Assembly (NCBI RefSeq): GCF_032854445.1
Contig: NC_088303.1
Coordinates: forward strand, 15,259,501 to 15,323,500
Source of the DNA: Liolophura sinensis
Lineage: Eukaryota > Mollusca > Polyplacophora > Chitonida > Chitonidae
DNA: 64,000 nucleotides
Direction: 5' to 3'
Below the pieces are notes generated by a model that made no database searches, was not told the origin of the DNA, and saw only the letters and a list, made by a program, of their open reading frames with translations. Positions within the stretch are counted from its first letter, which is position 1. Each line of letters begins with the position of its first letter. This document shows, piece after piece, positions 1-64,000 of this stretch. The translations under genes and the position numbers were made by a program.

Positions 1-2190
1 AGTATGCTGTTTTGGTGAAAACTGAATACCTGGTCTCCATGTAGGATGGTAGTTTTGGTGAACAGTCAACACCTCATCTCCAAGTATGCTGTTTTGGTGA
101 AAACTGAATACCTGGCCTCCATATAGGATGGTAGTTTTTGGTGAACAGTCAACACCTCTTCTCCATGTAGGCTGTTTTGGTGAAAACTGAATACCTGGTC
201 TCCATGTAGGATGGTAGTTTTTGGTGAACAGTCAACACCTCATCTCCAAGTATGCTGTTTTGGTGAAAACTGAATACCTGGCCTCCATGTAGGATGGTAG
301 TTTTTGGTGAACAGTCAACACCTCATCTCCATGTAGACTGTTTTGGTGAAAACTGAATACCTGGTCTCCATGTAGGATGGTAGTTTTTGGTGAACAGTCA
401 ACACCTCATCTCCATGTAGGCTGTTTTGGTGAAAACTGAATACCTGGTCTCCATGTAGGATGGTAGTTTTTGGTGAACAGTCAACACCTCATCTCCAAGT
501 ATGCTACCATGTGATGGTGAATAATCACCACCTGATCTCCAAGTAGGTTGTCTTTTAATGAAAACTCAACACCTGGTGATGGTTTTTGGTGAACTGTCAA
601 CACCTGATCTTCAAGCAGGATGGTAGTTTTTGGTGAACAGTCAACACCTCATCTCCAAGTAGGCTGTTTTAGTGAAAACTGAACACCTGGTCTCCAAGTA
701 GGTTATCGTGTGTAGGCGAATAATCAACACATGATCTCCAAGTAGGCTACCGTGTGCTGGTACATAATCAACACATGATCTCCAAGTAGGCTACCGTGTG
801 CCGGTAAATAATCAACACATGATCTCCAAGTAGGCTACCGTGTGTAGGCGAATAATCAACACATGATCTCCAAGTAGGCTACCGTGTGCCGGTAAATAAT
901 CAACACATGATCTCCAAGTAGGCTACCGTGTGCCGGTAAATAATCAACTCATGATCTCCAAGTAGGTTACCGTGTGCCGGTAAATAATCAACAAATGATC
1001 TCCAAGTAGGCTACCGTGTGTAGGCAAATAATCAACACATGACCTCCAAGTAGTCTACCGTGTGCCCGTAAATAATCAACACATGATCTCCAAGTAGGCT
1101 ACCGTGTGTAGGCGAATAATCAACACATGATCTCCAAGTAGGCTACCGTGTGTATGCGAATAATCAACACATGATCTCCAAGTAGGCTGCCGTGTGTAGG
1201 CGAATAATCAACACATGATCTCCAAGTAGGCTACCGTGTGTATGCGAATAATCAACACATGATCTCCAAGTAGGCTGCCGTGTGTAGGCGAATAATCAAC
1301 ACATGATCTCCAAGTAGGCTACCGTGTGTAGGCGAAAAATCAACACATGATCTCCAAGTAGGCTACCGTGTGCCAGTAAATAATCAACACATGATCTCCA
1401 AGTAGTCTACCATGTGCCGGTAAATAATCAACACATGATCTCCAAGTAGGCTACCGTGTGTAGGCGAGTAATCAACACATGATCTCCAAGTAGGCTACCG
1501 TGTGCTGGTAAATAATCAACACATGATCTCCAAGTAGGCTACCGTGTGCCGGTAAATAATCAACACATGATCTCCAAGTAGTCTACCGTATGTAGGAGAA
1601 TAATTAACACATGATCTCCAAGTAGGCTACCATGTGTAGGCGAGTAATCAACACATGATCTCCAAGTAGGCTGCCGTGTGTAGGCGAATAATCAACACAT
1701 GATCTCCAAGTAGGCTACCGTGTGTATGCGAATAATCAACACATGATCTCCAAGTAGGCTGCCGTGTGTAGGCGAATAATCAACACATGATCTCCAAGTA
1801 GGCTACCGTGTGTAGGCGAAAAATCAACACATGATCTCCAAGTAGGCTACCGTGTGTATGCGAATAATCAACACATGATCTCCAAGTAGGCTACCGTGTG
1901 TAGGCGAGTAATCAACACATGATCTCCAAGTAGGCTACTGTGTGTAGGCGAATAATCAATACATGATCTCCAAGTAAGTTGTGTTTTGGTGAAAACTCTG
2001 CACCTGATTTCCTGTTAGTAGATTGTCATGTTTTTGGTGGAAACTGAACACCTGCTCTTCAAGTAGATTGCCGAGTTTTTGGTGTAAATTAAGCACCTGA
2101 TCTCCAAATATGTTGTCGTGTTTTGGTGGAAACTCAACACTTGACCTCCAAGAAGGCTACTGTGTGTCGGTGTAAACTCAGCGCGTGACG
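1..2190. repeat. Satellite/minisatellite array, about 42-44 bp units
   Basis: Tandem array running off the left edge. Positions 1-520 are built from alternating half-units (about 83 bp per dimer, containing TTTTGGTGAAAACTGAATAC and TTTGGTGAACAGTCAACACC). Positions 690-1975 are about 29 copies of a 44-bp unit (TCTCCAAGTAGGCTACCGTG plus TAATCAACACATGA). Positions 1976-2190 are diverged edge copies. All forms share TCTCCAAGTAGG and TCAACAC, so they have one origin. No gene is seen inside. The WAP gene immediately to the right lacks its 3' exon, so the array probably lies in an intron or just beyond that gene. Confidence 0.97.
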
Positions 2191-2430
2191 TCGGTTACAT
2201 TTCAACCCTACAATGCATCATTTGATTAATACTACTCGAGTGTTGAGTTCTAATTCGGTAACTTAATTAAATTTAAAAGGTACATAAATAGAATAATTTT
2301 TAAAAACTCCCCCTACATATCTGTATCGCTATATTCCAACTGCAGTTCCGAACTTTCTTATATATGCATTCTCTGCATTTTTCTTTACATGGACTATTTT
2401 AAAAGAAGGCAATGAAAATAGTGCACATAC

Positions 2431-5400
2431 TTTGCTCCTGTTCTTCTTGCAGGCACTGTCCTCTGTTAGGTACCCCTAGTTCCGGGTCACCGGGGTCAGT
2501 GATGTGACAGACATAACCATGGGGACAGAGTAAAGGGTCACCATCATCCGGGTCCCTTGTTGTAGTGCAGGGTTCCACTGAAACACAAGTTGAGCGAATT
2601 TAATTCTTGAACTGCAAAAACAATGTTTGATCTCCTGCGGACGATCGTGCCCCCCCCCCCCCCCCCCCCCCATCCTCAGCGATGCTGGTCGCCGTCGTAT
2701 AAGTGAAATATGCTTCAGAACGGCGTAAAACTCCATATAAATAAATAAATAAGTCCTTCATATATGCTTCATCTTCTTAGCGGCAAGGCTGTAGATCTAC
2801 AGGGTGTGGCTACCAGATAAGGCGGTCTGACTTTAGTAAGGTCCGATGGCCAGACAGTGTAAAATCTCACACAAGCATGGAAAGCACACACAAGCACACC
2901 ACATTTAGTGATAAGATAGTTTATTTCAGATGCCAAAGATTTTCTGAAGAGGAAGTGAAGTAACTCTTACCGTCATCTGTTTCCTCTGGGCCTTTAATAA
3001 GCCATGAAGTTCCTGCAAAATCAGTGGTAAAGAAAATAAAATGTTGTCAGAATATTTGTAATTATAATTACTGCGTGTTTTGTGTGAGAAGCTAAATAGC
3101 TTCAGACAGACTACACAGCAACAAGGAATCCTAAACAAAACATATATAAACAGAATATAAACAAGCTACCAGAAGGTGTCGTATATAAATGTCACTATCT
3201 TACAGAACTCACGCTTAGCAATGACATTAAGAAATCATGAACTGTTTATCTGCTTATCATCACGCCCAGTAAATTTATTTAATGATAAATACACGCGCTT
3301 TCACTGTCTATTTTACATGAGCTCCCATCGTTATATCGTGGTGTTTTGCATATTCTAAGTTTAAGAGAAGGAAAATGCAAAACTACTGTAACAATGCTCC
3401 ATATATGGTTTATTTTGATTGATGTTTAACACAGTAGGCTTACTCGAGAATTACATACAAATTGGGCAAACACTAAATTTTGTACTGCACTATGCTGCAT
3501 CGCCTTTGTTGATCAAAATTAAGGTCATGCAAGCCAAATCTGCTAGGTTCTTCCATTGACAACAGTACGCCTGAGTAACTTGATACACGCCCAACTCGCG
3601 ATTAGCAATGAGGGGAGACTACTCTAACTGGTAGAGAGGCGAATTTGAAAAAAGCCGCAACCCTGAGAAAGGTGCAACAAGTTGTAAAGCGTGTCGCGGT
3701 AAATAAATGAATTTGGTAAGTCCAGCGATAAAAGGGAAAAGAAAGAAAGCCTCATCAAAGTGAAAATAGAAGTGCTGATCATATGGGAGACTCGAGGACG
3801 AGGTACACAGACTGTCCAAATGACAGTAGAACGCAAACGTTTTCCTACGCAACGTTGCAGTGCGTGTGTACTTCATATATGTTTTATGAGCACACATACA
3901 CCGATAATTGGGACAAATGAGTTCACACCATCGGACCGTCTTGATACAGGTGAGAAGGAGTTTTACGAGTTCCCCATTAGCATACTTTTTAGACAAACTT
4001 GGATGACCCTGTATGGAGTTAATCCAACCTGACAGCATTGACAAACACAAAAGGCGTAGGGGATTTGATGAAATATTAAGCCCACACACAGAGAATGAAA
4101 CGAAAAGAAAAGCTATCAAATATTACTAACCTGACAGCCCTTGCCTGCGCGGTTCCTTCTGCCAGTCCACCACTGTCGGGAGAAAATCAGACACTTTACA
4201 CCATAACAGGTCAGAGGCATTTATCAGTTTATTTATTTTTTACTTACTTATCTATATATTTAATTTAGTTTTCTGTTTAAAGTACTATCCTCTCTTCGAG
4301 TAAAAACGCATATGTAGGCTAGTATCTTGTCTGCGGTCGAACTAATTTGAAGGATTTGTGGCCTAGTGGTTAGCGTGCTAGCGTAGCCTAATGACTCAGG
4401 AGCCTCTGACCAATGCGGTCGCTGTGAGTTCAAATCCAGCTCATAGTGGCTTTTTCTCCGCTCGTACACAAGAAAATCTGCCAGCAACCTGTAAATACCC
4501 TGGCTCAATCGGGTTTCCTTCCGCCGTAATGCTATGTATACGTGAAATATTCTTGTGTACCTTATAAAGCACAAAATAAACAAGTACATAATGGTAAATG
4601 TTTTTGCTTTTTCGTTACAATAATAAATTAATATAGTTAATAACAAAATAATAATAAAACCTCATCGGCGTTATGTTTCTACCGGTTAACCGCACTATAC
4701 ATGCACGGTGAAATAACAATGAAATCATATGATATCTAAATGTCTGTTGAGAAGTGAAGATTTGGCCCCACCTGCCGGCTGTGTCATTTCTGCAGTGCAC
4801 GTTAACATGCAACCGTTAAAGCAGCATCTCTGGTTGCCCTTGTGGCAATCCTTATCCGTCTTACACGGCCGCGCCCGGCACGCCCTGGGAGAGGCTTCGG
4901 TGGGGTACGGAGGGCAGTGGTCATCGTTCTGGGTGCCTGCATCGTCCGGGGCATCACCTTGGTGGTCATACACGGGGTAATCTATCTGCAAGACAATGCA
5001 ACTGTATAATTATTATATGCTAAATACCGATTGTTACATATTATCAAAAAGGAGCATTATACTTATACAGAAACAAAAAAATGTCAAAAAAGCAATCATG
5101 TCGATAACTACAAACGCTGTGTGTCTGGTTTTGAACACACGACACCACTGATAAAGAATACGTAGGCAAAACAATACGTAGGCGTATAACTGAACAACAT
5201 GGTAGCTGAGAACTACAAACGGAAACGGTTAAAATTCCTGCAAGTATGATAAAAACAACAAAGAGCTTTCCATCAGATATAAGTACACGTAGACAGACGG
5301 ACCGACAACTTCTCAGACTGGAAGGCTCATGATCACGTAAAAAGTGAGAGACTGCGTAATAGAGGTAAAACGCCGTAACTCGTGTTCTGTGTTCCACAAA

Positions 5401-8400
5401 AAACAGAGCAAACATAAAATCTCACTCAGAGTAAAATCTGATATCGAAAATATGCTCGCAGAACATGAAAACGTTTCCCCAAACGAGGTGGAAATCGCCG
5501 GTTTCTATAACAAACTTCCAGGCGTAAAGCTGCATCTTACTAACCATCAGAAGCTGGATTCGAACTCTGACCACGGACTGTCGTCTGTGAAGCAAGCTAT
5601 GAGTCAGATGACTATAATACCTACAATTTCAGCTTTTAAGTCAGGAAAAGACTGTAAGACATCGCTGAATTGAAAGAGTGACTTAGCCGTTTTTCTCATG
5701 ATTATGTGTGAAAAACACTCGGATGTATGACTTGGTCGATCATTACATGATTATGTGTGGTTAGAAGTGTGATTTGACCGGTCTTCAAATGATTATGTGT
5801 CATTGGAAGTGTGATTTGACCGGTCTTCAAATGGTTATGTGTGATCGGAAGTGTGACTTCACCGTTCTTCACATGATTGTGTGTGATCGGAGGTGTAACT
5901 TGACCGTTCTTCGCACGATTATGTGTGATTGGATGTGTGACTTGACCGTTCTTCACACGATCATGTGTGATCGGAGGTGTGATTTGACCGTTCTTCACAT
6001 GATTTTTGTGTGGTCGGGGGAGTGATTTGACCGTCCTTCACATGCTTATGTGTAATCGGAAGTGTGAATTGACCGTCCTACAAAATGACTTCGGAATCTT
6101 CACATGATTGCGTGAGGAGATTATGCGATATTAACCCTCACATTATGTTACCTGCTAAATATACCATATGTATGTTTATCTTGTATTTGAAACTGCTTGG
6201 ACGAACAGATCTACATGTGTGCTGTCGGCTGAAATGAGTGAAACGGGCAGTGTCTAAATGGAATTCACGTCGATGAAGTTCGAGGGCTATAGGCCCTTTA
6301 TATACGCTCACCACTGACATGCTCATAAGTGGTGGTATCAAAGGCTGCAAAAATAACAAATTTTACAAAAAAGTAAGAGAAGAATGTATGCGTTGATATA
6401 TATCCCTTTTCTTCACAAGTGGGTATCAGTTTACTGAGCATTTATAAAATAAGTAGACGGTTTCTGGCATTTCCAACAGCTGGTACTCAGATGAAGTGTA
6501 TACAATCGTTTATCTGACCGCGGGTTACTAACCTATCGTGACTGGGTCTTCACCTGGAATTTACCGTACCTACATATATACCTACAACAACTCTCTTCCC
6601 AAGGCAGAAAGTTTGTTTTCTTATTTATCTAATGCGTTCAGTCAAATGATGGGCAGCTGGTCCGTGGATTAGCGGACTGCGAGCTATAGGGCTGATGGAG
6701 AGAGGGGCCACAAATCATCTGGTCGCCCAGCTGGAAGTTGTCAGAAGAGCAAATGAGAGCGATGAGCGGGGTAGGGGAGATAAGACTAAACCATACACCT
6801 AGCATACACACTGCCGGCCTATTGCTCATGATTACAACTGAATATTTCAAGATCATTGACATAGTTAACCTGATGAAATTAAATTAAAGTAGAGCTGTGA
6901 AATTAATGATGTCACCCAGTCTCATGCTTTTTATGGAAATATTTGACTGTTACATCAACAGTTTTATCTATACACGTGTATACACCCACATTTGAGAGAA
7001 GAGAAAAGGCCTCCCGATTGCGAAGTCAAACTTGTTTCTGTCAATTATTTAGTTTAAATGTTTATGAATTATGTAATGTCAGCACAATACCTTATGTGTT
7101 CTATGTGCTGACGACTTATATCATAATTTGTGGGATAACCAACCTCAACTTCGTAAATTATAGACTGATCTGATAAATTACATTAAATTAGATTAGCTTT
7201 TTGATCTAAAAGTAAGTTAGATTGGGGATAGAAGTCCAAAGATTGCTGAACTGAACTGCCCATTCCCCCCCCCCCCCCCCCCTCCAAAGTGTAGCACTGG
7301 CAGAAGTGGAAGTGGTTACAGAAACATGAAAGAAAAATGTAACAAGAAACATGTGAACGCATCTTGTACCATTCACTAATCACAAGTGATTCTATAGTAC
7401 AGTTCCTTCTGTAATAAATTTGTAAAAAAATGAGTAGAATATAACACGTGCCTTGAAAATACAGATCAAACGCATGCAGTTAAAGACAAATGTTTGCAAT
7501 ATCAGCATCCACAGGGAGAGTAAGTATTGCCTTCATAAATCGGCAATGGGGAACATTGTTCATAATTATACAACAGGTCGGTCCAAGGTTTTGCTCTTAT
7601 CTGTTATACGTAACCATTTTTGCATAGTCTTGCTCGTAAACAAGGAGCTAGTTCCAAACTACTGCATCGTAACGGTACACAACGGTGTGTTTCTCTATAG
7701 CTTGGATCCGGCGTGTGAAGGCGGGGAATGATCAGCGATCTCGCTGGTTGTGTTAATTGTTCCCGTTGAGGATATTGAGGCCTGTAAAATCCCGAAGCCT
7801 ACAGATGTCCATCATTAAAATACCAAAACTGTTAGAAATGTGAGTGCTAAGTGAGCAAATCATTCAAGCTGGTGATAAAGTGCTGGACAAGATTAGTTTG
7901 TTGCTTTAGAAATCAAGTGAGAATTTAACGGCTCAGTGGAACTTACGACTATGTTATAACATGCCTCGCCAGAATCAACAAGAGTGATGACATCGTCACC
8001 ATGGCTGTCGGTATGAGCTCAGCACGTGGTAACATGGTAACGATTACCGCATGGTGACGTGTGCGAGTGTTACGTCACTGTTTTGATAACTTGACCTGAG
8101 CACGAGATATTTGCTGGTTTGGGGCGACGAGGAAAGGAACACTGTGCCTAACAGTTGTCGGTGTTTGGAGAACATTATCTGATTTCAGCCTGGATAACAG
8201 CAAGGAACGGACGATTAACTAGTGACGCCTTTAATACTTCTCAACTTTTTATATACACGACTACTTTGGAGTTCTGAAGAAAAGCTTTCGGGCAACTGAA
8301 GTGAAGTGCAAGGAGGCGCCATTTACCTTGCCGTATCATGCATTAGAGCTTACAGATATAAACTTTGCAGTTTAGAGCTTCTTACAAAGACTACCTCAGA

Positions 8401-11400
8401 GGATTTTAATAAATATCTATATGACCCATCTGAAACACGCAAATATGCCTGCCTTGATATTCGAACTTCATATTATTTGACCTCGTATCCTATAAAGTTA
8501 CGCTATATAATAGAGTACCTGCACGGCTGGACTATATGTACTTGACATGCACTGGCGGAACAGTGTGCTTGACGTGCCCAACCAGAACATCTTTGCTTGA
8601 TACTCACTGTCGGAACCAGTGAGCTTGGCGTGCATTGTCGGGGCCAGTGTGCTTGCCGTGAACTGTCAGAACCAGTGTGCTTGCCGTGAACTGTCCGAAC
8701 CAGTGTGATTGTCGTGCACTGTCAGAACCAATGTGCTTGCCTTGAACTGTCGGAACCAGTGTGCGTGATGCTCTGTCAGAACCAGTGTGCTTGACGTACA
8801 CTGCCAGATCGAGCACACATTCATCAAGACTTTTTTCAAAATCCCGAGTTGCTTCACAGCTCCTATTGTCCAAAACAACGAAAGCAAGCTTTCCGTGGCG
8901 GTTTGACTGCGGAAAGAGACATCTGCGGCGCAGACCTAAAAGAAACAGGCTGTGGGAAATATTTGGTATTTTCCTCATGTGATATGCTTCTGCCATTTTG
9001 TAAACAGCTAGATAGATAGAAGTGATGTTCAGCCACCGCTATCTGCTCGACTTTACGTCACATCTACCCACCGGCGTCTCGACGGGTGTATCCAATGTAT
9101 GTTTTGTTTACCGCTGCCACAATTTCTTTATTTCATCAGCAAGAGAAAACAATGTTGATGGAAGGGATCTGATTTCGCCGTGTACAAATACCCAAGGTGA
9201 TCTCCAATGAGAAAACAAACACCCTCAGAGGGATTTTTAAACAGTTTCCGCATAGGCGGTATCATCTTACGGATATCCATAGGCCAACTTTCATACGATC
9301 AATAACAGTCGGTCGGCCTCTATTCAAAGAACGCTAATCACTGGAATATGAATCCCTTGTTGGCAAAAAGACACAAACGTCTTTTACCATTCATACTGTA
9401 TCTGCAGCCCTTATTGTCTCGTTACATTTGTATATTATTTGACGGCTGTTAATGTTCTGTTTCGCAGACTTGTCTACACTGAGGTGTCAAAAACAACACT
9501 TCACTGTTTTATCACGAAACATGCCATATAAGTTGACTTAAGATTTTTTTACCCAGTTTATGAGTGTTTCATCTAGAGAATATAACTGAAATTATAAACC
9601 AACGATTTGAGAGTAAATGCATTTGAAAATGAGATTAAATTGTACAGAATCTTCTCCGGCTTTCTGTGCCACACGTTTCCTTCCACACTTAACAGTCTTC
9701 TCTTAGAGAAACACTTATGGTGTATGATGATGTCTTTCTGAGATATCGCATAAACATTTGTAAACAAGTGATAACGTATAGAGATGTGGCTTTAAGAATA
9801 CCGTTTATAACCGACCATTTCCGATTATAGCCGAAAAGTACCGAGTGATAATAGTCAAGCCTGAATTCCGTGGCAGGTGATCTATTCTATAGTATACGCT
9901 AATGACCTGGTAGCTGGGACCGGTCTGGCGTCTGAGTGGCCGGCGAGAAAATTTTACAGAAAAAAAGTTGATACGGTCGAAAATACATTGGAAGTACTTG
10001 TTTTCTGAATTAAGAGCAACAGCTGCTGTATTTAAAGTTCTGCATGCCTTTCCCCTTTTCCCAAAACGCTGTATATACCATTTTCCCGAAAAGGCATTTT
10101 GGCGGTGTGATCCGTTAAGGTATAACAGCTGTGTTTCGTTGAAGAATATAGAGCCGTTATTATCTCTTCTATCTGTGAACTTTGAAATGTATTCCCCTGG
10201 CATTTTAAACCAAGAACTCTTACAATCAGACATATCAGTAGTTATACTCAGGTTCAAACTGGAGCCACCGTACGCATTGACGTGATGTACGTGTCACTAC
10301 GCACAATGCGGTCTGCATGTATATGATGTAGCAAGGAGTTCGAAAAATTCAGAGGAAGACGGAAAAGTACCTCAGGAACAAACCTCTCCATGAATGCACA
10401 GATTGAACCCGAACTATATTATTTACGCGAAAGAGCTTTTCTTTTCGGAAATTACATGTGTCTGGAAGGAACACTCATATACAAACGGTGAGAGGCTTGG
10501 AAGTGATAGCATGTCCACTACACTATATTACAAGGAATTTCTCTGCTCCAGCTTGAAGCAAATCCCTGATAGTATCGTAAAACACAAATTTACAAAATTA
10601 ATGAAACCAAAGTCGGGCGTTGACGGCTTGGTAGACATATACACATTCTTGGCAACACATACATTCTCTCCCTATTAGCCTGTCTGATGTTATCCAATCA
10701 TATAACATGTTACTGAAGAAACGTTTTATACCAGCCAGCTACAGTATAAGATTCTTCTATTGCACGCCAGTAGAGGGAGGCTCGATCTCCAATGCAGCAA
10801 TATGTATATATATATTTTTTCTTATCGAATATTTGTTTTTGTAAGAAAATTCGCGTATATATATAAATATATGATATAAGTATTTGTATCAATTTGTGGA
10901 TAAATGGCATAGTTCAGATTAATTCCTTAATTTAATAGTTATACAAGTAAGCCTATAATTTCAAATGACGTATAACAGACATCATAAGCTTGTAATGGAT
11001 GGTTTCTTTCACAGTATATCTTCCTCGTGAATGAAAGATTTCCTCGGCAATGACGATACGAATACAAATCTGCATTTCCATTGCAAATATCTATAGACAT
11101 GTATAAATATTTTGCGCTGAATTCCCGAAAACCAAATCCACAAATCATTATAATCTAGAGCTACATTGCTGGCTTTTTGACAAACTGTTCAACATGATAT
11201 AACAAAGATCCGTCCATTTCCCATATACAGAATTCCTGAATCTGGTGTAAAATTCGAATTAGATCAGCGTGTTAAATGATAACCTGACATAGATTGTACG
11301 CCTTAAATCTAATTATATATGTTACACGTTCTTATATAGAGATGGAAAAGCTAAAATAATCTTTTAAACCTGTAGTCAATTAAAACCCTTAGCCGCAGGG

Positions 11401-14400
11401 TTTTATGTGAATATGTAATTTCTAGCTGGTAACACAAGACGTTTCACCCGTGTAAGTTATGTCCTTCACAAACTTTAGAAAATTAATCTTTCGCCAACAG
11501 TATATTTTTAGACAAATATTAACGGTTCCCTTGCGCTATCCAGCATAATAAGTAGTGTATTCAAGGAAAAAATGCCTTTAACACACGTGTTTCTAGTTGA
11601 ATATAAAAAAATTAACCACTTGATGTGAACAGCTGTGTATCTCGTTATCCACTAAATAATGATCCGGGATTTGGCACAAGGTCTGAAAAGCAACCATGCC
11701 TGGTTCTGTAAAAATAGACTGCATACAGTATCTAGTCATGAGTGCTGAATACGGCTTCCAAAGGCGTTAAATGACGTATAAACGTAGATTTGACCTAGAA
11801 GGTACGTAACACTGACCAGGTATAATCTTATTCTTCTTTTCTCTTTCTTTCCGGATTAGGAAATCTAATATGATAGTAACAATATATTTAATTTCCACTT
11901 TTAATGGAGAGAGCCCATTTACTATAACAAGCAATTGTGATATCGTAAGGGGCGTTGAGTGTTAACAATTAAGGATGTTAAGATAAATAAAGACTTCACT
12001 TTGGTAGTTATGGTTGAAAACATGGAATCTAAGCTTCAATTAAGCATGGTATACCAGTCGTAATTCACAAAGGGGAGTTCCGAAGTTGATAACACTAAGA
12101 TCCTTTTTCAAAAACAATGTAAAACACCAGTTCTCAAAAAAATATGTAAGAAATTAAGTATACATTTTAAATAAAGCTACGGCCGTACATGTAAGAGAGC
12201 AGCAGAGTTTTCATTTATGATCCATGGAAAACAATCGATATTCCAGACAATTCAAATTTCAAACTCGTAATCCGTGAATAATTCTCTGGTCGGATTAGAA
12301 TACAGGCATCTCCGTCGAGCTTTCATTGCAACTGTTCGCAAAAGCAACATGTTGATGAAATAAACATCATTGCTTATACATCCCCTAGCCCCTGGTGACG
12401 AGGTATTAGATACAACTACGTCACATGGTGTATGAACGCTCTGTACATGCATATTTACCAACAAGAGTGTTATATTCATTGTAAAACTTCAAATATACTT
12501 AGAGTGAAGGTATTTGATGGAAACATGCTACTTTTTGAATCAATAACTTGTGATGTAGATTGCAATCATCACATTTTAGACAGGAATCTCACATTTTACT
12601 ATGAAAACACGTAGCATTCCTTTATTATGGCACATGTTATTCCCTACGGCTAGAATTAAATAAAACTTCCAATATAAACCAATGAACGAATACATCTCAA
12701 CGGTGTATAGTACTTGAGTCAGTATCTAAAACACAAATTAGGCAGTAATGAGATAAATTTAAACTGCTTTTGGAGCCTATAATATGTACAACATCGTTCC
12801 TGGGATCATGTAAAAAGACAATCAATCATCAGATAAAGAACACATACAACAGTCTTAGCTGTGCGATGTAAGACCTGTCTAGCTCGAAACATCAAAGTGG
12901 AGGTAAGTCATAGACAGATACAGCGTTGAGCGAAATTCCGCGCACGCGTTTAAACCTTGTTATGTACTTTGTGTTATGGTACAGTGGACCGCTGATCAAC
13001 ACCAGCCTATCCTTCTCATCAATTTACGAGCTTTAGACTGTGCTTTTCTTCATCTGCTATTCATTATACATGAATGTGGGCTTCAAGGCAAACTCAGTTC
13101 TTCAGACTCCGGAATTTCGTTCTCTTTATTGGGCCCATATAGTTCATGTGGGTCTGGCACGGGTCAAGATGAAGTTTTAGGCCAGCCGTATTTTGCCCAG
13201 TTACAAATACTGTATACGGTGAGCTGCTAGAAAACACGTATGAAATTGTATGACACTTTTCCTAGGCGCAGTTTTATATGTACATAATTATTGGTTATAC
13301 ATGTATATCGGAAAACTATAAAGGCCGAAACTACGACGCTGTACGTCACTCTTTCAGGAAAGAGACATAGACTTGATCACTATACACTGATGATGGTCAC
13401 CCATGGGTAAAATTACACGCGCATGAGGCCAGCTTATAGTTCCCCTGATCTTAAAAGAATTGTGAAGATCATAGTTGTAGTTGTTCTTCGAGGCACATTT
13501 GCAGGGGAATGACTACATTGCAGACAACTCTCTATAATAAGATTCTCGGAAATCTTTAAAGTGTATCTGGAAGTGGTAGCGCGGTATCAAAGGTTTCCCA
13601 ATGTATTTCGCAACATGGTTCCGTTGGAAGGAACATGTAAGCGTGCAATGTCGCGGTATGGCCGAGCGTCATAAAGCGTTGCCGCTAGAGACTGTTGACC
13701 TTAGTCCAAGAAGGGTAAATGTTTGTGTCCAACTCCTGCTGGACAGGCAGCGCTGGAATTCCTGGGGAACACTCAGAATAGAACAGCATAGAATCAGCGT
13801 GTGCAGCGTGTGAGTAGTTTCCTCACAAAAAAAAAAACCCTGACCGCCACAGATTATCAATGCACCATCCCGGCATACATGTATATGTATGGCATAAAAC
13901 TTAATTCAGTTGAGTAAGTATATAAATTTTGTATCATTGACTGTAGCTACTTAACGTACCGCAGCAGCATTTCCACGGTAAAATATGATCGAGTGAGTTA
14001 GTGCTTGGGCTTTAAGGTCGTATATAACAATTTTTCAGTCATACGACGACGAAAAAAATGTAATCGACGATGTGCTTTCGTGTGACGGTACTGACATGTA
14101 CATGAGAAATGCGTTTCTTGAACCAGTAGCATACAGAAAGGTGGTTGATGGATTTTATTTATTTATTTGTTTTACGCCGTTGTGAAAGAATATTTCACTA
14201 ATTCGCCGGCGGGCATCAATATAGTGGGGGGGGGGGGGGGGAGAGGGGCGAGTAGAGCCCGGGGGAAACCCACAACAATGGTTGATAGACCAATATTAAT
14301 TAACACCATCAAGTGGTCGACACAGCAGAAGCATGTCTCCTAGACAGACTTTTATGTGTCGTTTATAAGAATACGCAACAAATGAGACTTTAGCCCTGAC

Positions 14401-17206
14401 TCTATAGGCCTACGTAGCTATATACTCATACATGGGTTAAATCATATATACAACACTGCTGAAAAAATGCATGCTATATCAGGTGATCAAACTGGTCCAA
14501 AGTGATAAGCAACGCTTTGCCAAGAACTGACAGGTATAAATAATCGATTTTTTTTCTGTCGCTCAAATATACACGGTCACATTCGCATGTAGTGTTTTGT
14601 GGTACATACATCTCCTCATGCTGGTTTCCTCCAAGCCGTACGTGGGAAGGCCTTGCAGCAAACTGCGGGTGGTCGTCGGTTTCCCCCGGGCTCTGTCTGG
14701 TTTCCTCCCACCATAATGCTGGGAGTTGTCGTATAAGTGAAATATTCTTGTCTATGGCGTGAAACACAATCAAACAAATAAATAAATAAATATATCACAT
14801 GTATATAGCTTTTGTATAGAGAAAACTGAAGGTTTGGTGACAAACGACAGGCATGAAACATGTAGGAATACGAAAGGAAAGTATTTGTTATACGTACAGA
14901 ACTTGTTAAATTTGTGAGCCTACAGTAAATGGCATTAAAAGCTAAATAACAGATCCTGCAGATTGTCGATATCAAAGGAATACGTCCATGAGCATGAATT
15001 AATTTCAACGGACTAGATTTAATACGTGTAAAAAAAGATTCATCTGTCAACGATTAGTGGTATGTCTGCCCTTCCATATATAACAACAAACTGCGCCAGT
15101 TCGCCACACGGGAAGTCACACGTCTGACCAATTAACATAATAAATGCATTTGAAGAACAGACGGTGACAGGTTGAATAAAACTCGAACAGGGAGGTTGAA
15201 ACAAAATCTTTCAATGTAAAGGGAGAAGAACGAACGAGTTGAGCCCTACATACGGGCACAATAAGGAAAGGGATGAAAACTTGCATATGTATATGTCAAG
15301 ACCTGTTTTTTCTGCAAAATGATGAAACTAAAGCGAATCACGGTTATTATCCGCTGAATATACACGTTGTTTGATAAGTATCAAAGGATGCGTCTTCATC
15401 CATTCGTTACATCTGAAAAATTTAGTGTGACCATTTGCCAATTTTTATACTCTTTTTTAAAACTGAATAGTTACGTAAGTTGATTTGTTGACCTCATCAT
15501 ACAAATATGGTATATTAAACAAAATTTATGGTATACATGATATAAACTGCCAATGACTACATCTACATATACCTATGTATATGTTCTAGCGGTGATGCCA
15601 GCCTCATACAAGCTTGATAAATGGGCTGTATTGTCGTCATGTAGTCTGTAGAACACCGAGCGTTTCACAGACGCTAACCAGATGGTTCGGTCACTTAACG
15701 TGCTTCACTTTTGTGGTTGAACTTCACAAAGAGCTTTTATAGAAAAGGCAAATTCCCGTGCTGGAATGGGAAACAGATGCTGTATCACAGCGTACGACCC
15801 GCTACATCACTTTATTCGGGCCGACAGTGGTCCACCACCATGTGCATGATGAACAGCTATTGGTGGTAGCGTAAGCTCAAATAAAATGTATGGGTCTATT
15901 TAGTATTACATCTAGGATGAATTTTGACAATATACTGTAATACATACCAGGGCAAAGTACTGCCAAGGTGACTTTAACACACAGACCCTAATCATTCATT
16001 CATTCAGAAATGGGACGTATTTTCTTACGAAACCTTCAGTTTTGAATTTTGCGGGGAAATATGCTCTAGTTTTAAACAGAGCTTTGACTGCTGCTGTGTT
16101 GTTCAAATGCTGCACGGTGTATGGATATCTGATGTAATAGTGTAACCCTAATGTTGAGTATAGTCTTGTGTACGCCTGTGGGCTGAACATACATTTGTTT
16201 CCCTGTCTAGACTGATCTAGTGTGCTGATATGCGCTAGATTACGCTACTTCAAAGCCAGACTAGCCCTGCTTTTTACGACACACAAAACTGGTTTGTCAT
16301 CTATATGCCTCTGTGTAAATGAATAAAGGGTATATATATAGAAGTATTGTTCGACGTTTTGAGGACTTGAGAAGTAACAGATGATACAAAGAAAAGAGCA
16401 TGCATGGGAAAATAATACAACACCGATTATATCCATGGGAAGTTTTCACTGACACGGTATAGAGACCATTGGGATGGACAAAACAGCCTCCTTTATGAGA
16501 GAGAGTGATGCTATAAATCCAGCTGTGTTAAGAGGATCCGAAGTATATGGTGACAAAAAATCTCATTAATCCCAACGCTGAAATCCTCGATATTTTCACG
16601 TCACAGTGAAGACAAATCCATGCAAATGCTGGATTTGAACCCACAACCCTATATATAAAGCAGGTGTCAATCGTGATCCAAACCAATTAACAAGTGGCCA
16701 CTGTATACTACAATGAAATGTGCCTAGAGATTTTTGTTTCATTTTCTTTCTTTTGTTATCTGACACACGATAAAATATATTCAAATATCATTTAATTTAC
16801 ACAATAACTAAATAGCTTATTATTTATTGCAATCCATGCCCAATAAAGCTTATAGTGCACAGATTCACCCGCCAGTAAGAGAGTGTTATGCGTATTACTT
16901 GAGCCTTTAAACGTTTACACATTTTTATTTAATACTAGTAATTCTGAGTTTTGTTTAACTGAATTAAATCGATTACAAACGATGAAAGCTGTTTGTCCTC
17001 ACCGAATCCTCCAGCCACATTTCCTCCTCTTCCGTGTTCTCAACATCAGGACTATCCTCAACTTGAGGATGGGGAGGAAGTTCGACTTTCTTCAGTCCTT
17101 TCTTCGGGTGAAGATGGTGCACACTTTTGGACGATACAGTCGTAATTATTAAGCAAAAGTACAGTAAGCATCCAAGAATAAATGTCCTCCTCTGGAAAAA
17201 GGGCAT
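2431..17206 (-). CDS. Secreted WAP four-disulfide-core domain protein (five exons found, 3' end missing)
   Basis: Exons in transcript order: 17206-17003, 4985-4772, 4172-4131, 3012-2971, 2577-2431. Phases agree at every junction (0,1,1,1) and the last exon ends in phase 1 at a GTATGT donor, so a further exon lies to the left. Exon 1 starts at MPFFQRR, chosen because a hydrophobic signal peptide (FILGCLLYFCLIITTVSS) follows; an in-frame ATG at 17260 would bury it. A Lys/His/Pro stretch and an acidic EEEE tract come next. Exon 2 carries eight cysteines in WAP order (HC, AC, PC, DC, RCC, GC, TC). Exon 5 has a four-cysteine module (EPC, LLC, YVC, GQC) that I cannot name. WAP proteins are typically protease inhibitors, antimicrobial peptides or shell-matrix proteins; which applies here cannot be told. 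Linking exon 1 to exon 2 over 12 kb rests on phase and on a signal peptide preceding a disulfide domain. Confidence 0.78.
2626..2752 (+). repeat. SINE-A 3' fragment with a 22-base poly-C run
   Basis: GATGCTGGTCGCCGTCGTAT, AAGTGAAATATGCTTC and CGGCGTAAAAC followed by AATAAATAAATAA match the 3' half of the full-length SINE-A copy at 55751. The CCTCCCACC stretch of the core is replaced by C's at 2650-2671. It lies in the last visible intron of the WAP gene's neighbourhood, between exons 4 and 5. Confidence 0.85.
4351..4585 (+). repeat. SINE-A, near full-length, diverged
   Basis: tRNA-like head GTGGCCTAGTGGTTAGCGTG (A box) and GAGTTCAAATCC (B box), then the SINE body with GTGAAATATTCTTG. It matches the 55751 copy along its length but is clearly mutated. 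It sits between WAP exons 2 and 3. Confidence 0.88.
5697..6085. repeat. Minisatellite, 42-bp unit, about 9 copies
   Basis: Units contain GATTATGTGTGATCGGAAGT and GTGATTTGACCGTTCTTCAC. Because 42 is a multiple of three, both strands show long repetitive open frames (about 83 and 98 codons), which are artefacts of the repeat. Lies in the first intron of the WAP gene. Confidence 0.95.
6090..8545. other. Intronic stretch without a recognisable gene
   Basis: Part of the 12 kb first intron of the WAP gene. Only short open frames with no domain signature. An 18-base C run at 7265-7282 is flanked by CTGCCC on the left and CACTGGCAG on the right, resembling the SINE-A core; nothing else stands out. 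Confidence 0.6.
7240..7312 (+). repeat. Probable SINE-A core remnant with poly-C
   Basis: CTGCCCATT, then 18 C's, then TCCAAAGTGTAGCACTGGCAG parallels CTGCCCGGTTTCCTCCCACC and ATAATGCTGGCAG of the SINE-A core. Weak on its own, but the same replacement by C's occurs in clearer SINE-A copies. Confidence 0.45.
8549..8812. repeat. Minisatellite, about 28-bp unit, about 9 copies
   Basis: Degenerate repeats of ACTGTCAGAACCAGTGTGCT plus TGCCGTGA. Copies differ by substitutions and small indels. Intronic within the WAP gene; the open frames crossing it are repeat-derived. Confidence 0.93.
8820..13980. other. Long intronic stretch, no supported gene
   Basis: AT-rich sequence within the first WAP intron. 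The longest open frame is 150 codons at 9805-10257 (minus), with a 105-codon frame overlapping it on the other strand. Neither has a recognisable domain, signal peptide or convincing splice context. I see no RNA gene or ordered repeat here. Confidence 0.6.
13988..14070 (-). repeat. SINE-B 3' fragment
   Basis: GAGTGAGTTAGTGCTTGGGC followed by CAATTTTTCAGTCATACGAC matches the reverse complement of the tail of the SINE-B copy at 47777. Confidence 0.8.
14152..14277 (-). repeat. SINE-A 3' fragment with a 16-base poly-G run
   Basis: TTATTTATTTGTTTTACGCC, AATATTTCACTAATTCG and AGAGCCCGGGGGAAACCCAC are the reverse complement of the SINE-A tail and core. The core GGTGGGAGG is replaced by G's at 14226-14241. 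Confidence 0.88.
14613..14795 (+). repeat. SINE-A, 5'-truncated
   Basis: Begins in CTCATGCTGGTTTCCTCC, contains GTTTCCCCCGGGCTCTG and CCCACCATAATGCTGG, and ends in GAAACACAATCAAACAAATA with an ATAA tail. The tRNA head is missing. Confidence 0.92.
14796..17000. other. Intronic stretch, nothing recognised
   Basis: AT-rich part of the WAP first intron. Short unrelated open frames only. A GGATTTGAACCCAC motif near 16630 looks like the reverse complement of a tRNA B box and may mark a decayed SINE, but no second half was found. Confidence 0.5.
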
Positions 17207-17877
17207 CTTGGAAAATAATTTCAGTGCAGACGCATTTAAATAAAGTATAGACCTATACACGGTACGAGCTTAATGAAGAAACTCTGTCACAAAAATCGCC
17301 AAGCCCATGGTTGCACCATCACCGAATTCAGCCACGTGGGGCTGCTACGCGCCCTGAGGGGAATACCGGTACAGACTTTGCGTTCAAAGTTGACTCTGTA
17401 TGAGAAGCTGGTGCCATGTATGTAGGCCTAGAGTGAAGTTACAACGTGTAGGCCTATTCACCGCGACGGGAAGACGGCGAACCTCCTCACGATCCTACTG
17501 AGTGCCGCTGTTAGCTCCCCACGCCAGCTGCAGCCGTAGACGTACGGGGGAACTGAAGTCTCTTCAAGTAAACCACGTGTTGATATACACAATAACGTTA
17601 TATTTGGGTCTCGTGCCGAGAGGGTATATCTCAGCTTATGAGGTGTGGATATAGACTGCCGATAAATATACCGTAAAAGACATGTGTTGCCAAGGTTTTC
17701 GTGAAAGCTGGCATTTTCACAAATATTTTGGCATCTTGAAATGATATCAAGCTCAGCGAGCAAGCGATACGGGATATACGACTAACAGGTTTACTCAGTC
17801 CCATGTAAAACTAGAGATGGAGAATTTATTTTTATAGCTATACGTCTGAAGTACACGGAGTTGGTACCCACCATCGC

Positions 17878-18122
17878 GTTTAAAGCTGCACTCAAGAAAA
17901 TAATGTGTTAATTTAAAAAGAAAACCTGTTGCCCAAGTGATGCTAAAATCTATCCTTTGTATTCTATTAATTTAACATAAAGATTCTATTAGACTGAAAA
18001 GATGCTGTGTTGAATATTACGGAATATTTTGTTATACAATACGTTTTAGCATCACTCAAACAACAGACTTTATTTTAAAATTAACAGATTTTTTTTTTTT
18101 TTTTTGAGTGTGCATTTTAAAC
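17878..18122. mobile_element. MITE-like element, family 1, copy 1
   Basis: Long imperfect terminal inverted repeats: left AAGTGATGCTAAAA pairs with right TTTTAGCATCACTCAAAC, and the outer ends (GCACTCAAG and TTGAGTGTGC) pair as well. The middle (AACATAAAGATTCTATTAGA) recurs at 22312-22604. No transposase. Confidence 0.8.
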
Positions 18123-18439
18123 TCATTTTATTGTGGACGCCCTTCTTCTTAACTATGTTAACAACATAAGGTATTTTAGACTGTCATAGTTTGAAAGCTT
18201 TGTAAATAATGATGAACGGCATGGAAATTATGCATACGCTTATCATGGGAAAACTATCAAAAATGGCATTGTACTTTATAGGAGTTGCGTGGGCAAAGTC
18301 GTATACATGTCAACAGACACACGGACGGACAAACAGACACAGTAATTCCAGCATAATCCTCCATTTCCCTTCAGCCTCACCGAAATGAAGTTCGTCGGTG
18401 GAGAGAGTTGCGTCAGTCAAATCTTGTCCAGGCTCGATG

Positions 18440-18590
18440 CCAATAAAAAGCCCTTGGCTCATGAGATTACAAGATCGAATCCAGCCCTCGTAGTTTTATC
18501 CACCCCTAAATCTGGCCGCCGTCATATGTAAGTAAAAACTTCTTAAGCATAAGTAATATATGAATTATTTAAATAAATAAACTATCCTTT
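18440..18590 (+). repeat. Possible heavily decayed SINE-A
   Basis: TGGCTCATGAGATT, then GATCGAATCCAGC, then GGCCGCCGTCATATGTAAGT and a tail with AAATAAATAAA follow SINE-A order with much divergence. Confidence 0.5.
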
Positions 18591-18607
18591 AGGCTACTTT
18601 TGGTGCC

Positions 18608-18715
18608 ATTTATATTTATTTATTTTATCTGATTGTAATGTAATTTACGCTGTACTCAAGAATATTTCACATATATATGACAGCGGCCAGAATGATGGTG
18701 GGAGGAACTGGCCTT
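18608..18715 (-). repeat. SINE-A 3' fragment
   Basis: TTACGCTGTACTCAAGAATA and GGCCAGAATGATGGTGGGAG are the reverse complement of the SINE-A 3' half. Confidence 0.88.
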
Positions 18716-18806
18716 TTTATGATTTGTATATGATTCAGTCACTATACCAGCTGTGGATGCATAGTGGTTACCAAGATACATCTGTACACACCATAGGAAA
18801 CATTTG

Positions 18807-18880
18807 TTAATAAACAAACGACATCATACTTGGGGGGGAGGTCGTATACATGTATGCCTATGACGTCGTTTGTTTATTAA
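18807..18880. repeat. Inverted repeat / hairpin, about 20-bp arms
   Basis: Left arm 18807-18826 (TTAATAAACAAACGACATCA) pairs with right arm 18861-18880 (TGACGTCGTTTGTTTATTAA) with a single mismatch, around a 34-base loop. It may be a small foldback element; function unknown. Confidence 0.85.
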
Positions 18881-18889
18881 TCAGGTTCT

Positions 18890-19430
18890 ATACATTTTTG
18901 AAAGCGTTGATAACGACAGATTCTACGACTTTATTTATTTAATTATTTATTTTATTTATTTATTTAAATCCCAATTTAAAGCCACTGCTCTTCCTAGTTT
19001 TAGGCCTACATAGATCCATAGGCCGTGGGAAATATACGGTGAGAGAACCGTCTCAAGGGAGACTACTCCGGCGGAAGAACACGGAATATGACCCAAAACA
19101 TCGAAGCCCTAACTCAATAAATTTGTCCACTTCCCACAAATTTCTTCATTAGTCGCATGTACGCATAAAAATGAAGCATGGATCTAATCTACACTTGGAC
19201 TCCAGGACTCCATTTATTCACTAGAGTTGGAATTCGAAGCTTAATGCCGGATCCAGGTACGATAATTTCCTCTGTGGCGTAATATCTTTGGTCCTCTTCT
19301 TTGAAAATGTTATCAGCGTACTTCAGTTAACAGCATACGCAAGCATAACAATTGTACGTGACAAAGTATGGTCAGTAGTAAACAAAAGCAATACCGCAAG
19401 GATTTGACCAAATTTTTCCAACATGAATAC
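18890..19430. other. Spacer, nothing recognised
   Basis: A T/A-rich run at 18930-18965 (TTTATTTATTTAA type) may be a bare SINE tail. No gene seen. Confidence 0.5.
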
Positions 19431-19435
19431 CGTCC

Positions 19436-19507
19436 AGCAGAGTGGCGCAGTGGAAGCGTGCTGGGCCCATAACCCAGAGGTCCGTGGATCGAAACCACGC
19501 TCTGCTA
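19436..19507 (+). tRNA. Initiator tRNA-Met (CAU)
   Basis: 72 bases folding as a cloverleaf. The acceptor stem AGCAGAG pairs with CTCTGCT and is followed by the unpaired A. The A box is GTGGCGCAGTGGAAGCGTG. The anticodon arm CTGGGCCCATAACCCAG has a CAT anticodon and the GGG/CCC pairs typical of initiator tRNA. The T arm CGTGG-ATCGAAA-CCACG has the eukaryotic initiator ATCGAAA loop rather than TTCGAAT, with all five pairs intact. The introduced bases keep pairing, so the gene is probably functional. It decodes the start codon. Confidence 0.97.
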
Positions 19508-19511
19508 AGGA

Positions 19512-19516
19512 TTTTT
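19512..19516 (+). terminator. Pol III terminator of tRNA-iMet
   Basis: TTTTT run five bases after the tRNA 3' end, the usual RNA polymerase III stop. Confidence 0.85.
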
Positions 19517-19519
19517 GTT

Positions 19520-20770
19520 TTCACTTTTATTTTGTGAGTCTTTATTATATCTTACGTTTGCCATGCCATTTTTAAACAACAGTGACAATATTCGTTTGTT
19601 TGAGAATCAGATAATTCTTATTGCTTGTATATTTTTGGCGATTAGGCTGCTGTTAACGCAGGGTGGGGGTGGGGGGCGACAGCACCGACCGAATAGTACA
19701 TTGTAGGCTTCATGGTGCAAGGGATGTTTCCTTCTGGTATGCATATAGCCTATATTAAGTGAGGGACGTCCTAGATGCATGGCCTATATACTGGTACAAC
19801 TGAATGTGTACATACAACATTCTATTTGAACACTTCATGTTTGTACACCTGTGACCAGGCCCAGAATTGAGTTTTGCGAGTGCATATCCCAAAACCTTTA
19901 GTATACCTGCACCAGGATGTTCGTATCAGTCATGCATGTATGGGGTGTGAATTTACCTTACCTCAAACTGCTTTACTACACTGTGTAGCTGGGTCCTGTA
20001 TATCTGACATCAGATTGACTCAACGTGACGCAGCTCTTTTCAGTACACATTCCTTTATAGGCTATACACTTGTGTATAGTACGGTTTACACTTATACGTT
20101 TACACTTGAGGGGTGTCGGTTACACATCTGACGTAGCTCGTTGACTAAGCCGTTTGAAGACCGACTCGCATATTTGGATTCCACTGTTTAATTGGCACTG
20201 TTTAACTGGACTCGATCGACTTCAGTCAGACTCCTAAATACCATCTTGCACGTACATTTACTTTTGGTGTGACTCCGAAATACATGTGCCATATCTTGTA
20301 GGTACCAGGTATGAACTTTTAGTCTGACTCCAAAGCATATGTATCATCTTTTAGGTGTGAAGTTGTACTGTTTCCTACAGGAAAACATATGAGAGAGTTA
20401 ATTCAAGTGTGTTATATACAAATGTGTCGGCTGTAGGAAAAGTAGAAATGAATGAAATATCGAGCGATTTCTACTTTTTCACTGTATGTCATATTTCATA
20501 CTTTTGTAAATCTTGCTGGTTTACATATGTTATGCATGATCTCAGCTTTCAGGCCGGAAACCTTCGTGTGTGTTGATTCTTTTGAGTATTTTATATTGCC
20601 ACTGCCAAGTTGTGAGGATGTTACAGCCAGCGCAGATTGTAATGTGCTCTCCACCATTCGGAGAGCTGGGCACAACTAGACCTACTCGGGAAAAAGACCG
20701 TCGTTTGTGAACCATATTTGAGAGAGCCATTGTTTTCATAGTGTACACATTGTACAACATTTACGTAACA
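19520..20770. other. Spacer, nothing recognised
   Basis: Between the tRNA and the next SINE. Short open frames only, a G-rich tract at 19660-19678, and no motif or repeat I can name. Confidence 0.5.
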
Positions 20771-20776
20771 CAGTCC

Positions 20777-20905
20777 GCCCCCACCCCCCCCCCCCCCCAC
20801 CCCCACCCCTCCCCACCCCTAACAACCCCCATATACCTGACCGAGGTCATACACATGTGAAAAATTCTTCAGCAAGACGTTGAACTCCAATCAAATAAAT
20901 TAACG
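20777..20905 (+). repeat. SINE-A tail preceded by a C-rich expansion
   Basis: C-rich tract 20777-20820 (longest pure run 15 C's) followed by ACATGTGAAAAATTCTTCAG, AAGACGTTGAACTCCAATC and AAATAAATTAA, a diverged SINE-A 3' end. Confidence 0.7.
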
Positions 20906-21639
20906 ATAAAAGTGGGGAGCCCGCCATGCCACGCATAGTCACCTGTCGAGAGCATGGTGCACCTGTGTGCGCCACATGCCTGTCCTTTACGTTCATGTTG
21001 CACATACTGAATTGTAGGGGAGGTGCGGATTTGGGGTTGTGAGGGCCGTCTCTGCAGGTACGCGTAGATCAGGCATTTATACCTCTCGCAATATCACAGG
21101 TTGATCAGAATCTGTTATTGACCTCTCGTTGACCGGATCAAGGTCTCGCTGCACAGTAACCTAGCGCCTTTCCATGCCGCGTCCCTAAGTCACTTGTCCA
21201 CATGTATACAGACAGCATACCAACAGCTTACATACACAGGCCACTGTGGGTATATAACGTATTTCGTTTGTCAGCAGTGCACTGAGGCATGATCACAAGC
21301 CACGTGCGTGCAGCGTTCGCGGCATATAGCCTACATGCGTACAGAGTAGGCCTGTACACATATACTGAAGTGCCGTCCGTGTATACACACTTAATGGAGT
21401 TCGGATAATGATCGGTCAAGCCGGTAACTTCACGACTGCATGTATGTACTAGAATTTGTGCATGTTTACCAGTATTAGTGATTTAGTTCATACTTATTTA
21501 TTAGTTTATACTTATTTATTAATTATTTGCTCAATTATTTTTTCAAGTCAATAAGTTAAGAATATTTATTTAAATACACTATTAACTGTTAATCAGTGTT
21601 AACTTGTGTCGAGACTTAATTCTAAACTGACTTCCATCT
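20906..21639. other. Spacer, nothing recognised
   Basis: No supported gene. Low-complexity TTATTTATTAG-type sequence near 21490-21540. Confidence 0.5.
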
Positions 21640-22078
21640 ATGAAATCAAGATCATCCCCTAAGGAAAATAAACGTGTGATATATAACATTTATATCAAGA
21701 TTAAGATCATCCCCTAAGGAAAATCAGCCTGTGATTTATAACATGTAAATCAAGATCAAGATCATCCCCTAAGGAAAATAAACGTGTGATATATGACATT
21801 TATATCAAGATTAAGATCATCCCCTAAGGAAAATCAGCCTGTGATTTATAACATTTAAATCAAGATCAAGATCATCCCCTAAGGAAAATAAACGTGTGAT
21901 ATATAACATTTACATCAAGATTAAGATCATCCCCTAAGGAAAACAAACGTGTGATGTGTAACATTTATATCAAGATCAAGATCATCCCCTAAGGAAAATA
22001 AACGTGTGATGTATAACATTTATATCAGGATCAAGATCACCCCGTAAGAAAAAATCAACGTGTGATATATAACATTTA
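21640..22078. repeat. Minisatellite, about 55-bp unit, 8 copies
   Basis: Units start AAGATCATCCCCTAAGGAAA and continue with CGTGTGATATATAACATTTA. Two unit types (with AATAAACGTG or AATCAGCCTG) alternate over the first five copies, implying dimer-wise expansion. Confidence 0.96.
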
Positions 22079-22311
22079 TTTGTGTGATTATTTGATTAAC
22101 GCCACACTGTTCAAGAAATGCTCCCTTCTTACTATGTCGGTCAGTTGTATGAAGAGAGAATACCGGAATGCGTTGGAATGGGTAAGCCACCATTCGTTGA
22201 CAAGTTTGAAAACCACCCATACGTATACACACGCCATATTAGTGAAATACAAGTGGTCTTCAACAAACCTAATACCGCACAAGCGGACATATGTAGTAGT
22301 CGTCAGTCGCT

Positions 22312-22604
22312 CATAGTCACCAACTCTCAGATAAAAATAGTGTACTAAAATTAACAGAACGTCTGTTGTTTGAGTGATGCTGAAGAATGTGTTCTGTTAT
22401 TATAGTAGATAATTTCATTAAATCTAGCACGTATATTGTATCAATTCAACATAAAGATTATATTAGACTAACAGGATATTATGTTGAATAGGACAATATT
22501 GTGTTATAATAACAGAATACAATCAGACTAGCATCACCGAGACAACAATATATCTACTAAATTTATCATATTATTGTTTTTAGTGAAGGCTCCACGAAAT
22601 GAGA
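22312..22604. mobile_element. MITE-like element, family 1, copy 2
   Basis: CTGTTGTTTGAGTGATGCTG near the left end pairs imperfectly with TAGCATCACCGAGACAACA near the right. The inner AACATAAAGATTATATTAGA matches copy 1. It abuts the minisatellite upstream of the CPTP-like gene. Confidence 0.75.
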
Positions 22605-23129
22605 GCTAGAGACATCCACATATTGTCCACGTTTGGACCCTCGACACGTGTGACAATGCTATTGACAGATTGCTATTATAACCATCCACTCTGTTCATGA
22701 ATTAACGATCGTCCAGACGAGGCCAAGTATGAGAAGTGAAATGATTACACACAAGAGATGTAGATTTGTATAAACTCTAAAGAATGAATGTAAAAATATG
22801 GAAAGTACAGTCTGATATACATATAGGCTACATATACATGTACAATGAGATATATTTTTTTATGGTTTCATGAGATGATCACTTTAAATCTGATTTGGTT
22901 TTTCTTCTTAACATTTGACTGCGTTTATTAAATTATCATTTTTTTCGTTGTAGTGCGAGCGACTGTTGGTTGAAAGCCAATTTCAAGTATGGACAGGGAT
23001 AGTTGAGATAATCGACTGCTGAGATATACTGATTTGCTGCCGAGCTTCGTTTGAAGAAAAAAACCAAAGAGTCGAATTCTTCATGAATGACCAAGACCCA
23101 AATCGGATCGGACCTTAACACTGACCAAA

Positions 23130-24060
23130 ATGGCAGCGTTTGACTCATCCAAACACGACTTTGACCTTGATATCGTCATCGAAGCCTTGGATAGTTGTCA
23201 CAAAGATGGCGATGTCCTTGATCTTACACAGTATCTGTCGGCATATCATGAACTCTGCAGGTATGGCTAGTTTTAAAGCGTTAAAATGTATACCCAAATG
23301 TTTGCATTACGCAGAAACAAATAGTAGTTATTTCTTAATAACTCCGGAACTATATAATAAAGAATCGCGTGATGTCCTTGACAGTGGCTGACCAGCTTCT
23401 CAGATGTTCATTTGTGAAAGGTCCTTTCTTCTTCGAATTGACGTTTGTCTGCCACACGAAATTAAGGGTTTTTTTTACCTGCAAATGACAATCATTTAAT
23501 AATGAGCTGATATTGTTTCTTTCTGTTATTGTAGGTTCTTCAGATTGACCGGTCGTCTTTTCGGATATGTAGGGAAAGACCTTGAAGGAAAAATACGAAT
23601 TATTGAAGTTCACCAGTCTTCGAGTGAAGGTGGTCACTATAAAACTATCCAGGGAATGCTTGATTACGAATTTGAAAACGAACTGGCATTAAAAAAGTCA
23701 CTGGGTCCCAAAAACATAGCATCGGGATCCCGCACACTACTTCGCCTACACCGGGCTTTGGAATTCATCTTAGAATTCATGCGCAGGATCGAAAAAGGTT
23801 CCGATGACGACAGAATGTCGGACGTTGCCTGGGATGTATATATGGAGACTTTAGCCAATCACCATCCATGGATTGTACAAAAGGTGGCTGCCATTGGTGT
23901 GTATATGTTGCCTAGCAGACGAAAGTTAATCTCATCGATGTGCAAACAGGAACCGGAAACAGTTTTATCACTCGTCGGGAAAGTGATTGAGAAAGGCACA
24001 CCCATTTACGACATTACACAAAAACTATACCGCGACAAGAATTTATTAAATATCCCATAA
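23130..24060 (+). CDS. CPTP: Ceramide-1-phosphate transfer protein (GLTP fold), two exons
   Basis: Exon 1 is 23130-23260 (ATG in AAAATGG context, donor GTATGG, phase 2); exon 2 is 23535-24060. The predicted protein is 218 residues, close to the 214 of the vertebrate protein. It should carry ceramide-1-phosphate between intracellular membranes. Residues known to bind the phosphate headgroup in CPTP have visible counterparts: D and K in GKDLEGK, both arginines in RTLLRLHRA, and the histidine of NHHPWIV. The C-terminal QKLYRDKNLLNIP also matches the family end. No frameshift, stop or missing block. An AATAAA lies at 24394, inside the foldback element that follows; an AATAAT at 24070 is a nearer alternative. 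Identity rests on recognised family motifs; the related GLTPD2 or GLTP itself fit less well. Confidence 0.94.
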
Positions 24061-24154
24061 CACTTGTGAAATAATTTTTGGCATAAATTTACTGACGTTG
24101 TGAACATAGTAGCCCTGGATGACAACGCTCGTATAGTGCCCCGTGTAGTCATGG

Positions 24155-24726
24155 ATCAGTGCCCTTCAACCCAGTAGGATGAATTGTAAAATTTAGGAAA
24201 GTAGTAGATTACTAACCTGCCCCGCCCATCCAGCCGCTGCTTAACAATACTTACGGTCCTAGGACACCTCACTGTTAAAATCCCGAGATGTCGATCATTC
24301 CAAAGGTAAATATGCAACCATATTTACTTAGTCTAACTCTCCTCTGACTTCTAACTTACGAAATGGTTTTAGTCCCCTTGACTAGATGGTACAAATAAAT
24401 AGCGCATCAGGGAACCAAACTAGAGCACATGTTATTGCTTTGACATGAGTGACCTCCATAAATGAGGCCACTACGGGTCAGCCGTTTCGTATCCAGTTGC
24501 CTGGCCGCGCATGCATGCCGTGTAGATGGCGGCCATTTTGTAAATGAGAAGTCAGCGGAAATGGGGATTTTAATAAATATGGATGGATATTTACCTTTGG
24601 GATAATCAACATCTACGCTGCCCTAAGCATTGTAAAGGAGTGGCCGGGGGCGGGGAGGTGGGTAGGATATTAATCTAATATTTTCCGTTATTTTACAATT
24701 CATCCTACCGGGCTGAAGGGGACTGG
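24155..24726. mobile_element. Foldback / long-inverted-repeat transposon
   Basis: Arms of about 220 bases: left starts CAGTGCCCTTCAACCCAGTA, right ends in the complement of CAGTCCCCTTCAGCCCGGTA. Both then read GGATGAATTGTAAAAT, and both later contain CCAAAGGTAAATAT and a CTGACTTCT...ACGAAATGG-type block. Centre about 24377-24507. No transposase, so non-autonomous. It begins about 100 bases after the CPTP stop and may lie in its 3' UTR. Confidence 0.85.
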
Positions 24727-25598
24727 TATCGGTCTTGAACACGTATTTGTAAGTTAACTCTGTTAACGAAAAGGACGTGACGTTCTGACGGATTTCTGCG
24801 TTCGGCTAGTGATGTCAGTGAATGCCATTATAAACAAGCATTCTTTTTTATAATGTATGTGAGTATGCTGGAACCATATGTGTATAGTTTAAACACATAT
24901 GTCAGAGTTAACCGTCGATTAACCGCCTGTTGAAGATTAAAAAATGCCGACTGTGGAGTACCTTTATCTGGATACAGATATACATTTTAAGCTTGTCCCG
25001 CAAGGATGGTTTTATGGTCAAAGGTGATTTTGATGCAGAGATAAGCATCTGGGCTAGCAAAGCGGAACACTCACAGCCAAGACAGTGTGTAGCTACAGTG
25101 ACCATTTCTATACCGATTCCTGAAAAGATGTCTTCTGTTGGTTTGGTAAGTTTGATACTTGAACCTGTTAGACTGTCACATCAGCGAACTTTCTGCCCAC
25201 GAAACAATTATTTATTACATGAATGTACTCATTTAAACTGCTGTTCTTTCATGAGTTTGCGAATCTAAACATGTACGATTATTCCCTCTGAGTACGAGTT
25301 TTGTGACCTTGACATTTAAGCTTACGAAACTCGCAGTGGATACCTTTTGACTTCTCCCAGCGAACAATCTGTAATCTGCCAAGTGATATAATCTTTATCC
25401 ACGAGTGGGGTGTGAAGTAAAATCAGTTAGCCTATCAGAATGGGAATATTTATTCGCAAACTATTGACGGTTATACCAGAGGTTCTAGAGAGATAACAAC
25501 TGGAAGTTGTTGCTAATGGGATGCATTTTCCTGCCTTACGTGGAATCGGGTCCTAGCTGGATTACCCATTTGTTCTCTTGTAACACATGAGTAGTAAA
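24727..25598. other. Spacer, nothing recognised
   Basis: Only a short palindrome at 24878-24901 (ATATGTGT and ACACATAT around TAGTTTAA). An open frame of 112 codons at 24930 has no recognisable domain. Confidence 0.5.
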
Positions 25599-25750
25599 TA
25601 TTTATTTATTTATTTATTTGATTGATGTTTTACGCCGTACTCAAGAATATTTCACTTATACGACGGCGGCCAGCATTATGGTGGGAGGAAACTGGGCAGA
25701 GCCCGGGGGAAACCCACGACCATCCGTAGGTTGCTGAAAGACCTTTTCAC
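25599..25750 (-). repeat. SINE-A 3' half, well conserved
   Basis: Reverse complement of the SINE-A core and tail: TTTTACGCCGTACTCAAGAA, GGCGGCCAGCATTATGGTGG and CAGAGCCCGGGGGAAACCCA, with an ATTT-repeat tail. Confidence 0.95.
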
Positions 25751-25849
25751 GCGAGTAGTAAGTAACGTTTACCCCCGATGAAGTCATCACAAATGCACGA
25801 ACGAAGAATAGACTACACAGCTTGGACCCGTATTACTTTAGTCAGAAAA

Positions 25850-26033
25850 CTCTCCAAAGAGTAATCTGTTAAATTTAATTTTAAAAAGTCTGCTGTTTGA
25901 GTAATACTAGAATTATTTGAATAAGACTTTCAGGAAACTATGTTGAATATGACATATATAACAAAATATATATCGTGACATCACTCAGACAGATTTTCTG
26001 TTTAATTAACAGATTAAATTTTTGAGTGAAGCT
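25850..26033. mobile_element. MITE-like element, family 1, copy 3
   Basis: Left AGTCTGCTGTTTGAGTAATA and right TGACATCACTCAGACAGAT are the family-1 inverted ends. The right outer part TTTTTGAGTGAAGCTTCAC matches the outer ends of the other copies. The interior is shorter. Confidence 0.72.
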
Positions 26034-26544
26034 TCACCATTCTTTGGGCACAACTGGTGTCTGCAAAAATCATATCTCGGTCAGAGTGTGTGAAAGAGAA
26101 TACATGTATTTCGATATTTATTGCGGGTGTAAAAACCATTGCTTGCTCAACCCGTGGTTATACTTTTACATCATACTAGTAGATTTATATAACCTATATA
26201 GTTTTTTAAAGAGGAAATTATTGCTGATTACAGATGATATTTTACACCTGCTGATATATTAATGATACTTTTGAAGAGACATCTTTTGCTCACACTACAC
26301 AGGATCAGATCTGTGTCTTTTACATTATTTTCTTGACCAAAAACATACTCGGTGATATAATCCACACAGACCTCACACCTGATATTTGTATATTGTCACT
26401 CATGTTACCACTTTTGTACTGAAATCATTCAATTCTGAATAAATTTTGCATTTTACACACTTCAGTGTTGACGTTTATTTGATTTTCCTAAAATCGTGTA
26501 CGCATAGTGCAGAAGTCTCATGCTTAATAGTGGTCGCCGAATCA
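26034..26544. other. Spacer, nothing recognised
   Basis: No supported gene; a 78-codon open frame at 26026 has no domain signature. Confidence 0.5.
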
Positions 26545-26660
26545 GAGATTGTGTCTCGTGGGTTTCCTTTGGGCTCTTCCGGTTTCCTGCCACTATAAAA
26601 CTGGCCGTTGTCGTATAAGTGAAATATTCTTGAGTCCGGCGTAAAACACCCATCAAATAT
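26545..26660 (+). repeat. SINE-A 3' fragment
   Basis: TCGTGGGTTTCC, then GTTGTCGTATAAGTGAAATA, TTCTTGAGTCCGGCGTAAAA and a degenerate AT tail. Confidence 0.9.
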
Positions 26661-28334
26661 ATACATAAATCAATCAATCAATCAGACATTGTTAGAAACC
26701 TGCATGCACGTTTGCAATATCGGGAGGCTATTACAAGGTGAATGATATGTGTAAGGGTAAGGTAAAGTTTGGTTGTATAAAACCACGCGGATGCATGCAA
26801 GACAAATCTGTAAATCGGCTTACAGCTGCTTTTATCATTCAGTTTTCGAGCTGAATGGTATACATATATTTATGCTTTCTTCATGGACGAGACGACTCAC
26901 CATGCCATGTTCATAATTTGTGTGATAAACATTGGAGTATCCCTTTGGCCGACCATGCAGGCGATCTCTGCCGTCATATGCACATGCGGAGCAGCCATTC
27001 TGAAGATATATGCGACCAATTGGTGACCAATATACCATAGGTGGAGGAAATCGGAGAGCCAACCTTTGGCAAGTATAATGCTGGCGAACTTTTCCTCGTG
27101 TAACAGGTCATATGATGGAAGACAAGTGGTCTCAGGCGAATGTAATGTAAGACCACACAGTACGGGTAGGGTAACGTCGACCGGCTATTGCAACAATTCT
27201 GTCGCAGAATGTTACTGAACCTACCTTTCGCGTTACCTGAAACGTTTAAAATGCATGCCCCTTGACCCCTCGGCTATTACCCTTCTCCCGAAAACACTAT
27301 AGGCCGACGCGATTGAAAGTCTTCCCCAGGTTTTAGGGCTTGTGTGAGAATGTTGCCATGAAGAGCTTCTGGAAACACCGACGGCCTGAAATAGAGTGCA
27401 TCGAAAGAAGAAAGGGGGATAGGACAAATGAAGTCGCCATTTGACGCCAAAGTATGGCATAAACTCAGAGTACGAGGTAACTTATCAACCGATTTCTGTG
27501 CCATTGGATGACTGACGGTCCCCATCATGTGATCACCATCAACGGGTCTGTCGCAATCATGAAGTCGAACTACAGCAACCTCATTATGCATGATAAACTG
27601 AGACATCGACAAGTGTCTCGTTCTCGAGTCTACAGCACTTGATCGACTCGTGCAACCGTATACCCAAATCCAACTTTCCCTGCAGTGTCACAAACAACGC
27701 TGTAATACAAAATGAGGATATCTGCTTAACAATTTGATTTATTGGCTTCTTCAATACACTCCATAACAATACATCATTACAACGTATTTGGAAAAGAACA
27801 TGAAATGAGTATAAATGATAACAAATATCATAACTTGAAGGCACGTGATAAATAGTACTGACTCGTTGAATTATACTTGTCAAACGGGAACATGTCAAAC
27901 GTTCCATTTGTATAGTTCGACCGTATGAACGCGGTTTCTGCAAAGCTGGTCTAATATTCAACGAGTCGTTACTAAAAATCGCACCGTGTGAACGTGGCTT
28001 AACCCACACTTGTAATTCAAGACTTGTCCTTTCACAGAATAATAAGCACATATACACCATTCTCCTCTCTAGCTTACAAATTAATACATGTATTGAAAGT
28101 CGAATTAATTAGACATTTTTGCTATAACTTCATATGTACAGTCACCTTAGCCAGTTCTCCTTAATTCTAACCAACCTGCATACTTCAACCCGCTGCATAT
28201 AAGACCAAGTTCTTTTGTCGTGAAAGTTTCCTATAAACGTAATGTTAGAATACTGACGTCACTTCCATAACAAAAACCACCATACTTCGTCAGAACAGGC
28301 GTCAGTTTCGTCTTTCTAATGGACGTTCCACTTA
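26661..28334. other. Spacer, no supported gene
   Basis: Open frames of 111 and 158 codons occur on the minus strand (27277-27612 and 27584-28060) but have no domain, signal peptide or splice support, and the region lacks obvious repeats. A lineage-specific gene cannot be excluded. Confidence 0.5.
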
Positions 28335-28670
28335 GCAGAGACCCTCGAAGCTTGGTGACTCGGGATTAAACCCTGGCGGGGTTATACCTAAGGCTTTAAA
28401 AAATAGTACTTGTTGCTGCCTTACTTGGCGCTCATCATTGAGAGAATAGAGCAAGGAAACACGAATGGTTGGCCCTGTGTCCATGATATGTGACTGGATG
28501 GCGAGTTCTGTCTGGTGTCTTTCGCATGATACTTCAGTAGCGGCAGAATTTTGGCGGCATGGACTCGCCCTGTCACAAGAAGATAGAGTACAATGCATAT
28601 GTGCATGTACCAAATAACTTCTCGTCGTCATATGACTGAAAAATTGTTGAGTATACGACGTTAAACCCCA
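28335..28670 (+). repeat. SINE-B copy, diverged head
   Basis: GACTCGGGATTAAACCCTGG (B-box-like), GTACTTGTTGCTGCCTTACT, then CATATGACTGAAAAATTGTT, GAGTATACGACGTTAAACCC. Same order as the copy at 42625. Confidence 0.85.
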
Positions 28671-28699
28671 AGTATATATACTAAGCTGAGGCGTGCTCA

Positions 28700-29255
28700 T
28701 AAACTCACTGTCTGCACTGAAAACAAGTGCTCTAAAATTATATCCACTAAGCTTCCGTAATACACCTTCGCAACTTTAATTCCTGAAACTTTTAAGAATA
28801 CTAATGCTATGATAATTTATAACGTCATTATTTTCATTAATAACCATTAAGCATAACACTACAACTACATCGAACAGAAATGGAATAAAAAATGCCTGAA
28901 TGGAATAAAAGGGACACCTTTCGGCATTTGTAAAGGCTACATGTAGGTTATTCCTTTTGTTGATCAATGAGCTCCCTTCTCAGATATTCATTGTGAATGG
29001 CTGGTTCTTCAATGAATTAACCTCACTCTACCACATGACAACGACGTCAACTTTAATATTTTCCCCTAATCAACTAATGAGTACATTGAACTGATTAATG
29101 CCAACTAGTTGTTTAAATGGGTTAACTAATGGAGTTATTATGTTCAACGTGTCAGCTCTTCTACCATCATATACCCAGACACCTTGCATTGACTGCACTG
29201 TATCACCTATAATTTTCTGGAACTTGCCACTTGGTTGGGAAAAACCATGTTAAAA
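28700..29255. other. Spacer, nothing recognised
   Basis: AT-rich, no supported gene or ordered repeat. Confidence 0.5.
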
Positions 29256-29260
29256 TTTAT

Positions 29261-29475
29261 GTGGCCTAGTGCTAGTGCACCACAATGACCCAGCAGCCTC
29301 TCACCAATACAGTCCTTATGAGTCAAGCTCATGCTGGCTTCCTTTTCAATCATACGTATTCCAGCAACCTAAAGATGGTCGTGGGTTTCCCCGAGACTCT
29401 GCCCCGTTTCCTTCCACCATAATGCTGGCAGTTGTAATATAAGTGTAATTGAGTACACCAGTCAAATAAATAAAT
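29261..29475 (+). repeat. SINE-A, near full-length
   Basis: Head GTGGCCTAGTGCTAGTGCAC, CAATGACCCAGCAGCCTCTC, body GATGGTCGTGGGTTTCCCC, tail AGTCAAATAAATAAAT. Several small deletions relative to the 55751 copy. Confidence 0.9.
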
Positions 29476-29576
29476 TTATCATATGATTTTTCTGCAACTA
29501 TTCACCTTTAGTTCTAAATTTCGTAGAAGCATGGCGGTAAGTTGGTGAAAAGTTCCATGAAATTTTAGGCGATTTA

Positions 29577-29944
29577 CGTATGGAACTATGGATGTTCACC
29601 ACATGAGCAGCCGTTGAATACAAAATGACATACATGTAGGATGGAACTATGAATGTTCCCCACATGAGCAGCCGTTGAATACAAAATGACATACATGTAG
29701 GATGGAACTATGGATGTTCCCCACATGAGCAGCCGTTGAATACAAAATGACATACATGTAGGATGGAACTATGAATGTTCCCCACATGAGCAGCCGTTGA
29801 ATACAAAATGACATACATGTAGGATGGAACTATGAATGTTCCCCACATGAGCCGCTGTTGAATACAAAATGACATACATGTAGGATGGAACTATGAATGT
29901 TCCCCACATGAGCAGCCGTTGAATACAAAATGACATACATGTAC
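29577..29944. repeat. Minisatellite, 61-bp unit, 6 copies, very homogeneous
   Basis: Unit contains GGATGGAACTATGAATGTTC and CCCACATGAGCAGCCGTTGA. Copies differ at only a few positions, so the array is young or recently homogenised. Located about 260 bases beyond the zinc-finger gene's stop codon. Confidence 0.97.
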
Positions 29945-30189
29945 AAAGGTTTCCGCCTAACTGTGTGAAACTATCAACACTAGCCAGGACTCTGGACACC
30001 AAGCTAGCCGACAAAATCTCATTAATCCCTTACTGGATTTAGCTTTGACTTGCTGAACTAAACAATCAGAATAATTGAATGCTTTCCATAAGAAACAAAC
30101 AAGTGCATGTATTACTTGAGAGCTAGGTACATCACAGCTCAAGTCCTTACATATTACGTATATACAGGAACCACATGCTCGGTATAAAC

Positions 30190-30195
30190 CTTTAT
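30190..30195 (-). promoter_or_regulatory. Poly(A) signal AATAAA of the zinc-finger gene
   Basis: TTTATT on the plus strand, AATAAA on the coding strand, only about 14 bases past the stop codon, implying an unusually short 3' UTR unless another signal is used. Confidence 0.7.
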
Positions 30196-30208
30196 TTGCA
30201 CATGATTT

Positions 30209-33200
30209 TCAGTTTTGAGCCAGAGCCGACAAGTCTGCCAGTGTGTTGGCTACCAGGTGTGTGTCATCCATCTGTCCTCTGGTGTCCTGGAGGACATAGC
30301 CCTGAGATGATGTCATGGCGCTAAGAAGCTTTACTGCCGTCTCTTCATTAGCAATGTTGTCATCCTGCTGAGGCACATAGACAAAAGAATCCTGTACACT
30401 GACGCCTTCCTCGTCTGCGTTCTGCAGGGTTATGGTATAGTTCTCTGTGCCTTCTCCCTGGTTTTGGTCCACTCCAGACCGGTCCACCTCACTGGAGGTA
30501 TGGGTCCTCGTGTGAGCAGCAGTTTCCTCCAGCGATGAGAACAGCCTATCACATACTCCACACATGAACACAGTGTCACTTTCTTGGTTTACTTGTTGTC
30601 CACCGTCCCCGATGTTATCCACGGCAACTTCCTCTTCAAACGCCATCTCCACGGATTCCTCGTCTTCTCCCTCTTTCTTGGCACATTGAATTGAGTGTCT
30701 TTTGAGAGAAAACGGAGAAGAAAACACCTTAAGGCAATACCGACAAACATGTTTGCCAATGCCTGTGTGCTGGACCTTATGCATGTTAAACTGCCTTGCT
30801 GTTTTGAACGCCTTTCCACATTCACAGAGAAAACGCCTTTCATCAGTGTGTACCATAAGATGGCGCTTGAGGCCAATACGGTGTGAGAAGCTGGCCTCAC
30901 ATTGGTCACATTCAAAAGGCCGAGCACCGGTGTGGATATTCTGATGATCTGCTAAACTTGAGCGATTGTAAAATTTTTTGCGGCAAATCGAGCAGCTGTA
31001 AGGCAGGTTTTTCTCTTCAGTCGACTTGTGGGTCTCCAAATGCCACTTGAGCTTGTGCGCTCGAAGAATTTCCGTCCACATACTGTGCACTGATGGTTTT
31101 TGATTCCAGAGTGCCGCTTTAAATGCGTGGACAGGTAGCGCTTGTCCAGTAAATGTCTTGTCGCACAGTTCACACTTATATTTTGCCTCTTGAATGTGAA
31201 CAATGTTCATGTGCCGCTCTAGATCTCTCTTAATATTAAAGGTTTTGGGACAGAATTCACATTTAAACTCTTTTTCCCCGTGCTTAAGATTGATGTGTGT
31301 TTGTACATACTGCTGCTGACGGCTGGAAAACCCACACACACTGCACAGGAAGATGGGACCCTGGTTGCCTCCCTTGTACACCTCAACGCTTCCGGATAAC
31401 TTGGTGCGATCCAGGCCTTGAACCCGGCCAGCCACTTGGCTATTGCCTTTTAAATCTAAGTAATCACTTACAAGGGAAACAGAACCATCATTCGTCATGT
31501 CATCAGAAATGAGGGATCCTTCACCTCTCTCTGTCTCCACCATAACGTTAAGTGCAACTGCATTTGGACTGTCTGGAGCCAAGACAACAACTGTGGAATC
31601 TTGGGGATTTACACCAGCATCTGAAAATGAAGTTTTAATAATAAAGTCTGACCTAGAACATTTTCATGAAATGAAGGTCAGTAAAGGAAAAGATCTGTGA
31701 ATCTGTAACTTGTACACCTGATCACTAACTGAAGCAAGATTTACTCTCAACAAGTGCATTCTACCATATTTTGGGAAGTGAATGTTTTCTTTGTTTTTTT
31801 TTTTTTGTTTTTTTTTTAATATGACAATTGTTATAGGTGCTAAAGTTTGATCACTTCAGCCACAGTTTTTACCCAGACTTTAAAATCATTTTCATCTTCT
31901 ACATGTATGTTTTATACCAATCTCCCTTCTTAAATTCAGCACAACAAGATATCTCAAAGACACTGAGTCACCTTATGTCTCTCAGCAACTATTTCTGTAT
32001 CAGATACCAAATATGGCAGTGCACATATCTGAACACGGATGCTTCATAGAGGATCTCTCACCTGAAGTCAGTGGTTCTTTTCCTGCGTCTTCTTCATTTA
32101 TGGATGATTCAACTGATTCCGAAACGCTGGCATCTATACTGTCATCATCTTGGGTTGGAAAGTTAGGCTGACTGGATAGCTGAAAGTACAGCTGAACAAT
32201 GCAATAATATTCACAAAATGTCATGAGTGTTAATTAATACTGATATGAGGGCACCAGACTTTCTGGTCATCCAGTAAACACTGACTCCAAATTATACAGC
32301 ATGCATTATGGCTCTGCACGTTATCAGAAGATAATGTAATGTTCACAGGATGCACAGGTAAACAAGTCCAAAATAATTGTATATGTACCTGAAAAAGTAG
32401 GTCAAAAGACTATTGCAATGACAATGACAGAATCAAATTGGACTGGGCCACCAATTATTGGGTCCTTGTGCAAAATTTAATCGAATGTGGCTCAATACGT
32501 TTGAACATATGTGTATAAATAAATACTGAAGTGATAAACAGCCATTCTGAACATGAATTCAAATGTTAACATCAAAGATAAGTTAAAGTGACCAAAATAA
32601 AATGTGGACTGAGGACTTCTTAGGAAGTAATTGGAATCTGGCTAACAAACAACATGTACCAGAAAACAAAATGTTCAAATAAGTATAATATCAATTTAAA
32701 TGTTTAATTAGTGCGAAATAGGTCCTGAAAATTCCAGACCCAAGAGCATGTCATTCCGAATATCACTGATAATCAGCTCTGGTTCAAATTCTGTTCTTTT
32801 TTTGGTGACTTTTCTGCCAGTTTCAGAAAGGAAAGCTGTGAGTGAGTGAGTGCTTGGGGTTTAACGTCATACTCAACAATTTTTCAGTCATATGACGACG
32901 AAGGAATCCTTAGAGTGCACGTACATGTAATGTGCCTCCTTGTTGCAGGACGGATTTCCACCGCTCTTTTATTTAGTGCTGCTTCACTGAGACGACTTAC
33001 CGAAGGCAAGTAAGCCGCCCTGCCCAAGCCATTATACTGATACGGGTCAACCAGTGGTTGGACTATCCCCTTCATGCTGAACGCCAAGCGAGGAAATTAC
33101 AACTTCCTCTTTTTTAAAGCCTTAGGTGTGACTCGATCAAGGATTGATCCTGGATCTACCGGTCCCGAGGCGGACGCTCTACCAACTGTGCTATCCGGGC

Positions 33201-36129
33201 CGGTGAAAGGAAAGCTGTAAATGCAGTACTAATTACAACTCAGTTGAGCTCAATCCTGAGATTTGGTATGACTTATCCACCCCAAAAATATATATATCTC
33301 GAAGTGTGTGTCTTTAATTCTGCGATTCAATTCAGCTGATTTGTACCTGCAGGGCATTACCCACGTGTTGAGCATGTAGTGTACTGACCTTGTTTTTACT
33401 GCTTTGCTTGCTGACTTTTTCACAGGATTTTAGGTACTGCAAACAAATGACACAAATGTAAGAGTCTCCAGTGTTTTTTCCCACCTCTGCTCAGTTTTCC
33501 TGACAGTCACTGTAAGAGTGAATTATTCTTGAGTACAGCATTAAACCCATGTCAAATAATCTAATAATTGCAAAATATGTGTATGATTTAACAAACCCTC
33601 ACCAGCTTTTCCAAGATAATTATATGCACAAGCAAACCTTTAACACAAAGGTACATGTACATGTGACTGTCATAGGGTAAAGCTTACTGTCAGTTGTGGA
33701 CAACTGGAAATTTCGCATTAAATGAGAAGTTTTCTATCCGTGTAGTTAAAAGTTTCTCTAATAATAGGTCAACAATGTTAATAAGTGAGTACTCACTTTC
33801 TCCAAGGCATTCCTCGCTCGAATTACAGAAAGCCAGCTCCCATGTAGCAGATAGTGACTAGAAGGGGAGACAACTGCAGACACCCCAGTAAGTCTGGGCA
33901 ACTTGTGCAGGACAAAGTCTTTTTGTGCCTGTTTTGTAATGAAACTGGTCTTGACAATAGCGGTGACACTTTCAAATATCTGAAACAGATAAATATTTAA
34001 TATTTACTTGATTTTTGTATTACGTAGAACTCAAGAATATTTCACTCATGCAATGGCAGCCAGCATTATGGCGGAAGGAAACTGAGCAGAGCCCAGTGGA
34101 AACCCACGTCAATCCGCAGGTTGCTGCCAGACTTCCCTTGTGCAATCGAAGGAATCCAGTATGAGCTGGACTTAATTAACAGTGACCACATTGGTGAGAG
34201 GCTTGAACTGATAAATAATCAAACAGTGTAGTACTGTCATAGATATACAGGTTCTAGAATTTAAGCAATACACAATAAAATAAGGAAACTACTGTAAAGT
34301 GCCACAGAATGACTACAGAATAGGACCTAAATATACCATAAATATTTACACATACAGAAATGAAGAAATTAGTAGTTGGCTACCAAAAATATTTTAATGT
34401 CGTTCCCATTTAATAATTTCATTAAACGTTATTGGTGTGGCCCAGTTTCATGAAGCTCTCTTAACATTATGAGCTCGCAGCTATCATGACAACGTAATTC
34501 CTTTAGTACTTGTTGCCATGGTAGTTAAGTGCTTCGTGAAATCGGGCCCTGCTTTAGAAAATCGTCTAAATTTCTACAAATTTTATAACAGTTTAATATT
34601 CCTCCAAAACAGAAAGAAATTCTAGAATGATGCTAAATAAAAGGTAAGTTTGGCAGTACAAAATTTCTACTTACGGTGTCTTCCTGCTTTTCAAACACAA
34701 CATTCACTTTGGGTGTGTCATACATCAATGAAGAATCATTGTCAGAATTCTGTTCAACTATGGTTCCTGTCGCTGCTGTGAAGCGTGTTTGAGGCTTGAT
34801 GACAAGTTCAGTTTTCCCCTCGTCAGATACAGTCTGCAGCCGCTTTGATGGAAGAATACTACGCATGTTACGTGGTTTCAGACCAGCCAATGAGTCAGTC
34901 TGCGAGTTTGTTGTCATGGAAGGTTCTCCTGTCTGAGTGGGCACTCTGGGTTTGTCGTCAAGGAGACCATGAGCGATTTCTGCAGCCTGCAGTAACTCAG
35001 ATGCCACACGTTTGCGTCTAGGGCGCGAATCCTTGGAGTCTGCCTCCTTTTGCTCAGGTTCGCACAGCACTACTGAGTCTGACTGCTGGTGCATAGTTAC
35101 AGACACAACTTCTGACTCATCTTTAACCTGAAAGCCCTTTTCTGAATCAGTAATTGCAGTTGTCATCAGTGGGGCACTTGGCACCTCAAGACTTGAGGCA
35201 CTTGGTACTTCACTACTTGGGTAGATTTCAGGAATGCTTTCCTCAGTGGATTCCACCACTTGAAGAGCAATGGAGTTTCCCTCACATTTACTATAAGCTG
35301 TAAATGAGATTCCCTCAGTCTTGCTGCTATCAACGGTTGACTTTCCACTACTCGCCTCTGATACTGTTGAGAGTTTATCAGGGTTGGTCTCTGTGAAGAT
35401 CACCAATTCATCTCCTTCACTTTCATTGCCTTCAGTGCCTTCTTTCCGCTCACTCACTTTCTCCTTCATTGCAAGTTTCCTTGGAGAAAACCTCACAGCC
35501 TTGACGCTAGAAGTTTGGCTCTTCTTTGTGCCACTTTGTGTCATTTTGGCAGAGACTGAAACACTCGAATCCTGAGACTGAGGAGATGGATTAGAAGATT
35601 GCAAGACATCTGGACTGTTACAGGCACTCTCTTTCTGAGAAGGTATGAGCGTTACCTTTGCACTCAGCACTTCTTTCTTTGGGCTATCAGTTTTTGAAGT
35701 AACATTTTCAGGGTTTTGTAGAGGTGTGTTTTTTTCTCTTTGTGTTGCTCTGTTCCCTACAGGGGACACTGGTACATTTACACCTACTTGTTCCTTTGGG
35801 CTTGATTCATTAGCTTTCCTTGCAGAACCTTTTTCCAATACTTTAATAGACAGCGATGTGGTCTTAGGAGTAGAATCAGCAGGAGCTGAAGGAGGTGTCT
35901 TTCTTGCTCCTATACGCTCTGCTGCCTTTCCAACTGGGGTAAGTTCATTTCTTTTTACTTGCTTGGTGGGAGGTCCGCCATCCCTCAGACTGGTTCCTCT
36001 CGCTTTCCCATTCTGACCTCTGGATGGAGTTGAATCCACCAACTCACTGCTTTCTGTTTTTGTCAATTTCCTTTTCGTTTGTCTACCCGATCGTCTTAAG
36101 GTAGTAGTGTTCTGAGCTGATTCTGGTTC
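30209..36129 (-). CDS. Large multi-C2H2 zinc-finger protein (first exon missing; internal compensated frameshift)
   Basis: Exons in transcript order: 36129-34675, 33979-33797, 33436-33389, 32179-32062, 31620-30209; phases 0,0,0,1 agree at every junction. About 1070 residues are visible. The N-terminal 485 residues are disordered, Ser/Thr/Lys-rich with basic patches (RRSGRQTKRK, RPRRKRV). Exon 2 encodes a short ordered segment (LLHGSWLSVIRARNALEK) that may be a KH-like end. The last exon has C2H2 fingers: two at the start, two disrupted, then YSCSICRKKF, FECDQCEASF, FLCECGKAF (only one residue between the cysteines), HVCRYCLKVF (last ligand Cys), and a C-terminal FMCGVCDRLF. A nuclear DNA-binding regulator is expected. 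One extra base at 31150 and one missing base at 31052-31066 shift the frame through fingers 3 and 4. Exon 1 is unplaced. I do not recognise a named orthologue. Confidence 0.85.
32845..33203 (-). repeat. SINE-B, full-length, in a zinc-finger gene intron
   Basis: Tail GAGTGAGTGAGTGCTTGGGG at the left, tRNA-like head CCGGCCCGGATAGC on the reverse strand at the right, with the head's reverse complement GGATTGATCCTGGATCTACC (B box) inside. Intron between the 48-nt and 118-nt exons. Confidence 0.93.
33489..33565 (+). repeat. SINE-A tail remnant
   Basis: GAGTGAATTATTCTTGAGTA, CAGCATTAAACCC and GTCAAATAATC resemble the SINE-A 3' end. Weak, short. Confidence 0.5.
34012..34207 (-). repeat. SINE-A, near full-length, diverged
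   Basis: CTCAAGAATATTTCACTCAT, AGCCAGCATTATGGCGGAAG, CCAGTATGAGCTGGACTTAA and GACCACATTGGTGAGAGGCT follow the reverse complement of SINE-A up to its head. Intronic in the zinc-finger gene. Confidence 0.92.
34439..34549. mobile_element. MITE-like element, family 2, 111 bp
   Basis: Terminal inverted repeats GGCCCAGTTTCATGAAGC and the complement of GGGCCCGATTTCACGAAGC, extended by CTTAAC/GTTAAG. Intronic in the zinc-finger gene, about 130 bases from the donor site of the 1455-nt exon. Confidence 0.8.
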
Positions 36130-39100
36130 CTGGAAATTAAGGCAACTTGTAATTAGAAAATGTGTAACAAAACATACTAAACCAAGACTTTTTAGCAATT
36201 TATGTGATGTTAAGCATCAACCTTACTATTTAGACATTAAACTACATTCAACTTTGTTGTTTTATTTCTTAAACAGGTTACATTAAAGGGAGATAGAATC
36301 CTTGCTGATTGGCTGACAGTGGAGGTAGGGCTCCCATGGTTACACTTTAACCATGCAGCTTGAATTACACTTGAAAAAATCTGCCATACCGAAAATTCAG
36401 CTTAGCCTGTGCAGTCTGGACTTGTCTAGCCAATCAGAAATGATTCTGTATCCCTATAAGTATGTTAAATTGCTTATGTCCACCAACTGCTGAATTATAT
36501 GTATCCCGGTTTTGTTACTTTTTCAGAATCACCTTTTTCTCTGAATACTCTGTACTGTATTTTTATTCACCAATATAGAAATAAAACAAATGTATCAGCC
36601 TTACAGAGGTTAAATTAGTGAAAGTGAAACCCCCAAGGATTTGATTTATCCCATATCAGTTCATAAGTTAATCAAAGATGGCTTACAAGTGATATATACA
36701 GAAACAGGAGTATTTTGCTACAATATTTATGAGGCAAAACCAGACCCAGTCATACAGACAGATATTGGTATAGAATTCAGCTTAACTTAAAAATATGCAC
36801 CAGCAGCATCAGCTGTATTTTAAACCATAGTTACTCCAGAGTCAACTCGAAGATTTCTGCCATTCTGCTACACTGAATGGTGGCTTGAAGCAATGACTAT
36901 ATAACTATGGCTTAACAAAATTTTGCCAACCTTACATCAGAACATACAGGGTCTAACTATTCCGTAATTGTCCGTAATTGCTCCGGCAGATACAAAACTA
37001 ACAATCAGTCATCAGTTTCTCATATTGCAGGGATAATATGATTAGGGAACATACTTTCACTGTAGTTCTATTTCACTTGAGGTGCAGTTGCAGTGATGAA
37101 AAGGCAAAATTGAAAGGTGCAGGGATGAACTTCCAGTTTTGAATTGGGTAGCATTTGGAACGATGATACGTATGTTTGTTCAGTAATTGTCAGAGTAGTT
37201 GCAACTAACTATTCTCCCTACGCATTATACTGCACTGATGATGAAGTCAACTTTAGTCTTTAGTGTTTGCTTTCCTCAGTTCCTGATTTTAAGCCAAATG
37301 TATTATAATGCATTTGAAGTTGTTAATACATGTGCACACATATTCATATATTCTCATTTGAGGCGCATTCATGAAAATCAGAATGTACTAGGTTTCCTAT
37401 GGCATATGCCAACTGTAACTTGTAAGCGTCTGCAGTTAGTGACTTCAATAGTTCACTTCAGATTTTAATTCCAATATCGTAGTTTCACACAAATCACTAC
37501 CTAGAATTTCATGACCATTATGCCATGTAATTCTCCACCTTGTTGTGTTATCTGGTTGTTTTTTCTCTTTCTTCATTTAATGAGTGGCATAAGAAAATGT
37601 TAGAAACTGTTTCAATAAATGCGGTGTTGTAGCAGAGACAGACGCCATTGTGAACACAGCGAGAAATGCCGCGCGAGTTGTGGCGCGCAAACCCTCAAGA
37701 TCATTACCTTCCCCAAAACTCCCGAGTTTCTTCTTGTTAACATTCTTGGAGCTTGTGGATTTATGTATCAAGCAAAGCTAAAGGTGGTATGCAACTCTGG
37801 CTTGTTCAGGAACAATTTCAGAGCGAAAGAACATAACTTCCAGACATCAACATGTCTGCGCGCTGCTGTCTTCTCGACACATCTCGCGGTAACACGTACT
37901 CCTCGCATGTAAGGAAGCTTGCCTATTGTACAAAATTAAGCAGATTGCTGAGTTTTCACCCTTCTTCCAGCTGTCACATTTGTAAGCTCACACCAAGCGC
38001 TACCCACTATGTATAGTGCTTGAGATAGTTGTTTCAAAGTGTTAACCGCATCGACAGAAACTTATAGATACATTTACGACCTCTTTTATTTCTATGAATA
38101 TTTTTCATTCGGCCGTGGCGACTGAGCCAGCGCTGACCCCTCACTAAATCTAGCTTCATGTAGGCCCCTGTAGACAAAATAAATCTGAAATCTGAAATAG
38201 GCCTATGTACCCGTAGAGACAACATTCAGACACACATTGTATAAGTTCCACTAAAATATTATAAATGTTGCCTATGCATATATATCTATTCAATATTATT
38301 AGGTTTATACGGAACCGCGGAACTGCTTTAGGACCGATGAGCAGCTTTCATACTGCAGCTTTGTTGATATACGCCATTGTAAGATGGATTCTACTAACAG
38401 AGCTCAGCTTATTTATATGTATTTTGACTCAGGTCTAACGCTGATAAAATGACAAGATCAGCTAGGTAGGCCTATATATAGTAGGCCTAATGATGTAGAT
38501 AGGCCTACGCTCGATATAAAATGAGAGGCATAAATGTATAATTAAAGAAATACACCACATATAGTATATTTAAAATGATTTTATAACATTTGTGGGTTGT
38601 CATTACCGAATAAATATGAGTATTACAAGATTATGGGAGTTGATCGGACCTATTCTATGTCTAGGATCTGGCACTGTAATCTGATTACGTGAGGCACACA
38701 CACACACAACTGGTGGCGAATGACCCAGCTAAGTGGAGATAATCGTTACACGGATATTACAGACCTATGGCCCTAAATGGTGTTTAAAGGAACATTTGTG
38801 ATTGCAGGCTAACTCGGGGGTAAGTTTGCCAACTCGAGGTAAAGTACTTTTCCAATGAAACCAATGGGCTTGCTGTGCTCTAAATAACACCACTAAGCAA
38901 TTTAAGTTAAGAAATTCTTTCTTAACTTTATATATTATATTTTTATATTTTATTATATAACTATGTCCCTTCCGCGGTTCCGCAGGTTTACCGCGCAGTA
39001 TTCATAAAACTTAGGTAATTCAGTGGTCAATTAAACTTTCATAATTTAGCGAGTCTAGCCAACAGTGGTGGAGTTGCATGACAGATAATTTGTATTTCAC

Positions 39101-39900
39101 GAAACCTTACTGACTACGTTGGCATAATGAGTAAACCAGATGACAGCGACTACAGTGTGATAGCTGGCAAATGATCACACGTAGCCTGGCGTAGGACTGA
39201 ACTGGGACTAATATATAACATTTTTTAAAAGTACGCTAATGTTATATCCGTCCGAGGCCTGACTGATTAAGTCAGACGTCGATCTTGTCAATATACCTCC
39301 TGCAATTTTAAGCTTTCGTTACTCTTCATATGAATGCTTCGACAGTATCAATTCACGCGTTCCTATAGCACCATGGCTTGCATACAGAATTATAAGTGGG
39401 CTAAAACAAATATGCATTGATGTTAACAGCATTTTATTACAACTCACTGCCTGGTGTAGAACCTTGCACTAATTGGTTACATGCAACCTGGAGTAACCGG
39501 TAGTGCAGGAAGGAACGCATTCAGTTTAGAATATATGTATTAGCATGAATGTATGGAATTATTTGATTGACGGTTCAATCGATTATTTCATGTCACCATT
39601 TCTATTGATGTAGATCAACGGGCATGAAGGTAAATTTTGATGTCGATTTTGAGGTTTTCGGAAGAATCTTACCCTCAGTCCAAGCATTTATTATTATTAT
39701 TATTTAATGTCCGTGAAAGTGTATGTTATGTGTACTTGTTCACATCTGCATTTTTATGATGGCGGTCTCACGATTATAACCTGCACAATGTTACAAGAAG
39801 ATGAAGTAGAATATTTCCGTAAATGCGCTCTGTACCGGACCAATAAAAAGTTTACTAGACCTACCTGTTCCAAGACAACTGAGAAACTGACGTATTATCA
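36130..39900. other. Upstream region of the zinc-finger gene; first exon not resolved
   Basis: The missing 5' exon(s) should lie here on the minus strand. The best lead is at 37577-37771: an ATGGCGTCTGTC start in good context inside locally GC-rich sequence with CpGs (37620-37710), and a GGGGAAG|GTAATG possible donor at 37708. No donor matching the required phase 0 was found after that ATG, so I do not annotate it. The rest shows no gene. Confidence 0.4.
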
Positions 39901-39904
39901 ACCA

Positions 39905-40475
39905 GGCAGTGGCTACAGTGACTTTTGTCCCGGGCCAGAAAATGGCTTGCCGAAAGGTCATTCAGAAAGTGACTAGAGATTTAATTGCACCACCATAACC
40001 ACCCAAAAAGTGGCTAGAGATGTGTCATATAACCACCTAGAAAATGGCTAAAGACGTTTCCCATAATCACCCAGAAAGTAACTAAAAACGTGTATGTCCC
40101 ATAACCACCCAGAAAGTGGCTAAAGACGTTTCCCATAACCACCCAACAAGTGGCAAAAGACGTGCCCCATAACCACCCAGAAAGTGGCTAAAGACGCGTA
40201 TGTCCCATAACCACCCAGAAAGTGGCTAAAGACGTGTATGTCTCATAACCACCCAGAAAGTGACTAAAGACGTGTCCCATAATGCATCCAGAAAGTGGGT
40301 AAAGACGCTCCCCATAATGCATCCAGAAACTGGCTATAAAGACGTGTCCCATAGTGCATCCAAAAACTGTCTCTAGAGACTTGTCCGGCGTTCTCGCACA
40401 AAGGGAAAGTGGCGTACGACCGTCAAGATCCCCCAAAACGTGACTAGAGATCTGGTCCAAGACCACCTAGAAATT
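39905..40475. repeat. Minisatellite, unit 32-38 bp, about 14 copies
   Basis: Units of CCATAACCACCCAGAAAGTG plus GCTAAAGACGTG, with or without an inserted TATGT, so the period is variable. Copies on the right drift to CATAATGCATCCAGAAA. Confidence 0.94.
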
Positions 40476-40479
40476 GGAC

Positions 40480-42115
40480 AGAGATCAGGTGAAAGATAGA
40501 CTACTTAGTCCAGTACAAGCGTCTAGACTAAAGACTAACAAGGAATTGGACAAGGAATTGGACAAGGAATTGCACACCCGAGGCCACCCAAAACACAGGC
40601 ACAATGTTTAAATCAACCGCAAACAAGTGGGGGCGTACAGCCTGGAGGAAAAACAGCAATCATTACCGCACATGAGAAGGCCTATATAGGCCTCACCGGG
40701 CAACATCTGTTCATGAACAGTACGTGTGCGATGAAATAGTTAAAAGATTCCGAAATTATCGTATATAGTCTGTGTGGGATGAACATTTGTGCAGTTAATA
40801 GTGTATAGTGCATGTATGTGTTGTACATGTGCGCATATACAGTTCGAGCATGTAACAACTCTCCTTTACCTATGTTCATCCTTCACTAGTACTTCCTTGT
40901 GTAAAATGAATGGGCATTGAATGTGTGCGAGAAACGTAACAGTCATCGTGCTACATGTACATATATAGCCCTTAAATCATAATGTATTACATATGGGGAA
41001 ACACATGCTGCATATACATGTATGTACACGTATGTCAATGTACCAATAGTTTAGCACGTGTGCACTTACTGTGTACTCTGATCATGTAGAATTACTCTGA
41101 AGTCTCAGTGGAAATATATACATGCTATATGTTACAAATTACCAAGGTTGCGATAATACTGTTGAGTTTAGTAAAACAGGTCATTATTAGAATGTACCAA
41201 AAACCTATCATTCATTTAAAGAACTTCAGTGTGTAAAATGAATGACTGAATATAAGCCTACGCAGCAAACCTTCTACCTACCGTCTATCCCACAGCACTG
41301 CAGTATATGCAAACTGGTTACGTACTGAATGTATATAGAGAGTACGAAGGATCTCTACCTATCCTTTTATAAAGCAGAGTATGAAAGAGCTATTATCTTT
41401 ACCCTTAATATTTTGTTTACTTATTTGTTTGTTTATTAAAATTGTACTCAAGACTATTTCACATAACGCGACAACGGCAAGTTTTATGACTGGGGCAAAT
41501 AAACGAAGAACCTTACCATATGCGTACGACGTACCAGAAATACATCATCACGGAACTTCATATAAGACCAGTTAACACTACTTCAAGTTGTCTTGACTAC
41601 TGATTACCCTCCAGTGGAATGGAATCTGAAATTCCCAGTATGTGGCTGGGATTGAACGACATCTTATGTGTCAAGACAAGCGACATATGAAAGACAAACG
41701 TCCCACACCATTAATCCTAAGGTACTTCATGCAATGCTTAAAGTAAATGTGTATTGAATAGGTGACATAGAGATTACGTAGAACTGTAAGTTTACCTTAA
41801 AACCTTAAAACAGAAAAAGAAGAACGCTGGGGGTTCATATTTGCAGAATCTACTTATATTTATTTGTTAATTTCTTTGTTTTCTTGGTACTTTACCCCGT
41901 GCACATCAATATTTCACCCATACAACTGTATACAATGGGGTTTTGTGTAGGGAGAACCTGACAAGCCTGCAGACGTAAAAAAGCCGAGATGCAGCCATTG
42001 CTCACTGTAGTGAAGTATTAAACCTCAAATGGGCAAAACCTCACTGCATTAACAGCTGTAAGAATCAGTACTGTATTTCATCTAAAGTTTAGCATTTTTC
42101 AGGTGACACATTTTA
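40480..42115. other. Spacer with decayed SINE pieces
   Basis: No supported gene. GTACTCAAGACTATTTCACA near 41445 and CAATATTTCACCCATACAAC near 41908 are probably old minus-strand SINE-A tails. Otherwise featureless AT-rich sequence. Confidence 0.5.
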
Positions 42116-42118
42116 CTC

Positions 42119-42285
42119 GGTTCCTCTCCGGCCGTATGTGCGAAGTTCTGTCAGGAACCTGCGGATGGTCGTGGATTTACCCCGGGTTCTGCCCGATTTC
42201 CTCCCACCATAATTCAATCCGCCGTTGTATAAGTGAAATATTCTTGAGTACGGCGTAAAACATCAATCAAATAAATCAAACAAAT
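42119..42285 (+). repeat. SINE-A, 5'-truncated
   Basis: TTCCTCTCCGGCCGTATGTG, GGATGGTCGTGGATTTACCC, CTCCCACCATAA, GTGAAATATTCTTGAGTACG, tail ATCAATCAAATAAATC. Confidence 0.94.
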
Positions 42286-42624
42286 TTGTTGTGATTGATT
42301 CATCTACCTTATTTAGGGCCAATTTGATTAATTTCAAAAATATGATTTCATTTTCAGGCGTTTGAAGGCTTCTGAAGTTGTATTGTTGCAGGTTAAACTT
42401 TATAGGTGAAATACAGCATAATTATTATTATTTATTTTTATGTAACGAATAACGGACTCATCGTGTGACAAACAATAATTAGAGATGGTCGGCTGAAAGC
42501 TTCACCTGCTTCAGTGGGTTATCAGCATGTGATTTAGAGATTAAGAACATAAACTATGCAGTGTCAATGGGTTCTCGTAAAACATTTGCTCAGTAAGAAT
42601 ATCATTTATGAAAGTTAAGTCTCG

Positions 42625-42945
42625 ATGTTGGGAGACCTGGGATCAAACCCGGGTCGGGTCAAACCGAAGACCCGAAAATGGTAGGCCTACTTGTTGCTGC
42701 CTCGCTTTACGCTCAGCATTGAAAGGTTAGAGCGAAAAACGCTGGTAGACGCGGTGTCAGTATAAGGTACCTCGTCATGCCTGATGTCTTTGGTATGATA
42801 CTTCACTGGCGGGAGCACTCTGGCGACACAAACTCGCCCTGCCACAAGAACACAATATATGTACACAGACCTATAGTGACTCCTCGTCATCATCTGACTG
42901 AAAAATTGAAAACTACGACGTGAAAACCCTAGGCATACATACATT
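42625..42945 (+). repeat. SINE-B copy
   Basis: GACCTGGGATCAAACCCGGG (B-box region), TTGTTGCTGCCTCGCTTTAC, ACTCGCCCTGCCACAAGAAC, CTGACTGAAAAATTGAAAAC then a CGACGTGAAAACCC tail. Same subtype as 28335. Confidence 0.88.
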
Positions 42946-42984
42946 TGATCAGCATTTTATTTAATCAGTGTTTTTCCCCTCCTG

Positions 42985-43155
42985 TCGATCGTAGGCCCTA
43001 CGTGCAATGGTCTTTCAGCAACATGCGTATGGTTGTGGGTTTCTCCCGGGCTCTGCCCGGTTTCTTTCCACAACAGTGCATGCCTCCACCGTATAAGTGA
43101 AATATAGGCCTAGTTGAGTACGGCGTAAAACCCCAATGAAATAAATAATTAAATA
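42985..43155 (+). repeat. SINE-A, 5'-truncated
   Basis: GTATGGTTGTGGGTTTCTCC, CGGGCTCTGCCCGGTTTC, then GTATAAGTGAAATA interrupted by TAGGCCTAG, GAGTACGGCGTAAAACCCCA and an AATAAATAA tail. Confidence 0.93.
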
Positions 43156-43300
43156 AGTATTTAACTCAAGTATTTTCAGGTATATAAGGGCGGAAAAGGT
43201 TGATTGTGGAGGAAATAGGTGTGAATTACAGCCCTTCTACACGCCTATATAAAACCTCCTGATTTAAAGAAGCGGCTGAACTCGAGAACTCATTGGTCCT

Positions 43301-43521
43301 GGGGACGATTCCACAAAGTCATTTCTGACTTAAGTCAAAATTTGAAATTTCTTCACAAAGTTCAGTTTTTGGAACAGGAAGTTGAAATTCGGATATACTT
43401 ATATTCTTGAGATAACATTGATGCAATGGACAAATCTTTAATTCCTAAATGCGAAAAATAAGCTATAAGATTGTGTTTTAAACTTGACTTAAGTCAGAAA
43501 TGGCTTTGTGCAATCGGCCCC
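43301..43521. mobile_element. MITE-like element, family 2-related, 221 bp
   Basis: Ends GGGGACGATTCCACAAAGTC and the complement of GGGGCCGATTGCACAAAGCC. Both continue inward as ATTTCTGACTTAAGTCAA. The outer ends resemble those of 34439-34549, the interior does not. Confidence 0.85.
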
Positions 43522-43689
43522 AGGGCCTGACATGCGATTACCACGAGCCAGCGCTTTGAACGTCACAACCAGAAAGAAATCCGTCCATTTTATATCTGGA
43601 GTGTGGATCTGCACAGAAAATACTTATAGTCGTGAGCAGATGAACAACTGTAATAACTGTAATAAGGAAACTGTAATTACCCAAGGCTT

Positions 43690-43908
43690 GGTGGTTTTGT
43701 TTTACAGGTAACTCCGGTTTCCTCCACCTATAATACAAGCTGCTCTAGCTAAAGTATAAGGGAAAAGCTTGCCCAAGGGTTGCTGTTTTTTTTTTTACCG
43801 GTAAGTCCGGATTCCTCACCCATAATACTGGCTGCTCAAGGTACTGTACAAGTGAAAATTATTGACTATGGCGTTAAATAACAATCAAATAAGTAAATAA
43901 ATAAATAA
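43690..43908 (+). repeat. Two partial SINE-A copies in tandem
   Basis: ACTCCGGTTTCCTCCACCTA, TAATACAAGCTGCTC and then again GTCCGGATTCCTCACCCATA, ATACTGGCTGCTC, followed by a single tail ATAACAATCAAATAAGTAAA. This looks like a local duplication of the core. Confidence 0.75.
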
Positions 43909-44230
43909 AACAGATGAGCAGCTTGGCAGTTTTGTGGTACAATGCACATATCTGTCTCTGATTCCTCTTTAATTCTATGGTTACGATATGGTTGAAATAC
44001 TGGGCACTTTGCGATATTTGCGACTCTATCCATCAAGCCGCCATTTGTATAACACGCCGATCGGTTTAATGGCTTATTTACGTCAGCCTTAGGGGGAAAG
44101 AGGCACGGTGGCGTTCAGATAAGTGCCTTTCTAGTTTCCAAGACAATACACCAGCTGGGATACTACGGTAGAACAAAAGAGCTTTTAAAATCCAACAAAA
44201 TCTGGCAAATTGGAACATAATATATGAAGC

Positions 44231-44240
44231 TATATATAAA
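44231..44240 (+). promoter_or_regulatory. Probable TATA box of the serine protease gene
   Basis: TATATATAAA about 55-65 bases before the ATG of the signal-peptide exon, a spacing compatible with a short 5' UTR. Confidence 0.55.
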
Positions 44241-44519
44241 CTCAAATCCACCTGCTATCTGTGAATGAGTTTAACAACATATTCCTTAGTAGAGATGCTG
44301 CTGTTAAGGGTCGTGATTTGTTGCCTATTTGGGCTAGTTAAAGGTAAGATTGCGTTTTCTGTTTACAAGAGATAGATTTTTCCCATATCTTAAAGAGGCG
44401 TCTAATCTGTGTCATTTCATGACTGTGCCCCGAGGGAATCCAGCACACTGGTCAATATGACGCTTTCCCTTTATTCATCATGATGTATATACGAATAAAG
44501 CTATCCACGTTGAACATTT

Positions 44520-44606
44520 TGATTTAGTTATTTGATCGCTGTTTTGCACCATATACTCAAGAATTTTTGACTAGAATTACAATAGTGGCCAGTTAAGGAA
44601 ACCACT
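44520..44606 (-). repeat. SINE-A tail fragment in protease intron 1
   Basis: TTTTGCACCATATACTCAAG, AATTTTTGACTAGAATTAC, GTGGCCAG: a diverged reverse-complement SINE-A 3' end. Confidence 0.65.
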
Positions 44607-46204
44607 TGATGTCCGATGTAAACTACCGGGCCTTTGACTATTAAGCTTCCAATGAACTTTCCAGCATCACACATATGGGAGACACGTGGGTTAGAATGGA
44701 TGAGCGGCAATATACAAGCGTCGTCCATCACTTGTCTCACCACGAAGTTGTATGTGAAAGTGTTTGGGGGAATCTTCAAGGCCAGGTTTGAATCTGCACC
44801 TCACGGGCACAAGCTATTGAATTTCAAGCACTTTAAACGCTCGACCATGGCTGTATGGATTATATCTCATCGATAACCTGTATGGACCTTTATGAGTAGC
44901 AAAAAGCAGGCAATGAAGGACATTTCAGTGGAACCATCAGTCGAAAGGCATACACTGAAGTTTTTCAGTGGTTGACTATTCTTTAAGCATATAGCATTGT
45001 CGGCACTTAAATAGACTCACAGAGAACTGTACCTTAATAAAAACATAACAGACATCTTGCTTCACTTTGGACAAAGGGACAAAATAGCAACTTGTTGAAG
45101 ACATCGTTGCATGCAGGCGTCATCTTGCCATGTTCTATAAAAGCAAATAGGCCTATAGTGTATAACGCATACACAAGATGTGTGCCCCAGGTGTGCACAT
45201 TATTAGTAACCAGTAAGTATAGGCACAATAATATGCATACCTTGAATAACACACCTACACCTTATAATGTGTACCAAATGGTGTACCTGTGTATGTTGTT
45301 ACACCGCCCACTACAGATATGCACCTGCACAAAACTGTACACATGGGCTTTGTGAGAGCGCAGCCATCTTCTGTTTACATAAAAAAAGAAATCAGCATGC
45401 TTTTGATCTGTTGATATTAGGCAAAATATAATTATTATCTTTGGCTCTTTTGTCTGACAGCCCATTTCGAAGAATTTCGTTATCTTGTTCCTCGCGACAA
45501 CGCGGTTCAGGAGATAGTCCATGGAAACGCGGCCTGAGGAGGGCGAAGTTCCATGGCAACTAGCTTTTAAGAGAAAATGGAGAGTTCATATGTGGCGCAG
45601 CCCTGATATCTCCGCTGTGGGCCCTCACTGCGGCTCATTGCGTTGATAAGGTACATGTAATCAGATGTATTTTGATTCACACGATTTACCTATATCTTTC
45701 AATTTCTTTCAAATAGCCAATTTTGCCTCTTTTTTCTTTGTAGAGTAATATTCCATAAAAATTGATTTACGTCTTCTACTAAGCGTTTACTGAGACGGAA
45801 CTCTGAAGGCAGTGTTTCCCATTATTTCATTTAATTATAATATCACATACCTGTATAATTAATAAGATTTTCACACATACGTCCACTTTTCTTAAGCTGT
45901 TATTTGGAAAGAATTGCTTTTGACATCAGGCATATGAAGGTTATACTCGGCAACTGGTGGAGAGCTCAACTTTTTAAAGGACAGCGGATACGAAGTTACC
46001 AGAGCTGTCTCCTCCTTCACACAGGTGAGGCATTTTATCTTTGCATGGATCATTTAACTCGAATATTAATGACTCCGTGAATCTGACCGGTGCATGTATA
46101 CATGTGATATATACATATGGCACCAGTGGTGTTTTTCGGACAATTTTATAAAAGTTTATATCGGTCTCTGTATACAGATATAAAATTTCTATAGTGAAAC
46201 AGAA

Positions 46205-48745
46205 TTTAATTCAGGCGTATCCAGTTATTAATGGAAGAAACTGATCAGAAGGGGCAGTTTTCCTATTTGACATTCATCAGCAAGTCGCTATATGTAGCCA
46301 TTGAATACCCGAACAATCATGTACTTTCTGCCACGATCCAAGGTTCATTCTCCACAGCTGTTGAATCTAGCGACAATACTATGCGGTGCTCCAGCTTCAT
46401 TTTCGCTAACCACTGAATTCCTGTTCAGTAGTATATTTACATACTAAGGTTAATTTTGCTGAATACTGAGACAACAATATACCCATATTCTAAGGATAAT
46501 TTTTAGCTAGCCATTGAATACCATAGCAATAATACATCCACCATGTCAGGTTCGCTAAATACAAGGGTCAATACGATGCCCACTTTATAAGGTTATTTGT
46601 CCCTAACCGTTGAGTACAAATTGTTACGACCCAAACTGTCTGTATTATAAAAAGATGGCTTGTTCGAAATACACGACAGCTTAGCCGCACAAAAAAAGTA
46701 ACCACAAACCAGCAGATTTTATTTTTCAACAATTTATTAGGTTTAACAAGAACAGATAACAGGACTTTTACAAATACTAAAGTACTTAAGTTTAACAAGA
46801 AAGGATAGCAGCATCTATACAAATACTAAAGTACTTACATGTACAACGGTGTCAAGTCCAAACGGACGCATATACTCCACAATGCTTAAAAATGCACAGA
46901 GGCAATATTCACAAGAGGGAAAATCCACAGTATAACTGAGTGTATAACGAAATATACACAACATTCCACAGACAGGGTCCATGTACTAATAGCACTGTGT
47001 ACACAAGAGCACAAATTAAATATACAAGTTCAGACTGAAACAAGTGCTCGTGGAGAGAGGATATAACAAAGCCAAAGGCTATAAAGACACCAAAATTCAG
47101 CACAAAAGGCCTACTAAAGTAGCACACAGTGAAAGCATCCAAAATCTCAATAATTCTCCTTTCTCCTCTTTTGACCTGCTTTCTTAGGTCTTATATAGAC
47201 TGGTGGAATTGTCTAGAATAAGAAAATTCTTGAACCTCCTGTTGTAAACAAAACAGGCCCCGAACTGAGCGTATTCTGGAACATTCTAAGGTAGAGGCAG
47301 ACACATGCCCTGAACTCAGCATATGTAAAGAGTGGCAAGCTAAATTTAGAAGCTGACGGCAGTTGTTCACATAACACAAATGCATAAGATACCCCAAAAC
47401 CATCCAAGACTAATGTTTGCTAGCCATTGCATAAATGATATATCCACCCTCTATGGTTAACTATTTCTAACAGGGGGAGGGGGGCGCAATAGTATACACA
47501 CCCTCGATGGTTAACGATCTCTAACTATTCAATAAGGGAGGGGGGGGGCAATAATATTCCCACCCTCTAAGGTTAACGCTCTTTAACTATTAAATAGGGG
47601 GAACAATAATATACCAACGTTCTATGTTTAACGCTCACATAGCTATTGAATAGGGGGACAATAATATACCCACCTTCTCAGGTTAAGGCTCACAAGCTAT
47701 TGAAAACCCACCTTCTGATTTTCACGCTCGCTTACTACCAAGGGCAATAATATACCCACCCTCCAAGGTTAACACACCGGTCCCGATAGCACAGTTGGCA
47801 GAGCGTCCGCTTCGGGAGCGGTAGATCAAGGGTCAATCCTTAAAACAGAAAGTTGTAACTTGCTCGCTTGGCGTTCAGCATGAAGGGGGTGGTGCAACGA
47901 CTGGTAAGGGTTGATCCGTATCAGTATAATGGCTCGGCCTATTTGCCTTCGGTAAGGCGTCTCAGCGAAGCAGCACTAGATAAAAGAGCTGTGCAAATCC
48001 GTTCTGCAAAAAGGAGGCACATTACATGCACTCTACGAATTCCTTTTAGTCGTCATACGAATGAAAAATTGTCAAGTACGACGTTATACCCAAGCACTCA
48101 CTCACTCACTCTAAGGTTAAGGCTCTCTAACTATTGAATGGGGTGACAATAATATATCCACCTTCTAAGGTTACTGTAACGAATACCAGGACAAGTCTAG
48201 ACCCAATCTCTGAAAGCAATTGTGTACAAAATATACAAAAGACACGTACCACAGGCACACAGTAATTGTAATAAATTTGCATAGAGACATTCATGTGCAC
48301 CTTGGATACATCATCTTTATTTACAAACCACTTTAATGTACTTTAATTTTACCACATTGTGCTGTATACCTCTGAATTAAGTATGAAATTAAGCCGTAAT
48401 CATGCAAAAAGAGGCGGTCAGCAGTTTTCAGAGATGTATGAAAGACGCAAGGTATGTGTTCCATTCTGGCTTACACACGTTCGATATTAAAATATGTTAT
48501 CTCAGTTGCGTTTTTGATTTCAAGTGTTCATACATTAAACATTGCCATCGAATTCAACACGATGAATATACAGTCCCTTAAGTCGAATTACACGATGACA
48601 CATAACTTGTTCACATCGTGGGCTATACACAAACAAATGTGTACAGAACGGTACACATCTACTTTTTAGATCACCTTCTTTCACGCTTTCACGCTTATTA
48701 ACCATTGCATAAGCTGACAATAGTATATACCCGTATCCTAGATCT
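46205..48745. repeat. Decaying minisatellite, about 55-65 bp, broken into blocks, in protease intron 3
   Basis: Blocks at about 46205-46620, 47404-47776, 48105-48180 and 48690-48745 share CAATAATATACCCACC, TTCTAAGGTTAACGCTC and AACTATTGAATAGGGGG. Units vary in length and G-run number. A SINE-B copy at 47777-48110 splits one block. The stretch 46620-47400 between blocks is not recognisable, apart from a direct duplication near 46744-46840 (ACAAATACTAAAGTACTTA twice). Confidence 0.8.
47777..48110 (+). repeat. SINE-B, full-length
   Basis: tRNA-like head GGTCCCGATAGCACAGTTGG and CAGAGCGTCCGCTTCGGGAG with B-box GGTCAATCC, body GGCGTTCAGCATGAAGGGGG and GTTGATCCGTATCAGTATAA, tail CAAGTACGACGTTATACCCA then CACTCACTCACT. 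Best copy of this family here and the reference used for the others. Inserted into the minisatellite of protease intron 3. Confidence 0.94.
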
Positions 48746-49858
48746 AAAACATAACCGGTCTCTTGTATATTGTTGTGTTTTCAGAGCAGCATGGTTTATT
48801 TATTATAAGTTCTTTACGCTTATACATGAGTGCTGATGTACAAATTTATGGACGACGCAAACCAAACATGTAGTAAGAAAAAATCGACACACCCTAATTA
48901 TCATAAGCTGTACAAAATTCCTGAGAGAATGGACTACATCACACAGTCTTTAATGGCCCTAGTTCCAGTAGGTTTCCCAGAATAGACTGCCAGCAAATGT
49001 ATTTTCTGTCATCACAAAACAGTAGACCTATCACAGAAACTGTTAGATAATATGTCCTATTATTCTACAGCATAGCAATTACAACAAAACCGAACCAGGC
49101 TTCCCAAACGACATCGCCCTGATCAAGTTTAGCAGACCGTTTCCAGTCAATGACCACATAAAACCAGTAGTCATGGCATCCGAAATGAACAATGACTTTG
49201 CTGGAGCAAAATGTGCCATCTCCGGCTGGGGAAAACTTGGTGGTAAGTTTGCCTGGGTGAATGAATGGTTTGGTACCTGAGTGCATGGATGGAATAATCA
49301 AGTGCTATGAGTAACAAAACAGTTAAAGCGGTTACTGAGTCCAAAATATATTCATATATCTATAGCGACTGGGCGTGAGTGTTGTGTGTAAAGCATATTT
49401 AGATCAAGGAGGCTTAACAACGCATTGGGGTTGATAGATCGCAGTATAAATAATTTATATCGACTGGTGATCCAGTAGGCCTATCAGCATGTTATACAAG
49501 TATTAAATTAATAATTAAATCAGTAGTAGTGTCACTAATATAGGGAATGGAGTCATTGATAAAACCTTCTTCAAGCTACTTGTGCCGAGTGCAAGCTAAG
49601 GGGCGTGTATAAGTTACTTTATTTAAGTAATCATATGATCAGTCGCTGCCCTGGTTTTAATCTAATTGTCGTTTATGTTACAAACATATGTTATTTTCAT
49701 GTGGCAGAGAAGTCTAACGTTGCCCTCACCCTGCAATACGCCGTGATGCCCGTATCTCAAACAGCGAGTGCACAACACTGTGGGGACACGACGTGTTACA
49801 GGCAGCGATAAACCCTGGTCACGTGTGCGTGTACGACTCGAAAGAGGCTATCTGCAGC

Positions 49859-51158
49859 GTAAGTAATAGCTGAGTATTAAGGGCAGTTAATAGTTTCAGA
49901 GTATTTCAATTGTATTATCAGTCTTCAATAATGTCATATTCTTATAGGGGTATTACCAGTCTTCTTGGTGTATTGTTACTGCATTATCAGTCCTTATAAT
50001 AATACTAACGTATTATCTCAACGAGCATAATAGCAGACCATACTTTTAGACTATTACTGTAGTCTTTTTCTTTTACAGAGTCGTCTATTTTCATTTGTCT
50101 GTAAAATCAGCCATGTTCGCTACCAAAAATTGCCTTTAGCCAGATATACATAACAACCCAGGATCTACACACTGACATGTCGGACGTCCATATTATTACC
50201 AGGGAAATTCAGCTAGAACACTTTTTATAATTCACAATGTTAAACTCTATAAGCTTAATTTCGACACGAAGAACGCATTTCCTCGGGTGACGTCATAGTT
50301 ATTCAAAAACAAGTTGCATGCTGTGCAATGGGCGTGGAAAGTAATTGTTTTGTCAATGGCTGAACCAACAAGCAGTTAGAACAAACTCCACCAGTAACAC
50401 AGCATACACTAAAGTCTCTGCGAATAGACTAACATGGCTTTGATTTCCTAACGTCCATCCCTATTGTCGTGAAATCATATACTACAAGAGATAAAATAAA
50501 CTTCATTTATTAAAGTTAAATCAACTAAAACGTGTAAACAATTTCAAATATGACAGTGTCAGTAACAGGGTTTATAGTTATGTCGATAGCAGTTTTAATA
50601 ACTGGTGTCACCCTCCGTCAAAACACGTTGAACTCCTCCCAATATCCAGCATGAGACTGGTTTTTTAATAATCATGACGTCACCTGTGGCAATGTGTTCT
50701 TGCCGTCGAAACTAAGCGTATAGACTTTAACATTATGAATTAGAAAAAGTGTTCTGATTTCATTTTCCTTACAATAATATAGACTTTCAACATGTCCATG
50801 TGTAGAGTACCACTGGCTAAAGGGAATTTTGGTAGCGAGTATGACTGCTTTTACAGAGAGCTGAATATAGACGAATCGCTAAAAGAAACAGACTATAGTT
50901 TACTGTTATTATTGGAATACGAGACCGATTATTTAAAAAACACATTTGTCGTGATCAAAACTATAGTGTGATTTGTCTACAATTGGCTTTCAATACAAAT
51001 TTATATGTATTATTCCTCTAATAACTGGTATAAGATTTCAGTACAAGCTGCAGCAGAGATATTGCATATTTGATAAAACAGATTATACTTATTCGGAAAG
51101 CATCAATAAGGTTCAGTAAAAGCTGTTACTGTGGTTGTTTTATTTTCCGTCTTAACAG
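49859..51158. other. Last intron of the protease gene, nothing recognised
   Basis: AT-rich with no ordered repeat or open frame of note. Confidence 0.6.
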
Positions 51159-51329
51159 GGCGACAGTGGTGGACCTCTGGTGTGCGACGGTGTCCTGATT
51201 GGTGTCACTTCCTGGGGAGTGGACACCTGCAGCGCCAACTTTCCCAGTGTCTACTCACGAGTTAGTCATTACAGGGCCTGGATAGACACCGTCCGTGCCA
51301 CGATGAGGCTGTGAACAAATAGCTTGACA

Positions 51330-51335
51330 AATAAA
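51330..51335 (+). promoter_or_regulatory. Poly(A) signal AATAAA of the protease gene
   Basis: AATAAA 16 bases after the TGA stop codon of the last protease exon. Confidence 0.75.
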
Positions 51336-51339
51336 ATGG

Positions 51340-52015
51340 AGGGAAAAGCCTACAGCCTACTAAATCTGCCATCTGTTTTACATGTAAATTTTGTTATTCC
51401 AAGCTGTTTATCACATAACTTATTGGTAGGCCGGGCGATTGGTTAATTGATTAGTTATTTATTTATTCTTTATGTTATGTTCAGGATTTACTTTCCAAAT
51501 GAAAGTGATATTTCACAGTATACTATAAATAATATCTCGGACAAAATTGTGCCAATTTGAGTCGAAATATTGTAACAAAAAATCATTATTTTATTTTAAT
51601 GTGAAGAAACTACAAGATTAGGACGTGTCACACGCTCGTAATATCAGCGGCCCATATTTTATTTATTCACCCGCCGATGAACATAGCTTTATCCTCCGTT
51701 AAAACAGCTTCTTGACCCAGTTATCAGAGAGCCAATCAAATACCCGTAGTCATGCCTGGGAGACGGGGATTGGACGGTGCATGGGGCCGGCTGGTGACAA
51801 AAGTTTGCTTAGTCTAACACTCTTTGCAAATCACTTGTCTTTATCCATTCGTCATACGAGACACAATTCACAGCAGTGACTATAGGCCCTTCTTTCCCAA
51901 TAGCTTCAAGAAGGAGGTTATTAATTCGTGCGTTTAGAGTGAGCTTTTCGCCATAACCGTCTTAGAAAGGGATCGTATTATGATAAAGTGATAAACAAAT
52001 AAACAAATACCTTCA
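51340..52015. other. Spacer, nothing recognised
   Basis: Between the protease gene and the next minisatellite. TTATTTATTTATTC near 51450 could be a bare SINE tail. Confidence 0.5.
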
Positions 52016-52019
52016 TGTT

Positions 52020-52560
52020 TATAATGCTGCTTTACCAGAACGACTTGCCGAAGGCACCACACATGGCATCATACCCATCAAGTCACATTGTTGCTTGTCT
52101 AGAATGACTCACCAAGGACACCAGACATGACACCACACCCATAAAGTCACTTTGCTGCTTCACTGGAACACCTGGCCAAAGACGATAGACGTGGCATTAT
52201 ACCAATCAAATCGCATTTCTGCTTCACTAGAACGCCTTGCCGAAAAGACCAGACATGACACCCACATCCATCGAGTCGCACTGCTGCTTCACTAGAACGC
52301 CTTGGCGAAGAAGCTAGACATGACACGCACACCCATCAAGTCACATTTCTGCTTCGCCTTTTTGAAGACGCCAAACAAGGCATCACACTCATCTACTTAT
52401 ATGACTGCTTCACTGGAACACCTTGTGAAGACGCCAAACATGACACCATACTGATCAAGTCACCGTGCTGCTTCGCTAGAACAGCTTGCAGAAGACGCCA
52501 GACATGACACCCATACCATTAAGTCACCGAGCTGCTTCACTAGAACGTCTTGTTGAGGAT
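52020..52560. repeat. Minisatellite, about 60-bp unit, about 9 copies
   Basis: Units contain AAGTCACATTGCTGCTTCAC, TAGAACGCCTTGCCGAAGAC and AGACATGACACC with ACCCATCAAG. Considerable divergence and small indels between copies. Confidence 0.95.
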
Positions 52561-52784
52561 ACGATCCACCGACCATGCAGCTGCAGTATCCAAACAAAAG
52601 CGGATATCACTTCATGCCTCATATGAGCTAAGTTATAAGCAAATATATGGGTCTAGGTTGCTGGTTTAAAAGATTTATAGTCCGACTCAAAACTTCCACT
52701 AAAATGTATAGGTGGATGATTTGATCTTGTCTCGATCCCACATTACATTGTTAGGTCACAGACAGACGATATAATTTGTATATT

Positions 52785-53018
52785 CATTTATACATTTGAT
52801 TGAAGTTTTACGCCGCCCTCAAGAATATTTCACTTACACCAGCATTATGGTAGAAGGAAATCGGGCAGTGCCTGGGGAAACCCACGACCATCCGCAAGTT
52901 GCTGCAGGACCTTCCCCTTAACAACCCGAGAGGAAGCCAGCATGAACTTGACTTGAACTCATAGCGACCGCATTGGTGAGAAGCTCCTGAGTGATTGTGC
53001 TGTGTAAGGCCAAGGTGG
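52785..53018 (-). repeat. SINE-A, near full-length
   Basis: Reverse-complement order: GAAGTTTTACGCCGCCCTCA, CACCAGCATTATGGTAGAAG, AAACCCACGACCATCCGCAA, GAAGCCAGCATGAACTTGAC, GACCGCATTGGTGAGAAGCT. A deletion removed the ATACGACGGCGG part. Confidence 0.94.
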
Positions 53019-53019
53019 T

Positions 53020-53785
53020 TAAATTATTCCGTTATTCCGTTAGAGGGTCGATCGATGGGCTTATCTACTTGGTAAGTAAATAGTCCATTCTAATCTATTG
53101 TATGCTGCTGAAAGTCCATACAGTATTGAAAAAAACATAAATAGTGTTGTATAAATATTTATTTGATATAGAGAAAGTGTTTTGTCATGTTTAAAGTCAG
53201 ACAGGTGAATAGTTTCGATAAACAGATAGACACGCATTGTCGTTCCCTTAATTACATCATAGAAAGCAAACGTGGATTTGATCATCTTTCTACCTGAATA
53301 AGCTTTCAACCTGAATGATTATCAAACAACTCGATTCATCTATAACTGCAGTGCGCAAGTAATTATATTGAAGTAACACTTGTCAACTGGTCAGTAGCGA
53401 TCATCACATAATGACATTAAAGAGTTTTGTTACAGCCTTTGCCCATAAATAAACAAAAACTAATATTGTTACGCATGCAGCAAAACCGCCTCTGCGATCG
53501 ATTCTTTCTTTTCGGTGGCTTGATTGTAACGATGAAACCAAACAACTGGAGGCGAATTTGTGGCGGATTATTTACTTCCAGTGACCCGTTTCAACGTCTA
53601 CAAACCTTCATTGTCCACGGAGGCAAACAAACTTTGTTTGGAAAATGCAGTCGTTAATGGCCGACAAATGAGTGTTAATTATAGATATATAAAATATGGT
53701 TTCCAAGGTGATCCAGCACGGGCATTTTTACTGTATAGCTCTGTCGTTGCATCTGTAGTAAGATGCTCAGGCAGAGCGCTGGCCA
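53020..53785. other. Upstream region of the receptor gene
   Basis: No repeat recognised. Contains the probable TATA element at 53686-53694. Confidence 0.5.
53686..53694 (+). promoter_or_regulatory. Possible TATA box of the receptor gene
   Basis: TATATAAAA about 95 bases before the receptor ATG. AT-rich sequences like this are common here, so the call is tentative. Confidence 0.4.
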
Positions 53786-53786
53786 A

Positions 53787-56700
53787 ATGGAAAAAATGAT
53801 GATGATATTATCCACAGTTTATTTCTTCGTTTTTATACAAGGTAAGATATATTTTATTATATTCAGTTGTTGTTTTTTTTTACGTCTCGGTGCTGGTGGT
53901 GCAATGTTTACAGCGTTTCATTACATGCCTGGATAGTTTTACAACGGATTCTAGTTTAGATGATTATAATTTCTCATCTCTTTGTGTTTTACATTACCCA
54001 TAAAAAATGAAAATTCATCATTGCTTCTCGCTTAATTGTTAAAGCACTTTGCTTCTTATTATATCTGGCTAGAATGAGCAAAATGTAAGAAAAAAAAACA
54101 AAACCCTCAGGAATGCTCAATGTTCAGTTGCGCTTAGCGTCGTTTTGGGAAAGTAGAAAATGAATTATCGATGTGGCCACCACAATTACATCTGGGGTCC
54201 ATTCATCAAGCAAGTAAAATACAGCGTTTGAGACCACTAAAGCATCTCAACAATGGCGCCCAGTGTTCGAATCTATCTCTTGTATTCATACTGTTTTTAT
54301 TCGTTTTTAGCTTACGAGTATGTAACTGATAATCACATAGTGAACTGAAGATAGCAGAACTAATTTATGATATCAATGTTTCCTTTCTTAATATATACGT
54401 ACGAAATACCTTGTCTAATCTTTTGAAACACTTTAGATGGAAAGAGCCCTATGTCGATGCTTTTTGTGTAGACGATGCCAAAATAAACACTGATTAAGTT
54501 GACAATCCTCGTATCGGGGTCTTCCCCTGCCGGTAATTTTTTAATTAGTTGTTCACAAAAATCAAAACAAATTGAGCTATTGTTGACCAAATCTTGAACT
54601 TTCAAATACACTCACAATGCACCAATTTGTATATTTATGTTTTAGTTATTACATGCGTCCAATATACAGACAGGGGGAGGCTACAGGAGGATTTGTTCCG
54701 TAATTACATCCCGCAGAACCGACCGGTCTTATCTACTGACACGAAAACTCAGCTAAATGTGAGCTTTTATCTGAGAATGGTACATCAACTGGTAAGCCTG
54801 GGAACCTTCAGTGTTATTTTGTGGGTCGACATTTTCTTCACCCATGAATTCTTTTAAAATCATTGCTTCCCCAAAGGAATCCTTTTTTCAGTTATCCTCA
54901 TATACATTTTATATACATCTTATATACATTTTATGACCTTATGCCAAGGATCTGTTTGAAATCGTGGTATGGCTCCCGACTTGATAAAATAGTGTCTAAT
55001 TAAACAGTTCTCTATGAACCTTTAACAGGTCATTGAGGAGCCATGGCGTATCTATATGGCTTTAGCCACATTTGTTTGGATATTTGACCATTTTTAGGAA
55101 AATTCTTGTATTCCCCTTTCCTGTGTGCTAGAGACAATACACATGTGCAGTTTCCTTCACTCATAAAACCAAATTCTTAAGATCGGTGTTTATCAAATCA
55201 GTAAATATATAAATAAATATATAAATAAATAAATGTAAATGCATGCAAATACGGATGTGCAAACCAGTAGCCTAAATTGCTAAACTCTTGTATCTCACAA
55301 CCTATACGATAGTGGGTGTAGTACTGATTTATGTATTTATTGTCTAACGCCAGGCTCCAGGAGTTTTTTCAGTGATATGATGTAGGCCAGTTTTTATGCG
55401 TGGAGAAAGCTGGACTGATTAAACCACTAACCTTTGTCAAACTATTGGACGAACTTATCTGTCTCATGAGTGGAACACCTTTCTAAATAGTTTTCTCTGT
55501 AGTCTTGACAAACTTTTAGTGAAAAAGAATGCTATAGCCAACATATTTCTCAATTTTGCTTTGCTTTTCCGTTCTTTTCTTAATATACAGGACGAAAGAC
55601 ACCAGAAATTTGTAACTGCAGGCTGGTTTTCATTTGTAAGTATGTGCATGCATCAGATTCACAATTCAGTCGTATCACGTATATATCTTAAGATTTGCAC
55701 TTGGCATTTTGTGGTAATTACGTTGTTTAGATATGTGTCTACGGAGATAAGGGGCCCCCGTGGCTCAGTAGGTTAGCGCGCTAGCGCAGCGTAATGACCC
55801 AGGAGCCTCTCACCAATGCGGTCGCTGTAAGTTCAAGTCCAGCTCATGCTGGTTTCCTCTCCGGCCGTAAGTGGGAAAGTCTGCCAGCAACCTGCGGATG
55901 GTCGTGGGTTTCCCCCGGGCTCTGCCCGGTTTCCACCCACCATAATGCTGGCAGCCGTCGTATAAGTGAAATATTCTTGAGTACGGCGTAAAACACCAAT
56001 CAAATAAATAAATAAATAAATAAATAAATAAATCTACGGAGATAACAGAAGTGTTATATTCTGAAAGATGTCAAATATTGATGTTTACTAGTCAGCATAA
56101 TTGGTCAGAAATCTGCCTGAAATTAAAGTATATGACGTCTTCAGATCATCCAAAAGTCACCAGAAAGTGACAAGGAAAGTTCATCAAGCTGTAGCGCATG
56201 CTATTCACATGTACAATTTAAAGCAAGACAATTGTGAAAAATGGATGGCAAAATATGGATTTTTCCCATCATTGACAGGAATGGCGTGATGAGTTGCTGA
56301 CGTGGGAACCAAACCAGTATGGAAACATCACCTCCATTATAACCAGTGGTTTCTGGAAACCGGATGTTGTGATTTACAACGGGTAAGAGAGTTTTGATTG
56401 CAAATGATTATATCTTTTAAAATGATTTATAATCCTTACATTCATTTGGTCTGTAATACTGACGTTGAATTTCATTTCAGGTTTCATGAGAGCGGTGTGC
56501 AGTAAATAGCAGTAAATTTATTATAGGAAATATTGTTATAGGACATTGGAATGAACCAGGAAGGCCTGATTTGGTTTCTAATATTAGGGTACCTATAGCG
56601 ATCATATTTTATAAATTTGTGAAGACTTCAGGCTGACGATAGGCCATAGGTAAAACCCCATTTTTTAAGCAGATTTCTACTGGAAGTATGCATGTGTATT

Positions 56701-59652
56701 GATCCATTTACAATGTGGCGTATGCCATAATAAGAATACTACTTCAAGTTTATGTCCATAAAACCGCTATTGCACTGGTTTGCGAATTCTAAAAACACTG
56801 CAATCATTTATTGGAAGAGAGACGTTGGTATCTATTTATATACAGGTACAATGATTTCCATGATCTGAGAACGTCCACAGTTGACGGAATTCTTCAATTC
56901 GATGGTAGCATCCTCTGGGCGCCTGCTAGTACCTTCGAGACCCACTGCCCCGTGGACATCACGTTTTACCCTTTCGATAAACAAACATGCTCTCTTCATA
57001 TTATGAGTTGGACCTACACCGCTAAGGATTTAGATCTAGTGACCACACAACAATCAGTGGATACACAGAATTACATTACAAATGTGGAATGGGAAATCGA
57101 GCGGACGTCCGCAGAGCAAGTCGTTCTCATCTACGACGCGTACGATGGAGACTATCCAACTCTGTTTTTCAACATCACCTTGGCACGACGTCGGATCTTC
57201 TTTTTGATGAATGTGCTAATACCGGCCATTTCCGAATCTCTCCTATGTAATCTGGTTTTCCTGGTGCCATCAGAATCCGGAGAGAGAATGTCCCTCGCCA
57301 TCACCGTCCTTCTGTCTTACGCCGTGTTCCTAGGGGTGACAATGGAATCTCTGCCTAGATCGTCCGTCAACGTCTCAATTATGAGTAAGTGGAACCTAAG
57401 ACCTGTGTTACTGTGGCACTCTAATTTCCTTCACCCACCAACTTGACTGCCGTCGACGTAGCAGTCGAACTCTTGATAACGGCACCAACCATGCAAATTA
57501 AGTTGTCCGACAGTTCGCTGATTGCAGTGATATAACACCAATATAAATTTGGATATAATGTGAAAGGTCACTTGAACTTTCATTCAAAAGCTTTGTATTA
57601 AGCCCTTTGAAGTTAACACAGTAGTCAACACCATATCCACCAGAATGCGGCTGGCGCAGCTGTGGATATGGAGTTGAAAGAGGAGTTGGGATCATGTGCC
57701 AACTTAACCTGAAATATTGCATGTACAAATGGACAGACTTGCTGGACTTATCGAATGTCAGTCTTGATTCCCAAAACATATTCTGTGTGAATAAGCGCTC
57801 TTTGCGTCATAAAGCTGTATGTACAGTACCACGTGATAAGTTATTACATTGACTGAACTGAATTTGATCATATTACATTAATAGGCCTACACCGGTCACA
57901 CATTTCGTAAGTGAAGAGAACACTCTTATTTCATTCACCCATAAACCTGACAGCCGTCATACATTAAGTTACCCTGTGCTTGGTGTTTGGTAAGCGAGGG
58001 ATGTAAAGATAACGACATGTTTGAGATCGTCTTGAAACAGGAGAAAGTGGTATATTATGACTGCTTTTATAGAAAGCGTTTCTATGTATTTTAGCCTCCA
58101 TTATATACACCTATGCACTGAAAGAAAACTTTGGGTCAACCTTTGACTCAAAAATCTGAGTTATACAATCGACCTAATTCGGCTCAGAAAACTGAGTCAC
58201 ATGACCAGATCAGCTGAGTCATGAAACCCATCATTGTGATACACTTATGGTTAGTTTAAAAGCTCACAGGAATCGATCTGGTTACATGACTCGTTCATGA
58301 CTCAACTGATCTGGTTACATGACTCAGTTTTTTTAATCGAATAAGCTCAACTGTACTACCCAGATTTTTTAGTCAGTTGACCCAAACTTTTCTCTCAGTG
58401 TACTAATAAGATAGATCACATCATGCTGAAATCAGTGGGTTAATTAATCAACAGTTGTAGAGCCTTGCTGCCTAAGCGTTATCGATTTGCCCCTTATCAC
58501 ACACAATCTGATACATACGTTATCAGAACTGCACAAATTAGCTTGCTCGATATATTGCGATTCAATTTCTGTTGAATTCTCCACAGCTGCAAGTGATTTA
58601 ACAGGGTTCGACGGTTTCACCTAGGACCCTTGTCGGTTTCCTCCACAATGAAACCTAAGCGCCGTTGTAAAAGTAAAATGTCCCATTTTCATGTGTTTGT
58701 ATACCAAATATGGTGACAACACAACATTCTGAGTACAACATTCTGACCCGAGACGCCTAATACCTTGCAATTAACATCAATGCATTTGCTATTATTTGTT
58801 ACCTGGTAAAAATGGCCATGGTGCCAGAGGGATTATGACTTTTTGCAGACTACCACACTGTCGTCACTGGCCTGGTTTTACTCTTTATGTTGTAGTCTTT
58901 TATATACTATAAATCTAGATGAAAAATTTTTGATTCCTATGGTGGGCTTTATGAGCCATACTGACGGTCTTTAGGAACCCTGACGTCACATTACCTTCTT
59001 TCTTGATCTTCACCAGAAGGAACGAATTTTTGATAACGTTATTTCAGTAATCTTTTACTAGTGGATAAAGGTAGTTATCCCAACATTCAGTGTCGTGATT
59101 TAGAGTTGGAAAATCTTTCTGTGATATAATATGGTCCATATAGCCCACCTTAGAATCCAGACGTTTGAACTCCTTTACCTCTCTTAACAAGAGTCTAAAA
59201 ATTAAATGAAAGCATCTTTATGCACAGTTTGAAGTGGTCTATTAGATGATGCCTACTCCGACTTTACAGGTATGTTCCTTTAATGACTTGTTTCAGCTCT
59301 GTACATGCTAGTTGTATTGATGCTCGGTACCCTGTCCGTGCTGCTGACTGGGTTCAGCCTCTACATATACCACCTTCCAGAGCCAGTCAGGGCGTTCCGT
59401 CGTCGACACGCCGTGCTGGAGAACGATCCAAAAGAGAACGAAGTGGCCGATTTGAACAAAGACCAACCAAATAGGAACGGCTATGTGAACGCCGATCCAG
59501 AGATCCACCGTTTTGTTCCGGAAGAGAGAGTTCTCTACGATGCAAAGGAACAGTCCCGCCAGTTTGATCGGATCTGTCTTAAGCTGATCCTGAGCCTGAC
59601 TATCATATCTGTCGCCTGTCTCCTCATCGCTCTCACGTGGCATGATTATTAA
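53787..59652 (+). CDS. Cys-loop ligand-gated cation channel subunit (nicotinic acetylcholine receptor-like, non-alpha type)
   Basis: Six exons: 53787-53841, 54646-54791, 55591-55635, 56279-56382, 56846-57384, 59297-59652; phases 1,0,0,2,1 all agree, giving 414 residues with no break. A signal peptide (MMMILSTVYFFVFIQ) precedes RLQEDLFRNYIPQNRPV, the usual receptor start. The 45-nt exon DERHQKFVTAGWF is in the classic nAChR position. The extracellular domain shows WKPDVVIYNG (loop A), SWTY (loop B Trp) and the Cys-loop CPVDITFYPFDKQTC with 13 residues between cysteines. Loop C lacks the adjacent cysteine pair, so it is not an alpha subunit and may need a partner. M1 has the conserved Pro. M2 (SLAITVLLSYAVFL) follows GER with Glu at the -1' position and Leu at 9', predicting cation selectivity. 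M3 and M4 are in the last exon, separated by a short loop of about 95 residues. Acts at the plasma membrane. Introns hold a young SINE and a MITE. Confidence 0.93.
55751..56032 (+). repeat. SINE-A, full-length, with perfect target-site duplication
   Basis: Reference copy of the family. Head CCCCCGTGGCTCAGTAGGTT (A box) and AAGTTCAAGTCCAGCTCATG (B box), then a core with GGATGGTCGTGGGTTTCCCC, CGGGCTCTGCCCGGTTTC and CACCATAATGCTGGCAG, tail GTATAAGTGAAATATTCTTG, AGTACGGCGTAAAACACCAA and (AAAT)n. The flanks TCTACGGAGATAA at 55738-55750 and 56033-56045 are identical. In receptor intron 3. Confidence 0.98.
57385..59296. other. Receptor intron 5 (apart from the MITE)
   Basis: Contains the family-3 MITE and, near 58595-58680, a possible decayed SINE-A core (GTCGGTTTCCTCCACAATG, GCGCCGTTGTAAAAG). 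No gene seen. Confidence 0.6.
58114..58402. mobile_element. MITE-like element, family 3, about 120-bp inverted arms
   Basis: Left end TGCACTGAAAGAAAACTTTG, right end complement of TACACTGAGAGAAAAGTTTG. The arms continue in parallel through GGGTCAAC, CTGAGTCA and ACCAGATCAG to the centre near 58255. The target was probably TA or CTA. No coding capacity. In receptor intron 5. Confidence 0.88.
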
Positions 59653-60032
59653 TGATGTCATGTGTGTAAGAAGTCAAGGACTCATCGCCCTAATCACTTG
59701 ATTGATGGGATCTCCTGGGGAGTGTTTTTCTATGCTTTGAAAACGTATCTGTGAACTAACAGAAAAAAGGGCCAACACTGTGTTTTCTGATGAATCATGA
59801 TAGAATAGATTATGTGTCTCTGTTACAACATAGATATTATTCGAACAGAATACGTGTACTTTTGTTGACGTAATCCATGACATTATCTATAATATAATGG
59901 TATGCTGCAGTGGTAATACCTAAAGGATACTGATTTCTGTGTGCGAACACAAGATAGGCCCATTATTTGACACAAGTATAGCTCACTAATATGTATAAAG
60001 CTGGGTAAAAAGGTAAATTTTCTGATCTGGTG

Positions 60033-60038
60033 AATAAA
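60033..60038 (+). promoter_or_regulatory. Poly(A) signal AATAAA of the receptor gene
   Basis: AATAAA about 380 bases after the stop codon, followed by an A-rich stretch; the first canonical signal downstream of the receptor. Confidence 0.55.
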
Positions 60039-60177
60039 TGTAAAAAAAATCAAGAAAACCTTCTCAATTTTCTACGTTGTTGTATTCCAACTGCATTGTC
60101 GAACTTTCATTCTTATCAGGGGTACTGCCTAAAAGGGAATCATTAGTCCATGTACGTATGTGTTTACGGGTGTGTAG

Positions 60178-60370
60178 ACGTTGGGTTTTATATCGTACTT
60201 AACAAACATTCAGTCATATGATGACGAGGAGGCATTAGGTAAGGAAATATTTGTTGTGTCTTCTTGTGGCATGGAGAGCCCAGTGCTGCCGCCACCGAAA
60301 TATCATACACCCAGAACGCACCCCGCTTCCCCACCCCAAGCCGTGTCAATCAGACCAAACCATATCTCGG
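60178..60370 (-). repeat. SINE-B 3' half
   Basis: TTGGGTTTTATATCGTACTT, CATTCAGTCATATGATGACG and TGTGTCTTCTTGTGGCATGG are the reverse complement of the 28335-type SINE-B. Confidence 0.8.
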
Positions 60371-60589
60371 TGACTATAATGCCTCTAAGGAGTGGCCTCT
60401 ATCTGTGTTTGTGCTATTGTTTCAAGCCCTTGAGTTTTCCGATTACACTCACAGCCACACGTTATCGCACACTACGTTGTTTAAGGCAGTTCCTCTGGCT
60501 GAATATATACCTATCAACATGCATTACACACATGAAAGGATCGCCCTACGTCTATGTCGACTTCAAGTCTACTTCAAGTGTTAACCTGT

Positions 60590-60925
60590 CGGACCTGAAA
60601 CCAGCAAACAACAACTGAAGGACCTGAAGCCACCAAACAACAACTGAAGGACCTGAAGCCACCAAACAACAACTGAAGGACCTGAAGCCAGCAAACAACA
60701 ACTGAAGGACCTGAAGCCAGCACACAACAGTTGAAGGACCTGAAACCGGCAAACAACAACTGAAGGACCTGAAGCCAGCACACAACAGTTGAAGGACCTG
60801 AAGCCGGCAAACAACAACTGAAGGACCTGAAGCCATCAAACAACAACTGAAGGACCTGAAGCCACCAAACAACAGCTGAAGGTTCTTAAGCCAACAAACA
60901 AAAGCGTAAGGCCCAGGAGCCAACT
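60590..60925. repeat. Minisatellite, 29-bp unit, about 11 copies
   Basis: Units of CTGAAGGACCTGAAGCCAGC plus AAACAACAA. Because 29 is not a multiple of three, all three minus-strand frames stay open over 87-bp super-periods, producing three overlapping open frames of 78-123 codons that are artefacts. Confidence 0.97.
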
Positions 60926-61721
60926 AACATAAAGAAATCTGCTGCAGATCAACGCGGAACAAAGCCAAGTACACTTGCTTATTCTTGAGAAATATTACTC
61001 TATATTTATTTACTACACTTCCTTTAAATCACAATTAAACGTGGCGAAACGAAAGGCCAATGATATCTATGAAATGAACCCTTCCCCCGAAACGATCGAT
61101 TTGCTCAAACAGCTGATACGAACTTGGCAAACTTTTTAGCCTTTGTTCATAGCCTGGTAAATATGACGGCTACTAAATTCCATAAGACTAAAGTGACACG
61201 GGACTTTTAAAAGATAGTTGAGGATGTCCACGGCGTAACCGAATTACCAGGTGGTGACCTAAACCTCTGGTGTAGATCTGAAGCGCACATTCAGAAGCTT
61301 CTGCGAGTTGACCTACTGAACTCATACCGAGCCACAAATACAGTGCACAGAACAATGCAAAGGCGTGATATATGGCATTGACAGCTGTGTATGGATACCA
61401 CATCAACACCCAGCGTCCTGCTCGTGTTTATTAAAATTGCAATTATACAAAACCTGCCTGTGCAAACTGCAAACACAGTCATTCAGTAGGCTGTAAAGGG
61501 AACGAAGCATACAAAAGACCCAAAACAACTGAATTTATAAAAGCAGATATAGGGGTGAGTAACGCGGAAACTGTCGAACAAGACAACCAGACACAAAAAC
61601 TCACTAAACAAAGTGTGTCGTCAAATCGTAACACTACGATTACAAAGGCATCGCAAAAGGCCGAACACGAAAATTCCGCACCACAAACAGAAGAAGAAGA
61701 AACTGTAATAATGCTTTTTAA

Positions 61722-61799
61722 TACCATAATGCCGGCCGCCATCGTATAAGTGAAATATTCTTGAGTACGGCGTTAAACACCAATCAAATAAATAAATAG
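61722..61799 (+). repeat. SINE-A 3' end inserted in the LINE
   Basis: ACCATAATGCCGGCCGCCAT, CGTATAAGTGAAATATTCTT, GAGTACGGCGTTAAACACCA and an AATAAATAAATAG tail. It lies exactly between the gag and endonuclease remnants, where about 600 bases of endonuclease are missing. Confidence 0.9.
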
Positions 61800-61868
61800 T
61801 TAGAGCAGCACAGCTCAGTTTCGCTAAATGACAGCGAGGGCACAAGAATAGACTTTGGCACAAGTAAC

Positions 61869-62416
61869 ACCATGGTCATAGATCTCACTATATCACTATA
61901 CCCCTGATCTCGCCCCTGAACCAGACTGGCATGTTATACCAGACACACCATGGTCATAGATCTCACTATATCACTATACTCCTGATCTCGCCCCTGAACC
62001 AGACTGGCATGTTATACCAGACACATCATGGTCATAGATCTCACTATATCACTATACTCCTGATCTCGCCCCTGAACCAGACTGGCATGTTATACCAGAC
62101 ACACCATAGTCATAGATCTCACTATATCACTATACTCCTGATCTCGCCCCTGAACCAGACTGGCATGTTATACCAGACACACCATGGTCATAGATCTCAC
62201 TATATCACTATACTCCTGATCTCGCCCCTGAACCAGACTGGCATGTTATACCAGACACACCATAGTCATAGATCTCACTATATCACTATACTCCTGATCT
62301 CGCCCCTGAACCAGACTGGCATGTTATACCAGACACATCATGGTCATAGATCTCACTATATCACTATACTCCTGATCTCGCCCCTGAACCAGACTGGCAT
62401 GTTATACCAGACACAC
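61869..62416. repeat. Minisatellite of 78-bp units, 7 copies, made from LINE endonuclease sequence
   Basis: Unit starts CCATGGTCATAGATCTCACT and ends ATGTTATACCAGACACA. Copies are nearly identical, differing at two or three sites (CACCA/CATCA, TGG/TAG). 78 is 26 codons, so an unrelated frame stays open for 172 codons; that frame is not the endonuclease frame and I do not call it a gene. Confidence 0.97.
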
Positions 62417-63440
62417 TTTGGCAGTGACCACTTCGCCATCCTAAACTGAACTTTGTAGGTCACCTCAAATGGAAGTAAACTCTAACAACCCTGAACAAAC
62501 CTAACTGGGGAATTTTTAAAAAAATTACCAAAATATATCTGTTGACGACGACTGCTTAGATATAGACTTATTCAAACAAAATTTAACTGATGCTCTACTC
62601 AGCAGTGCAGGAAAACACTCTATTTCGTCACATTATAAAAGATCTACATGTATAAATCCGGTTCCAGGACGGAACAGCGAATACGCGAAAACTGTAAGAA
62701 AAGCAAAGTGTCAATACGGAAATTTAAAAGAATCAGATTTCTAACTCACCACGCAAAAACACCATTATTAAAAGTTGCAGCTTTTAAGTCAGTCACTCTT
62801 GCAAAAGCCAAATACTGGGATGACTATTGTGACATGATATATACAACAACAACAAAGAAAAAAACAAATCAAAGCAAAACCAAACATTTGTAAGGCAAAG
62901 CAATCAACCAAATCCCAGTTCTGTATCGCGAACACAAAACCAATCGGGCGGGGGATGGAGAGCTGAATGCTTCGCCACATCCTTCGCTGATAAAAGCAGG
63001 TACCGAAATTTTAATCCCTCTTTAAACCAAATCAAGGATAACACAGTTTTACAAAAGGACTCCGACGCCCACGCGGAGCCTTATCTTAACAAAGACATGA
63101 ATATCAGAGAGCCCTTCACTGCAAAAAGGAAACCTCGCCAAGTGAAGACAAAGTAGGCCACAAAATTCTTAAACCTTTACCATTAAAACCACGAAACATA
63201 ATACCGGTACTGAAACTGATAAATACAAGTCGGATAGAAAGACAGCTCCCACAAACTTGGAAATCGTTCGTTGTCACACCCATTTCCAAAACCCGGAAAA
63301 AATTCATCAGACAACTCCTACCGCCCAGTGTAACTCACCTCATGTTTCTGTAAACTACTGGAAACCATGGTTGAAAACAGGCTAGAATTTCCCATAAACA
63401 AGAATATTTTGAGCGTACAAAGTAGATTGAGAAAAGATTT

Positions 63441-63860
63441 TCGCGTATAACACTACTATCACTATAATGACGTCCCACTATTTCGGACATTGAAAATTAA
63501 GCCCATCAATTTAACCATTAGGCCCTATATGGCTATACTTTTTAACTGTCTTGTTAACACGCCCATGATTTCCTAAAATGGGCTGAAGCTGAAGCCATTC
63601 GTGCAGACTGCGTGGAAGCCGTGGCAGATGTGTAGTACATCATGTGTATTCACCAGAACGGAATACTCGGATTTTAATTAGCTTCCATATACGCTTATAT
63701 ACATATAGTTTCTGCTGTTTCCTCAACATATCAAATTGCTGTCACTACAAGTGGGACACAGAAAGGTGGAGTTATGTGTTATACACACGTGAGTTTGTTG
63801 CCCATAGGCTACTGTACATAGACCGATAGGACAACACACCATTTTGAGTAATTCTAAAGC
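63441..63860. other. Spacer after the LINE remnant, nothing recognised
   Basis: Where the 3' part of the LINE reverse transcriptase would be expected, no RT motif is visible in any frame. Confidence 0.5.
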
Positions 63861-64000
63861 GGGTGAGTGCTGGGTGTTTATCGTCGTACTTAACAATTTT
63901 TCACTCATGTGACGACGAAGGAGTCCTTAGAATGCACGTAATATGTCGCCTTGTTGCAGAACTTATTTCCACTGCTTTTTTATCTAGTGCTGATTCACTG
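63861..64000 (-). repeat. SINE-B, continues past the window end
   Basis: GGTGAGTGCTGGGTGTTTAT, CAATTTTTCACTCATGTGAC, GACGAAGGAGTCCTTAGAAT and TTTATCTAGTGCTGATTCAC match the copy at 32845 base for base in order. Confidence 0.93.

What the first reader, a model, noticed from the sequence alone, without database searches (positions are those of the whole stretch)
61803..62450. A 78-bp minisatellite born inside a LINE endonuclease domain
Just before the array the sequence reads like a LINE endonuclease (LNDSEGTRIDFGTSNTMVIDLTIS); just after it comes GSDHFAIL, the SDH motif that ends such domains. One unit holds exactly the segment that should lie between (DLTIS, then PDLAPEPDWHVIPDT in the next frame). 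So 26 codons of the domain were amplified seven times. Every copy carries the same one-base shift between DLTIS and PDLAPE, so the element was already dead when the array grew. Minisatellite birth from a defined transposon protein segment is rarely caught this clearly.
Basis: partly seen in the sequence, partly recalled or inferred. Interest (0 to 1): 0.78.

Follow-up and report, generated by a model that had tools for sequence, protein, structure and literature searches.

The report
Young minisatellite inside a dead LINE
A 78-base stretch of a long-dead jumping gene was recently copied head-to-tail seven times at one place in an animal genome, a clean example of a process already well known from humans and other species.

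Summary
Window 61867-62416 is a seven-unit, 78-bp array, 98% uniform, inside the endonuclease part of a decayed non-LTR retrotransposon. The genome holds well-preserved relatives (L003: open frames of 385 and 1089 codons, the second with endonuclease, reverse transcriptase and RNase H). In 28 of 28 relatives that I aligned the segment is single-copy and lacks a 4-bp insertion shared by all seven units. The unit is about as diverged from L001-L003 as its flanks (K 0.30 against 0.31-0.33; only 74 sites), but units differ among themselves by 0.016: the array looks much younger than the element's decay. Its ends share only 3-4 bp (ACACT, 5 bp, in 21 of 28 relatives), which fits slippage or microhomology-mediated duplication, but such repeats are common in the element. 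TE-derived minisatellites are a known kind: 7,276 of 31,472 in human, 601 associated with L1 (PMC3389668). Real and tidy, but ordinary.

The parts
61038..61713 (+). Decayed ORF1 of the non-LTR retrotransposon (matches L003 ORF1 residues 16-132 and 225-311 in pieces, in several frames, with stops)
   Evidence: blastn; tblastn
61723..61798 (+). Tail of a different, very abundant dispersed repeat (SINE-like, ending in AAATAAATAAAT), standing where the first ~177 codons of ORF2 should be
   Evidence: 2050 first-look candidates, 40 scored; besides the window, 39 matches at 93-99% identity and one at 87%. Also
61796..61866 (+). Remnant of the ORF2 endonuclease domain left of the array
61867..62412 (+). 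Array: seven 78-bp units, each = 74 bp of native endonuclease segment (ORF2 about residues 204-227) + 4-bp insertion; order of variants a b c d b d c
62413..62416 (+). Four bases (ACAC) after the last unit that repeat the start of units 1, 2, 4, 5 and 6 (units 3 and 7 begin ACAT): the junction microhomology
   Evidence: chance estimates
62417..63436 (+). Decayed remainder of ORF2: SDH end of the endonuclease, linker and N-terminal reverse transcriptase; homology ends at about 63436

Best explanation
It is a locus-specific minisatellite that arose in place from a 78-bp stretch of one dead, internally deleted copy of a non-LTR retrotransposon whose relatives encode an ORF1 and an ORF2 with endonuclease, reverse transcriptase and RNase H. 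Shown: the single-copy 74-bp segment in the aligned relatives, the 4-bp insertion shared by all seven units, unit divergence like flank divergence, low divergence among units, and no second array in the unit search. Inferred: a first tandem duplication by replication slippage or microhomology-mediated repair between ACAC-containing ends about 78 bp apart, then expansion to seven units by slippage, unequal exchange or gene conversion over the now nearly perfect 78-bp repeats (variants c and d each occur in two non-adjacent units, so growth was probably not purely one unit at a time from one end). No function is indicated.
For: Seven units, 98% uniform. Unit search of the whole genome: 31 matches, of which 7 are this array and 24 are dispersed places at 79-82% identity. 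28 of 28 aligned relatives have one copy and no 4-bp insertion. Well-preserved source elements: L003 open frames of 385 and 1089 codons, stop to stop, with Exo_endo_phos_2 and RVT_1 and RNase_H; the endonuclease matches the TRAS1, R1Bm and L1 endonuclease structures at E 3e-5 to 9e-4. K of the majority unit against L001-L003 0.301, left flank 0.329, right flank 0.311-0.322; within the array 0.016. Ends: 4 bp exact with five of seven units; ACACT at both ends in 21 of 28 relatives.
Against: The end homology is weak: runs of 4 or more bp occur at 2.0%, and of 3 or more at 6.0%, of control junctions; with unit 7 the run is 3 bp, and 6 of 9 bases match, reached by 1.4% of controls. L003 holds 236 direct-repeat pairs of 5 bp or more at 60-100 bp spacing, so nothing marks this site out. 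Unit folding is unremarkable (z = +0.90). The window's own endonuclease peptide scores below Pfam's cut-off (20.9 against 27.4 bits), and three other typed fragments gave no family. The unit comparison rests on 74 sites. Homogenisation could make the array look younger than it is and could have spread the 4-bp insertion after the birth. Copy number rests on one assembly.
Confidence: 0.9

Rival explanations
1. The array is an old feature of a LINE subfamily, was present when the element was active, and was inherited by retrotransposition.
For: Some elements carry internal tandem repeats: PMC3389668 names the L1PA and LTR12 subfamilies. The nearest subfamily of the window copy may be poorly sampled: no aligned long relative is closer than K about 0.28 over the right flank.
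Against: 28 of 28 aligned relatives are single-copy; the unit search lists no second array (a lower bound); all units carry a frame-breaking insertion; units differ by K 0.016.
Confidence: 0.03
2. The array was born when the copy was still young, and concerted evolution (unequal exchange, gene conversion) has since kept the units alike and fixed the 4-bp insertion in all of them.
For: The mixed order of variants (a b c d b d c) suggests some exchange between units; unit 1, at the edge, has a private base.
Against: All seven units, edge units included, carry the same 4-bp insertion and differ from each other at only three positions; full homogenisation of both edges over so long a decay seems unlikely for so short an array (inference).
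Confidence: 0.07
3. The array is selected as a coding repeat: one frame is open through it (61868-62446, 193 codons).
For: The open frame exists; 78 is a multiple of 3.
Against: With a period divisible by 3, any frame free of stops in one unit is open through all of them, and one such frame among six is expected by chance (about 0.29 each by simple codon counting, not a call). It is not the frame of DLTIS nor of PDLAPE; the flanks are pseudogene.
Confidence: 0.01

Closest known systems
Alu-derived minisatellites (Jurka and Gentles 2006; not seen, only as described in a passage of PMC3389668)
   Same: A piece of a retrotransposon amplified in tandem, with short direct repeats flanking the array.
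   Different: The source here is a LINE coding domain, not a SINE; the end homology is 3-4 bp in the window (5 bp in 21 of 28 relatives).
Human TE-derived tandem repeats, 601 of them associated with L1 (PMC3389668; abstract passages and Results part 1 of 2 read)
   Same: Array within a TE copy, mostly at one locus (5,747 of 5,932 clusters there), local expansion.
   Different: That study links initiation to younger, more active elements; this array appears to have begun in a copy already disabled.
Haber and Louis 1998 model of minisatellite birth (not seen; as described in a passage of PMC6947457)
   Same: Initial duplication between very short repeats flanking a motif, then expansion over the longer repeats.
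   Different: The model cites 5-10 bp repeats; here 3-4 bp remain exact.
LINE-derived satellites, such as PROsat of Phodopus from LINE-1 and chicken Cen satellites from CR1-C (table entries in PMC6947457)
   Same: Tandem DNA derived from a LINE.
   Different: Satellite families, not a seven-unit single locus.
PcH-Sat of the limpet Patella caerulea, proposed to come from a Nin-SINE (PMC11121367; search listing only)
   Same: Tandem DNA derived from a retroposon in an invertebrate.

Membership tests
Minisatellite | Head-to-tail array of units of more than 10 and less than 100 bp (definition in PMC3389668) | tested here: met
   78 bp x 7.1, 98% matches
Minisatellite | Copy number varies between individuals (hypervariable loci only) | not testable with these tools
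   One assembly only
TE-derived tandem repeat | Unit matches a transposable element family present elsewhere in the genome | tested here: met
   24 dispersed matches to the unit; 28 of 28 aligned relatives carry it once
TE-derived tandem repeat | Array lies inside a copy of that element, in register with its flanks | tested here: met
   Left and right flanks align contiguously with the same elements; exceptions among the 28: L012 (left side not homologous), L027 and L006 (deletions)
Birth by slippage, Haber-Louis type | Short direct repeats (5-10 bp) at the two ends of the amplified motif | tested here: inconclusive
   3-4 bp exact in the window, reached by 6.0% and 2.0% of controls; ACACT, 5 bp, in 21 of 28 relatives
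Non-LTR retrotransposon (source element) | ORF2 with endonuclease and reverse transcriptase | tested here: met
   L003 ORF2: PF14529 E 4.4e-22, PF00078 E 3e-40; RNase_H E 5.6e-6. ORF1 matched no Pfam family; its CCHC-like motifs are read by eye
Non-LTR retrotransposon, named clade (I/Jockey group suspected) | Phylogenetic placement of the reverse transcriptase | not tested
   No reference set of named clades at hand; the suspicion from domain order is recalled

The most novel reading that the evidence does not exclude
The minisatellite began in an already dead LINE copy at a 4-bp microhomology, next to a small insertion and a cluster of changes at the unit's left edge (five of the six bases after ACAC differ from most aligned relatives, read by eye). 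These could be the trace of a single polymerase-theta-like repair event that both mutated and duplicated the site: a birth route independent of retrotransposition, in contrast to the human trend that favours young elements.
Probability: 0.12. Interest if true: 0.35.

Novelty: new member of a known kind. Interest (0 to 1): 0.22.

Why it matters
The single-copy form of the segment, a well-preserved source family and the young array can all be read in one genome, so the order of events (element death, 4-bp insertion, amplification) can be argued from sequence. It opens no new question: origin of minisatellites from transposon segments is established.

Tried and rejected
Special folding of the unit as a driver: not supported, z = +0.90. 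End homology as a special signal: only weakly supported; common in the element (236 pairs of 5 bp or more). The array as a coding repeat: expected by chance. The idea that arrays in this window generally come from transposons: not supported. I merged TRF rows into ten places with period 28 or more and about three or more copies, and searched all ten in the genome; only this one had units matching a dispersed family. One other (1-2152) matched only nearby stretches of the same contig. Reservations: for three places (29580, 47475, 52025) the 40 scored candidates, apart from the window itself, were flanking dispersed repeats, so unit matches could have been crowded out, and the tool skips very common words. 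The two arrays of about two copies at 43680 and 46737, and shorter periods, were not searched. TRF on the long relatives listed no array in the endonuclease segment; it listed short ones elsewhere, such as 30 bp x 2.0 in L007 and 64 bp x 2.0 in L008.

Papers: searches returned 5, 7, 4 and 8 papers and none; in the listings (titles and starts of abstracts) I saw none on an array from a LINE endonuclease segment, and I did not read most of them. A search for a SINE-tail string returned none. One search found no paper that identified that tail in its listing.

Limits of counts: all 24 dispersed unit matches were fetched and aligned. Of the 40 other stretches I added four copies (L006, L008, L027, L028) that one search had not listed, which shows that one search is a lower bound; the remaining copies were not fetched. 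In L012 the sequence left of the unit is not homologous, L027 has a deletion at the left edge and L006 lacks the SDH segment; all three stay in the 28. The end-homology count took the best run within two bases of either end: 5 bp in 22, 6 in one, 4 in two, 3 in three; the 5 of L027 and the 6 of L006 are in another register, so ACACT at both ends is 21 of 28. Divergences use eight long relatives only.

Full report
What is there. The array runs from 61867 to 62416: seven complete 78-bp units and four further bases. The units differ at three positions. Unit 1 alone has C at position 36, units 3 and 7 have T at position 4, and units 4 and 6 have A at position 8, which gives the order a b c d b d c.

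What it sits in. The surroundings are a decayed non-LTR retrotransposon. Pieces of ORF1 lie at 61038-61713, a small part of the endonuclease at 61796-61866, then the array, then the SDH end of the endonuclease and the start of the reverse transcriptase up to about 63436. The 5.4 kb beyond the window (L029) showed no convincing continuation of ORF2. About 177 codons of ORF2 and the end of ORF1 are missing. In their place stands a 76-bp tail of another, very abundant repeat (61723-61798): one search had 2050 first-look candidates, scored 40, and listed, besides the window, 39 matches at 93-99% and one at 87% identity.

Relatives. The 1104 bp from 62417 match 40 other stretches in the 609-Mb genome at 69-76% identity (capped at 40 scored of 43 candidates). 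Among the eight that I fetched at length is a young subfamily: L001, L002, L003, L007 and L008 differ from one another by K 0.006-0.015. L003 has stop-to-stop open frames of 385 codons (ORF1) and 1089 codons (ORF2). ORF2 has endonuclease (PF14529, 4.4e-22) and reverse transcriptase (PF00078, 3e-40) and, in its last part, RNase H (PF00075, 5.6e-6); ORF1 matched no Pfam family. Activity was not tested. The endonuclease of L003 is a weak but consistent relative of the solved TRAS1, R1Bm and L1 endonucleases, and the TRAS1 alignment runs through the segment that forms the unit. The window's own peptide, which I joined by hand across frames, reaches PF14529 only below its cut-off (E 0.00033, 20.9 against 27.4 bits), and three other typed fragments of the remnant gave no family.

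The precursor. I aligned the segment from 28 relatives: all 24 dispersed places found with the unit and four more. In 28 of 28 the segment is single-copy, and in 28 of 28 the 4 bp are absent. The spacing between the ends is 74 bp in 23 of 28 by the measure; the others are 72 (two), 75, 77 and 57, some of them because the best run lay in another register or because of deletions. So the unit is 74 native bp plus 4 inserted bp. The insertion explains the frame change between DLTIS and PDLAPE (+4, the same as +1 modulo 3). A further +1 lies between the last unit and GSDHF. Against L003 the window copy (array collapsed to one unit) has 19 indels over the compared stretch, 11 of them not a multiple of 3, whereas L002 against L003 has none. 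Since the window copy is of another subfamily, and the alignment is uncertain in places, not all of these need be lesions.

Timing. The majority unit is about as far from the well-preserved copies as its flanks are: against L001, L002 and L003, K is 0.301 for the unit, 0.329 for the left flank and 0.311-0.322 for the right flank. Over all eight long relatives the ranges are 0.219-0.344, 0.304-0.454 and 0.281-0.341. The unit has only 74 comparable sites, so its K is rough; against L004 and L005 it is closer (0.22) than the flanks. Between units, mean K is 0.016. The unit had therefore collected most of its changes before it was multiplied. Homogenisation could shorten the apparent age, but both edge units carry the insertion, which favours late amplification.

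Mechanism (inferred). Five of seven units begin with ACAC (units 3 and 7: ACAT), and the sequence after the last unit begins with ACAC. Control junctions in this window, arrays excluded, spacing 70-86, have 4 or more matching bp in 2.0% and 3 or more in 6.0% of cases; with unit 7 the observed run is 3 and the 9-base match 6 of 9, which 1.4% of controls reach. ACACT stands at both ends in 21 of 28 relatives. This fits birth by slippage or microhomology-mediated repair but is weak: L003 has 236 direct-repeat pairs of 5 bp or more at 60-100 bp spacing in 4149 bp. The unit has no unusual fold. The non-adjacent twins of c and of d suggest that expansion involved blocks or conversion, not only single-unit additions at one end.

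A coding role is unlikely. One frame is open through the array (193 codons), but this follows from a period divisible by 3 and is expected by chance.

Context. The TRF rows merge into ten places with period 28 or more and about three or more copies. All ten were searched in the genome; only the present array had units matching a dispersed family, with the reservations under Tried and rejected.

What is known. PMC3389668 (abstract passages; Results part 1 of 2) reports that 7,276 of 31,472 human minisatellites/satellites (23%) derive from TEs, 601 of them associated with L1, with 5,747 of 5,932 clusters at a single locus. PMC6947457 (passages) reviews minisatellite origins from Alu, B1 and LTR elements, tabulates LINE-derived satellites, and describes the Haber-Louis model of birth between 5-10 bp repeats. 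The present case is a new example of that kind. Its one nuance is that amplification seems to have begun in a dead copy, whereas the human survey associates initiation with younger, active elements.

Noticed in passing
1-2152: Large 44/83-bp array of about 2.1 kb that continues to the left of the window; related sequence was listed only nearby on the same contig (C9:15254950-15260256).
   Followed up: partly
60591-60901: A second array (29 bp x 10.7) ends about 140 bp upstream of the ORF1 remnant; the stretch 60400-61030 had no other match in the genome search, and blastn found no match of it in the eight long relatives.
   Followed up: partly
61723-61798: Tail of a very abundant SINE-like repeat directly joined to the endonuclease remnant, suggesting an insertion and a deletion of about 0.7-0.9 kb of the LINE.
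   Followed up: partly
61871-61876: Five of the six bases after ACAC at the left edge of the unit differ from most aligned relatives, a local cluster of changes shared by all units apart from the position-8 variant (by eye).
   Followed up: no
5745-6076, 8606-8808, 39993-40353: Three further arrays that, with their flanks, had no other match in the genome search.
   Followed up: partly
L008:4238-4366: A 64-bp x 2.0 tandem duplication near another copy of the same LINE family; whether it lies inside the element was not determined.
   Followed up: no
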